46,028 nt of DNA from a virus. Under the pieces are notes generated by a model that saw only the letters and a program-made list of their open reading frames with translations, did not search any database and was not told the origin of the DNA. Below are positions 1 to 46,028 of this stretch, in pieces; the first letter of the stretch is position 1, and each line of letters begins with the position of its first letter. The position numbers and the translations under genes were made by a program. The stretch lies in the IMG/VR virus record IMGVR_UViG_3300029448_000082, positions 1 to 46,028 of that record; one strand, 5' to 3'.

Positions 1-2
1 CA

Positions 3-1388
3 AATATATCAGCAGACGGAACTATTACATTAACAGATGGACAGTTTCCAAACATTAGTGTTTCTATAGGAGACGGAGATGTTAAGTTAGCTGAAATACA
101 AGGAATGAGAATATACTTAAGAGATATTAATAATCCTGATGATGAATTTACTATGTTATTAGATATAGATTTTGAACAAGGTTCTAGAATATCCTTATCA
201 GATGACTTTGACTCTCTTGTAGACGCAAGTGCTGGAGGTTTTGATGTTACTAATGATGCTAAAAATGTAAATGCAGATAATAGAGCTTATGCTATTAAAC
301 AACCGGGACTTGATACTTATGCTACTATTAATGGATATTCTTCTGACGAAAAAGAAATATCATTTAACGGTAACACGGCTTATGGTTACAAAACTGCGGT
401 TGTAGCAAATCAAAGAGCTTTTGTTGGTAACATAGATTATGTAGATTCTGAAGGTAGAACAAAAGTTATGGGAGATAGAATACAGTACACTCCTGTAAGA
501 AAGTATGATTTGTTTCCACAAAGTTTTTATTTAGATATTGGAACAAACGACGGAGACGAAATTGTTAAGTTAGCAGAGTTTCAAGATAAGTTATTTGTTT
601 ATAAAAAAAATAAACTGTTTGTTATTAACATAGCTTCAGGTTCTGATGCTGGTTGGTATGTAGAAGCAGAATTAGAAAACAGAGGCGTTCAGTCACCTGG
701 AGCGGTGTGTAAATCAGACTTAGGTTTAGTATGGGTTAATGAACACGGAATGTTTAGTTATTCTGAGCAGATACAAAAATTATCTAGCACAATAGATGAC
801 ACTACTTGGCAAACAAACATAACTGCAGCTACGGCTATAGTAGGATATATTCCTAAAAAGAATCAAATTATTGTAGTTGGAAATACAAATACCGACACTC
901 CAGTTGGATATTTATATGACATACAAACACAGTCTATTGTAAATATAAATAGCACTAGTGTTTTAGAAGGAGACAGGGTAAGTAACTTTGTGGTATATGG
1001 AGAAGAGTTAGTTTGCTTAGCAGATAGTGGTACGTTTAAAAGATATGACCCTACACCTGCAGCTCAGACTATAGATATAAAAACGAAAGAAATAGATTTT
1101 GAATTACCTTCTGTAGATAAAAGATTTTATTCTATATATGCTACCTATGAAGATGGAAACGCGGCTGTAATATCTGCTGGATTAGATGGAGCTGCTCCTT
1201 CTGATATATTTTTAAATGACACAAATGCTAATGCATTAAATGCGACTAGTATGGGAACAGAAGAATTTACAATAGCGACTTCAAACAGAGGTGGTAAATC
1301 ATTACAAATACAAGCTTCTGGAGCTGTAAGTGCTACATTTGAACTGCAAGATTTATCAGTTATATTAAGAGCGAAAGGACAAAGATAA
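3..1388 (+). CDS. Tail nozzle-like virion structural protein, 5' end missing
   Basis: The reading frame is open from base 3 with no start before the first in-window ATG at 105, and the translated stretch ahead of that ATG looks like protein, so the gene begins outside the window. The visible part (about 460 aa) is rich in short beta-strand blocks with repeated pieces such as KLFVYKKNKLFVI and GLVWVNEHGMF, as in the beta-propeller part of podovirus tail nozzle or tubular-B proteins (T7 gp12 type). It sits just upstream of the lysin and internal virion genes, which suits a tail-tube role. The stop TAA shares its last A with the next ATG. Family assignment is by fold impression and position, not by a diagnostic motif. 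Confidence 0.55.
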   Translation, partial: NISADGTITLTDGQFPNISVSIGDGDVKLAEIQGMRIYLRDINNPDDEFTMLLDIDFEQGSRISLSDDFDSLVDASAGGFDVTNDAKNVNADNRAYAIKQPGLDTYATINGYSSDEKEISFNGNTAYGYKTAVVANQRAFVGNIDYVDSEGRTKVMGDRIQYTPVRKYDLFPQSFYLDIGTNDGDEIVKLAEFQDKLFVYKKNKLFVINIASGSDAGWYVEAELENRGVQSPGAVCKSDLGLVWVNEHGMFSYSEQIQKLSSTIDDTTWQTNITAATAIVGYIPKKNQIIVVGNTNTDTPVGYLYDIQTQSIVNINSTSVLEGDRVSNFVVYGEELVCLADSGTFKRYDPTPAAQTIDIKTKEIDFELPSVDKRFYSIYATYEDGNAAVISAGLDGAAPSDIFLNDTNANALNATSMGTEEFTIATSNRGGKSLQIQASGAVSATFELQDLSVILRAKGQR

Positions 1389-1783
1389 TGTCATTAACTA
1401 AAGGTAGAAGAATAGCAGGTACTAATAAACAAGTAAAACGTGGAGCTGTTGGTAAAAGCGAAATGAAGAATGGAGAAGAAGTTATACAATATCATAACGG
1501 TAGACTTAAAGTTATTAGAAAAGAATTTGGTAAAATGTTTGAATTAGAGTTCGTTCAACAGAAGGGGCCATCAGAACAAAAAGAATTAAAAACATTTGCT
1601 CAACACTCTGATGTCAAAGCACCTCAAAAAGATGCTATTAAGATTATTAAAGAAGGTGTTAGAGTTGCTCAAACTGGTAAAACTTTCTTTACAATAGCCG
1701 AACAAGGAGACTCAGCGCTAGAAAGTGGAGAAACACAATTAGTTACGTCTGGAACTAATGCAGGAAAAATGTTAATACCGTGA
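1388..1783 (+). CDS. Hypothetical protein in tail/lysin region
   Basis: The 131-aa protein is basic at the N terminus (KGRRIAGTNKQVKRGAVGK) and mixed alpha/beta after that. I see no signal peptide, membrane segment or known motif. It starts on an ATG overlapping the previous stop by one base, so it is translationally coupled to the tail gene and is probably a minor virion or assembly protein. It is followed by a promoter and the lytic transglycosylase. I do not recognise the family. Confidence 0.6.
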   Translation: MSLTKGRRIAGTNKQVKRGAVGKSEMKNGEEVIQYHNGRLKVIRKEFGKMFELEFVQQKGPSEQKELKTFAQHSDVKAPQKDAIKIIKEGVRVAQTGKTFFTIAEQGDSALESGETQLVTSGTNAGKMLIP

Positions 1784-1789
1784 TAAACC

Positions 1790-1819
1790 TTGACAGAAAT
1801 ACCAAAAATTTAGTACTTT
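1790..1819 (+). promoter_or_regulatory. Sigma70-like promoter upstream of the lysin
   Basis: A consensus -35 TTGACA (1790-1795) is followed after 18 bp by TACTTT (1814-1819). The layout and several intervening bases match the promoter at 28460-28489 (TTGACT, 18 bp, TATTTT). Transcription would start near 1826, which argues against translation from the ATG at 1826 and for the GTG at 1883 as the lysin start. Confidence 0.5.
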
Positions 1820-1882
1820 GTAAAGATGAAGTTTATACAAATTTTGCTTGTAATAGCAACAATAATTATAACAGGAGATAAT

Positions 1883-2371
1883 GTGAGCGTAAATAAAAAT
1901 CAAATAAAAGACTTAATTAAAGACGTTTGCATTCAACTAGGAGATAAGTATGCGAAGAAAGAGGCTTTGGATATCGTCTATGCAACTGGACTTGTGGAAA
2001 GTAAGTACGAATACATTGAACAAATTGGAGAAGGTCCGGCAAGAAGCTTTTGGCAAGTTGAGCCAGAGACAGCTGTGGACAACTGTAAAAATTTTATATC
2101 AGCTCGTCCTGAACTTATGCAAGCTGCTGCAGATATTCTTGGTGTTGACCCCTATCATTTTATTGACCCTCAGCCTGATAATTGGGACTGGATTCTTCGT
2201 ACTAATATTGCTGCTGGTATCTTGCATTGTAGGATTAAGTACTGGCGCGTACCAGAAGCTATCGAGTCTAGTCCAGAAGGATTAGCAAAGTATTGGAAAA
2301 AACACTATAACACGGAAGATGGTGCTGGTAGTGTTGAACATTTTTTATTATTAACAAAAGGAAAAATATAA
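1883..2371 (+). CDS. Lytic transglycosylase-like endolysin or virion muralytic enzyme
   Basis: The 162-aa protein has the SLT/lysozyme-like layout: a catalytic Glu in the GLVESKYEYIEQ block, then GPARSFWQVEP, then a helical C-terminal half. It is predicted to cut peptidoglycan glycan strands during lysis or DNA entry. The longer frame opens at an ATG at 1826 and would add a hydrophobic stretch, but that ATG has no ribosome-binding site and lies at the predicted transcription start of the upstream promoter. The GTG at 1883 has AGGAG five bases ahead, so I choose it. The stop overlaps the next ATG by one base. If the ATG at 1826 were used, the added segment could act as a signal-anchor. Confidence 0.75.
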   Translation: MSVNKNQIKDLIKDVCIQLGDKYAKKEALDIVYATGLVESKYEYIEQIGEGPARSFWQVEPETAVDNCKNFISARPELMQAAADILGVDPYHFIDPQPDNWDWILRTNIAAGILHCRIKYWRVPEAIESSPEGLAKYWKKHYNTEDGAGSVEHFLLLTKGKI

Positions 2372-3009
2372 TGGCAAGTTTTGCACAATTAATAGGAAGG
2401 CTTCAAGCCGAACAAAAACTACAATCTAATATAAATCGAAGTAGTTTAGGGATAGATGTAGAAGAAGAAAAAATAGATTTAGAAGAAGCGAGGTCTGATT
2501 ATAGAGACCAAGTCGAGGAAGCTCAAAGAAAAATGGCTAAAAATGCAAGAAGTAGAAGTAGAAGAGGATTGCTTGGAAGCGTTCTTGGAGCTGCTTTATC
2601 TTTTACTCCATTAGGAGCTGTAGGCGGAGCTCTTGTTGGTGGATTAGCTTCATCTTTATCTAGAAGCAGAGTTAAACCTTATTCTCAAGCTATTAGTAGT
2701 AACCTTCCTGGTGGAAAATTTCACGCACAAGCAAGAAAAGATTTTAGTAGAGACATAGAATCTACCAACCAATTTATATCAGACGCCGCAGAAGGGCAAA
2801 ATTTATTAAATATGACTAACGCATTAAATGACGCATATAATATATACGGTTTTCAAAATGCATACGGAGAAGATATAAGAGGGTTTTTTCAGGATAGAAA
2901 AGAAAGAAAATTGTTTGGAGGGCCGGTGTCTTTAAGTAAAAGAAACTTAGGTTATACAGATTCTGAGAGCTTGATTAATAATTACAATACACAAGGAATG
3001 GGAGCATAG
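2371..3009 (+). CDS. Internal virion protein-like, with Gly/Ala-rich hydrophobic segment
   Basis: The 212-aa protein has an N-terminal acidic/basic helical region (about residues 1-65, coiled-coil-like), an Arg/Ser cluster (NARSRSRRG), then a hydrophobic Gly/Ala-rich segment (about residues 66-95, LLGSVLGAALSF and GGALVGGLASSL) that could enter a membrane. The rest is polar. First of a run of four genes ending with the 1522-aa protein, a position where podoviruses keep DNA-ejection core proteins. That role is inferred from order and the membrane-active-looking segment; I recognise no family. Confidence 0.5.
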   Translation: MASFAQLIGRLQAEQKLQSNINRSSLGIDVEEEKIDLEEARSDYRDQVEEAQRKMAKNARSRSRRGLLGSVLGAALSFTPLGAVGGALVGGLASSLSRSRVKPYSQAISSNLPGGKFHAQARKDFSRDIESTNQFISDAAEGQNLLNMTNALNDAYNIYGFQNAYGEDIRGFFQDRKERKLFGGPVSLSKRNLGYTDSESLINNYNTQGMGA

Positions 3010-3010
3010 T

Positions 3011-4006
3011 ATGTCAATGTATGATGATTTATTAAAGCAAATGCAAGGTAGTTTTATGCAAAACAATTTTGCAAATCAAGGAGGATTTACTTCATCTAGC
3101 TTTGGATTTAATGACCCAGATGTTATTAAACCCGGAGGTGGAACAACTGGTGGTGGAACTAGCGGCACAGATAATGATAACCCTGGTGGTACTGGTGGTA
3201 CTGGAGGTACTGGAGGTGGTACTGGTGGTGGAGGTGGAAGTTCTCCTAATTATGGAAATACTTCTTACGGAGGTCAATTTCAGTCTCAGTTTTCTGGAGT
3301 AGAAGATGTTTTGTCTTCTGCAGGACAATCTGGATTTAACTTATTTGACCCAGCTCAACAGTTTGGATATGGTTCAGAGTATTCTGAATACTTTGGAAGT
3401 TTCGATGTAGGTGGGTATAACAATTCTATGCAAGCCTTACAAGACCAAGAGTCTAGACTTTTATCTGATGTTGGACAACAATTTCAGTCAAGAACTGGAG
3501 GAATGCAGGCAGATTTACAAGATACATTGTTAGGTATGACTGGAAAAGAAAGTACATCTGGCCTTGTTGGAGGTAGGCAAGCAGAAAGAAGAAGGTTGAC
3601 TAGGGAATCTGGACAACAAAATTTAGAAAAATTAGGACAAGAAACACAATCAAGATATGCTGGAGTCCAAGAAAGAATAGGTCAACAAATAGGAATATTA
3701 GAAGGTTCTTTAATGGACTTTATATCTAATCAGTCAAACGTAGCATTAAACTTAATGCAATCTGGAGCAACTAAAGATGAGTCTACTGAATACAATACAG
3801 GATATGCGGCTCAACCTAGAGGTAATTCTATGTCAGCGTCACAACTAAACGAGTATCAAGGAATGTTTGGAGACCTGACTAGTTCACAGCAAGCTTTTGC
3901 TGCATTTGTTCAAGCTGCTCACACTAATTTAGACGCAAATCAATTATCAGAATTAGCAAATGCTATTTACAACCAATATCAAACCAGCGAAGAGGAGACA
4001 ATATAA
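3011..4006 (+). CDS. Glycine-rich virion structural protein
   Basis: The 331-aa protein has a low-complexity Gly/Thr linker at about residues 40-80, followed by a Gln-rich region predicted to be helical (residues about 130-270, many Q, E, R and L). It starts one base after the previous stop and ends overlapping the next ATG. The flexible linker plus helical, Gln-rich body is typical of virion proteins that thread or assemble inside the particle. No enzymatic motif is visible. Confidence 0.5.
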   Translation: MSMYDDLLKQMQGSFMQNNFANQGGFTSSSFGFNDPDVIKPGGGTTGGGTSGTDNDNPGGTGGTGGTGGGTGGGGGSSPNYGNTSYGGQFQSQFSGVEDVLSSAGQSGFNLFDPAQQFGYGSEYSEYFGSFDVGGYNNSMQALQDQESRLLSDVGQQFQSRTGGMQADLQDTLLGMTGKESTSGLVGGRQAERRRLTRESGQQNLEKLGQETQSRYAGVQERIGQQIGILEGSLMDFISNQSNVALNLMQSGATKDESTEYNTGYAAQPRGNSMSASQLNEYQGMFGDLTSSQQAFAAFVQAAHTNLDANQLSELANAIYNQYQTSEEETI

Positions 4007-5379
4007 TGGCAAGAAACCCTTTATACCCAGTATCAGCTGGAGAAACAGCAGTAGACAGACTATTAAATCAAACTTTACCTAGAATTATTGCAGACAAAGA
4101 AGCTGCTAATGAAAGACAACAAGTAAGAGATGATGCTTTAGCTCAACAATCAATTGAAAATACCTTAGCTAAAGATAAATTTGCTTTTGAAAAAGTACAA
4201 GCACAAGAAGCTAGGACAGAAAGACTTCAAACAGAGGCTTTTAATAATGCTAGTGTAATTTTAGAACAAGCAGAGACTGTAACTGACCCTGCGCAGAAAG
4301 CAAAGTTATATGAAAAAGCGGGTGAATATATACTTAAGTCAGGAAGAAATCCATCAGACTTTGGGATAGGAGAGACTGGAGCTATAACACAACAAATACG
4401 AGGAACTATTGAATCTGATACTTCATACGACGAACATAAGATTCATTTAGACCCTTCTACAAATCAAAGCTCTACTGAAGCAGAGATTAGTAAAGCTTAT
4501 TTTGCTGTTGCTAAAATTAAAAATACTTTAAGCGACACTAACAAAACAGAGTTTGAAAATTTTGTTGGCGACTGGGAAACAATTGATGACACAAGATTTG
4601 ACTTTTATAAAAGACCAGAGTATGCACAATCAACTATTGATACAATTCAAACAGCTACCAAAGATTCTAATATAACTGTTGACTACAGTTCAGTACCTCC
4701 GGAATTTAGAAAAGAAATTACTGAGGCTATAGTTGCTGAAAGAAGCGGTTTAGGTAATCCTCTTTATGAGGTTGCTCCGACAAGTGAAGATATTAATGCA
4801 TACTATGAACAAAATTATAACCCTTTTAAATTAGCTAATGAATCTGGAAACCTTTACTTAGGAGAATGGTATGAAACTCTAGATACAGCAAAAGAAAGAA
4901 CTACATACCTTTCTAATATTCCTATAGACCAAGCTGTAGTAGACGCAAGAAATATTGTATATGCTCTATCTGTTACAAAAAAACAAAATGAACAAATACA
5001 AGGAGAAGCTTTAAGAAAAGCAGCAGTTGAATTTGGTATTCCTGAAAAAGTATTACTTCAAATATCAGACGAGTTTGAAGTTGAACCTGAAGTAATTACA
5101 AAAACAGAAACTAAAGAAGAAAAAGCAAAACAGGCTTCTAAAGACAAGAAAAGAGAAGACGATAAATTAGCTTTATACGGAGGTGCATTTCAAGGCGGAG
5201 GTATGAACTCAAATAGATTTAGAAGTATAGAGCAAAGAACCAACCCTGGAGACGCAACAAGAATAAAAGCTGAGGCTAACATACAAGCTCAAATAGAAGC
5301 GTATAATAAAAAATATCCAGAAGCTAAAGTAACTTTTGAAGAAATACAACAGTTATACAGACAGGCTAACAAAAGGTAA
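4006..5379 (+). CDS. Predicted internal virion / ejection protein
   Basis: The 457-aa protein is largely alpha-helical and highly charged, with a long N-terminal helix (residues about 10-90) and a Lys/Glu-rich segment near residue 365-385. It starts on the ATG overlapping the preceding stop, and the giant 1522-aa gene follows after two bases. Cofactor or catalytic motifs are not visible. Position between the Gly-rich protein and the giant protein suggests a core or ejection protein. Confidence 0.45.
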   Translation: MARNPLYPVSAGETAVDRLLNQTLPRIIADKEAANERQQVRDDALAQQSIENTLAKDKFAFEKVQAQEARTERLQTEAFNNASVILEQAETVTDPAQKAKLYEKAGEYILKSGRNPSDFGIGETGAITQQIRGTIESDTSYDEHKIHLDPSTNQSSTEAEISKAYFAVAKIKNTLSDTNKTEFENFVGDWETIDDTRFDFYKRPEYAQSTIDTIQTATKDSNITVDYSSVPPEFRKEITEAIVAERSGLGNPLYEVAPTSEDINAYYEQNYNPFKLANESGNLYLGEWYETLDTAKERTTYLSNIPIDQAVVDARNIVYALSVTKKQNEQIQGEALRKAAVEFGIPEKVLLQISDEFEVEPEVITKTETKEEKAKQASKDKKREDDKLALYGGAFQGGGMNSNRFRSIEQRTNPGDATRIKAEANIQAQIEAYNKKYPEAKVTFEEIQQLYRQANKR

Positions 5380-5381
5380 TA

Positions 5382-8300
5382 ATGCCACAACTTAGACCGA
5401 GACAAAATTTTGTTGGTACAACAACCGATAAACCTAAAATACAATTAAGACCTAGAAATCAATCAGAAAACGTTTCAAGTTACAAGCCTTACAATGATAT
5501 GACTAAGGAAGAAAGAGATGCAGACAGAGAGAGATTCTGGGACTCTGTTCCTACTTGGTATAAAAAAGCATACAATGAATCTTTGGGTGGTATGATGCAT
5601 CAAATGATGACTGGTGAAAAATATTATGACTTAAAGAGTGCTCCACCTAATCAAGTAGAAGATTTTGTCGCAACATTAGCTTCATTTTTTGCTTCTAAAG
5701 AAGATTTAGCTTTAATGGCTACTAGTGGAGGAACTGCTAGTATTGCAGGTAGAGTTGCATTAACTAAAATTGCTGGTAAACAAGCATCAAAAGGATTAGT
5801 AGAGAGAAGAGTTGCTGCACAATTAGCGAGAGGAACAAACATATCTTACAAAACAGCAAGAACTATTGTAGACGATGTTGTAGAACAAGGTCTACCTCAA
5901 ATGGCAATTCTTGGTACACACGACGGATTATATAAGGCAGCAACCAGAACAAGAGATGAAATGATGAAATCTGGTAATACTATTGAACTTATGACAGGTA
6001 AAGAGTTTGATAAAAATGGAGGATTCTTGGGAGGAACCTGGACTAATAAAGAGAACTTTGGATTAAAAGCATTTGCTATGAAAGAAGTTATGCTTAACTC
6101 TAAACTAAAAGATTATGCAAGAGGCGGAGCAATGGGACTAACTGGAGGTACAGCTAGGGCATTAAGAGCACTTCCTTCTAGAGGTATAGAAAATTTAGCA
6201 AAAAAAGGTAGCACTGTTAGAAAAGGAGGATTAGAAGTTTTAGAAGCTGTGACAGGAAAGAAAAAAGGTGCTGGTTTATTCTATGAATCAATGACTTTTG
6301 CTGGACTCCAAGGCCCTTTATATGAAGGAAGAGCTCCTGAAGCTGCGGACCTTGTTACTGGACTTGCTTTAGCTGGAGCTATATCAATACCAGGAAGAAC
6401 TATATCATATGGAAAAGGAAAGATTAATGAAAAATTAAAGTTTGAATTTGCTGACTTTGAAACTAAAGAATTGACTGAACTAGCTGCGCAAGCAGAAAGA
6501 TATGGCGGTATGGTAAATTACAACCTATTAAATCCTACTGCAAGAGGAGCTGTCGGACCAGTAATTAAGGGAACGAATGTAGCAGTTAAAGAAGGGTTAA
6601 AAGACTCTAAACAAAAAGCGCCTAAAGAAGCAATAGGTAGTAGAAGAGTCGCTGTAATTCAAGATAGTATTTCTCAAGACGCTAAGGGAAACATTACTAT
6701 GAAAGTTAAGGTTGGAAAAGGAGACGGTAAACAAGCTGGTACTTTAGAATTAGACGCAAGAAATACTAAAAAGTTTTTTGATTATTATGTTGAAAGACCT
6801 AATGAATATAGAAAAGATTATGGTAGTATTATAGGTAAGAGAAAGGGAGAGCTAACAAAGTTTGACAAAGTTAGAAATGATAAAGTTATTGAAGTTTTAG
6901 AAAGCAATGCTAAAAAAGGAACAAGAGGGTACAATAAAAGTGATTGGGATAGCGCTGTTTCATATCTTGCTGGTTTAAAAGTTAAAGGAACAAACGAAGC
7001 TCAGTTTAAAAAAATAGCTAAAATGGTAAGAGACGGCAAGGAAGTTACTTTAAAAGATATGAACGACTCAACTAAAGCTATTCTTGCTAGGTATGTAGAT
7101 GACGCTAAGTATATTAGAGAATTTGTAAATAAAAATTCTAAAGTTTATAATGTAACAAGATTATTTAATCCTGCTGGATTATTAAACAAAGACAAAGGAT
7201 TTTTTTCTAGAGCTCTTACTTTTTTTAAGCCAGCTTATTCTCAGCTAGATAGCAAATATGCTAAAATGGCTTTAAGAATGTTAGACGAAGTAAGTGTTGG
7301 AGCTCAAAATAAAACTGCTGGAAGATATGCAAAGCTTGATGAAATAGTTGGTATGGGAGACGTATCTATTGTCGGAAAATCTACTGCATCTTGGTGGAAA
7401 AAATATTTAACAGGTGGAGAGGCTTGGGACGATTTAAATAGTATTAATCAATTAGATAGATTGAATAAAAATACTAAAGGAAGACAGACTGTAATTAATG
7501 AACTTAAAGAACAGTTAAATAATAAAAATTTATCCAAAGCAGAAAAAGATAAAATAAAACTTAAAATAGAATTTCTTCCTAGAATGAAAGAATACACAGA
7601 CGAAATATTTAAAGATGCTAAAGATGTAGGTATAAATGTTGCAGATTACGTTGAATCATATGTTCCTTTTATGTTTAAAAAAGAAGTTCTTGATGTTTTA
7701 TTTGATGGAACTAGTCAGATAGAAGAAAGAATTAAAGCTATAGCAGGAGATATAAGGATAGATAAGAATTATGGAAAAGAAACTATAAAAGAATTAAACA
7801 AAGCTATTGAAGAAATAGTTAAAACTTTTGATAAAAAACTAAAAAGAAAAGGTAACGCAAAAGGAGATGACTTTAAGTCTATGTTCAATAAACTTATGGA
7901 AGCTAGGTCAGACGGGACAAAACCAGACGCTTTTGACGCTTATGCAACTATGGCTATGGGTTTAGAAAGTTTAACAAAAAAACAATTTGCTCCTTTAGAA
8001 AAGTCTAGAAAATTAGGAAACACTGGAGTAAAAACCGGAGAGTTTACAAGAATAGCTTTAGAAAAAAGTGAGTTATATGAAAAAAATATAATTAGTTTGT
8101 TTCAAGATTATACGGCTGGTAGTACAAAAAGAATAGAAATGGCTAGAGCTTTTACTCCTGAATACAGACTTTTAGATTCTCTTAAAAATAAAATTGGAGA
8201 TGATAGAATTCCTTTTTCTATTATACCAGGATATGCTGCAAAGACTGAAAAACAAGCCCTTGAAATGGCAGTAGATATTTTTACTGGAGATATTAATTTT

Positions 8301-9950
8301 GATAAAAATCTAACTCTTTCTAAATTTTTACAGTCAGTAAATAACTTAGAGATGTTTACTAAAATTGCATCTGGTTTTGCTCCTATTGTTAATATTACCC
8401 AGACTATGATATCATCTATGATAATAAGTCCTATGGCTGCTAGTAAAAGTATGTTTGATTTAGTCAGAAAAGCTAAGGTAGGAAAAGGTAAAAACAGAAT
8501 GACTCTTTATGAGAGCATCAGAGAATCGGGAGCTACTGTTCGTACAGCTTTTGAAGAGCTTATGGTGACAGACCCTTATCTTCAACAAGGAGCTTCTGTT
8601 CTACAAAAATATGGAGAAAATCCAACTCAAGCAATTATAAGAGATATTTTATTTGGAAGCGATAGAAAACAAGCATTTAAGAATGGAATTGATTTTATAA
8701 GAAATGCTGCAGATTTAATAAAGACTGATAAAACTGGAGCGGCTAGAAGAGCTATAGCTAAACTTACTCAGGCTGGTGCTAAGTATAGTGGATTTACAAA
8801 AATTAATGAAGTAAATCAAGTAGTAGCTGCGGCTACTGCTGAACAATTAGTTATAAACTTTACCAAAATATTAAGTGGTAAAAAAGTTGGACTAGGTATA
8901 TTAGACTCTGCTGTTCCTGAACTTAGAAAAAGGTGGGCTTTAAAAAGTTTAAAAAGAATGGGATTGAGCGAAAAAGAAGTTCTTGCTAACGCAGATAATA
9001 TTATAAACAGAGATTATAATTTAAAAAATATTGCTCTTAAGAGACAAATACAAAGAGCTATGGTTAAATTTGCTTTAGATTCTCAGATGCAAAGAAGTTT
9101 TACTAAAGACCCTTTCTTTTTTAATGACCCTAATATGAAAGCTTTATTTCTTTTTAAAAGATTTGGATACAGGCAAGCTACATATATGAAAGCAGAAGTA
9201 GAAAGAGAAGTATTAGACGGAAACATTATGCCTATTTTACAACTTGGTATGGCTGGACTAGTTGGAGGTCCTGCTGTTATGTGGGCAAGAGAACAATATT
9301 CTAAAATTTTAACAGGAGAAGAACAGTATTATGGTAGAGAAAATAGAAAGAAACTATTAGAAACACCAGACTGGCAAGATTATATAAATGGATTTGCTAA
9401 CGTAGGTTCTTTTGGTATGATTACAGATACTTTAAATGAAGATGACCCTGGAACAACATTCCAAAGATTTTTAACTCCTGTTCAATTTGACGATTTTGTT
9501 AGGCTTAAAGATGGATTATATACAATTTATGATAATATAACTTTATATCCAGACCAAAAAGATGTTCCTATAAGAAAAGGTTTAGCAGTAATGTTGCCTA
9601 TTTTAGGTACTATTCCTGGTAGGCTCTTAAAAAGACCTCTTGAAACAGAAGCTATGACAAAAGATAGAGTTAGAAATAATAAGAAAAGAACTGTAGAGTA
9701 CGTTAGAGAGTTAATAGAAGCTGGGCAGTATGATAAAGCTACTGAAGTTATAATGGCTTTTAACAAAGTTTTTGCTGCAAAAGACGTAGATAGAAGTATT
9801 GCTGCAAAAGCTTTTGGATTAAGAGAATCTACCTACAGAGGATATCCTAGCTTAGCAATAACTAGAGCAGACATTAGTCCAAAAATTATGGAAAGAAGAT
9901 ATTACAAATCATTATTAAAAGAACGAAAAGAAAAAGTATACATACCTTAA
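5382..9950 (+). CDS. Giant internal virion protein (1522 aa), probable DNA-ejection protein
   Basis: At 1522 aa this is the second largest protein in the window. It has a polar N terminus, an Ala/Gly-rich hydrophobic patch around residues 105-125, long charged helical stretches, and a second hydrophobic region around residues 995-1025 (FAPIVNITQTMISSMIIS). The C terminus is basic. Size and position match the large internal core proteins that podoviruses eject to form the trans-envelope channel (analogous in role to T7 gp15/gp16), although I see no sequence signature proving homology. No transglycosylase domain is evident here; that activity is carried by the separate gene at 1883. Confidence 0.5.
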   Translation: MPQLRPRQNFVGTTTDKPKIQLRPRNQSENVSSYKPYNDMTKEERDADRERFWDSVPTWYKKAYNESLGGMMHQMMTGEKYYDLKSAPPNQVEDFVATLASFFASKEDLALMATSGGTASIAGRVALTKIAGKQASKGLVERRVAAQLARGTNISYKTARTIVDDVVEQGLPQMAILGTHDGLYKAATRTRDEMMKSGNTIELMTGKEFDKNGGFLGGTWTNKENFGLKAFAMKEVMLNSKLKDYARGGAMGLTGGTARALRALPSRGIENLAKKGSTVRKGGLEVLEAVTGKKKGAGLFYESMTFAGLQGPLYEGRAPEAADLVTGLALAGAISIPGRTISYGKGKINEKLKFEFADFETKELTELAAQAERYGGMVNYNLLNPTARGAVGPVIKGTNVAVKEGLKDSKQKAPKEAIGSRRVAVIQDSISQDAKGNITMKVKVGKGDGKQAGTLELDARNTKKFFDYYVERPNEYRKDYGSIIGKRKGELTKFDKVRNDKVIEVLESNAKKGTRGYNKSDWDSAVSYLAGLKVKGTNEAQFKKIAKMVRDGKEVTLKDMNDSTKAILARYVDDAKYIREFVNKNSKVYNVTRLFNPAGLLNKDKGFFSRALTFFKPAYSQLDSKYAKMALRMLDEVSVGAQNKTAGRYAKLDEIVGMGDVSIVGKSTASWWKKYLTGGEAWDDLNSINQLDRLNKNTKGRQTVINELKEQLNNKNLSKAEKDKIKLKIEFLPRMKEYTDEIFKDAKDVGINVADYVESYVPFMFKKEVLDVLFDGTSQIEERIKAIAGDIRIDKNYGKETIKELNKAIEEIVKTFDKKLKRKGNAKGDDFKSMFNKLMEARSDGTKPDAFDAYATMAMGLESLTKKQFAPLEKSRKLGNTGVKTGEFTRIALEKSELYEKNIISLFQDYTAGSTKRIEMARAFTPEYRLLDSLKNKIGDDRIPFSIIPGYAAKTEKQALEMAVDIFTGDINFDKNLTLSKFLQSVNNLEMFTKIASGFAPIVNITQTMISSMIISPMAASKSMFDLVRKAKVGKGKNRMTLYESIRESGATVRTAFEELMVTDPYLQQGASVLQKYGENPTQAIIRDILFGSDRKQAFKNGIDFIRNAADLIKTDKTGAARRAIAKLTQAGAKYSGFTKINEVNQVVAAATAEQLVINFTKILSGKKVGLGILDSAVPELRKRWALKSLKRMGLSEKEVLANADNIINRDYNLKNIALKRQIQRAMVKFALDSQMQRSFTKDPFFFNDPNMKALFLFKRFGYRQATYMKAEVEREVLDGNIMPILQLGMAGLVGGPAVMWAREQYSKILTGEEQYYGRENRKKLLETPDWQDYINGFANVGSFGMITDTLNEDDPGTTFQRFLTPVQFDDFVRLKDGLYTIYDNITLYPDQKDVPIRKGLAVMLPILGTIPGRLLKRPLETEAMTKDRVRNNKKRTVEYVRELIEAGQYDKATEVIMAFNKVFAAKDVDRSIAAKAFGLRESTYRGYPSLAITRADISPKIMERRYYKSLLKERKEKVYIP

Positions 9951-9959
9951 GGATAAATT

Positions 9960-10454
9960 ATGAAAAATGACAACAAATTACAAAACGTTATAAATAAATA
10001 TGGAAATAACAAAAACGTAGAAACTAAAAACTCTACTATTCACAGTGTATTAGAAAACGCTGGTCTTATTCCTGGCGCTGGAATGGCTCCAGACTTAGCT
10101 AACGCAGCTCTTTATGGACTTGAAGGAGACGGTAAGGGAGCGTTGATGTCTTTATTGGCAGCAATTCCTGGTTTAGGAATAGGTGCAACTGTTGGTAAAA
10201 AAGCAAACAAAGCTCGTGTTAGACTAGATAAAGAAGGAAAGATAATAAAAGATAAAGAATTTTCAGATAATTTTGACGCACTTTCTAGAGAAGTCGAAGA
10301 TGTAAATCTAGAACACTCAGATATTTTTGATAATACTCCAGGAGATTTTAAAGATTCTAGGATTATGAGAGAAGAAGCTCGAAAAATAATTAAAAGATTA
10401 AGAGAATCTAAAACTCTTGATGATATAAGAAAAATTCTAGGTCAGTTCGACTAG
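9960..10454 (+). CDS. Small protein with pre-toxin-like Gly/Pro hydrophobic motif
   Basis: The 164-aa protein carries at about residues 31-72 a segment AGLIPGAGMAPDLANAALYG followed by GDGKGALMSLLAAIPGLG. This paired IPGxG pattern resembles the pre-toxin (PT-TG type) segment found before toxin domains in polymorphic toxins. The remainder is charged and helical and shows no toxin catalytic motif. It is the last gene of the internal-virion run. Its stop codon lies in a CTAG that also contains the stop of the convergent helicase gene. Function unknown; a membrane-associated virion protein is the simplest guess. Confidence 0.55.
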   Translation: MKNDNKLQNVINKYGNNKNVETKNSTIHSVLENAGLIPGAGMAPDLANAALYGLEGDGKGALMSLLAAIPGLGIGATVGKKANKARVRLDKEGKIIKDKEFSDNFDALSREVEDVNLEHSDIFDNTPGDFKDSRIMREEARKIIKRLRESKTLDDIRKILGQFD

Positions 10455-11800
10455 AACGGTATATCATTTAAACTTCCAGGCGTGCCTGCTTCAGACACGC
10501 TCATCTCGGCTTCCTCGACACTATCGTATAATGTACAAGTATCTGGAGAAAACCCTACCGTTGCTTTTCCTGTTGAGCCATATCTATTCTTAGCTACAAC
10601 AATATCTAATCCAAACCTACCATTTCTTGCATTCTCAAAGTCTACAGTCCAAGGATAATGTGTGAATGCTACAATCTCTGCATCTTGTTCTAAGTTACCA
10701 GACTCAGCAAGGTCACTAAGCTTAGGAATACGTTCTGTTCTATATTCAATATTACGATTTAATTGTGATACAAGAATTACTGACATCTCTTCTGCTTTAC
10801 ATAGCCATTTATATTTTCTAGATGTATCTCCTATCTTTAATCGTAAATCTCTCATATCATTACTAGGATATTCTATAAGACCTATGTGGTCATCAATAAC
10901 TACGTCAGGCTTTATACGTCTAATCTCTCTAAAAGTTCCCTCTAAATTACGTATGTTATCAAACATAAATAGTTTGTCAGTATACTTTTCTTTAATAACT
11001 TGTAAACTCTTTTCAATCATATCTTTATTTGTTACTGCGTTATGTCTTAACATATGATAAGTAACACCTTCTGACTCCATAGCAATAAACTTCTTCATCA
11101 TTTCTGTATTCGGCATTTCCCTGTTAAACATAACCACCTTTTTGCCAGACAACACTAAGTTACGAGCTATATTGGCGACTGTCGTAGTTTTTGCATTACC
11201 AGGTCGTCCAGCAAATATGGTGATTTCTCCCTTAGTCATACCAGATATAATGTTATCCAGTGATGCTAGGCCTGTAGTAGTCAGGTTTCGTTGGCTAAAC
11301 AAAGAGTCTTTTGTATCTACTAATAAAGAATCTAAATCAAACTTCTGTCCAGGCTCAAGATTAATTAAAGAGCTGGCTGTATCGTGTACATCAACAAGTA
11401 ATGTATTGATGTCATTCTTATTGTCTGAAGCCTTAACTGCAATTTCGTGAGACTGCTGCACTAATCTTCTTCTTAACCAGTCCGCATTCATCTGCCTTGC
11501 ATAAGATATAACATTAGCAGTAGTAGGAACCTTTTCTATAAGCCCAGTAAGATAATAAACCATTCCGTCTGTCTTTGTTGATACATTAACTATGTCAACA
11601 GGTATGTCCTCTTTCTTTAAAGAGCATATTGACTTCCATATTTCTTGGTGTTTTAAAGAATAGAATACATCTGTGTCAGGAATAAAATCCTTTACTAAAT
11701 CAAAACAGTTTTCGTCTATCAATACAGAACCTAATACTGCTTGTTCTGATTCTTCACTATGTATAGCAAGCGCTTTTAAATCTTTTGTATCTGTCGTCAT
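10451..11800 (-). CDS. DnaB-type replicative helicase
   Basis: The 449-aa protein has a DnaB N-terminal domain (residues about 14-115, SEQAVLGSVLIDENCF) and a RecA-like C-terminal ATPase. Walker A is GRPGNAKTT (residues 198-206) and the Walker B region is VVIDDHIG (about 300-307), followed by the SVILVSQLNR block. It should unwind DNA at the phage replication fork. There is no primase or polymerase in the window, so host enzymes presumably join it. The last residues, SLNDIPF, look like the acidic DIPF tail of single-stranded DNA binding proteins, which is odd for a helicase. The start ATG has GGGAG six bases upstream; the gene overlaps the previous one by four bases. Confidence 0.92.
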   Translation of the reverse strand: MTTDTKDLKALAIHSEESEQAVLGSVLIDENCFDLVKDFIPDTDVFYSLKHQEIWKSICSLKKEDIPVDIVNVSTKTDGMVYYLTGLIEKVPTTANVISYARQMNADWLRRRLVQQSHEIAVKASDNKNDINTLLVDVHDTASSLINLEPGQKFDLDSLLVDTKDSLFSQRNLTTTGLASLDNIISGMTKGEITIFAGRPGNAKTTTVANIARNLVLSGKKVVMFNREMPNTEMMKKFIAMESEGVTYHMLRHNAVTNKDMIEKSLQVIKEKYTDKLFMFDNIRNLEGTFREIRRIKPDVVIDDHIGLIEYPSNDMRDLRLKIGDTSRKYKWLCKAEEMSVILVSQLNRNIEYRTERIPKLSDLAESGNLEQDAEIVAFTHYPWTVDFENARNGRFGLDIVVAKNRYGSTGKATVGFSPDTCTLYDSVEEAEMSVSEAGTPGSLNDIPF

Positions 11801-12162
11801 TCTTTCTCCCTACATTCTTTACAGTCTCCTTTTACTAACGGTATATTAGCATAAAGACCTTCGTCTAAATAGTTCTCTTCAAAACTACTGTTCATATATT
11901 CTATTGCCCAAGGTCTACTACACTTCTTACATCTAGTAGGAACTCTTGTTGTAGAAATTTTTTCACTTCTTCTTGTTCCAAACAATTCATTATTATAATG
12001 AGGGTTGGAAACTGAGTGAACATACTTATCTACTGCTTCGCTATCAAACCATTCGTCACAACCCTCTGGGTCTGTCTGTTGCATATAATAATACAAAGCA
12101 TCAAAATTAGCTTTATCTTGTTTATATTCGTCTGGGTGTCTATATGTATCTACTGACCTCAT
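11797..12162 (-). CDS. Zinc-ribbon protein next to the helicase
   Basis: The 121-aa protein has two CxxC knuckles in its C-terminal half (CKKC near residue 78 and CKEC near residue 115), consistent with one zinc ribbon, and an aromatic-rich N-terminal half. It overlaps both the helicase and the nuclease gene by four bases, so the three are co-translated. A role as a DNA-binding accessory in replication is inferred only from position. Confidence 0.6.
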   Translation of the reverse strand: MRSVDTYRHPDEYKQDKANFDALYYYMQQTDPEGCDEWFDSEAVDKYVHSVSNPHYNNELFGTRRSEKISTTRVPTRCKKCSRPWAIEYMNSSFEENYLDEGLYANIPLVKGDCKECREKE

Positions 12163-12482
12163 TCATTCTCCTCACATTTCTTTATTAAATTTAACAAATA
12201 TTCGTACTTAAGGCAAGCATAAACTTCTCCTCTGTCTTGTTTAAGTACAGTAAAATCACAATCTTGTGGAGGTATGATATATTGTGCTATCTTATTTCTT
12301 ACTTTGCACTGAATATCAAAGTCCTGTACTTTATATCCAATAACTATATCAACCTCCGGCGACTTACCGATACTACGTCCGTCGCTTCCCCAGGCTCTTT
12401 TTGCAGTAAACCCAAAATCTTCTGCAATAGAGCAACATTCTTTTTCAAATCTATTTCCTTTAGCTTTTGATTTACTAGCCAT
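12159..12482 (-). CDS. Holliday-junction resolvase-like PD-(D/E)XK nuclease
   Basis: The 107-aa protein begins KSKAKGNRFEKECC, then RAWGSDGRSIGKSPEVDIVI and DIQCKVRNK. This order (Glu in the first helix, Asp in EVDIVI, then QxK in place of the usual ExK) is that of small Hjc/RecU-like resolvases. It probably cuts branched DNA made by the annealing module or before packaging. Length is right for a single-domain enzyme. AGGAG lies a few bases before the ATG. Confidence 0.7.
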   Translation of the reverse strand: MASKSKAKGNRFEKECCSIAEDFGFTAKRAWGSDGRSIGKSPEVDIVIGYKVQDFDIQCKVRNKIAQYIIPPQDCDFTVLKQDRGEVYACLKYEYLLNLIKKCEENE

Positions 12483-12483
12483 T

Positions 12484-12888
12484 CTATTCTCCTATCTTCT
12501 TTGCTGCCCACAATTCTAAGTAGCCAACATATTTATCTATATCCCAATTATGGTCAAACTCTGTCTGTTTAGGCATTTCTTTCATATGCCAATTGTATTT
12601 ATATCCAGACTTATCTAAATTGGTTATGTTATATACATATATATCGTCATCAACTCCAACAATATATAAAAACTTTCTATCATTAATTTCTGCATATAGT
12701 CTATTATATGCATACTTGTCAAACTCTATTAAGAAATCTTTGTATAGTTTGTTCCTATATTTAACCTCAATAATATAGTTTTGGTTATATGCGTCAAACC
12801 TGTGATATTGATTAGAACACAATATTGGCTTGTCGTCCTTAAAATACTTGTTTAATGCTTTAATTATCTTATTCTCGTTTTTTTTCAT
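12484..12888 (-). CDS. Small PD-(D/E)XK nuclease-like protein
   Basis: The 134-aa protein has an Asp followed by a beta strand and IIEVKYRN (residues about 28-42), a D...ExK pattern of restriction-enzyme-like folds, followed by FLIEFDKYAYNRLY and a beta strand (KFLYIVGVDD). The remainder is tyrosine-rich. It could be a second structure-specific or nicking nuclease in the replication block. The motif is short, so the call is moderate. Its ATG overlaps the TGA of the preceding small gene, with AGGAAA as ribosome-binding site. Confidence 0.55.
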   Translation of the reverse strand: MKKNENKIIKALNKYFKDDKPILCSNQYHRFDAYNQNYIIEVKYRNKLYKDFLIEFDKYAYNRLYAEINDRKFLYIVGVDDDIYVYNITNLDKSGYKYNWHMKEMPKQTEFDHNWDIDKYVGYLELWAAKKIGE

Positions 12889-13019
12889 ACTTTTCCTAAA
12901 TTTTGTTCACGAGAATACCCCTCTACGCGATTATATTTACTTTTGCGACATAAGTATCGCCTATTCATTGCAACGTCCATAGAAGGGTAAGCTCGTTTGT
13001 TATTCTTAAAATTCATCAT
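12885..13019 (-). CDS. Small basic protein (44 aa)
   Basis: The frame extends further upstream, but the likely start is the ATG-ATG pair at 13019/13016, which has AAGGGA ahead and overlaps the end of the preceding gene. The product is rich in Arg, Lys, Asn and Tyr (MNRRYLCRKSKYNRVEGYS), with no recognisable domain. The stop overlaps the start of the nuclease gene by four bases, so it belongs to the same transcript. Confidence 0.5.
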   Translation of the reverse strand: MMNFKNNKRAYPSMDVAMNRRYLCRKSKYNRVEGYSREQNLGKV

Positions 13020-13212
13020 TTTTGTCCCTAATAAGCTTATAACTAGTGCCAGAAAGCCTAATACAAGATATAATGTAGCCTTTTTCAAATAAACTTCTTA
13101 AAGCCTCATTAGTCTGCCAAGGAAATATAAAGTGTTTGAATAAAAAGTCCTGTCTAGGAACTCTACTATTCTCCCTTAGCTCCTTCAATATCTTTTTTTC
13201 TATTTTGTTCAT
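13006..13212 (-). CDS. Small winged-helix-like DNA-binding protein
   Basis: The 68-aa protein reads as helix, helix and wing: IEKKILKELRENSRVPRQDF, then WQTNEALRSLFEKGYIISC, then a beta hairpin (YKLIRDK). That pattern resembles a minimal winged helix-turn-helix. It overlaps the previous gene by 47 bases, and GGGAGA precedes the ATG. A regulatory or replication-accessory role is likely but unproven. Confidence 0.5.
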   Translation of the reverse strand: MNKIEKKILKELRENSRVPRQDFLFKHFIFPWQTNEALRSLFEKGYIISCIRLSGTSYKLIRDKNDEF

Positions 13213-13453
13213 CTAGTATCTCCCTATACCTCTTTCTTAAAACATAGGTAAGATAGTTAGTCTCTCTCTCATCTAGAGACTCAATATCTTTAAACCCTAT
13301 TTTAGAAAATCTTTTTGTAACTAAAACTTCGGTTATACCTTTGTTATAACCTACTATATCTTGAAATGATTTCATAATACTATTCCATTTAGATATATCC
13401 ATAACTCTCCAAGTTGTTATTCCCTTCTCTGTTATCAAATTCTTTAGAGCCAA
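13166..13453 (-). CDS. Hypothetical protein, start uncertain
   Basis: The frame can start from a TTG at 13453 (95 aa) or an ATG at 13402 (78 aa). The ATG has GGAGAG just upstream; the TTG has no ribosome-binding site. Ahead of the ATG lies one arm of a 13-bp inverted repeat, which would place a stem-loop just before the ribosome-binding site. The product is charged and mostly helical (ETNYLTYVLRKRYREILDEQNRKK). I do not recognise it. Confidence 0.5.
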   Translation of the reverse strand: MALKNLITEKGITTWRVMDISKWNSIMKSFQDIVGYNKGITEVLVTKRFSKIGFKDIESLDERETNYLTYVLRKRYREILDEQNRKKDIEGAKGE

Positions 13454-13545
13454 CCAAATGTATTTGACATAAAAACGTATTACAAGGGTAACAGGATTGG
13501 ATACCTGCCCGACTCCTTTTAAGCCGCATTTTGAGAAGGGAATAA
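13417..13545 (-). repeat. 13-bp perfect inverted repeat flanking a possible leader RNA
   Basis: TTATTCCCTTCTC at 13417-13429 is matched by GAGAAGGGAATAA at 13533-13545, 103 bases apart, spanning the gap between two leftward genes. Inside the loop is a small hairpin (CAGG at 13492-13495 with CCTG at 13504-13507) and an unused AAAAGGAG. In the leftward transcript the second arm closes just ahead of the ribosome-binding site of the ATG at 13402, so the stem could control translation. Confidence 0.45.
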
Positions 13546-13555
13546 TTATTTTTAT

Positions 13556-13789
13556 TTATTCGCAGTTGTCGCAGTATCCTGGACCAAGAGTTTGTTTAGC
13601 GGCTTTAAGTATATCATCTACCTCTAAAGTAATCTCTTCCTCTTTTTCCATAAACTGCTCTTGAAATTGAGCTTTCACAGATGTTCGGACGTTAGAACAT
13701 ATATTCTCTTCGCCTTCACATCTGTGTTTCTCTATCATTTCAATCAAAGCCATAAACTGCTCTTCGTCTAATTTGATATTATATTCCAT
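13556..13789 (-). CDS. Small acidic protein with four cysteines
   Basis: The 77-aa protein is acidic and helical in the middle (QFQEQFMEKEEEITLEVDD) with cysteines at HRCEGEENIC and at the very end (CDNCE). Four Cys could bind one zinc, but they are far apart. It starts on a TAATG overlap with the SSB-like gene, so the two are coupled. Function unknown. Confidence 0.55.
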   Translation of the reverse strand: MEYNIKLDEEQFMALIEMIEKHRCEGEENICSNVRTSVKAQFQEQFMEKEEEITLEVDDILKAAKQTLGPGYCDNCE

Positions 13790-14352
13790 TAGAACGGCAG
13801 TTCGTCTTCTTTAAGAGGTTTAGTAACAACTCTCTTAGATTTAAATACACTAACTGCTAAAGGAGTAGTTCTAGTCTCTCCTTCTGAGTCAGTCCATTTA
13901 TCGTGGACAACTTTGATTGTCACTGGATTTCCTGCAATATCTGACTCCATAATCATAGGTAAAAGATATTTACCTGTGTCGTCTTTAGTCATCTCAAATC
14001 CACAGGCTTCTGTGAATATCATATACCCTTTGTTGTTTCCTTGATTGTCTTCAAGTTTAGGATATTTTTCTTTGTCAGGATTCTTAAACCTAAAGTATCC
14101 CTTAGACTTAATTTGTCTATCTTTGTACTCGGGGTGTTTATCTCCGTCTATAACATAGATAGCTTCAAATATGTCGCTAAGATATTGATTCTTAACAACT
14201 ATATTTTTCTTAATGGTTAGCTTAAATACACTCGCCTCATAAACACCTTCTTTAATTGGAACAAACTGTTTTGTTCCTGCGGTGTCTTCAGAGGGATTAT
14301 AATAAGCTACATCATTGTCAATTGAGTTTAAAACATCATTAACATTACTCAT
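13789..14352 (-). CDS. Single-stranded DNA-binding protein-like
   Basis: The 187-aa protein is beta-rich through the middle (residues about 30-165) and ends KPLKEDELPF, an acidic tail with terminal Pro-Phe like the interaction tail of bacterial SSB. A run of Lys/Phe/Tyr residues (KGYFRFKNPDKEKYPKL) suits DNA binding. It sits directly downstream of the Rad52-like gene, the usual place for SSB in single-strand-annealing modules. No standard OB-fold signature can be confirmed by eye, so the call rests on tail and context. Confidence 0.65.
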   Translation of the reverse strand: MSNVNDVLNSIDNDVAYYNPSEDTAGTKQFVPIKEGVYEASVFKLTIKKNIVVKNQYLSDIFEAIYVIDGDKHPEYKDRQIKSKGYFRFKNPDKEKYPKLEDNQGNNKGYMIFTEACGFEMTKDDTGKYLLPMIMESDIAGNPVTIKVVHDKWTDSEGETRTTPLAVSVFKSKRVVTKPLKEDELPF

Positions 14353-15010
14353 CTTTAACTCCCTTTTTTAATTTAGACATTACATTGTCGTAATTGTCTT
14401 TGTTTATCTTACCAGACTGCAAAGCAACATCAACTTTTTCTGCTTCTTGTACATCTAGCTGCGACATAAGTAGTACTACTGAATCATACTGATTTTGACT
14501 AAGAGTCTTATCAATATATTGCTTTCTATATACGTCGTCTGCAACATTACATAGTCTATTCACTGCAACTTTAAATGCGTCTGAATTTGCGGCTTTTAAG
14601 TCATTACCTAAGTCTACATATCCAGAACCACTTCTAGCTTGTGCTATTCTATGTGCTGCTACTGAGTCAAAACTACGTGGAACACCTTCGTCTATAATCT
14701 TTAAACGTCCGTGTACTACTATAGCCTTGTCTCCAAGTGTCTCGTACTTTATTACTTCCCAAGACCAAATAGGATAATGTTGGTTTAATCTCCAACGCAT
14801 ATATCCTTCGTCTACGTAGTCAAAACCATTTCTACTTTTAACTACTTCTTGAGGAGTAGGTTCTTCTGAGACGTGTTGGTGTTTCTGACTTAAAACATCT
14901 TCCCCAACAAGACTGTCTCCAAACTCTCGTATCTGTCTACTAGACTCTATGTCGTCAGATATTTGTTGAATATCTTGTCTTTGCAAGTCTAATTCACTCA
15001 TTTTACCCAT
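14345..15010 (-). CDS. Rad52-like single-strand annealing protein
   Basis: The 221-aa protein has a central domain (about residues 68-165) with WSWEVIKYETLGDKAIVVHG, then LGNDLKAANSDAFKVAVNRL and ADDVYRK. This matches the Rad52/Rad22-like pattern of a beta sheet followed by a helix with S/D-A-x-K-R-A. The C-terminal tail is acidic and basic helices (LDVQEAEKVDVALQSGKINKDN). It would anneal complementary strands in phage recombination, with the Cas4-like exonuclease upstream and the SSB-like protein downstream. GGGAG lies five bases before the ATG. The family is assigned by pattern, not by search. Confidence 0.7.
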   Translation of the reverse strand: MGKMSELDLQRQDIQQISDDIESSRQIREFGDSLVGEDVLSQKHQHVSEEPTPQEVVKSRNGFDYVDEGYMRWRLNQHYPIWSWEVIKYETLGDKAIVVHGRLKIIDEGVPRSFDSVAAHRIAQARSGSGYVDLGNDLKAANSDAFKVAVNRLCNVADDVYRKQYIDKTLSQNQYDSVVLLMSQLDVQEAEKVDVALQSGKINKDNYDNVMSKLKKGVKDE

Positions 15011-15884
15011 TTATACTCCCGTTGTTATATGGACATAGATATCTAACGTCGCAATAAGATTGACATTTTCTTCCATTCCACGTTTGTTCACTACTGCACT
15101 TTTGAGGTAAGTTATCCGTCTCTAAAGCTTTGACTAATTCATCTCTTGCTTTTAAAAACTTATGTTCCAATACCTCATCATCATACTTAGGCACTTCAAT
15201 TAAGTATATGTTCTTGTCTAAACCTCTATCCCTAGACACTGCAAGACCTGCGTCTCTTAATGTTACTTGGATATGCATACTATCAACTTCATAGCCTGCT
15301 TTATTTAGCAAGTATCTATACCAATTTATCTGCCAACCCCAATCTCCAAAGTCTGCTAAACCTTCGTCGCGGTACCATTGTTTTACCATTTTAGGAGAAC
15401 CTTTCTTTCCCCACTTACCACTTGACTTATATTTAGCTCCAGACGGGTCCGGTACTAATCTGTATGTCATACCTAACAATTGAGCGCACTTATAAGAACC
15501 AGTGTTCTTGTAGTCTAGTAGCATTTTACTTTTCTTGTCATATAAGTCGGCTATACCTGTTATATTAAACTCTTGTAATTTCTGCTCTAGTAAGTGTCTA
15601 TCGTCTTGATACTGCTCTAACTTTGCGTGGTGCATAGTCCCTGCTAGAGAAAATGCTCTATCTTGAGGATTTATGTAATATTCTTTAGTCCTCTTTAGAT
15701 AAGATTCACAAGCTCCATTTAAAAGCTCAGTCGTAGACGGTAGTCTGTTAGGGTTTCTCTCTTTAGACATTTCAATTAGCGTCGGTAACGACATACCCAT
15801 TTCTAGTATGTCTACATTACCTTCTCTTATTTCGTCAAAAGAAACTTTATTTCCATTTGGATATAGAAAACCAACTGCTGGCAT
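15003..15884 (-). CDS. Cas4/RecB-like PD-(D/E)XK exonuclease with predicted Fe-S cluster
   Basis: The 293-aa protein has the RecB-type nuclease motifs in order: GTMHH (82-86), TGIAD (109-113) and LLDYKNT (122-128, the D-Y-K core). One cysteine lies before the nuclease core (C59) and three sit at the C terminus in CQSYCDVRYLC, the one-plus-three spacing of 4Fe-4S clusters in Cas4 and AddB. It should resect DNA ends to make 3' overhangs for the Rad52-like protein encoded just downstream. No cas1 or cas2 and no CRISPR array are present, so this is a recombination enzyme and not an adaptation gene. AGGAG precedes the ATG. Confidence 0.82.
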   Translation of the reverse strand: MPAVGFLYPNGNKVSFDEIREGNVDILEMGMSLPTLIEMSKERNPNRLPSTTELLNGACESYLKRTKEYYINPQDRAFSLAGTMHHAKLEQYQDDRHLLEQKLQEFNITGIADLYDKKSKMLLDYKNTGSYKCAQLLGMTYRLVPDPSGAKYKSSGKWGKKGSPKMVKQWYRDEGLADFGDWGWQINWYRYLLNKAGYEVDSMHIQVTLRDAGLAVSRDRGLDKNIYLIEVPKYDDEVLEHKFLKARDELVKALETDNLPQKCSSEQTWNGRKCQSYCDVRYLCPYNNGSING

Positions 15885-16032
15885 TTTTAGTCTCCTTTAT
15901 ATAGTTTAGAATAAGAGTGTGTAATTTGTCTTTTACTGAATACCCTTCTGCTAATGTTTTAGACTTGAACTTTAACCAAAGTTCCTTATCCATAACAAAA
16001 GAAGTTTGTATTTTTTTATTATTATTTTTCAT
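15847..16032 (-). CDS. Ribbon-helix-helix transcription regulator, possibly leaderless
   Basis: The 61-aa protein is a ribbon-helix-helix regulator of Arc/CopG type: the beta strand KIQTSFVMD, helix KELWLKFKSKTLAEG, then VKDKLHTLILNYIKE. It probably represses the early promoters. No ribosome-binding site precedes the ATG, and the promoter at 16038-16067 would start transcription at or within a base of the ATG, so the mRNA may be leaderless, as for lambda cI. It overlaps the exonuclease gene by 38 bases. Confidence 0.75.
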   Translation of the reverse strand: MKNNNKKIQTSFVMDKELWLKFKSKTLAEGYSVKDKLHTLILNYIKETKNASSWFSISKWK

Positions 16033-16037
16033 AATGC

Positions 16038-16067
16038 AATATAGGTATAAAATTCTACTTGTGTCAA
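16038..16067 (-). promoter_or_regulatory. Sigma70-like promoter for the recombination block
   Basis: On the minus strand TTGACA (16062-16067) is separated by 18 bp from TATATT (16038-16043). The predicted start is about seven bases downstream, at the ATG of the ribbon-helix-helix gene (16032). It probably drives the block from 16032 down to 10451. Confidence 0.6.
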
Positions 16068-16083
16068 GTAAAACTTTAAAACT

Positions 16084-16290
16084 TTATTTATTAATTTCTT
16101 CCTCTATTGCCTTGTCAATATTGTCAAAAAGCTTATTATTTTCATCAACGGAATTTAATTTTTCCATAAATTCGCTTATGCACAATTGAGCATTTACTTT
16201 AAGGCTCCCGTCTGTAGAAGCCTCATAATATATCTCTTGAGTAATCCTAGGGATTGCCCCTTTGTCTAAAGTTTTACTTTTATCTTTCAT
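16084..16290 (-). CDS. Hypothetical 68-aa protein
   Basis: The protein has a basic N terminus and a helical, acidic C terminus (FMEKLNSVDENNKLFDNIDKAIEEE). AGGAG is six bases before the ATG. It is the last gene of the accessory run before the promoter of the recombination block. No motif is recognised. Confidence 0.5.
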   Translation of the reverse strand: MKDKSKTLDKGAIPRITQEIYYEASTDGSLKVNAQLCISEFMEKLNSVDENNKLFDNIDKAIEEEINK

Positions 16291-16575
16291 CTATTTCTCC
16301 TTCCTTCTGCTTTGCTCAGAAGTCCAAGTACCTATTGTGTTGTCTAGAGCATAGTCTCTATTCTTTTCTTGCTCTGCGTCCATTACGTCTTGTTCGTCTA
16401 TCTCAGGACTACTATGTTCGTCTAGTTCGTGGTTTTCTCCAGTGTTATTATTAACTAGTTCCGACGCCCAACCTGCACCTGGTATGTATGTGCAACTTAT
16501 TCTAAATCCTAGCCTATCTAGTTTTGCTGTCGCATTTATTACTTCCGTCTGTAATCTTATTGCTTCTTTACTCAT
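16291..16575 (-). CDS. Hypothetical 94-aa acidic protein
   Basis: An ATG at 16581 lies only three bases after GGAGG; the next ATG at 16575, nine bases after it and overlapping the preceding stop as TAATG, is the better start. The product has an N-terminal helical part (LQTEVINATAKLDRLGFRI) and an acidic second half (HELDEHSSPEIDEQDVMDAEQEK). Function unknown. Confidence 0.5.
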   Translation of the reverse strand: MSKEAIRLQTEVINATAKLDRLGFRISCTYIPGAGWASELVNNNTGENHELDEHSSPEIDEQDVMDAEQEKNRDYALDNTIGTWTSEQSRRKEK

Positions 16576-16784
16576 TAACATCTACCTCCGTCTAATATTA
16601 TATCATATTCATCTTTATTTCCCATAGTCTCTTCCACTATCCTCTCTTTAAAGTCAAAGTAGCTTATAACTTCCTCAGAACAATCGCAGTCCTGTACATA
16701 AACTTCTTCAATGCCACAATATCCACAAACCATCATATCGTCTGTATCTATCATAACTACATTCCCTTCACTATGCTCTATCAT
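16575..16784 (-). CDS. Small cysteine-containing acidic protein
   Basis: The frame could begin further upstream, but the ATG at 16784 has a full AGGAGG six bases ahead and overlaps the end of the previous gene by 14 bases, so I choose it (69 aa). CGYC and CDC in the middle could bind zinc. The rest is acidic. Function unknown. Confidence 0.55.
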   Translation of the reverse strand: MIEHSEGNVVMIDTDDMMVCGYCGIEEVYVQDCDCSEEVISYFDFKERIVEETMGNKDEYDIILDGGRC

Positions 16785-17064
16785 TTGCTTCCTCCTTAAC
16801 TTCCTCTGCGAAATAGTAATCCTCATCACTTAAGTCGCACTCATAATCTCCGTCTAACCATACTAACATCTGAGACTTTAAGTCATCATATATTTCATCA
16901 TATATCGCGTCTATGTCATAGTTATCATTAAACTCCTCTATTCCTAATGTCATTGCGTCCTCATATGTATTTGCGTCTACATTTAATGTAGCTTCAAAAT
17001 AACTATTTAACTCCGACGTATCGTATTCAATAGGTATACTAACTCTTATTTTATATTTTTTCAC
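16771..17064 (-). CDS. Acidic hypothetical protein (97 aa)
   Basis: It starts on GTG with GGAG six bases upstream. The protein opens with a beta strand (KYKIRVSIPIEYD) and is very acidic (YDEIYDDLKSQM, DLSDEDYYFAEEV). Small acidic early phage proteins often bind host enzymes or act as DNA mimics, but nothing here proves that. It follows a putative terminator at 17102-17131. Confidence 0.5.
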   Translation of the reverse strand: MKKYKIRVSIPIEYDTSELNSYFEATLNVDANTYEDAMTLGIEEFNDNYDIDAIYDEIYDDLKSQMLVWLDGDYECDLSDEDYYFAEEVKEEANDRA

Positions 17065-17101
17065 TTTTGCTCCATTCGTTGTTTTACATTATTAATATTA
17101 A

Positions 17102-17131
17102 ACGCGTCGCCCTTATGTTTTAACGACGCGT
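17102..17131 (-). terminator. Putative hairpin terminator after the amidoligase gene
   Basis: ACGCGTCG (17102-17109) pairs with CGACGCGT (17124-17131) around a 14-base loop. On the minus strand the stem is followed by TTTAATATT, a weak U-rich tract. It lies in the gap after the amidoligase stop. It could equally be an mRNA-protecting stem. Confidence 0.45.
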
Positions 17132-17164
17132 CCTTGTCATTTGATATATACTCCAAGTAAGACA

Positions 17165-18901
17165 TTATAGAGAACTATAACCTACTGGATTGAGAACAAA
17201 GCCGTCAATATCAGACGGCATTTTGTCTTTTGAGATGTATGCAAGATTAGAACTTCCATACTGATTGTCCTTAACTACATCATCATCAATAGTCGGAAAC
17301 ATAGAACTCATAATACCTGCTAATTTAAAAGACATATTATCTTTGTCAAAATCTACAAAGAAGTCTGAATTGTTAAAGCAGTCTATTACGTGTCTTGTTG
17401 GAGTGTTTGGATTATCCATAATCTCTACTAGACGTTCTCTATAGAACTCCTGTGTAAGGATTGGTATTTCAAACGTATCAAACAGACTATCAATAGTCAT
17501 AGTAGCCTTTGTATACTTATTTTGCCTAACAAATCTAAGCATTGGCTCTATCAAATACACTTTGTCGCTTTTAATACCTAATAAGTCTGATAGATACTTA
17601 CTATCTTTTTTGTATTGACTTATATTTGTATATGCTCCGTCGTGTATATGAATCCTATCACTAATGTCTAATAGTTTGTCTTTTTCGTATTTTATTACGT
17701 TTTTAGTAAGTAGAGACTTAAATAGAGACGTATCATACAAGTCGTGTATATTACGTTCTCGCATTTCGTCTGCTAACTGAGTACCTAAGTCGTAACACTT
17801 ATCTACTACTTGACTCCAGAATATACTCCAATGTAGCATTTTATCTGCATTTAAAGTTCCCGAATGATATCTAAGCTCTACACCTTGATTAGCTTGAAAG
17901 TGACTATGTAAGTTCAGTCCGTGATATCTCTTTTCGTTGTACTTATTATTACTAAAGCCACAATCGTCGTAATAGTATTCTAAGAAACTATCTCTGTCGC
18001 AGATATATCGTAATTCATCAAACGACTGAGATACTGGTTTACACCAATTACTAGTTCTACGACTAGATGGCAACCAACTATATATATGTGGTTCTATCAT
18101 CTTAGTCATAATTACTAGCATTAAGAAGTGTTGCCAGTCATAGTCTCTTGTGTCTATATGTAAGTGATATCCACATTTCCTACTAATGTAAGCGTCTACT
18201 GATTTTTTAAGAGTATCTGTAATAGTAAGCATATCTTTATACAAAACGTCTCCACGTCTTGGGCTTACTACAACTTCTCCTCCATAGCTATCATCTCCAC
18301 CATTGACACTTCCGTCGTAAACTACGTTAAACATAGTGTGTCCATTGCCTCTACCACTTGCTAACTTTCTGGATATTTGGTCATAGACGAAACTATTAGT
18401 CCAGTCTCCTGCGTAATTAGTCTCTATCTCTATACCTTGATAACGTTTAGATTTAATTAGACTAAAAGTATCACTACTATATCCACACTTCTCAGGAGTA
18501 GCAAAGTCCGTATTTTCTTTTATGAAGTTATTACTATAGACGTTCCACTCGTAATTTGCATTACTATGATTAGAGAGGTAACAATCTTCACAATAATACT
18601 CTCCGTCGGATTCGCTATATTGCATATCGTCGTTCCAATAGTCTTCACTACATTCCTCACAATATGTTATATTGTCGTGGTAACAATCCTCACAATACGC
18701 TTCGTCTCCACCTGGAGTGTACAATACACTCTCGTTATGTAACTCGCAACCACAACAATCTGCTGAAAGGTAGTTCTCGTCGTAACACTCTTGACACATC
18801 TCATTGCCCAAATCGTCTGTAACAACATCATCTGATGTCATACGTTCAGAACAATTATGGCAAGGAGCGACAAACTCTTGTGTTTCGTCTTGACTAGGCA
18901 T
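17165..18901 (-). CDS. Amidoligase (COOH-NH2 ligase type) with N-terminal zinc knuckles
   Basis: The 578-aa protein starts with about 95 residues containing at least six Cys pairs (CHNC, CQEC, CCGC, CEDC, CEEC, CEDC; residues 14-107), several zinc-binding modules in a row. The next part carries the amidoligase pattern: GIEIET (156-161), DGS (196-198), GGEVVVSP (207-214), CGYHLHID (243-250) and LRYHSGTL (343-350), as in the glutamate-cysteine-ligase/glutamine-synthetase-like fold. Such enzymes use ATP to form amide bonds to carboxylates. It overlaps the glutamine amidotransferase gene by eight bases, so that enzyme probably supplies ammonia or a partner step. Substrate unknown; candidates are peptides, a protein side chain, or cell wall. 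Its tail region (about 350-578) has no clear motif. Confidence 0.82.
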   Translation of the reverse strand: MPSQDETQEFVAPCHNCSERMTSDDVVTDDLGNEMCQECYDENYLSADCCGCELHNESVLYTPGGDEAYCEDCYHDNITYCEECSEDYWNDDMQYSESDGEYYCEDCYLSNHSNANYEWNVYSNNFIKENTDFATPEKCGYSSDTFSLIKSKRYQGIEIETNYAGDWTNSFVYDQISRKLASGRGNGHTMFNVVYDGSVNGGDDSYGGEVVVSPRRGDVLYKDMLTITDTLKKSVDAYISRKCGYHLHIDTRDYDWQHFLMLVIMTKMIEPHIYSWLPSSRRTSNWCKPVSQSFDELRYICDRDSFLEYYYDDCGFSNNKYNEKRYHGLNLHSHFQANQGVELRYHSGTLNADKMLHWSIFWSQVVDKCYDLGTQLADEMRERNIHDLYDTSLFKSLLTKNVIKYEKDKLLDISDRIHIHDGAYTNISQYKKDSKYLSDLLGIKSDKVYLIEPMLRFVRQNKYTKATMTIDSLFDTFEIPILTQEFYRERLVEIMDNPNTPTRHVIDCFNNSDFFVDFDKDNMSFKLAGIMSSMFPTIDDDVVKDNQYGSSNLAYISKDKMPSDIDGFVLNPVGYSSL

Positions 18902-19949
18902 ATTTCAACTCGGTTTCATCAAAATCATACATCATTTCTGCGACTTGATACTCGTTCATAAGCTCATTAGTCTCAACGTTCATATAATACCATTGATGTT
19001 CAGTTGAGTCGTAAAACCACTCGCTAGGACGTGTGCCTACATAAATTCTGCATAGTTCCTGCTTGTTCATAGACTGCCAGTCTCTGCTAACTAATCCATC
19101 TTTATCATACTCCGGTATTTCGTCGCTCACATAATCATAGTCTGTAAACTCGTAGTCGTAGTATGCACTACCTAAACTACTAGAATAACTATTGATATTG
19201 TGTTGATATACTCTAGACTCATAGTTAAAAGTAGTCTTAACTACATTTGACATAGTATCTCCAAACACAGCAACATTATAACTATACAATGTATTCTTGT
19301 TTAACTTTACTACGTCTACACCAATAATACCTTCTTTACGTAATGCGTCTACAATAAAATCGCTTTCTGACGCATAATATAGTGTCTTCAACTGAGGCAC
19401 ATACGCGACTGAAAGAGGCCTATTAGACTCTCTACATAAATGTAATATCATTGGGTTATTTTTTACATAGCTTAACGCAAAGTCACTATCAAAATCGGCG
19501 ACTGCGTCCTGTATGTTATTAGTAGCGTCAATTGACTTGAATATCAACTGACTATCTACTGGGCATTGTTTATCTAACTGGGTTTGCATTTCTGCTATAT
19601 TATAGACGCAACCATTATGGGCACCTATAACACCACCGACTTGAAATGGGTGTGCATTGTTCTTAACAATAGCACCTTCCGTCGCAAATCTAGTGTGTCC
19701 TAGTAATATATTACTGCCATTGTCTAACGACTTTACGGCACTATTATATTCTTTGCTGTCTACAAACTTACCAGACGGCAAAAGGGACTTATATATATTA
19801 GACTGCTCTCCGATACTTGCAATACCAGACGAATGACTACCACGCGTCTGACTATCTATTGCAATATGCCTTAATACCTTCTTAGCAATCTTAGACTGCC
19901 TCTTAGTATAAGGTTTCGGAGATTTAGCTATTCCATATATTCCACACAT
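18894..19949 (-). CDS. Class II glutamine amidotransferase
   Basis: The 351-aa protein has Cys2 as N-terminal nucleophile (MCGIYGIA), RGSHSSG (36-42), GHTRFATEG (84-92) and AHNGCVYN (110-117), the fingerprint of the Ntn-type glutaminase domain of GlmS/AsnB. It should hydrolyse glutamine and release ammonia. No synthetase or isomerase domain follows; the C-terminal third is acidic and Tyr-rich. With the overlapping amidoligase downstream it forms a two-gene unit. AGGAG is seven bases before the ATG, and a structured RNA at 19986-20054 lies in its leader. Confidence 0.88.
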   Translation of the reverse strand: MCGIYGIAKSPKPYTKRQSKIAKKVLRHIAIDSQTRGSHSSGIASIGEQSNIYKSLLPSGKFVDSKEYNSAVKSLDNGSNILLGHTRFATEGAIVKNNAHPFQVGGVIGAHNGCVYNIAEMQTQLDKQCPVDSQLIFKSIDATNNIQDAVADFDSDFALSYVKNNPMILHLCRESNRPLSVAYVPQLKTLYYASESDFIVDALRKEGIIGVDVVKLNKNTLYSYNVAVFGDTMSNVVKTTFNYESRVYQHNINSYSSSLGSAYYDYEFTDYDYVSDEIPEYDKDGLVSRDWQSMNKQELCRIYVGTRPSEWFYDSTEHQWYYMNVETNELMNEYQVAEMMYDFDETELKYA

Positions 19950-19985
19950 AGTCTATACTCCTTGTTTTGGGTTAATAAAAATCTT

Positions 19986-20054
19986 GCGACTACACTTATT
20001 ACTAGCCGACACGGAAAGGATTACGTGCCTTGAACAAGGGCTAGTGGTAGTCGC
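19986..20054 (-). ncRNA. Structured leader RNA (three-way-junction-like) upstream of the glutamine amidotransferase
   Basis: GCGACTAC (19986-19993) pairs with GTAGTCGC (20047-20054), and ACTAGCC (20001-20007) pairs with GGCTAGT (20039-20045), with an asymmetric internal loop (7 versus 1 base) between the two stems. Inside are two small hairpins: CACG (20010-20013) with CGTG (20024-20027), and CTT/AAG around 20029-20038. All main pairs are Watson-Crick. It lies in the 119-base gap between two leftward genes, 37 bases upstream of the amidotransferase ATG. It could be a riboswitch, ribozyme or processing element; I recognise no known class. Confidence 0.6.
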
Positions 20055-20068
20055 TATATATAAATTAA

Positions 20069-20344
20069 TTATACTATGTCCTTAGTTATATCATAGTTTT
20101 TTAGTCTTACGTCTTCTAATGCGTCCATAACACTAGACATATCATTATGCATTGCGACTATTTCAGTCTGTATTACTCCACTCTCTACATAGAATTGCTG
20201 GACTTCCGACTGCAACTGAACTAATTGACGTTGTATACTGCCTATCATTTGCAGGTTATTTCTATGCGTCTTTATTCTATCGTCTATATTATAGACTATT
20301 CCTGTTTCTTTACTTACTTCTTTATCATTACAACTCTTACACAT
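20069..20344 (-). CDS. Hypothetical coiled-coil protein (91 aa)
   Basis: A CKSC at the N terminus is followed by a long helical heptad-like region (residues about 30-80, IQRQLVQLQSEVQQFY and so on), so it is probably an oligomer. It starts on the base shared with the previous stop. It lies upstream of the structured RNA. Function unknown. Confidence 0.55.
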   Translation of the reverse strand: MCKSCNDKEVSKETGIVYNIDDRIKTHRNNLQMIGSIQRQLVQLQSEVQQFYVESGVIQTEIVAMHNDMSSVMDALEDVRLKNYDITKDIV

Positions 20345-20778
20345 TATCTACCTCCTTGTAGCATTAGTTTACGATTAGCCTTGTGCTGTCGTCTGTATTT
20401 CTTGAACATAGTATCTATCTTACTAGTCGCTTCTGACTCCTTGTCTAAGAAGCCTGACAGATTGACGCTGTTTATACGTCTGTGTGTGTCTAATTGACTA
20501 GTAGGAAAGAACACATTGAACGCTTTGTTGTGGTTATGTAGCATAAATGCAACGTGTTGTATTAAATATCTTACGTCTGCATATGTATTAGCCTCAAAGC
20601 TATGTACTATTTCTTTATCCTTTACGTCTATTGTTACGTCCCAAGACTGCTTATCATAGTCTGGTACAACAAATACTTCTGTGCCTACTTCAAGATGTTC
20701 TATCTCTACTTTAGTCGTATGCCACTGATTACACGAATTGCAACGTTTAGTCTGCGTCATAGTAGTAGTCTCTATCAT
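20344..20778 (-). CDS. Hypothetical 144-aa early protein with zinc knuckle
   Basis: CNSC near residue 13 suggests half of a zinc site, followed by a beta-rich middle (VGTEVFVVPDYD) and a basic C terminus (KKYRRQHKANRKLM). First gene of the leftward accessory run, preceded by GGAGAGGAG and the promoter at 20844-20872. I do not recognise the family. Confidence 0.55.
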   Translation of the reverse strand: MIETTTMTQTKRCNSCNQWHTTKVEIEHLEVGTEVFVVPDYDKQSWDVTIDVKDKEIVHSFEANTYADVRYLIQHVAFMLHNHNKAFNVFFPTSQLDTHRRINSVNLSGFLDKESEATSKIDTMFKKYRRQHKANRKLMLQGGR

Positions 20779-20843
20779 ACTGCGTCTCCTCTCCTGACTT
20801 GCGTCGGATATGTTGTTGTTAATATAGTCTGATTTTACTGCTT

Positions 20844-20872
20844 AATATAGGCATAGATGTCGCCGACTGCAA
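20844..20872 (-). promoter_or_regulatory. Possible leftward promoter of the accessory run
   Basis: On the minus strand TTGCAG (20867-20872) lies 17 bp before TATATT (20844-20849), a good -10 with a weak -35. It points at the gene at 20778. Several GTCGG/CCGAC words, which may be operator sites, lie around it. Confidence 0.4.
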
Positions 20873-20939
20873 GTGTTTTCTTAAATAAATCACATCACGC
20901 TCCGTCTAAAGTCCAGAGTTCCGTCGGCGCCAATTCTGC

Positions 20940-20951
20940 ACAATCTAGCTC
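20940..20951 (+). repeat. 12-bp control element, copy 1
   Basis: ACAATCTAGCTC followed by TTATAAAA. The same 12 bases occur at 21865, 21902 and 22467, only in non-coding DNA of the control region, each followed by an A/T-rich stretch. Here it lies between the divergent promoters of the leftward accessory genes and the rightward small genes. Confidence 0.75.
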
Positions 20952-21016
20952 TTATAAAAGTAACAATTACCCGTCTAAAACTATTTTCAAATATATAAAG
21001 AAATCATTAGGATTAG

Positions 21017-21046
21017 CCGACATTCATAGCTATATTCTTATATGAT
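21017..21046 (+). promoter_or_regulatory. Possible rightward promoter
   Basis: CCGACA (21017-21022), 18 bp, then TATGAT (21041-21046). The predicted transcript would start about 22 bases before the GAGG ribosome-binding site of the gene at 21075. The -35 is only a partial match. Confidence 0.4.
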
Positions 21047-21074
21047 ATTAATTAACTTAATGAGGTTTAACAAA

Positions 21075-21275
21075 ATGAGTACAGAAGCAAAATTACAAGC
21101 TTATAATGATATGCTAAGAGAGGAAAAAGCTCAACAGAGACAGAGTCAAAGAGTCAGAGCAGAATTCAACAGAGACGCAATCAATCAAGCAGAACTTTAC
21201 AGATTTATTTTTGGTAATGAATTTGTAAATACTAATAGTGAAATAATAAAATACAACAATGAAAGGTTGGTATAA
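21075..21275 (+). CDS. Small charged helical protein (66 aa)
   Basis: The frame could start at 21042, but the ATG at 21075 has GAGG nine bases before it, and the earlier ATG overlaps the predicted promoter. The product is highly charged and Gln/Arg-rich in a long helix (EEKAQQRQSQRVRAEFN). It forms a two-gene rightward unit with the next gene, ended by a terminator at 21664. Function unknown. Confidence 0.6.
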   Translation: MSTEAKLQAYNDMLREEKAQQRQSQRVRAEFNRDAINQAELYRFIFGNEFVNTNSEIIKYNNERLV

Positions 21276-21277
21276 CA

Positions 21278-21646
21278 ATGAGTAAAGAAGCAAATAAAAC
21301 ACAGGTATTAGAACGTAGTCAAATGAACCGAGTTAAGTCGGAACAAAGAGACGAGATGTTATCATCTTTTGAGACTATTGCAAACGGAAATAAGGCACTA
21401 TATAATAGTATGGTAAAGTCTTATGACGCTAATCACCTAGTAGTCGGAACTAGAATAGACAATTGGCTTGTCATTAAAGAAAGTAGTCAAGAAGCTAGTC
21501 GTTTAGTAGATACTATTAATCAGAACTTTGCTAGTCTTAATTCTTTAATTGAGAAGACAGGTATTAAACTATCAAAGAAAGGTTCAGACGTCAAAGGAAC
21601 TCCAAAAGCAACACATAAAGTTGAGATTGTTATTCCTAAAAGCTAG
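21278..21646 (+). CDS. Hypothetical 122-aa protein, second of a rightward pair
   Basis: Charged and helical at the N terminus, with a strand-turn-strand part (LVVGTRIDNWLVIKES) and a Lys-rich C-terminal tail (KKGSDVKGTPKATHKVEIVI). It starts two bases after the previous stop with AAAGG upstream. The C-terminal basic tail suggests nucleic acid contact, which is only a guess. Confidence 0.6.
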   Translation: MSKEANKTQVLERSQMNRVKSEQRDEMLSSFETIANGNKALYNSMVKSYDANHLVVGTRIDNWLVIKESSQEASRLVDTINQNFASLNSLIEKTGIKLSKKGSDVKGTPKATHKVEIVIPKS

Positions 21647-21663
21647 TCTAAACTAGACAAATT

Positions 21664-21697
21664 AAGTCGGCTAATTTATTTTAGTCGGCTTTTTTTG
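21664..21697 (+). terminator. Rho-independent terminator of the rightward pair
   Basis: An 11-bp stem (AAGTCGGCTAA at 21664-21674 with TTAGTCGGCTT at 21681-21691, two G-U pairs) around the loop TTTATT is followed directly by a T run. It lies 18 bases after the stop of the gene at 21646. Confidence 0.8.
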
Positions 21698-21800
21698 TGT
21701 CCTTCAAATTTAAAAAGCTAGGAATATTGAAATAGTTTTAGTAAATTAAGTCGGATAGTCTATTCAAAAATCTCAGTCGGAAAAATAAATAAAAAAAGAC

Positions 21801-21829
21801 TTGACTTTTAGTCGCAAACACCTTACCTT
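21801..21829 (+). promoter_or_regulatory. Possible rightward promoter with no gene downstream
   Basis: TTGACT (21801-21806), 17 bp, TACCTT (21824-21829). No rightward gene follows until 23517; the DNA after it carries two copies of the 12-bp element and then leftward genes. TTACCTTA at 21823-21830 is mirrored by TAAGGTAA at 21930-21937, so a short RNA of about 110 bases is possible. Confidence 0.35.
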
Positions 21830-21864
21830 AGAGGGCGGTTGCGGGTGGGAATGCACAATTTTGG

Positions 21865-21876
21865 ACAATCTAGCTC
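21865..21876 (+). repeat. 12-bp control element, copy 2
   Basis: ACAATCTAGCTC, preceded by ACAATTTTGG and followed by TAATAAAA. The preceding ten bases are identical in copy 4, so these two copies share 22 bases. It lies 37 bases before copy 3, downstream (leftward sense) of a minus-strand terminator. Confidence 0.8.
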
Positions 21877-21901
21877 TAATAAAATATATTAGAACTTTTA
21901 G

Positions 21902-21913
21902 ACAATCTAGCTC
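21902..21913 (+). repeat. 12-bp control element, copy 3
   Basis: ACAATCTAGCTC, preceded by ACTTTTAG and followed by TCTTAAAA. It sits just past the minus-strand terminator at 21936-21968. Confidence 0.8.
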
Positions 21914-21935
21914 TCTTAAAATACTCTTTTAAGGT

Positions 21936-21968
21936 AAAAAAGAAAAGCCCCAAGATTTCTCTCAGGGC
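21936..21968 (-). terminator. Rho-independent terminator of the leftward small genes
   Basis: On the minus strand an 8-bp stem (GCCCTGAG with CTTGGGGC, two G-U pairs that exist only in minus-strand RNA) around a 6-base loop is followed by TTTTCTTTTTT. It lies eight bases after the stop of the 49-aa gene. Confidence 0.85.
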
Positions 21969-21975
21969 CATTCTA

Positions 21976-22125
21976 TTACACAAGGTCTTTAAAGCAAGCA
22001 GTTTTAAATTTCTCTGCATCGAACCTTGGGTTCTCGTGACTAAACACTACACAAAGCGCATCAACAAAGTATTTTGTAGTCTTGTTAATTACACCTGCTA
22101 GTGTTTCAAAGTGTTTTTTAGTCAT
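21976..22125 (-). CDS. Small phage protein (49 aa), MTKKHFE type
   Basis: The ATG at 22125 has AAAGGA seven bases ahead. The protein runs MTKKHFETLAGVINKT, then NPRFDAEKFKTACF. The block with NPRFD and a following Phe/Lys-rich helix recalls small hypothetical proteins seen in many phages. No function is known to me. It ends just before a strong terminator and follows a UNCG hairpin, so it may be translated from a processed message. Confidence 0.75.
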   Translation of the reverse strand: MTKKHFETLAGVINKTTKYFVDALCVVFSHENPRFDAEKFKTACFKDLV

Positions 22126-22147
22126 TGTTATTCCTTTCGTAAGTTGT

Positions 22148-22165
22148 GGGGCTCCGGAGAGCCCC
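22148..22165 (-). other. GC-rich UNCG-tetraloop hairpin between small genes
   Basis: On the minus strand GGGGCTC pairs with GAGCCCC around TCCG, a C(UNCG)G loop of the extra-stable type. There is no T run after it, so it is more likely an RNA-stability or attenuation element than a terminator. It lies between the 62-aa and 49-aa genes. Confidence 0.7.
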
Positions 22166-22174
22166 GGGTTATTA

Positions 22175-22363
22175 TTAGCAACTGGTGCAATCTGATATTA
22201 CTTCTGTAATTATCTTTGCGTTGCCTTCTACGTCTCTACGTAGTAACTTCGTTTCCTTCTCTAGTTCTAGTATTCTGTCATATTGCCTAAATAATACATA
22301 CATAAGCAATCCTACGAATATAAAAACTAGTAATGCGATAAGTTCTAGTTCTAAGGTTGTCAT
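22175..22363 (-). CDS. Small membrane protein with coiled coil (62 aa)
   Basis: The ATG at 22363 follows AGGAGGTG. Residues about 6-23 (LIALLVFIFVGLLMYVLF) form one transmembrane helix, followed by a charged coiled-coil helix (YDRILELEKETKLLRRDVEG) and a terminal CTSC. It resembles a small inner-membrane protein such as a spanin-, holin- or exclusion-type factor. It has the same layout as the 75-aa neighbour at 22769. Confidence 0.65.
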   Translation of the reverse strand: MTTLELELIALLVFIFVGLLMYVLFRQYDRILELEKETKLLRRDVEGNAKIITEVISDCTSC

Positions 22364-22466
22364 TTTATTCACCTCCTTTCTGATAGTTCTTGTTGTCATA
22401 CCTTATATTACATATAATAAATTTAAGATGCAAGTATTAAATAAAATAACATTTGAACAATTTTGG

Positions 22467-22478
22467 ACAATCTAGCTC
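22467..22478 (+). repeat. 12-bp control element, copy 4
   Basis: ACAATCTAGCTC, preceded by ACAATTTTGG and followed by GCTTAAAT. It lies between the minus-strand terminator at 22498-22533 and the 62-aa gene, about 104 bases upstream of that gene in the leftward sense. Confidence 0.8.
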
Positions 22479-22497
22479 GCTTAAATAATTTTTTTTT

Positions 22498-22533
22498 ACA
22501 TAAAAGAAAGCCCCAGGTTTTTACACCCAGGGC
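22498..22533 (-). terminator. Rho-independent terminator after the 75-aa gene
   Basis: On the minus strand GCCCTGGG pairs with CCTGGGGC (two G-U pairs) around an 8-base loop, followed by TTTCTTTTATGT. It lies eight bases past the stop of the 75-aa gene and closely resembles the terminator at 21936. Confidence 0.85.
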
Positions 22534-22541
22534 ATCTTTGT

Positions 22542-22769
22542 TTAGGATTTGAAACCCTCCAGTTGCCATATTTTCTCAACCTGGTCATTAGTACTGCACA
22601 AGTTGTTAGCAAGTTTATGAGTTCGAGAGTCAAGACGTTCTATTCTTTCTTCTAACTCGCTTGCGTGGTTCATTCCAATACGGTAACCTTTCTGAAACTC
22701 ATTGCTTAGTGCTTGTACTATATTAATTACTACACTAAATATGAGTGCCATTATTAGTAACTCTATCAT
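22542..22769 (-). CDS. Small membrane protein with coiled coil (75 aa)
   Basis: The ATG at 22769 follows AAGGAG. A hydrophobic segment (about residues 2-20, IELLIMALIFSVVINIVQAL) is followed by a charged helix (ELEERIERLDSRTHKLANNL). It has the same architecture as the 62-aa protein, one membrane helix plus coiled coil, but no close sequence match. Function unknown. Confidence 0.65.
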   Translation of the reverse strand: MIELLIMALIFSVVINIVQALSNEFQKGYRIGMNHASELEERIERLDSRTHKLANNLCSTNDQVEKIWQLEGFKS

Positions 22770-22793
22770 ATTACTACTCCTTAGTAGTTGTGA

Positions 22794-22809
22794 CGGGGCC
22801 GAAGCCCCG
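22794..22809 (-). other. GC-rich UUCG-tetraloop hairpin between small genes
   Basis: On the minus strand CGGGGC pairs with GCCCCG around TTCG, giving the very stable C(UUCG)G loop. No T run follows. It lies between the 57-aa and 75-aa genes, and is paralleled by the hairpin at 22148-22165 between the other two small genes. Confidence 0.75.
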
Positions 22810-22818
22810 CCGTTGTTA

Positions 22819-22992
22819 TTATCCTTTAATGTGTTCGAGTAATTCCTTTGTAGTCATTACTCTTACTGCGTGCCAGTAGCTAAGCTTCTGCTTGGTATCG
22901 TCTGTGTTGGTTGTAAAGCTACCATACCACGGACAATATAAATACATAACCTGAGCTTGAAGCTGTGCTACTTCTATAACATCGCTTGTCAT
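22819..22992 (-). CDS. Small hypothetical protein (57 aa)
   Basis: The ATG at 22992 has AGGAGGTG eleven bases ahead, a strong ribosome-binding site. The product (MTSDVIEVAQLQAQVMYLYC and onward) has an aromatic patch (YCPWYGSF) and a C-terminal helix (TTKELLEHIKG). First gene of the leftward small-gene cluster, driven by the consensus promoter at 23395-23424. Function unknown. Confidence 0.65.
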   Translation of the reverse strand: MTSDVIEVAQLQAQVMYLYCPWYGSFTTNTDDTKQKLSYWHAVRVMTTKELLEHIKG

Positions 22993-23394
22993 TAGTCATC
23001 ACCTCCTTTCAATTGTCAAATACATAGTAAGTCTATGACATAAAACAATAAGAAGCAAGGAATAAAACAGAATAAAACAAAATAAAATAGATAATAATGC
23101 TATTATTAACCTAAAAACCAACCTAAAACGAAGTTTTCAACCTTTTTTACAAATTCCAACTTGGAAAAAGACCCGCCCTCTTTTGGGGAGACAAAAGGTA
23201 CACACAAATTGTGGCTATTTTTCAACCAAAGGGTAAAAATCGGGGTAAAGCTCGTGATATGGGCGTAAATTGCCCTAGGAAATTATTTTTTTTTGAATTT
23301 TTTAGGAATAGGTTCTCTACTATAGAGTATTGAGTGTTATTTAAAGTTAAGTATTAATTATTATTAATCTTTTTTTAGAGCTCCCGAGTATTAT
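22993..23394 (-). other. Long untranslated stretch, possible leader or small RNA
   Basis: No open frame of useful size lies here on either strand. In the leftward sense it would form a leader of about 395 bases from the promoter at 23395. It holds a CTTTTG/CAAAAG hairpin near 23180-23200 followed by GAGGGCGGG and a T run, a GGGC/GCCC hairpin near 23260-23276, and many A/T tracts. It may contain a regulatory RNA; nothing is recognised. Confidence 0.4.
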
Positions 23395-23424
23395 ATTATA
23401 ATTAATTATTTTTATTGTTGTCAA
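23395..23424 (-). promoter_or_regulatory. Consensus sigma70 promoter, leftward
   Basis: On the minus strand a perfect TTGACA (23419-23424) and a perfect TATAAT (23395-23400) are separated by 18 bp. It is the best promoter in the window and points at the cluster of four small genes beginning at 22992, with a leader of about 395 bases. Confidence 0.75.
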
Positions 23425-23477
23425 GATTTATTTTTATTGTGTACTAATTATTTTTTTGACTAACCTTTATTTTTTAC

Positions 23478-23507
23478 TTGACTTGTGTAGTATTATTTAT
23501 GTAAACT
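23478..23507 (+). promoter_or_regulatory. Possible promoter of the rightward packaging and structural genes
   Basis: TTGACT (23478-23483), 18 bp, TAAACT (23502-23507). The predicted start is only about three bases before the ATG at 23517, which has no ribosome-binding site, so the first gene may be leaderless. The -10 is imperfect. Confidence 0.4.
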
Positions 23508-23516
23508 CCATACACA

Positions 23517-23687
23517 ATGAGTAAAGAAGAAGATAGAATCAAAGAAATGGAACGTATTATAGAGGAAAGCTTTAATATAATGTCAGATGAGGCAATGTAT
23601 GATGAATTTTTTAAAGAAGAGATAGAAATTTTGAAAAAGCCTAAAGATAATACAATTAGGGAGAAAAAAAAGAATGATAAAGAATAA
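23517..23687 (+). CDS. Small charged helical protein (56 aa)
   Basis: It runs MSKEEDRIKEMERIIEESFN and ends in a very basic tail (REKKKNDKE). First gene of the long rightward run. No ribosome-binding site precedes the ATG. It overlaps the zinc peptidase gene by 14 bases. Function unknown. Confidence 0.55.
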   Translation: MSKEEDRIKEMERIIEESFNIMSDEAMYDEFFKEEIEILKKPKDNTIREKKKNDKE

Positions 23688-23994
23688 AAAATCGCGCGAT
23701 ACGAGAATTGCTATAGGCGGCCACGAATACGAAGTAATATTCACCGGTTTAAGGCACGAAGACAGTACCAAAGAATTATATGGTAGACACGAAGTAAAAG
23801 ACAATATTATATATATTAATGAAAATATACACCCGTCTAGACAAAAAGAAACATTAATACACGAAATACTGCACGCATTGCATTTTAATTACGGATTACA
23901 GCACAGTGAAGGATATATTGATGCATTGTCTAATGGATTGTTTCAATTAGGTATGGGAGACTATTTATGGAAGAAAATACAAAAAAAATCCTAA
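23674..23994 (+). CDS. Zincin-like metallopeptidase (HExxH)
   Basis: The 106-aa protein carries HEILH at residues 63-67 inside LIHEILHALHFNYG, with an acidic residue downstream (HSEGYIDALSNG) in the position of the third ligand. This is the minimal layout of small gluzincin-type (ImmA/IrrE-related) phage peptidases. It may cleave a host or phage regulator. No helix-turn-helix domain is attached. AGGGAG lies ten bases ahead of the ATG. Confidence 0.75.
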   Translation: MIKNKKSRDTRIAIGGHEYEVIFTGLRHEDSTKELYGRHEVKDNIIYINENIHPSRQKETLIHEILHALHFNYGLQHSEGYIDALSNGLFQLGMGDYLWKKIQKKS

Positions 23995-24125
23995 AAGCTA
24001 AAAAGAATAAGGATTACAAGCTAGTTCAACAATTACAACAAGAACTAGATACGTTGAGAAAACTAGAAGATAGACCTGATAAGGAGGACTTTCCAAAAAA
24101 TGAAAGAAAAAACAACAAAAGCTAA
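23967..24125 (+). CDS. Small charged protein (52 aa), overlapping gene
   Basis: The ATG at 23967 has GGGAG eight bases ahead. The product is a charged, Lys/Gln/Glu-rich helix (DYKLVQQLQQELDTLRKLED) with a basic tail, coiled-coil-like. It overlaps the peptidase gene by 28 bases and the Nmad1-like gene by 26. Function unknown. Confidence 0.5.
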   Translation: MEENTKKILKAKKNKDYKLVQQLQQELDTLRKLEDRPDKEDFPKNERKNNKS

Positions 24126-24459
24126 TAATGCGATAAGTTACATTAAACATAACTATCCGCGTACAGAACAAGAGTTTCAAATACTATTAAACAATATGTA
24201 TACAACATTCTGTAAAAAACAATTTGATTATGGCCCAGGCAACATTGCTATGGGTACTTCTTTAAAAAACAAAGAAGAAGTCAATATAGCGTTACTAGGT
24301 ATTATAGTAAGGCTTAACGATAAGATAAACCGACTTATTAACCTATCAACCAAACATAACTTCGAAGCAAAAAACGAACCAATCGAAGATGCGTTTTTAG
24401 ATATTGCTATATATTCAGTAATGGCGTTAATAGTCAAAAACAACAAATGGGGTAAATAA
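24100..24459 (+). CDS. Nucleotide modification associated domain 1 (DUF1599-like) protein
   Basis: The 119-aa protein matches the pattern of this domain: FCKKQFDYGPGNIAMG, then a helical IVRLNDKINRLINL, then EDAFLDIAIYSVMALIVKN. The family is linked by genomic context to phage enzymes for nucleotide or DNA modification; its biochemical role is not settled to my knowledge. AGGAGG lies ten bases before the ATG. Confidence 0.7.
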   Translation: MKEKTTKANNAISYIKHNYPRTEQEFQILLNNMYTTFCKKQFDYGPGNIAMGTSLKNKEEVNIALLGIIVRLNDKINRLINLSTKHNFEAKNEPIEDAFLDIAIYSVMALIVKNNKWGK

Positions 24460-24587
24460 TGGCGAAAGCTAAAAAAAGAACCACAGTTAAAACCGCAAAA
24501 AGAAAGCGTAAGTTATCTTTTTGGGACAGAGTAGCAAACGGAGTAGAAAAACTATTTTCTTCTGCATTTCCAAAGAGAGGACGATAA
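24459..24587 (+). CDS. Very basic small protein (42 aa)
   Basis: It runs MAKAKKRTTVKTAKRKRKLS and ends SSAFPKRGR. Start and stop overlap the neighbours by one base each. Lys/Arg-rich and probably nucleic-acid binding. Function unknown. Confidence 0.6.
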   Translation: MAKAKKRTTVKTAKRKRKLSFWDRVANGVEKLFSSAFPKRGR

Positions 24588-25318
24588 TGGCTAAATCTAA
24601 ACTATGGTCTGACGAAGAGATAGTAATATTACATCAATACGAGAAAACAAACAAGTCTGCGTTTGTATTATACCAGGAATGTAGAAAAGCTGGATATAAT
24701 AGAACCTATAAGGCAGTTACTCGTAAGATAGAATCTTTAGGATTTAGAAAACCTAAAAGATATGTTAATGGTCACGAAAAGACAATTGGATACTTAGATA
24801 TAGAATCTACTGGATTTAGTGCAAATATTGACGTAATGCTATCTTGGTGCATAAAAGGTAGAGGAGATAAGAAAGTTGCTGGAGCTTGTATTACCAGGGA
24901 AGAGCTTATGTCTGAAACATCTGATGCGCGTATTGTAGAATTGTTAGTTGAGGAAATGAATAAGTATGATGTTATTATGACTTATTACGGAACTAGATTT
25001 GATATTCCGTTTATTCGTACTAGAGCATTATATCACGGAACACACTTTCCTTTATATAAAACAAAATCACATAAAGACTTATATTACGTAGTTAGGTCTA
25101 AATTAAAACTACATAGGTCTTCATTGATGGCTGCTACAGAATTCTTTGGTATTGATGGAAAAACAAGAATCAAACCAGAATACTGGCAAAAAGCAAGATG
25201 GGGCGATAAAAAGTCTTTAAAGTATGTATATGAACATAATATTGCTGATGTAGAGATATTAGAAGATTTACATAGAAAACTAGAAGATTTTGCACCACCA
25301 ACAGTTAACCCGCTATAA
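24587..25318 (+). CDS. DEDD-type 3'-5' exonuclease with N-terminal Myb-like domain
   Basis: The 243-aa start is the ATG at 24587, overlapping the previous stop with GAGAGGA nearby; a longer frame from 24521 has no ribosome-binding site. Residues about 5-55 (LWSDEEIVILHQYE to KIESLGFRKPKR) look like a Myb/SANT-type helix-turn-helix. An RNase H-like exonuclease follows: DIES (71-74), GTRFDIPFI (135-143) and EHNIADVEIL (216-225), giving the D-E-D-D set. It is probably a proofreading-type or processing nuclease acting on phage DNA. Confidence 0.78.
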   Translation: MAKSKLWSDEEIVILHQYEKTNKSAFVLYQECRKAGYNRTYKAVTRKIESLGFRKPKRYVNGHEKTIGYLDIESTGFSANIDVMLSWCIKGRGDKKVAGACITREELMSETSDARIVELLVEEMNKYDVIMTYYGTRFDIPFIRTRALYHGTHFPLYKTKSHKDLYYVVRSKLKLHRSSLMAATEFFGIDGKTRIKPEYWQKARWGDKKSLKYVYEHNIADVEILEDLHRKLEDFAPPTVNPL

Positions 25319-25329
25319 TAGGAGAAAAT

Positions 25330-25560
25330 ATGGCAAAAGAAGAAAAGTTAGTAATAATGCAAGATGACAAAGAAGTTGAGTTTGTTATGTCTGATTTATC
25401 AGATGAAGGTCAAGCTCAGTATGTTCGTGCTAATGAACTAGCTAAAAGACTGATGATGCTACAAAGAGAATCTAATGAATTAAGATTCCTTTCTAGTAAC
25501 TATATTCGTTTTGTTCTTGACGAACTTGAAAAAGAAGTTGACGAAAGCGAAAAAAAATAG
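25330..25560 (+). CDS. Small coiled-coil protein (76 aa)
   Basis: It starts with a beta hairpin (KLVIMQDDKEVEFVM), then the motif SDLSDEGQAQYVRANELAKRL and a helix rich in heptad-like Leu/Glu. Similar small proteins accompany structural genes in cyanophages and related phages as far as I recall. AGGAG lies before the ATG. Function unknown. Confidence 0.6.
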   Translation: MAKEEKLVIMQDDKEVEFVMSDLSDEGQAQYVRANELAKRLMMLQRESNELRFLSSNYIRFVLDELEKEVDESEKK

Positions 25561-25567
25561 TTAAATT

Positions 25568-26332
25568 ATGAAGACGAGAAAGGTAAATGGCGTAACTAAG
25601 TATTTGTTTGACAATGTAAACGAATTTAGAGAATACCACCCAAACACCACTATTTGTGATGATTGGAGACACGCTTCTGTAAATGATTGGATTGTTTCAG
25701 ACGACGGCCAAGTATGCCAAGTACTTTATGTTGGGTTGTTAAAAAAACCTGACAGAAAAAAAGAGACTACATTCGTTAGAACTATAATAGGTTCTTTTGT
25801 TTGTGGTCCAAACGTTACTATGACGGGAGAAATGCGTACTAATATGCATACTTTTGCAACAGATGGCAAATCTCCCTCAGTACGTAAGAAAGAAAGAACA
25901 AAAGCAACAGAAAAAGAATTCTTATTTGCTAAGTATGTAGCAAAAGGAGACGATGTTGTAGAAGCGTATATGAAATCATTTCCTAGTAAGAAAGAATCTT
26001 ATGCAGCTTCACAAGCAAAATTGTTGCTTAAAACCGATAGGGTAAAAAAATTGATAAGAGAAGAAGTAGATAAACATTTAAATGAAGCAGAAATTACACC
26101 TAAATACCTGCTAGAAGAAATGAGAAATGTAATAGATAAGTCTGAGTCTAGTGATAGAGATAAGATTACAGCGTTAACAACATTAATGAAGATATCTGGA
26201 ATGATGGACACTGAAAAGAAATCAGAGTCAATAACATTGTTTCAAGGATTTTCAAAGGAGCAACTAAATGCAATTCAAGAATCCAAATACGAAAAATTGG
26301 CTGAAGTTAAAAAAGATAGTCAAGAAACATAG
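25568..26332 (+). CDS. Terminase small subunit, with extra N-terminal domain
   Basis: The C-terminal half (residues about 115-230) is a small terminase: ATEKEFLFAKYVAKGDDVVE, AYMKSFPSKKESYAASQA, then helices (ITPKYLLEEMRNVID, DRDKITALTTLMKISGMM). It should recognise the packaging site. An N-terminal domain of about 105 aa (DDWRHASVNDWIVSDDGQVC, then FVRTIIGSFVCG) precedes it; it is beta-rich and not part of the usual fold. The gene stands two genes upstream of the large subunit. No ribosome-binding site is visible before its ATG. Confidence 0.82.
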   Translation: MKTRKVNGVTKYLFDNVNEFREYHPNTTICDDWRHASVNDWIVSDDGQVCQVLYVGLLKKPDRKKETTFVRTIIGSFVCGPNVTMTGEMRTNMHTFATDGKSPSVRKKERTKATEKEFLFAKYVAKGDDVVEAYMKSFPSKKESYAASQAKLLLKTDRVKKLIREEVDKHLNEAEITPKYLLEEMRNVIDKSESSDRDKITALTTLMKISGMMDTEKKSESITLFQGFSKEQLNAIQESKYEKLAEVKKDSQET

Positions 26333-26495
26333 ATGTCATATATGTTATCACGCATTAATTAAAACTGGTGTATATATGTGGGATTCTACTGAAAAAGATT
26401 GTAGTGGACTTAAATGCTTTAATTGTCTTACTATTTACTCTCCTTCTTTTGAAATAAAAGAAATGGGAATACCTACAGTTGTTGGGTACTCTTGA
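26268..26495 (+). CDS. Small zinc-binding protein (75 aa)
   Basis: Cysteines in CHICYH and LKCFNC form a four-Cys zinc ribbon (residues about 23-51), with a basic N terminus (KLKKIVKKHRC). It overlaps the small terminase by 65 bases, with AAGGAG seven bases before its ATG. Lying between the terminase genes, it may be an HNH-like remnant, but no HNH is visible. Confidence 0.6.
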   Translation: MQFKNPNTKNWLKLKKIVKKHRCHICYHALIKTGVYMWDSTEKDCSGLKCFNCLTIYSPSFEIKEMGIPTVVGYS

Positions 26496-26890
26496 TGAGG
26501 TTGGCAGTATACGGAACTCTTAGAAGAGATTATCCTACAAAAGGTAAGGTTGAAGGGTTTAGTTTAGTTTTTCCAGGAACACAATCTTTTCCAGCATTAA
26601 TAAAGAATGAAAAAGGAAAAGGTGCTATTGTAGAACTAATAGAAGTAACTCAAGAAGATTTAAATATGTACGATGAGTATGAAGGAGTAGAAAGTGGTTT
26701 GTATATTAGAACTACTGCTCCCGTAGTTTTAAAAGGCGGTAAAAAAGAAAAAGCCTGGATATATGTTGCAGGTCCTCAATTGTGGCAAAACTCTAATTCT
26801 TTTACAGAAGTTCCAGATGGAGACTGGCATTCGTTTAAAACGTTAACAATGTTAGATAGGGTTTATGAAAAAGACTACGAACAAGCCTGA
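26495..26890 (+). CDS. Gamma-glutamyl cyclotransferase-like protein (GGCT/AIG2 fold)
   Basis: The start is the ATG at 26495, overlapping the previous TGA. The 131-aa protein opens with LAVYGTLRRD (3-12), the substrate-loop motif of the family. It has YDEYEGVESGLYIR (59-72), where Glu63 is in the place of the catalytic acid, and AWIYVAG near the end. Such enzymes release 5-oxoproline from gamma-glutamyl compounds. It lies between the terminase genes, which is unusual, and could act with the amidoligase and glutamine amidotransferase of the same phage. It overlaps the large terminase gene by 26 bases. Confidence 0.85.
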   Translation: MRLAVYGTLRRDYPTKGKVEGFSLVFPGTQSFPALIKNEKGKGAIVELIEVTQEDLNMYDEYEGVESGLYIRTTAPVVLKGGKKEKAWIYVAGPQLWQNSNSFTEVPDGDWHSFKTLTMLDRVYEKDYEQA

Positions 26891-28451
26891 ATCGTTTAAC
26901 ATAATACCTCCAGACTTATCTCAAAAAGAACAAGCGTTAGAACTTGCTAAAAAAGATATTATTACTTTTGGTCAAATGTTTTTACCAGAAGACTTTATGA
27001 AATCAAGTCCAGCTCCTTATCAATATGAACTAAGTAACTTGTTATTAGGAGATGAAAAACGAGCTTGTATTATACTTCCTCGTGGTCACGCAAAATCAAC
27101 ATTAGCAAAAACAGCATTATTATATCAATTATACTTTGCTCCTCCTGAAAAGAAACAATTTATAGCTTGGGTATCTGAAGAACAGTCTCAGGCTATTGAC
27201 CATATTAAATATATACAAAATCATATTGATATTAATCCTGCTTTACAATATTACTTTGGAGACTTAAAAGGTAGTAAGTGGACAGAAAAAGAATTTACTA
27301 CTGCTAGAGGAGATAGAATTATAGCTAAGGGAACAAGTCAAAGACTTCGTGGTCGTTCTCAATTAGGATTAAGATATACAAATATTATACTTGATGACTT
27401 TGAGTCAGAATTAAATACTAAAACACCAGATAGAAGAAGGGAAATTAAAGAATGGGTAATGTCTACGGTAGAACCCGCATTAGAAAACTCAAAAGAAAAC
27501 GAAGGTTCAATATGGCTTATTGGTACTATAGTCCATTACGACTCTTTTCTACAAGGCGTTTATGACGGCTGGTTAGATGCAGAAAAAGAAGGAAGAAAAT
27601 CTCCTTGGCAAGTACTATACAAGAAAGCTATGGTAGATGGAATACCTTTATGGCCTAATTATTTTACAAAGAAAAAACTTGATGATATTAAAGCAAGGTT
27701 TTCTGATATGGGACTTGTTCATAAATTTGCTCAAGAGTATATGAATGAAGCTAGAGATGTTGAAACTGCTAAATTTAAAATTGATAGAATAAATAAATAT
27801 CGCGGACACATAGAAAGTAGAAACGGATTTAACTATATGATGATTGATGAGTCTGCTATACCTGTAAATGTTTATATGGGAGTAGACTTAGCGTACGAAA
27901 CAAATGCTAGAAGCGACTTTCAAGTTATAATGACTATTGCAATAGATAGTGACAGAAATATATATATAGTAGATTATTATAGAGAACATTCTCCTTTGTA
28001 TGATATGCCTAAAACTATTATTAACATAGCTAGACAATACCACCCTGTAAGAAGAGTTAATGTTGAAAAAGTTGGAGCTCAAGGAATTATTAAAGACCAC
28101 GTAAATAAACTTGCTGGAAAAGATAGAAAGTTAGCTCCTGGTTTATCTCAAGGTATTAGACCTCCTGGAGGTATTAAAAAAGAAGATAGATTAGAAGCGC
28201 TTTTATGTCCTATAGTAAACGGTAGAAAATTATTTATTAAAAAAGAACATCAAGCTATTGTCGATGAGATGTTCGAATTTCCAAAAGGAAGAAACGACGA
28301 CCTTCTTGATGGTCTATGGTATGCTGTTACTACTGCAAAACCACCTAAAAGTTCTGCCGTCGATATATCAACTTTAGACGAAAGATTAGCAAATAGAGAG
28401 AAAAATATAGCGTCTAGAGCAATTAATTGGGTTACAGGACAGAAATTATAA
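26865..28451 (+). CDS. Terminase large subunit
   Basis: The 528-aa protein has Walker A LPRGHAKST (71-79), Walker B IILDDFE (174-180) and the coupling motif SIWLIGTIVHYD. In the C-terminal half an RNase H-like nuclease begins GVDLAYETNARSD (about 335-350) and continues to a late acidic pair (FPKGRNDDLLDGLWYA). It packages DNA into the procapsid using ATP and cuts the concatemer. The start overlaps the cyclotransferase gene. A promoter follows in the gap before the portal. Confidence 0.95.
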   Translation: MKKTTNKPESFNIIPPDLSQKEQALELAKKDIITFGQMFLPEDFMKSSPAPYQYELSNLLLGDEKRACIILPRGHAKSTLAKTALLYQLYFAPPEKKQFIAWVSEEQSQAIDHIKYIQNHIDINPALQYYFGDLKGSKWTEKEFTTARGDRIIAKGTSQRLRGRSQLGLRYTNIILDDFESELNTKTPDRRREIKEWVMSTVEPALENSKENEGSIWLIGTIVHYDSFLQGVYDGWLDAEKEGRKSPWQVLYKKAMVDGIPLWPNYFTKKKLDDIKARFSDMGLVHKFAQEYMNEARDVETAKFKIDRINKYRGHIESRNGFNYMMIDESAIPVNVYMGVDLAYETNARSDFQVIMTIAIDSDRNIYIVDYYREHSPLYDMPKTIINIARQYHPVRRVNVEKVGAQGIIKDHVNKLAGKDRKLAPGLSQGIRPPGGIKKEDRLEALLCPIVNGRKLFIKKEHQAIVDEMFEFPKGRNDDLLDGLWYAVTTAKPPKSSAVDISTLDERLANREKNIASRAINWVTGQKL

Positions 28452-28459
28452 GTTATATC

Positions 28460-28489
28460 TTGACTGAAGCGTCATAAAATTTGTATTTT
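28460..28489 (+). promoter_or_regulatory. Sigma70-like promoter before the portal gene
   Basis: TTGACT (28460-28465), 18 bp, TATTTT (28484-28489), followed by a GGGAG ribosome-binding site and the portal ATG. Close in sequence and spacing to the lysin promoter at 1790. Confidence 0.5.
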
Positions 28490-28512
28490 TAAGACAAAAA
28501 TAGTGGGAGTCT

Positions 28513-30519
28513 ATGGCACAATACGAAGAAACAAACAAAACTAAACCTCAAGTTTCTAAAGAACTCTTTAGAAGATGGAGAGACGCAAGACAATCTTGGG
28601 ACTTAGAAGCAAGAGACGCAGTTGATTTTGTTTTAGGAAATCATTTTACGGCAGAAGAATCAAATGCTTTAGCATCTGTAGGTCAAGCAGACTTTGTTAT
28701 TGACAGAGTTTACGCTGCAGTCGATAAATTAAAATCTTTACTTACAGCTCAACCTGCAAAATTTTCTGCTATTGGTAGAGAAGATTCTGATAACAAACTT
28801 TCTAACATATGGAAAACTATATTAGAATATATTTGGGATATATCAAAAGGTGATACTGTTTTTAAACAAGTAGTTCACGATTATGCAGTACAAGGTCTTG
28901 GATATATGTATGTATATATGGACCCAGAAGCTGATTACGGAAGAGGTGAAATTAAATATACTCACGTCGACCCTTTTAGAGTTTATGTAGACCCTGCTTC
29001 TAGAGACAGGTTTTTTCACGACGCTTCTGGAATTATTCTTTCTACCCATTTAACTAGACAACAAGTTTTAGATTTATATCCACAACTAGAAGATACTATA
29101 GATGACATATCTGTTGGTGAAAATTCTTTATACGGAGAAGATTATCCTTCTTCTAATATGAAAAACACTCAAAACATTCTTACTCCAGCAGAAGCAAAAA
29201 ATTTAGATTATAATGTTAATCAAAAATATCAAATATTAGACAGATTTTATAAAGTAAGAGTTCCTTTTTATAGATTATTTAATTCTTCTAATGGTAGCGA
29301 AAAAATTATTAATGCAGAAATTTATGCAGATATATTACAAGATGAACAAAATGTTCAAGCTATAGCTTCCGGAGCAATAGAAATAGAAGAAGTAGACCAA
29401 ACAAGAATTATGCAATGCACTAGCATTGGAGATGTTTTATTATATGAGCGTGTTTTAAATACTGATATATACCCAATTGTTCCTTTCGCGAATATTTGGA
29501 CTAATACTCCCTATCCAAAATCAGATGTGAATAAGGTTAAAGACTCTCAAAGACTTTTAAATAAGTTATTCTCTTTGACCTTATCGCACGCTCAATCAGC
29601 TGCGGGATTAAAACTTTTAATACCTGAAGGAAGTGTAGACAATGTAAGCCAATTAGAAAAAGATTGGGCTAACCCAAATGCGGTTATAGAATATAATCCA
29701 GAATTTGGAGAGCCACACTATCCACAACCAGCTCCTTTAACTAGTGAGTTTTATTATTTAATTGATAGGGTAGAAAAATATATAGATTTAAACTTTGGTA
29801 TTCCAGAGTTATTACAAGGATTTAAAGACCAAGCTCCAGAGTCTGTTAGAGGTACAATGCTTTTATCAGAAATGGGTGAGTCTAGAGGAAAATCTAAGTT
29901 AAGAGATATTGAATCTTCACTTAGTCAAGTAGGTCAAGTTATATACAATATGGCTAAAGACCACTATAAATTCCAAAAAACATTTAGAGTTGTACAACCA
30001 AATAATGATATAACAGAGTTTACTGTTAATATGAGACTGTACGATGATAAATCTAATGAAATTGCTGCTCTTGAAAATGACATAGCATTAGGGCAACACG
30101 ACATTAGAATAATATCAGGTTCAACTTTACCGAGCAACAAGGTGGCAGAATATAATATGTACCTTGATGCGTATAAGTTAGGGCTGGTAGATGACGTTGA
30201 GGTTTTGAAGAAAAGCGAAATCTTTGACAAAGAAGGTGTTCTTCAAAGAAAAGGACAAATGGCACAAATGCAACAGTACATATCACAGCTTGAAGGTCAA
30301 GTGAAAAAGCTCAGTGGTGATTTACAAACAGCTGAAAGAGAAACAGTCGGAGCTCGTAAAAGAGTTGAGACAGAGAAGTTTAAATCTCAGTTGAATGAAA
30401 TACTCACAGATTCAAAGGGCAAAGAAAAACAAAAGATGATGGAACTTGGAAATTTGACAGACCAAATGGCTAGAAACTTTGAAGACGAAAAGAAAAACAA
30501 CCCTGGTTCCGAGCAATAG
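28513..30519 (+). CDS. Portal protein
   Basis: The 668-aa size and order (directly after the large terminase, before scaffold and capsid) fit a portal. It begins with a helical SKELFRRWRDARQSWDLEAR region, has VQGLGYMYVYMDPEADYGRG and YTHVDPFRVYVDPASRDRFF typical of the portal wing, and ends in a charged coiled coil (residues about 570-660). It forms the dodecameric ring through which DNA passes. GGGAG is a few bases before the ATG. Confidence 0.88.
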   Translation: MAQYEETNKTKPQVSKELFRRWRDARQSWDLEARDAVDFVLGNHFTAEESNALASVGQADFVIDRVYAAVDKLKSLLTAQPAKFSAIGREDSDNKLSNIWKTILEYIWDISKGDTVFKQVVHDYAVQGLGYMYVYMDPEADYGRGEIKYTHVDPFRVYVDPASRDRFFHDASGIILSTHLTRQQVLDLYPQLEDTIDDISVGENSLYGEDYPSSNMKNTQNILTPAEAKNLDYNVNQKYQILDRFYKVRVPFYRLFNSSNGSEKIINAEIYADILQDEQNVQAIASGAIEIEEVDQTRIMQCTSIGDVLLYERVLNTDIYPIVPFANIWTNTPYPKSDVNKVKDSQRLLNKLFSLTLSHAQSAAGLKLLIPEGSVDNVSQLEKDWANPNAVIEYNPEFGEPHYPQPAPLTSEFYYLIDRVEKYIDLNFGIPELLQGFKDQAPESVRGTMLLSEMGESRGKSKLRDIESSLSQVGQVIYNMAKDHYKFQKTFRVVQPNNDITEFTVNMRLYDDKSNEIAALENDIALGQHDIRIISGSTLPSNKVAEYNMYLDAYKLGLVDDVEVLKKSEIFDKEGVLQRKGQMAQMQQYISQLEGQVKKLSGDLQTAERETVGARKRVETEKFKSQLNEILTDSKGKEKQKMMELGNLTDQMARNFEDEKKNNPGSEQ

Positions 30520-30547
30520 CTAAATCAGGAGAGGAGAAAAAAAACAA

Positions 30548-31312
30548 ATGGCAAAAGAACAAGAACAACAACAGGTTGAACAAAAAGACCCAATAACTGA
30601 ATCTGTAGAAGTAGAAACTATTTCAGCAGAATCAGAACAATTATCTGAAGGTGTTGAAGCATCTGAAGAAGTAAATTGGGAAGCGGAAGCTAAAAAGTTT
30701 CAATCAATGTACGACAAAAAAACAGCAGAGCACGAAACTCTTAGAACTGAGTCGCAAGATTTAATTCAATTAAGAGATACGTTAAACTCTAGACCTGAAA
30801 TAGTAGACGTCATTGAACAGCAACTTTCTGGAAAATCTGATGCGGGCAAAGAAAATGAGGAAAGTACAACCCCAGAAAATTTTGACCCTTGGGACGCCTA
30901 TTACAAGCCAGAATCAGAATCTTACAAATTTAGAGTAAGTAATGAAAGAAAGCTTGTACACGAGACAGTAGATAACGAATTGGCTAGACTTAAAAGCGAT
31001 ATGGCGATGAATAATTTAAAAACAGAACTAGTAAGTAAGCACAACCTAGGGCAAGATGATGCTCAAGAGTTTTTACAGTTTGCAACTACACCTAAAGCTA
31101 ACCTACCTATTGAAACCTTAATAAAGGTTTGGAAAGAAGGCAAAGGAGAAACTGCAAAACCTAATGAAAACAAAAAAGCTGTGCAAGCTGCTAAGTCTGT
31201 TCCTAAACCAGCTGGAGTACTTCAGGGCGGCGAACAGCCACAAGCCTCAGAAGGAGACCAGGTTTGGGATAGAATTATGAGCACCAGTCGTGGTGGAAGG
31301 TTAGCCAAATAA
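30548..31312 (+). CDS. Capsid scaffolding protein
   Basis: The 254-aa protein is acidic (residues 1-50 rich in Glu) and helical, with KKFQSMYDKKTAEHETLRTE and a Gln/Lys-rich C terminus ending SRGGRLAK. It stands between portal and major capsid genes, the normal position of scaffolding. It would template head assembly. Ribosome-binding site AGGAGAGGAG. Confidence 0.8.
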   Translation: MAKEQEQQQVEQKDPITESVEVETISAESEQLSEGVEASEEVNWEAEAKKFQSMYDKKTAEHETLRTESQDLIQLRDTLNSRPEIVDVIEQQLSGKSDAGKENEESTTPENFDPWDAYYKPESESYKFRVSNERKLVHETVDNELARLKSDMAMNNLKTELVSKHNLGQDDAQEFLQFATTPKANLPIETLIKVWKEGKGETAKPNENKKAVQAAKSVPKPAGVLQGGEQPQASEGDQVWDRIMSTSRGGRLAK

Positions 31313-31329
31313 CAATTTAGGAGACTAAA

Positions 31330-32703
31330 ATGGCTATAAATGAAGGAATATTAAAAGCTTCCAACATTACAGCAGCTGCTAACTCAGCTGGTTACGGTCA
31401 AGCACCTGACCAGAGAAAACTTTATGATTTCTCTGACAGAGTTGCCGAACTAACACCGGAAGAGTCACCGTTTTTTACCTACCTAAGTAATGTTTCTAAA
31501 GTAGCAACAGATGATAATGTATTCCGTTTTCTTGAAAACAGAACACAAATCAACTATACTGCAAGAACATTTAACTTAGACGCAGACGTAAATGGCGGTT
31601 CCGCAGTTACTGCAGGAAGTGTTTATGCTTTCCAAGTTGATGACGGCTCAGGTGCCGCGGTTAAATTCCTTACTAAAGGAATGGTATTCGCAGTAGGTGT
31701 GTTAGATTCAACAGCGGGATATTCGCAAGCTCTAGTAAGAGTTGAGTCAGGTCCAGTCGCAGGTTCTGCTGATACTACCTTCCAAGGTAGAATCATTGAA
31801 CTTTCTGATGTTACTACTTCTGGTTATAACGTTCTTTCTGACAACGATGCTTGCCAAATTATTGGTACATCATTTGAAGAAGGTACTGCATCACCAGATA
31901 CATTTAGTGATACATTAGACGACGGGTTTGGTTTTACACAAATCTTTAAGACAGCGTGTGAATTAACAAATACAGCAATAGCAACACGTCACCGTGGCTA
32001 TGCTAATGAGTTCGACAGAATTTGGGCTCAAAAATTACGTGAACATAAAATTGACATTGAAAGAGCTATGCTCTTCGGTCAAAAAGCTCGCGTAAATGGC
32101 GTTCAGTATACTGAAGGTCTAGTAGGAAACATTCTAAAGAATGTAACTCCAGTAACAGATGACTCTGCATTATCTTATGCTTCAGGCAAGGGATATTACA
32201 GAAGTTGTACAACTGCTGAGTTAACATACGATAGATTGCTATCAGACTTAGAAGTTATATTTGACCCAGCAAGAGGCGGAGCAAGTGAAAAACTTGTTAT
32301 GGCTTCTTTACCGGTGATTTCTTACTTTAACAAAATGGGCGATGGTGCGTTTATTGATGCATCAGCAGGTTCAGCTGCCAATATGCCTTACAGAATAAAT
32401 ATGGATAACGTAGACGGTGCGTTCGGACACAAGTTAATGGAAATTAACACTGTGCACGGAAGTATGTTCTTAGTTAAACAACCTTTATTCAGAGGTATTG
32501 CAAGCGGTATGATGATGATGGCTGATATGAGTCAGTTAGCATACAGACCATTAGTGGGTAACGGTTTAAATCGTGATACTCAAATTATGACAAATGTACA
32601 AAGTGCAGATGAAGATTTGAGAAAAGATATGATTCTTACAGAAGCAGGTCTTGAAATTACATTACCAGAATCTCACGCTCTATATAACGTGGAGGGATTG
32701 TAA
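31330..32703 (+). CDS. Major capsid protein
   Basis: The 457-aa protein follows the scaffold with a proper ribosome-binding site (AGGAG). The N-terminal arm is Ala/Gln/Pro-rich, the middle (residues about 85-195) is beta-rich with Gly/Ser-rich turns that may be an inserted domain, and the C-terminal half holds the helix LREHKIDIERAMLFGQKARV and GGASEKLVMASLPVISYFN. The fold is presumably HK97-like. A minor protein follows directly, as decoration proteins often do. Confidence 0.88.
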   Translation: MAINEGILKASNITAAANSAGYGQAPDQRKLYDFSDRVAELTPEESPFFTYLSNVSKVATDDNVFRFLENRTQINYTARTFNLDADVNGGSAVTAGSVYAFQVDDGSGAAVKFLTKGMVFAVGVLDSTAGYSQALVRVESGPVAGSADTTFQGRIIELSDVTTSGYNVLSDNDACQIIGTSFEEGTASPDTFSDTLDDGFGFTQIFKTACELTNTAIATRHRGYANEFDRIWAQKLREHKIDIERAMLFGQKARVNGVQYTEGLVGNILKNVTPVTDDSALSYASGKGYYRSCTTAELTYDRLLSDLEVIFDPARGGASEKLVMASLPVISYFNKMGDGAFIDASAGSAANMPYRINMDNVDGAFGHKLMEINTVHGSMFLVKQPLFRGIASGMMMMADMSQLAYRPLVGNGLNRDTQIMTNVQSADEDLRKDMILTEAGLEITLPESHALYNVEGL

Positions 32704-32704
32704 G

Positions 32705-33163
32705 ATGAAATCAGACTACTTAAATAGTAATAGTGGTGTTAGTAACGTTGACCTTAAAATTGTTAAGGTTCACGCAGACTATGCTTTAACTAATGACCAA
32801 AGCGGTTCTTATGTTTTAGTAAACCCTACAGCAACAACAGAAATTGACTTACCAGCTTTAGCTAGTGTGTCACTTGGTTGGCATTGTTCTATTATCTTAA
32901 CAGAAGATGGAGATGGCGCAGACCAAGCTATGAATCAAAAAGTTAACATTGACTTTGGTTCTGGAAATGATGTAGTAGGACATACAGTAGCAGTTGATGG
33001 CGACGCAGGCGATATTGCGGTTGATGGCGATGATTTCATTGCTTGTACTGCAGCAGCGACACCAGGAGACCGTTTTGACATCTTTACAGATGGCTCAAGA
33101 TGGTATGTAAACGGATTAGTTGCAGATGCAAGTGAATGTCCGTTCGCAACAGCAGCTGGTTAA
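32705..33163 (+). CDS. Capsid-associated beta-rich protein, possible decoration protein
   Basis: The start is the ATG at 32705, with GGAGGG eight bases ahead; a longer frame lies inside the capsid gene and is not used. The 152-aa product is beta-rich with a Thr/Gly/Asp-rich middle (TEDGDGADQAMNQKVNIDFG) and no cysteine pair apart from a few single Cys. Its place right after the major capsid protein and before a hairpin suits a decoration or head-fibre protein. Confidence 0.6.
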   Translation: MKSDYLNSNSGVSNVDLKIVKVHADYALTNDQSGSYVLVNPTATTEIDLPALASVSLGWHCSIILTEDGDGADQAMNQKVNIDFGSGNDVVGHTVAVDGDAGDIAVDGDDFIACTAAATPGDRFDIFTDGSRWYVNGLVADASECPFATAAG

Positions 33164-33194
33164 TAACTAACAACAAATAGTAATTAGGTACTAT

Positions 33195-33216
33195 GGAGTG
33201 GGTTTATTCCCACTCC
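33195..33216 (+). terminator. Hairpin after the capsid genes
   Basis: GGAGTGGG (33195-33202) pairs perfectly with CCCACTCC (33209-33216) around TTTATT. No T run follows, so it is a weak or partial terminator or an mRNA-stability stem, a common arrangement after major capsid genes. Confidence 0.6.
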
Positions 33217-33255
33217 GAAACCTATAAAGAATTTTAAAACTAATAGGAGAATAAA

Positions 33256-33453
33256 ATGGCTGATTATAATACAATTACAAAAGTAATTATCAACGAAGTT
33301 AGTCCAGAAGCTAGCGATGTAGCAGGTTCTTTAGCTAAAGAAATAAATGACTACATTCAAAGTTTGGATAGTACTAACAACGCTATTGTTGATATACAAG
33401 CAGTAAGACTTGATAGAAGCAGAATTGCATATATTATTGTTTCAACTGGATAA
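33256..33453 (+). CDS. Small structural-region protein (65 aa)
   Basis: It has a beta/alpha/beta pattern: ITKVIINEVS, EINDYIQSLDSTNNAIVD, SRIAYIIVSTG. AGGAG lies before the ATG. It follows the capsid hairpin; a minor head protein is likely but unproven. Family not recognised. Confidence 0.6.
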   Translation: MADYNTITKVIINEVSPEASDVAGSLAKEINDYIQSLDSTNNAIVDIQAVRLDRSRIAYIIVSTG

Positions 33454-33456
33454 TAA

Positions 33457-33702
33457 ATGAAATGTCAACATTGCAATAAGCCAAATCCAGAGGGAATGTT
33501 TAACTGCCCTTCTTGTGGTCAGAGAGCGGCGGCACCTAAATGGAATACAAACTTTGTTGTCAGGGAAAACAATCCTTGGGCAACAGCTATTAGAAAAGAC
33601 CAGATTGATATAAGAACACTATCCCAAGAGGAAGGAACTAAAAAGCTCAAAGAAGGAGCAGATAAAACTTCCAGAAAGGGACCAATAAAAAGGATACTAT
33701 AA
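33457..33702 (+). CDS. Zinc-ribbon protein (81 aa)
   Basis: The CxxC pair CQHC (residues 3-6) and CPSC (residues 17-20) form a zinc ribbon, followed by a basic C terminus (TSRKGPIKRIL). Zinc-ribbon proteins of this type stand beside capsid genes in related phages. Its stop overlaps the next ATG. Confidence 0.65.
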   Translation: MKCQHCNKPNPEGMFNCPSCGQRAAAPKWNTNFVVRENNPWATAIRKDQIDIRTLSQEEGTKKLKEGADKTSRKGPIKRIL

Positions 33703-33809
33703 TGCCAATGGGTAAAGGAACTTATGGAAGTAAAAGAGGAAGACCAGCTAAAAAGAAAAACAAAGCTAAGAAGGGAATGAAACGTGCCGGCAAAAAAAAG
33801 AAAAAGTAA
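33702..33809 (+). CDS. Tiny basic AT-hook-like protein (35 aa)
   Basis: It runs MPMGKGTYGSKRGRPAKKKN and ends in a Lys run (AGKKKKK). The core RGRP with flanking Lys matches an AT-hook, which binds A/T-rich minor groove. The ATG shares a base with the previous stop. It probably contacts DNA in the head or during assembly; no enzyme function. Confidence 0.6.
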   Translation: MPMGKGTYGSKRGRPAKKKNKAKKGMKRAGKKKKK

Positions 33810-33969
33810 AAGACCGGGCTTGTATGCAAACATACACGCTAAACGTAAACGTATTAAAGCAGGTTCAGGAGAACGTATGAGAAAACGTGGAGCTAAAGGT
33901 GCTCCTACTAATGCTAATTTTAAAAGAGCTGCTAAAACTGCTAAGAAACGTCGTCGTAAGAAGAAGTAA
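33784..33969 (+). CDS. Small, extremely basic protein (61 aa)
   Basis: It starts on GTG with AGGGA seven bases ahead and overlaps the AT-hook gene by 26 bases. The product is almost all Arg/Lys with Gly/Ala (RPGLYANIHAKRKRIKAGSG, KKRRRKKK). Proteins with the segment LYANIHAKRKRIKAGSGE occur in many marine phages as far as I recall, as hypothetical proteins. DNA binding or condensation is likely. Confidence 0.65.
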   Translation: MPAKKRKSKRPGLYANIHAKRKRIKAGSGERMRKRGAKGAPTNANFKRAAKTAKKRRRKKK

Positions 33970-34112
33970 TGAGAAGACCTTCTTTTGGAACGCAAGTTAG
34001 AAAAACTAACGGAAAGAAAAAAACCAGACAAGGTATGAGTAAAAATACTAAATATGGAAATAAGATGAGTAATAAAAATTATACAAAAAAGTATAGAGGA
34101 CAAGGTAGATAA
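33969..34112 (+). CDS. Small basic protein (47 aa)
   Basis: MRRPSFGTQVRKTNGKKKTR and then an Asn/Lys/Tyr-rich end (KKYRGQGR). Start and stop each overlap a neighbour by one base. Third of three consecutive tiny basic genes. Presumably DNA-binding or virion-associated; not recognised. Confidence 0.55.
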   Translation: MRRPSFGTQVRKTNGKKKTRQGMSKNTKYGNKMSNKNYTKKYRGQGR

Positions 34113-36910
34113 TGGCAACATTTCAAACACAAATAGAAGATTTAACAGGTTCTATTGGAGATACAACAGCTATAACTAGTTGGCTACAAGATGGAGCTAA
34201 ACAAATTATTAGTTTTATACCTCAAGCAAGACTTGAAGATGTTGCTAGTAATTCTAATTTTACAGACAGTAAAGATATAGAGGGTATAAAAGTTTTATCT
34301 GTATTGAGAAAAGATGCTAGTAATAGTAATTACTATATGCCTTGTAGAAAATTACCACCAAGTAAAATGGGAATGGTACACGATTCTTCTAATATGGAAT
34401 TTGCAACATCTAGCGACCCAGCTTATATAGTTCACAACGACTTGTTAAATACTTTTCCTCAAAGCGCAGCTTCAAATGACAGTCGTGTTGTGTTTATTAA
34501 TTTAGATTTTTCTGCATTAACTTATGATGATAGTACAATAGCTAACTTCCCAGATGAAGCAGAACCTGGAGTAGTTTTGTATGCAGCAAGAAACGGCGTT
34601 GAAAGATTAATGAATGATATAAACCTTTCTGTTTCTGACTTATCTATATCTACTACTTTGCCAGTAGCACCAACATTAAGCACTGTAACTTATAGCGATG
34701 CAACAAATGCTGATGCAAGCGCTTCATCTATTTCAGCTATTACAGTAGCAAGTGTTAGTGACATTGACCCAACAGGTTCAGTTCCTACATACACAAAACC
34801 AACAGTAAGTTTAAGCTCTGTTGCTATATCAGATTTAAATATTTCTGCTAGTGCACCCTCATTGGGAACTATTTCAACTGTAACTTATGCAGACGCTATT
34901 AATCAAGGTTCTTTTGCAGAAGATATGTCTACAGTAACATTCGGCACTGTTCCTGCTAAAATAGACGTTAGTCAAGATGTTCCTTCGTATACAAAACCTA
35001 CATTAAACTTAAGTAGCGTAGCTATATCAGATTTAAGTGTAAGTGCAAGCGCTCCTAGTATTCCAAGTATAGCAAGCGTTACATACACGAGTGCAACTAA
35101 TCAATCAGGATTTGCTGAAGATATGTCGTCTGTAACATTTGGAAGTGTTCCTGATACAATAGATGTTTCTAGTGTAGTTCCTTCATATACAAAACCTACT
35201 ATTAATTTAAGCAGTGTGGCTATATCAGATTTGAGCATAAGTGCAAGTGCGCCTAGTGCATTAAATATTGAAGCAGCTTCTGTAAGTTTTAGTGCAAGCA
35301 CTCCTAATTTTGTTCCTCCAACATTATCTGTTGACACAACTCAGTTTGAAACATTTTTAGAAACAGATGAAGATGCAGAATTAGCTCAATTACAATTAGG
35401 TAGATTAAATAATGAGGTACAACAATACCAGGCTAATATACAAAAAGAAGTTGCTAGTTTTAATAGAGATGTTCAAGTTTATCAAGCTGAATTACAAAAG
35501 TCAATTAAAAATGCAGAACTAACATCTGCTTCTGAAGCACAACAAATGCAAGAGTATAGTAATGACATACAGTTATATGCACAAAATGTTAATAAGGAAG
35601 TACAACAATATCAACAAAACACGCAAAAAGAATTAACCCTATATCAAGCTAGAACAGGTGTAGAATTACAAGAATTTTCTCAAAATATACAGAATGAATT
35701 AAATGAGTTTAATAAAGAAAACTCAATATATCAAATAGAGTTTCAAGAAGCTTCTATAAAATTTGCTGCTGACCAACAAAAAGTTGTTGAACAAGCTAGG
35801 ATTGATTTGGCAAAAGCCCAACAAGACGCACAGAATGCTACCAATGTTGACATTGCTAATAAAGCAGCAGACCAGGAGCTTAACCTTCAAAATGCTGTAA
35901 ATGATATGCAAAAAATTGTTAATGATAATAGCAGTCTTTTGGCAAAGTTTCAACAAGAATTAGGATTGTATCAACAAAATGTAAATAAAGAGATAGCTGA
36001 ATATCAGCAGAATACACAAAAAGAATTAACATTATACCAAGCAAGAACTGGTGTAGAACTTCAACAATATCAAACAGACATACAAAATGAATTAAATGAA
36101 TTCAATAAAGAAAACACAAGATATCAAGCAAACGTTCAAGGACAAATACAAAAACACAATACCGATTTACAAAAATTATCTGAGCAAGCAAGAATTGATT
36201 TAGCGAAAGCACAACAAGATGCTCAAAATGCTACTAATGTAGATATAGCAAACAAAGCAAAAGACCAAGAGTTATCTTTACAAAATGCTATAAACAATAT
36301 GCAAGAAATAATTAATAACAACAATAGTGTATTATCTAAGTTCCAACAAGAGTTAGGTCTATATGCACAGAACGTAGCAAAAGAAGTTCAAGAGTATCAA
36401 CAAAATACTCAGAAAGAAATAACATTGTATCAGTCAAGAACAAATGTAGAGTTACAACAATACGGTCAAGATATACAAAACGAACTCAATGAGTTTAATA
36501 AAGACAATGTAAGGTATCAGGCAGAGATGCAAGACCAGATTGCTAAACATAATACTGCTTTACAAAGAGCTATTACGCAAGCACAGTTAGATGCAGCAGA
36601 TGCTCAACAAGAAGCGCAACAAGCTACTCAAGTTTCTATAGCAAATAAAGCAGCAGACCAAGCTTTAGCATTACAAAACTCAGCACAAAATATGGCAGCT
36701 AAAATACAAGATAACAATGCTTTAATGGCAAAGTATGGAGTAGAATTGCAATCATACGCCTCTAACGTTAATAAAGAAGTTCAAGAGTATGCAAATAACT
36801 TACAAAAAGATACAGCTAAATATACTTGGTATCAACAGCAATATCAAATGATTGATGCACAATATAAAGAATTTTTACAGTCCTTACAAGGACAATTAAA
36901 TAAACAATAA
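34112..36910 (+). CDS. Long repeat-containing virion protein (adaptor-like N terminus, beta repeats, coiled coil)
   Basis: The 932-aa protein has three parts. Residues 1-185 are a mixed alpha/beta domain (ITSWLQDGAKQIISFIPQAR, PDEAEPGVVLYAARNGVERL) like the head-tail adaptor proteins at this position. Residues about 190-395 are three similar blocks (YTKPTxxLSSVAISDL). Residues about 420-930 are Gln/Asn-rich coiled coil with three copies of a 131-residue unit and a partial fourth (EVQQYQQNTQKELTLYQ, each start at about residues 497, 627, 758, 889). It may be a head-tail joining or fibre-like protein. Confidence 0.6.
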   Translation: MATFQTQIEDLTGSIGDTTAITSWLQDGAKQIISFIPQARLEDVASNSNFTDSKDIEGIKVLSVLRKDASNSNYYMPCRKLPPSKMGMVHDSSNMEFATSSDPAYIVHNDLLNTFPQSAASNDSRVVFINLDFSALTYDDSTIANFPDEAEPGVVLYAARNGVERLMNDINLSVSDLSISTTLPVAPTLSTVTYSDATNADASASSISAITVASVSDIDPTGSVPTYTKPTVSLSSVAISDLNISASAPSLGTISTVTYADAINQGSFAEDMSTVTFGTVPAKIDVSQDVPSYTKPTLNLSSVAISDLSVSASAPSIPSIASVTYTSATNQSGFAEDMSSVTFGSVPDTIDVSSVVPSYTKPTINLSSVAISDLSISASAPSALNIEAASVSFSASTPNFVPPTLSVDTTQFETFLETDEDAELAQLQLGRLNNEVQQYQANIQKEVASFNRDVQVYQAELQKSIKNAELTSASEAQQMQEYSNDIQLYAQNVNKEVQQYQQNTQKELTLYQARTGVELQEFSQNIQNELNEFNKENSIYQIEFQEASIKFAADQQKVVEQARIDLAKAQQDAQNATNVDIANKAADQELNLQNAVNDMQKIVNDNSSLLAKFQQELGLYQQNVNKEIAEYQQNTQKELTLYQARTGVELQQYQTDIQNELNEFNKENTRYQANVQGQIQKHNTDLQKLSEQARIDLAKAQQDAQNATNVDIANKAKDQELSLQNAINNMQEIINNNNSVLSKFQQELGLYAQNVAKEVQEYQQNTQKEITLYQSRTNVELQQYGQDIQNELNEFNKDNVRYQAEMQDQIAKHNTALQRAITQAQLDAADAQQEAQQATQVSIANKAADQALALQNSAQNMAAKIQDNNALMAKYGVELQSYASNVNKEVQEYANNLQKDTAKYTWYQQQYQMIDAQYKEFLQSLQGQLNKQ
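35599..36860 (+). repeat. Tandem 131-residue (about 393-bp) coiled-coil repeats in a structural gene
   Basis: Three full copies begin near 35599, 35991 and 36383, with a partial fourth near 36777. The repeats start at the block EVQEYQQNTQKE and include LYQARTGVELQ, QNELNEFNKEN, ARIDLAKAQQDAQNATNVDI and FQQELGLYAQNV. Nucleotide similarity is high, which suggests recent duplication or gene conversion. Confidence 0.8.
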
Positions 36911-36922
36911 CAAGGAAACATA

Positions 36923-37423
36923 ATGGCAAACGAAATTAGAGTACAAACATCAGTTCAAATTGTTAACGATGTAAGTGTTGACAATGATGGTGGTGCAGCT
37001 GGAGATTACACAAACTATGCTTTAGATGTCTTTTCAGGACAAAGAAGTTGGGGCGGAAGCTACACTATGAATCAAGAATATAGCACATCAGACGTTGCTT
37101 ACTGGAGTAATGTGGTTTGTTCAGCAAATGGTAGTGCAGATTTTTTAGACAACTCAGGTTGGACAGAAGCTTCTGATGTAACAGCAGGAACAATACCAGC
37201 TACAGCTCACGTTGTAGCAGTAGAATACGTTAGCGCACTTGGTTCACCAGGAACTATATCAGTTACAGTAAGCGGTGAAATATTTGCAGTATTAGACCCA
37301 GGTCAAGCAATAGTAATTCCTATGGAAATGGGAGAAGTTGTTGGTAGTGTGGGAATACACGCAGGCGCTTTTACTGACGGAACTCACGAAGCAACAGTTA
37401 ATGTCTTAATAGCAGGCGTATAA
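36923..37423 (+). CDS. Small beta-rich structural protein (166 aa)
   Basis: The protein is beta-rich throughout, with repeats of Val/Thr/Gly strands (GTISVTVSGEIFAVL, PIEMGEVVGS-type turns) and no cysteine ligand set. It follows the coiled-coil gene and precedes the Trp-repeat gene, all in the adaptor/tail region. AAGGA is upstream of the ATG. Function unknown. Confidence 0.55.
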   Translation: MANEIRVQTSVQIVNDVSVDNDGGAAGDYTNYALDVFSGQRSWGGSYTMNQEYSTSDVAYWSNVVCSANGSADFLDNSGWTEASDVTAGTIPATAHVVAVEYVSALGSPGTISVTVSGEIFAVLDPGQAIVIPMEMGEVVGSVGIHAGAFTDGTHEATVNVLIAGV

Positions 37424-37424
37424 T

Positions 37425-37628
37425 ATGTCTAAAACTAATTGGACTAAACAAGGAGTAAGGTCAAATAGTACCTGGACAGAGCAAAGTATTTCTCCAAGTT
37501 CATCTTGGACAGAACAAGCTTTATCTTCTATAGGTTCTATATGGGCAGAAGTTCTTACAGAGTTTTCTCTGTGGGCTTCTTTTAATATGGAATGGGAAGA
37601 TTCTACTCAAAATTGGGAGGATTTTTAA
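37425..37628 (+). CDS. Small Trp-rich repeat protein (67 aa)
   Basis: A short unit beginning W-T-x-Q repeats with spacing of about 11-12 residues (WTKQGVRSNS, WTEQSISPSS, WTEQALSSIG), then a Trp-rich tail (WASFNMEWEDSTQNWEDF). The next gene starts within its stop. A minor tail or head protein; family not named. Confidence 0.65.
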   Translation: MSKTNWTKQGVRSNSTWTEQSISPSSSWTEQALSSIGSIWAEVLTEFSLWASFNMEWEDSTQNWEDF

Positions 37629-37933
37629 TGGCAGCTATAGAATTTAGCGTAAGAGAAATAGTAAGTAGAGTTAGGCAAGCAGTGCCTGAAGCTAGTGAAA
37701 ACTATATAATAAACCTTATTAATCAAGGATTAATAGATATGGGTAAGTATAGTACTAAAATGGAATATGGTAAAACTAATCTTATTAACGACCAACTATG
37801 GTATGGTATAGATGATGACAGAGATATTACAATTAACAAAGTGTTTAAATGTAGTATATTAAATTCTGACGGAGAATATATAAGAATACCTAGGCTAGTT
37901 AATCAAGATATTAAATTAACAGATACGGAGTAA
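37628..37933 (+). CDS. Head-tail adaptor-region protein (101 aa)
   Basis: The start is the ATG at 37628, overlapping the previous stop, with GGAGG seven bases ahead. The product is helical at first (FSVREIVSRVRQAVPEASEN) and then beta (FKCSILNSDGEYIRIPRLV). It forms a pair with the next gene and looks like a tail or head-completion adaptor of podovirus type. Not proven. Confidence 0.6.
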   Translation: MAAIEFSVREIVSRVRQAVPEASENYIINLINQGLIDMGKYSTKMEYGKTNLINDQLWYGIDDDRDITINKVFKCSILNSDGEYIRIPRLVNQDIKLTDTE

Positions 37934-37935
37934 AA

Positions 37936-38388
37936 ATGGCAGCAGTAACCAGTACATTTAAAGACCCTTCTGATTCATTTGTATGGTGGGTGGAAGGTGA
38001 TAAGCTTGCAATAGCTACAACTGATGGAGATGGAGGTACTTCAGAAACAGCAGAAGGAAAGTTTAAAGCAGCTAGCATAGGTTCTGATACAGATTATGTT
38101 ACTAACGGTCTTTTAATTTCATACTATGCAGAACCAGATAAAATAACTAGCATTACATCTACAATAGATTTAGATAACGTATTACAACCGTTGTTAATAG
38201 ATTATGTGAAAGGACATCTTTTAATAGACGCAGCAGCTAAAGCTTCTGACCCTCAAAGCGCTGGTTTAAAAATGCAAATGGCACAACAGTTTTTAGGATT
38301 ATATAAAGAAGGTATTAGAAAACACGGAATGAAAAAGAATGACAAAACAGGTGGTACTAGAGCTATAGTTCCAGCAAACTTAAGGTAA
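37936..38388 (+). CDS. Adaptor or head-completion-like protein (150 aa)
   Basis: The 150-aa protein is beta-rich at the N terminus (DSFVWWVEGDKLAIATTDGD) and helical at the C terminus (LLIDYVKGHLLIDAAAKASD, LGLYKEGIRKHGMKKND). It is next to the adaptor-region gene and the fibre. Such alpha-helical C termini are usual for head-tail connectors. Function inferred from position. Confidence 0.55.
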   Translation: MAAVTSTFKDPSDSFVWWVEGDKLAIATTDGDGGTSETAEGKFKAASIGSDTDYVTNGLLISYYAEPDKITSITSTIDLDNVLQPLLIDYVKGHLLIDAAAKASDPQSAGLKMQMAQQFLGLYKEGIRKHGMKKNDKTGGTRAIVPANLR

Positions 38389-38391
38389 AAA

Positions 38392-41300
38392 ATGGCGACA
38401 TTAACAGGACAAAGAATAAAAGATAGCTATAAAGATTTATTACAAGTATCAAATAGTAACAGTGGAATAGACTCAACATTAAGGACAATATCAGATGGAG
38501 AAGCTACAGATAGTGTATTACAACTTAGCAGTGTTGCTGTTAATATATCCTCAGCAGGCGCGTTACAGTATGCTGGCGTTGCTATTACTTCTACAGCTGC
38601 TGAACTAAATATATTAGACGGAGCTACAATTACAGTAGCAGAACTTAACATACTAGACGGAGTTACTTCTACAGCAGCAGAATTAAATATTCTAGATGGA
38701 GTAACATCAACTGCAGCCGAGCTAAATGTATTAGACGGATATACTGGCAGCGTAACAGAATTAAACTATTTAGACACTTTACACGCTACAGGCGTAACTG
38801 CTACAGAGTTTGATTATCTAGACGGAGTTACTTCTAGTATACAAACACAGTTAGATTCTAAGATAAGTGCTACACTAACACAAGAACAAGTAGAAGATTT
38901 TGTTGGAGGTATGTTAGACGGTACAGAGACAGGTATTTCTGTTAGTTATGACGATACAAATGGTAACATAGATTTTGTTGTTACGAGTCAAACTGATGAA
39001 AACTTTACAACCGCAGACCATAGTAAGCTAGATGGTATAGAAGCTTCAGCTACAGCCGACCAAACTGCTTCAGAAATAAAAACTTTAGTTGGAAATGCAA
39101 GTGACTCTAATGTATTTACAGATGCAGACCATTCTAAATTAGATGGAATAGAAGCTAGCGCAGATGTAACAGATGCAACTAACGTAACTGCAGCTGGCGC
39201 TTTAATGGATTCTGAAGTTACTAATCTTTCTCTTGTAAAAGGTTTAACATCAGGTATATCTAATGGTAATGTTTTAGTTGCTAATTCATCAGTTGCTGAT
39301 AATGATTTTTTAAAAATTGATGGAACATCTGTAGAAGGTAGAACTGCAGCCGAGATAAGAAGCGATTTAAATGTAGAAGATGGAGCTACAGCAGACCAAA
39401 CAAACGCAGAGATTAGAACTGCCGTAGATGCAGCCTCAGATTCTAATGTATTTACAGATGATGACCATAGCAAGTTAAATGCTATTGAAGCAAGTGCTGA
39501 TGTAACAGACACTGCAAATGTAACAAGTGCAGGTGCATTGATGGATAGCGAACTTACAAGTATTGCAGATGTAAAAGCTTTAGACCAGTCAGTAGTAAGT
39601 GGAGCAACACCTACATTTACAACTACTAATTTTACTGATGCTTCTAATAAAAGATTTATGACTGATGCTCAAGAAACTAAACTTGACTCAGTTGAGAGTA
39701 ATGCAACGGCAGACCAAACTGCTGAAGAAATACAAGACATAGTTGGAGCTATGTTTACAACAACTAATACCGAAACTGGTATTACAGCAACATATCAAGA
39801 CTCTACAGGAGATATAGATTTAGTTGTACAAACACTTAATCAAGATACAACTGGTAATGCAGCTACTGCAACTAAGATTGCATCTATTACTAATAGTGAT
39901 ATTGTACAACTAACAGACACACAAACTTTATCAAACAAAACCATAGCAAGTCCTACTTTTACTGGAGATGTAACCTTTAACGATGCTTCAACTCCACAAT
40001 TAAAAATTAAAGACACTACAAACAATGTATTGTTGGATTTAAGAACTACTGACACTTTGGCTGCAATAGGAACAACTACGGATAGTCCTTTACATTTAAA
40101 ACAAAATGGTGCATTTCACTTATCTATTAATTCAACTCAAATTATTCTTAATGCATCTGGAGAAGATAGAGATACTATTATAAAAGATGATAGTGGTACA
40201 TCAGTATTTAAAGTAAATGCTGCAAATTCAGATGTAGATATAACAACCTTAGATGTATCTGGAGATGCAGACATTGACGGAACATTGGAAGCAGATGCTA
40301 TTACGGTTGGAGGAACTGCTTTAAACACAGTTATTGCAGGAGTTACAGTAGCAAATGCAACATTAGCTGCAACTACAACAGTATCAAATAGCACAGCAAA
40401 CACAAACTTTCCAGTTGTATTTCACGATGAATCAAATGCTTTATTAGATGACACAGGTGCATTAAGATATAATCCAAGTACAGGAACATTGTTAGTTCCT
40501 AATCTTTCTGTTGCTGGTACAACAACAACTGTAGATACAGTTACTATGCAAGCAGCAAATGCTATTATATTTGAAGGAGCAACTGCAGACGCACACGAAA
40601 CAACATTATCTATTGTAGACCCAACAGCAGACCACACACAATACTTAATTAATCAAGGTGGGTATATTCCAGTATTAGCAGCAGCTACAACAACTGCTAT
40701 TACTTCTACTCCTGCTGAACTTAATGTATTAGATGGAATTACTTCTACAACAGCAGAGCTTAATATCCTTGATGGAGTAACTGCTACTACTGCCGAACTA
40801 AACATAATGGACGGAGTAACAGCTACCACAGCAGAATTAAATGTTCTTGACGGATATACAGGAAGTGTTACAGAATTAAATTACTTAGATACTTTACACG
40901 CCACAGGCGTAACATCAACTGAATTTGATTACCTTGATGGCGTTACTTCTAACATACAAACACAATTAGATGCTAAAATTGAAGCTACATTAACTACTGA
41001 ACAAGTGCAAGATATTGCAGGTCCATTAGTAGCATCAGGTGGTACAAAAACTGGAATTACTGTAACCTACGATGACACTAATAATAATATGGACTTTGTA
41101 GTTGGTACTCTAAACCAAGATACCACAGGTAATGCTGCTACAGCCACAGCTCTTGAAACAGCTAGAACAATACACGGTGTATCTTTTGATGGTACTGCTA
41201 ATATAGATTTATCTGAAGTAGTACAAGATACAGCTGGAGGAATGTTTAGTAGTAACACTGAAACATTTATTACAGCCACTTATCAAGATGCTGATGGGAC

Positions 41301-44300
41301 AGTAGACTTAGTTGTTCCTGTTAAAGATGAAGATAATTTCTCAAGTGATTCAGCTTCACATCTAGCAACTCAACAATCTATTAAAGCTTATGTAGACGGA
41401 GAAATTACATCAGCTGGTGCTGGCGATATTACAGCAGTTACTGCTGGTTCAGGATTAACTGGCGGTGCTACTACGGGTGCAGCAACTTTAAACATTGGAG
41501 CAGGTACTGGTATTGATGTAGCAACAGATGCTATATCAGTAGATGTATCTGACTTTATGAGTAACGGTAGCAACAATAGAGTATTAACTGCTACTGGTAC
41601 AGATGCTATGAACGCAGAATCAACTCTTACTTGGAACGGTAGTGACTATTTAACTGTTCAATCAGCAGATGATTCTGAGGGTGGTATAAGACTTGAAAAA
41701 TCTACAACTGACGGCTCACACACAAAATGGAGCATATCTCATAGAGACGATAACCAAAGTTTAATTATTTATTCTTACGACGGAACTACATTTAGAAACT
41801 GGATAACATTAGATGAGCCAAATGCTTTATTAAAATTAGGTAGTAATACTTCTAACCTAGTTACTATAAATAGCTCTGCACAGATTGCAGCAGCATCTTT
41901 AGATATATCAGGAGATGTAGATGTAGACGGCACACTTGAAACTGACGCTTTAACTATCAATGGAGTAACCTTAGCAGAAACAATTAGCGATACAGTAGGG
42001 GCAATGGTAGGAAGTAATACTGAAAGTGGTATTACTGTAGCTTACCAAGACGCAGACAATACTTTAGATTTTACTGTTGGTACTTTAAATCAAGACACTA
42101 CTGGAAACGCAGCTACTGCAACTGCATTAGCAACAGCTAGAAATATCCACGGTGTTTCTTTTGACGGAACAGGAAACATAGACTTATCTGAGGTGATTCA
42201 AGATACAGTAGGAGCTATGTTCTCTTCTAATACAGAAACTAGAATTACTGCTACCTATCAAGACGGAGACGGTACAATAGATTTAGTTGTTGATGATTTA
42301 GATACTGATACACAATTAACAACAGAAAATGTTCAAGACATTGTTGGTGCTATGTTTGGTAGTAATACCGAGACAAGAATATCAGCTACATACCAAGACG
42401 GCGACGGAACTATTGACTTAGTTGTTGATGATATGACTGCTAATGATAACACCACTTATACTGGTGGAACAAATTTAACTTTATCTGGGACAACTTTTAA
42501 TGTAGATGATGCTTTCTTAAAAAATAATGCTGATGACACAACAAGTGGTACTATAACTGCTGGTGGTTTTACTACATCTGGTAATATTGATGTAGACGGT
42601 ACTGCAAATTTAGATAACACAGATATAGACGGAACTCTTAATGTTTCTGGTGTTTTTGATGTAGATGATATACACGGAAGAACTAATGATACAAATAGAT
42701 TATCATTTGATGACGATACTCAATCAGGAATAGCAAATGGTGTATCGCTAACTGGGATAAATCATCTTTATTTATGTTGTGATGAATCAAACAATGGAAC
42801 TGGAGCTGTTAAATTTTTTAAAGGAACTGACAACGATTTAGATAGTGGAACACGAGTTGAATTAGCACAATTTGACAATAGTGGTAATTTAAGTTTTAGA
42901 GAGGATAGCACTACTCAAACAAGATATATTCATATGCCAAGAGGTGGTGGTATTACTTTTTATGGAGATAAAAGTGTACATCACGGAATCTTTTCAAGAG
43001 ATGACGGCAATTCGGCTGCAGATGACTTATTAATTTCATCTTATGGTGCAGTTTATATTGATTTAGATTCAAATGATAACAATACAAGTGGTGCAAGTTT
43101 TGAAATAGGAAGACACAATGCTGCTAATAGTCCTTTCTTTGTAGTAGACGGAGAAGACGGAGAAGTAACTCTTGCAAGTTTTGTTCTTGACGGTAATACT
43201 ATTTCTGGTATTGATGATTCAGGCGAATTTACTAATGATGATAATCACATTATGACTTCTGCTGGAGTAGAGGATAAAATTTTAGGTTATGGTTATACAA
43301 CTAACACTGGAGACATAACAGGAGTTACTGCTGGAACAGGACTTTCAGGTGGAGGCACTAGTAGTGGTGTTACACTTAATTTAGATGTAGGAGATTTAGG
43401 ACTTGTAGGAAATGGAAGTTTAGATAGTGCTACTAATACTGAAGCAGAATATGCAGCATTGCCAGTTGGTTATGCTAAAATGATGCACTCTAATTTAGGT
43501 ACTGATGAGGGTATGCCATTAGATAGTCAATATTTCTACTTTAAGAAAATTGCAAATAGAGATTCAGGTGGTGGTTGGGGAGCTATAGCTCTTGGATACA
43601 ATAACAATGAACAATTTTATATAGGTAATACTACTGTAAGTAGTGCTTTTGCTACCTGGAGTAGAGTAGTAGTAGAAGATTCTAATGGTATAGCTACATC
43701 TCCAGTTCAAAAAATTACAAGTGGAGATGATTTTGCATTAGGAGAATTAACAAACAATCTCCGTATGAAAGGTAATAGTACTACTGGATTTAATTTTTTA
43801 AACAGCGGCAATGGTTGGGCACATTTAAATTGTGGTAATGTAGTAGCAGCAGGTTCAGTATCAATAGGTGGACACGCAATGGCTGATATTGACATTGGCT
43901 CAGAATTTACAGATACTGATGACCACTTAATGTCTTCTGGAGCAATTAAAGAAAAGATTGAAGACTATGGATATACAACTAATACGGGAGATATTACAGC
44001 AGTTACTGTAACTGCAGGAACTGGTTTGACAGGTGGTGGTGCTGCTAGTAGTGGAGCTTATAGTGAAACATTAAATGTAATTGGTGGAGATGGTATTACC
44101 GCCAATGCAAATGATGTTGCAATTACAGCTGCACAAACAACTATTACATCTGTTAAAAATGCTTCTCTTGTAGTTGGTAGAGATAGTCACAATGGTATAC
44201 ATTTCTCTACAGACAATGCAATTAAAGTAGAAGTTAACGATGTACAAGATGAGTTTAGATTTGCTTCTGGTGGTACTTTTCACGCAGACGCAGATATTAT

Positions 44301-44619
44301 TGCTTACTCAAGTACAACTGCTTCTGATAAAAGACTTAAAGAAAATATTGAAGAATTACCTTATGGATTAGATGATGTAATGAAAATGAAACCAGTACAG
44401 TTTGATTGGAAAAAAGATGAAGCTAATGGCAAAGAAAGAGGTCACGATATTGGAGTTATTGCTCAGGAAATGGAAGAAATTGTACCTGAGGTAGTAAAAG
44501 AATATGAAGGACTACAAGGTAAAGATGATTTTAAAGCAGTAGACTATTCTAAGATAGTACCAGTATTAATTAAATCAATACAAGAATTAAAAGAAGAAAT
44601 AGAGGAACTTAAGAAATGA
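38392..44619 (+). CDS. Giant tail fibre/spike with C-terminal peptidase S74 chaperone
   Basis: At 2075 aa this is the largest gene. Most of it is made of repeated beta units (TAAELNILDGVTST, DSNVFTDADHSKLDGIEASA, GNAATATALATARNIHGVSF), as in long fibres of marine phages. The end (about 1978-2075) begins SDKRLKENIEELP, with Ser1978 and Lys1983 in the dyad positions, then GHDIGVIAQEMEEIVPEVV and VDYSKIVPVLIKSIQELKEE, the full S74 intramolecular chaperone, which trimerises the fibre and is then cleaved off. It overlaps the next gene by four bases. Confidence 0.9.
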   Translation: MATLTGQRIKDSYKDLLQVSNSNSGIDSTLRTISDGEATDSVLQLSSVAVNISSAGALQYAGVAITSTAAELNILDGATITVAELNILDGVTSTAAELNILDGVTSTAAELNVLDGYTGSVTELNYLDTLHATGVTATEFDYLDGVTSSIQTQLDSKISATLTQEQVEDFVGGMLDGTETGISVSYDDTNGNIDFVVTSQTDENFTTADHSKLDGIEASATADQTASEIKTLVGNASDSNVFTDADHSKLDGIEASADVTDATNVTAAGALMDSEVTNLSLVKGLTSGISNGNVLVANSSVADNDFLKIDGTSVEGRTAAEIRSDLNVEDGATADQTNAEIRTAVDAASDSNVFTDDDHSKLNAIEASADVTDTANVTSAGALMDSELTSIADVKALDQSVVSGATPTFTTTNFTDASNKRFMTDAQETKLDSVESNATADQTAEEIQDIVGAMFTTTNTETGITATYQDSTGDIDLVVQTLNQDTTGNAATATKIASITNSDIVQLTDTQTLSNKTIASPTFTGDVTFNDASTPQLKIKDTTNNVLLDLRTTDTLAAIGTTTDSPLHLKQNGAFHLSINSTQIILNASGEDRDTIIKDDSGTSVFKVNAANSDVDITTLDVSGDADIDGTLEADAITVGGTALNTVIAGVTVANATLAATTTVSNSTANTNFPVVFHDESNALLDDTGALRYNPSTGTLLVPNLSVAGTTTTVDTVTMQAANAIIFEGATADAHETTLSIVDPTADHTQYLINQGGYIPVLAAATTTAITSTPAELNVLDGITSTTAELNILDGVTATTAELNIMDGVTATTAELNVLDGYTGSVTELNYLDTLHATGVTSTEFDYLDGVTSNIQTQLDAKIEATLTTEQVQDIAGPLVASGGTKTGITVTYDDTNNNMDFVVGTLNQDTTGNAATATALETARTIHGVSFDGTANIDLSEVVQDTAGGMFSSNTETFITATYQDADGTVDLVVPVKDEDNFSSDSASHLATQQSIKAYVDGEITSAGAGDITAVTAGSGLTGGATTGAATLNIGAGTGIDVATDAISVDVSDFMSNGSNNRVLTATGTDAMNAESTLTWNGSDYLTVQSADDSEGGIRLEKSTTDGSHTKWSISHRDDNQSLIIYSYDGTTFRNWITLDEPNALLKLGSNTSNLVTINSSAQIAAASLDISGDVDVDGTLETDALTINGVTLAETISDTVGAMVGSNTESGITVAYQDADNTLDFTVGTLNQDTTGNAATATALATARNIHGVSFDGTGNIDLSEVIQDTVGAMFSSNTETRITATYQDGDGTIDLVVDDLDTDTQLTTENVQDIVGAMFGSNTETRISATYQDGDGTIDLVVDDMTANDNTTYTGGTNLTLSGTTFNVDDAFLKNNADDTTSGTITAGGFTTSGNIDVDGTANLDNTDIDGTLNVSGVFDVDDIHGRTNDTNRLSFDDDTQSGIANGVSLTGINHLYLCCDESNNGTGAVKFFKGTDNDLDSGTRVELAQFDNSGNLSFREDSTTQTRYIHMPRGGGITFYGDKSVHHGIFSRDDGNSAADDLLISSYGAVYIDLDSNDNNTSGASFEIGRHNAANSPFFVVDGEDGEVTLASFVLDGNTISGIDDSGEFTNDDNHIMTSAGVEDKILGYGYTTNTGDITGVTAGTGLSGGGTSSGVTLNLDVGDLGLVGNGSLDSATNTEAEYAALPVGYAKMMHSNLGTDEGMPLDSQYFYFKKIANRDSGGGWGAIALGYNNNEQFYIGNTTVSSAFATWSRVVVEDSNGIATSPVQKITSGDDFALGELTNNLRMKGNSTTGFNFLNSGNGWAHLNCGNVVAAGSVSIGGHAMADIDIGSEFTDTDDHLMSSGAIKEKIEDYGYTTNTGDITAVTVTAGTGLTGGGAASSGAYSETLNVIGGDGITANANDVAITAAQTTITSVKNASLVVGRDSHNGIHFSTDNAIKVEVNDVQDEFRFASGGTFHADADIIAYSSTTASDKRLKENIEELPYGLDDVMKMKPVQFDWKKDEANGKERGHDIGVIAQEMEEIVPEVVKEYEGLQGKDDFKAVDYSKIVPVLIKSIQELKEEIEELKK
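38590..40970 (+). repeat. Repeated fibre units (AELNxLDG type)
   Basis: The unit TAAELNILDGV recurs at least eight times in two clusters (about 38590-38830 and about 40690-40940), each ending with the block TGSVTELNYLDTLHATGVT and then TEFDYLDGVTS. The two clusters are similar to each other, so a block of the fibre has been duplicated. This explains the repetitive DNA here; no other repeat family is needed. Confidence 0.75.
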
Positions 44620-45758
44620 CTTTAACTGCATCAGGACAAATTAGTATGAACGATATTAATGGTGAGTTTGGTAGGAGTGGAACTACCGCTAACAGTTCAT
44701 TAGAAGATTTATCTGACGGAACTGTAGCAACTATTAACACTGTTAATGATAGTGATGACAGACCAGATGGTAGTGCACCTCACGCTATGACTGAATTTTA
44801 TAGTTATGACCACGATGCAGCAGCAGCTAATGCTTCTTTTGGTACTTGGAGTGATACAACAATTAGATTTGTAGGATTAAGTCCAGGTGGTAATATTGCT
44901 AATCACGCAGTTACTACCAATTCAATGTCAGATGCAAGTGGTACTATGAGTGTTACAAATTCTGTAACATCTGGAACAGCTAAAGGTAGTTTAAGAGTTG
45001 CCTTAGATGAAGATAGCGACCCTGGAGAAAATAGCAGTAATACTTTATTTGATAGTAAAATGAAAACACTTAATGGCGAGTATGTATTTAATAGTATTAC
45101 TTTTACAGGAAGCTGTGTTGCTAATGCAAGATTTTGTTTTTTACCACACTCTGCAGTTACTGAAAGTACTATGAGAGATATAACATTTACAAATAACAAC
45201 ACTTCTAATACTACAATGACTGTACAAACAAGTGTTACGAGTTTTGGTGGATTTTGTGTTGGTGAAGTTGTACCAGTAAATTGTAAAGATTATTACAAAC
45301 ATATATCTGAATTAGAAGTAGGTGATATGGTAATGTCTTACAACTTTGAAACAAATTCTGTTGAAGAGGTAGAGATACTTAAAATAGAAAAACCAAATCA
45401 TAGTAATTTAGTAACTTATATTTTTGAAGGAATGGAAGATATACAATACAAACATACTACATCAAGTCCTACTGAAAAAGTTGTTACTATAAACAGAGGG
45501 ATAACTATTACAAAAGACCACCCTATGTACAAAGAAGATGGAACTATGGTTTGTTTAGACCCAGCAAAAGCAAAAGAGTTATACAATTTAGACGCACAAG
45601 AAGTGCAAAAAGATGATGTTATAAGATTTATGGATACAACAAGAAAAGTAATTAAGTATTTAGATTCACCAGATGAACAAGAGACTTATACAATATTAAC
45701 AAAAAACAACAACTTTTACGCGGGAGGCGTATTAGTACATTCAGAAATAGGAGAATAA
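44616..45758 (+). CDS. Tail protein with C-terminal Hint (intein/Hedgehog-like) domain
   Basis: The 380-aa protein begins TLTASGQISMNDINGEFGRS, a common N terminus of phage tail proteins. From Cys214 it has a Hint domain: FCVGEVVPV, LEVGDMVMSYNFETNSV, TKDHP (299-303, the TxxH block), then NNFYAGGVLVHS. The usual C-terminal Asn is Ser, so the C-terminal splice step is probably lost, while the Cys-driven N-S shift could still cleave or attach the N-terminal half. It overlaps the fibre gene. Possible role: self-release or ligation at the tail tip. Confidence 0.8.
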   Translation: MTLTASGQISMNDINGEFGRSGTTANSSLEDLSDGTVATINTVNDSDDRPDGSAPHAMTEFYSYDHDAAAANASFGTWSDTTIRFVGLSPGGNIANHAVTTNSMSDASGTMSVTNSVTSGTAKGSLRVALDEDSDPGENSSNTLFDSKMKTLNGEYVFNSITFTGSCVANARFCFLPHSAVTESTMRDITFTNNNTSNTTMTVQTSVTSFGGFCVGEVVPVNCKDYYKHISELEVGDMVMSYNFETNSVEEVEILKIEKPNHSNLVTYIFEGMEDIQYKHTTSSPTEKVVTINRGITITKDHPMYKEDGTMVCLDPAKAKELYNLDAQEVQKDDVIRFMDTTRKVIKYLDSPDEQETYTILTKNNNFYAGGVLVHSEIGE

Positions 45759-45759
45759 A

Positions 45760-46028
45760 GTGGCAGAACTGAGTAAAGACAGTAAATTTACATTTAGTAT
45801 AGAAACATTAATATCATTAGCAACTACATTAGTTTTGGTAGTAGGTATGTGGTTTACACTACAAGCAGATATTAAAGAAGCAAAAGAATTACCTGAACCT
45901 CCAATAGGCAGAACTGAGTACGACTTAAAAGACCAGATGATTAGAAATACAATCATTGAAACTGAAAAAGATGTACAGGAAATTAAAGAAGAACAAAAAG
46001 AAATGCGTACAGATGTTAAAAACATTGA
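45760..46028 (+). CDS. Holin-like membrane protein, 3' end missing
   Basis: It starts on GTG with AGGAG seven bases ahead and is open to the end of the window (89 codons). One membrane helix (about residues 15-35, TLISLATTLVLVVGMWFTLQ) is followed by a Pro-rich turn (KELPEPPIGRTEYDL) and a charged helix. This is the common layout of holin- or spanin-like proteins at the end of the tail region. The end lies outside the window. Confidence 0.65.
   Translation, partial: MAELSKDSKFTFSIETLISLATTLVLVVGMWFTLQADIKEAKELPEPPIGRTEYDLKDQMIRNTIIETEKDVQEIKEEQKEMRTDVKNI

Follow-up and report, generated by a model that had tools for sequence, protein, structure and literature searches.

A phage glutaminase–amidoligase gene pair with a conserved structured RNA leader, accompanied by a gamma-glutamylamine cyclotransferase gene

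The stretch of viral DNA analyzed here, referred to as the window, comprises the 46,028 nt of IMG/VR record IMGVR_UViG_3300029448_000082. Its minus strand carries two overlapping genes, GAT and AMI, together with a structured RNA leader directly 5' of GAT, while the gene for a third enzyme, GGACT, lies on the plus strand. The features are listed below by position in the window.

20069–20344, minus strand: uncharacterized small gene immediately upstream of the leader, in a conserved gene run, with same-place homologues in L003–L008 and L010
19985–20054, minus strand: structured RNA leader of GAT with a P1/P2 helix and a P3 hairpin, a divergent subtype without Px (from folding and covariation)
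20013–20022, minus strand: invariant P3 loop AATCCTTTC (plus one stem base)
19958–19963, minus strand: GAT Shine-Dalgarno sequence AAGGAG, whose AAGGA could base-pair with UCCUU in the P3 loop
18894–19949, minus strand: GAT, class II glutamine amidotransferase (Ntn, Cys2 nucleophile), 351 aa
17165–18901, minus strand: AMI, GCS/YbdK-type amidoligase with N-terminal ribbons, 578 aa
18581–18862, minus strand: three four-Cys LIM-like zinc ribbons of AMI, aa 14–107 (from the Cys pattern, with LIM matches by profile and fold)
17807–18439, minus strand: amidoligase catalytic domain of AMI, aa 155–365, with GIEIE, DGS, GGEVVVSP, CGYHLH and LRYHSGT (from Pfam, motifs and homologue alignment)
16771–17064, minus strand: uncharacterized small gene immediately following AMI, with homologues at the same position in L002–L008 and L010
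26492–26890, plus strand: GGACT, gamma-glutamylamine cyclotransferase (AIG2-like, PF06094), immediately upstream of the gene for the terminase large subunit

In the ORF map of the window, the GAT and AMI reading frames share 8 bp (18894–18901, minus strand), and both the ORF coordinates and the eight-base overlap given by the first-pass annotation hold. A Pfam profile search with the product of the downstream gene (16771–17064) returned no match. GAT matched GATase_6 (PF13522) at E 8.1e-14, with 52.2 bits against a curated Pfam cut-off of 27, and the PHROGs assignment agrees. Its catalytic domain spans about aa 1–240 and is followed by a low-confidence acidic tail. The N-terminal Cys nucleophile C2 and the glutamine-binding residues R87, N112-G113 and D132 are all present, and M1, C2, H85, R87, T90, H111, N112, G113 and D132 are invariant across 76 homologues. 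In the AlphaFold model (mean pLDDT 72), Foldseek matched the glutaminase domains of GlmS and PurF, which fit best, and also EgtC. In ergothioneine synthesis, EgtA, a GCS-type ligase, works with EgtC, a hydrolase of the class II amidotransferase fold. GAT and AMI resemble this couple in joining a ligase to a GAT-fold hydrolase, but their substrates are expected to differ, and GAT reached only 18.4 bits with the NCBIfam EgtC equivalog model, far under its cut-off of 218.65. At the level of sequence, GAT is thus confirmed as a class II glutaminase domain with intact active-site residues.

AMI matched Amidoligase_2 (PF12224) at E 6.8e-21 (75.7 bits, curated Pfam cut-off 22), again in agreement with PHROGs. 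Residues E158, E160, D196, S198, E209, G244, H246, H248, R344 and H346 are invariant across 73 homologues, and the conserved Glu, His and Arg active-site positions of the GCS/GS-like fold are present. The AlphaFold model is of moderate confidence (mean pLDDT 66); Foldseek ranked YbdK first, followed by LIM domains and glutamine synthetase, the best match of the catalytic domain being to YbdK (PDB 1r8g) at E 5e-4 and 11% identity. YbdK is a carboxylate-amine ligase of the GCS2 type for which we know of no GAT partner; apart from the low identity, it differs from AMI in having no ribbons. Profile and residues together confirm AMI as an Amidoligase_2 protein with its predicted active site intact. 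Its N terminus contains six CxxC pairs, which form three four-Cys ribbons of the LIM/treble-clef-like kind. The "six or more zinc knuckles" proposed earlier were rejected here, as Cys spacing, profile and fold matches are all LIM-like. Ribbons similar to those of AMI were also seen in L013 (1–1368), with no Amidoligase_2 match in the same frame.

Linkage of the two genes was assessed in IMG/VR contigs retrieved by AMI alone. Almost all window-type contigs whose flanks are long enough have GAT next to AMI, the order is AMI before GAT in several more distant phages, and many of the most distant ribbon-amidoligase homologues have no GAT in their flanks. The pair was also found in one Armatimonadetes MAG (L213), and fusions of ribbons with an amidoligase occur in two Clostridia MAGs and are common in other phages. 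In a sister clade, the order is often second amidoligase, GAT, a short ORF and AMI, with the two additional genes placed as follows.

L150, 1610–3370: second, divergent amidoligase directly upstream of GAT; also in L151, L153, L154, L162, L169, L171, L173, L174 and L175
L150, 4584–4877: conserved protein of about 95–105 aa and unknown function between GAT and AMI; equivalents in L151–L178, L191, L011 and L012

The short ORF had no match in a Pfam search and is missing from the window and its clade. The first-pass annotation had named both enzyme families from motifs, all of which, including Cys2 of GAT, are found in the sequence; PF13522 and PF12224, both above cut-off, confirm the families, and GAT carries no synthetase domain, as had been noted. 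Of the checks proposed at that stage, the computational ones came out in its favor: structure prediction of each protein singly led from AMI to YbdK and from GAT to GlmS/PurF, the catalytic residues proved invariant, and the two genes co-occur as neighbors in related and distant phages in varied orders.

GGACT, which carries YGTLR and DEYEG motifs, matched PF06094 at E 2.7e-15 (57.4 bits, cut-off 22.8). Members of this family occur in 37 of the 39 pair-carrying records and in 0 of 19 unrelated phage records, a contrast that does not represent 37 independent events since many of the 39 records share an ancestor, while the 19 comparison records were chosen solely by chance DNA matches and several are short fragments. 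Amidoligase and cyclotransferase also occur together in sister-clade records and in unrelated phages (Geobacillus GR1, a Christensenellales phage, Waltz), and in the latter the two genes adjoin. In the window, GGACT lies in the late operon, 6.5 kb from the pair and on the opposite strand; given this placement and the common descent of the records, a functional tie between GGACT and the pair is only putative.

The 70-nt leader directly 5' of GAT has a folding z of -5.4, and its P3 loop, UCCUUUC, is invariant. In relatives, GAT leaders adopt a three-way junction composed of a P1/P2 helix of about 16 bp and the hairpins Px and P3, the Px loop usually reading UAGUCGR and the P3 loop NNUCCUUUC. Among 30 distinct sequences, compensatory changes occur at 20 of 25 pairs, and 89.6% of cells pair; the covariation score of 0.537, compared with 0.231 for shuffled alignments, was reached in none of 500 shuffles and was lost on sliding the partners, on an alignment made with a covariance model and fitted to the structure, which favors the score. 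Independent support for the structure comes from the detection of leaders outside the training set of this model, which was built from 15 sequences: L057, L071, L072, L084, L086, L093, L096, L097 and L099 were found at E 1e-9 to 1e-12. Run against 24 whole phage records, the model matched 18, 16 of them at E < 1e-9, at the GAT leader only; at most one leader per phage record was found, solely before GAT, and a search of the window for a second copy returned none. Antisense echoes at that position have much lower scores, and this gap, together with the sense-strand G-U pairs, shows that RNA rather than DNA is the constrained form. The general model covers the whole of the window leader with a weak score (16 bits, E 0.1). 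The three members of its subtype (window, L003 and L004) share one loop sequence, and even so few sequences include four doubly compensated pairs.

Rfam searches with the leaders of the window, L060 and L096 gave no match near gathering scores, even at permissive E, and identity with a known riboswitch was rejected on these grounds. Glutamine riboswitches (glnA RNA), which also occur in phage Melnitz (PMC9004378), are likewise structured phage RNAs tied to glutamine by name or gene context, but the window leader lacks an Rfam match and its conserved letters differ. When the RNA-loop pattern was sought in all viral contigs, matches away from GAT lacked a shared structure and look like chance. 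The GAT leaders of L104–L111, L088, L091–L095, L100 and L009 appear strongly structured by eye and have a different form, several of them keeping a CCUUU-type loop and a GGUCGR hairpin loop near the start site. The leader structure is well supported and undescribed in Rfam.

To judge what is new at this locus, we compared it with the phage peptidoglycan modification cassette, described in papers that cite Iyer et al. 2009. Phages assigned such a cassette include RIO-1, PSA-HP1, phiEco32, LUZ24/UFV-P2/tf and CW02 (PMC5498523, PMC3890496). Three reports describe phage cassettes with a PF14395 ligase, an ATP-grasp enzyme and a gamma-glutamyl cyclotransferase, some as hypothetical peptidoglycan modifiers (PMC5498523, PMC3890496, PMC10580990). 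The likeness lies in GAT-II, Amidoligase_2 and gamma-glutamyl cyclotransferase being encoded in one phage, with a hypothetical role in host-envelope modification, and in GAT-II and Amidoligase_2 being neighbors in the window as well. Differences are that AMI carries LIM-like ribbons, that the cyclotransferase gene of the window lies outside the GAT-AMI operon, that this operon has a structured RNA leader, and that the window group is without PF14395 COOH-NH2 ligase and RimK-type ATP-grasp. PF14395 matched in 0 of 39 pair-carrying records, the window included (positive control: 3 of 10 known phages), and the RimK-type model in 0 of 15 records of the pair-carrying group (positive control: 3 of 3 known phages). 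The OM43 phages MEP401 and MEP402 are similar in that GATase_6 and PF12224 are reported as auxiliary genes; going by the available part of that description alone, they differ in that ribbons, GGACT and an RNA leader are not mentioned (PMC10580990). Annotations of Alcaligenes, Arthrobacter, Zobellviridae and other phages also place GAT-II and Amidoligase_2 genes close together. The published cassettes bear out the earlier statement that both families and their neighborhood were already known, but not its ranking of the pair as the best candidate for an undescribed system: cassettes of GAT and amidoligase, with or without a cyclotransferase, are known in many phages. With PF14395 and the RimK-type ATP-grasp absent and the controls positive, what is new on the enzyme side, as judged from profile matches, is a reduced and distinct composition of GAT, ribbon-bearing amidoligase and GGACT. 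The undescribed part of the locus is the RNA leader of GAT, which the first-pass annotation did not mention. A defense-system reading of GAT and AMI was rejected, as PADLOC anti-phage defense profiles gave no match to either protein at E <= 1.

As our leading explanation, to which we assign slightly less than an even chance, the three enzymes would constitute a gamma-glutamyl/amide module that, during infection, remodels a host peptide or metabolite containing glutamate, with leader-gated translation of GAT and AMI. By family assignment, the combination of GCS-type ligase, GAT-II-fold hydrolase and gamma-glutamylamine cyclotransferase points to the formation and removal of gamma-glutamyl or amide bonds. 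AMI, as a GCS/YbdK-type ligase, would use ATP to activate a carboxylate that is then joined to an amine. The ribbons probably dock AMI on its target, which suggests that this target is a macromolecule. GAT, predicted to be translationally coupled to AMI, would hydrolyze glutamine or a gamma-glutamyl amide, thereby either supplying ammonia to AMI or removing a gamma-glutamyl group, as EgtC does; sequence cannot choose between these options because the same GAT residues would serve in both. GGACT, whose gene lies apart from the pair, would clear gamma-glutamyl-amines as 5-oxoproline. A somewhat doubtful alternative, in line with the first-pass annotation, is simple glutamine-dependent amidation, with MurT/GatD in the cell wall as an analogue, according to which GAT frees NH3, AMI and ATP convert a target carboxylate into a primary amide, and GGACT is unrelated. 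This would agree with the retention of all glutamine-binding and catalytic residues in GAT, with its best fit to GlmS/PurF and with the GAT/AMI gene overlap, which suggests equimolar expression; the GGACT association and the EgtC fold match, on the other hand, fit gamma-glutamyl chemistry as well or better. The presence of a GGACT gene at 26492–26890 favors gamma-glutamyl chemistry over simple amidation, and making and removing gamma-glutamyl groups appears at least as likely as formation of the novel amide proposed in the first-pass annotation. A cell-wall peptide as the target is a published guess for related cassettes (PMC5498523, PMC3890496).

Regarding control of the proposed gamma-glutamyl/amide module, the conserved UCCUUU loop of the leader can pair with the GAT Shine-Dalgarno sequence, which suggests that translation of GAT and AMI is probably gated. 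Pairing of 5–7 bp between UCCUU(U) and the Shine-Dalgarno sequence is possible in most leaders but amounts to 4 bp or less in L073, L076 and L085, and it does not covary; as almost any AGGAG would fit, we only infer that it forms. Many leaders would also allow the Px loop to pair with the start region (UAGUC/GACUA), but others such as L057, L076, L080 and L085 do not, and no such pairing is claimed here. Sharing with riboswitches in general the trait of a conserved, structured sense-strand leader RNA, the element may represent an undescribed, phage-specific class of cis-regulatory RNA that gates GAT-amidoligase translation, possibly a riboswitch responding to glutamine or to some gamma-glutamyl compound, a proposal that we hold with somewhat better than even confidence. 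We consider it unlikely that the leader is instead an RNA-processing or stability hairpin, such as an RNase III site: its position between same-strand genes, with no promoter- or terminator-like site found nearby, would suit such a role, but the invariant loop and branched architecture exceed a generic processing hairpin, and the single copy always before GAT and the loop complementarity to the Shine-Dalgarno sequence also speak against it. As for GAT and AMI, it is improbable that they produce a small secondary metabolite or a RiPP-like modified peptide from a precursor bound by the ribbons or by a small partner protein, since the conserved ORF of about 95 aa between GAT and AMI that invites this idea is confined to the sister clade, has no Pfam match and is conserved along its whole length, not in a leader only, for which reasons it was rejected as a peptide substrate.

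Amidoligase cassettes are widespread in phages, and the cited papers on them report no demonstrated substrate; with its minimal set of GAT, ribbon-bearing amidoligase and GGACT, the group reduces the chemistry to a question that can be put to three purified proteins. The operon-specific leader and its invariant loop suggest that something tied to amide or gamma-glutamyl chemistry is sensed by the phage, and the ligand of the leader, if found, could reveal a substrate or product of the module.

Elsewhere in the window, four copies of a repeat of about 39 nt around GACAATCTAGCTC (20927–22492, plus strand; three exact, one with one mismatch) sit in the gene-poor 20.8–23.6 kb region where the coding strand switches, and are possibly promoters or an origin. 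An IrrE-like metallopeptidase domain (PF06114, 4.4e-7) is encoded at 23674–23994 (plus strand), followed at 24100–24459 (plus strand) by a weak match, just under cut-off, to the nucleotide-modification-associated domain DUF1599 (PF07659). Long late ORFs contain degenerate direct repeats at 34780–36811 and 38580–44008, for example three 175-nt copies at 393-nt spacing, and resemble repetitive structural or fiber proteins.
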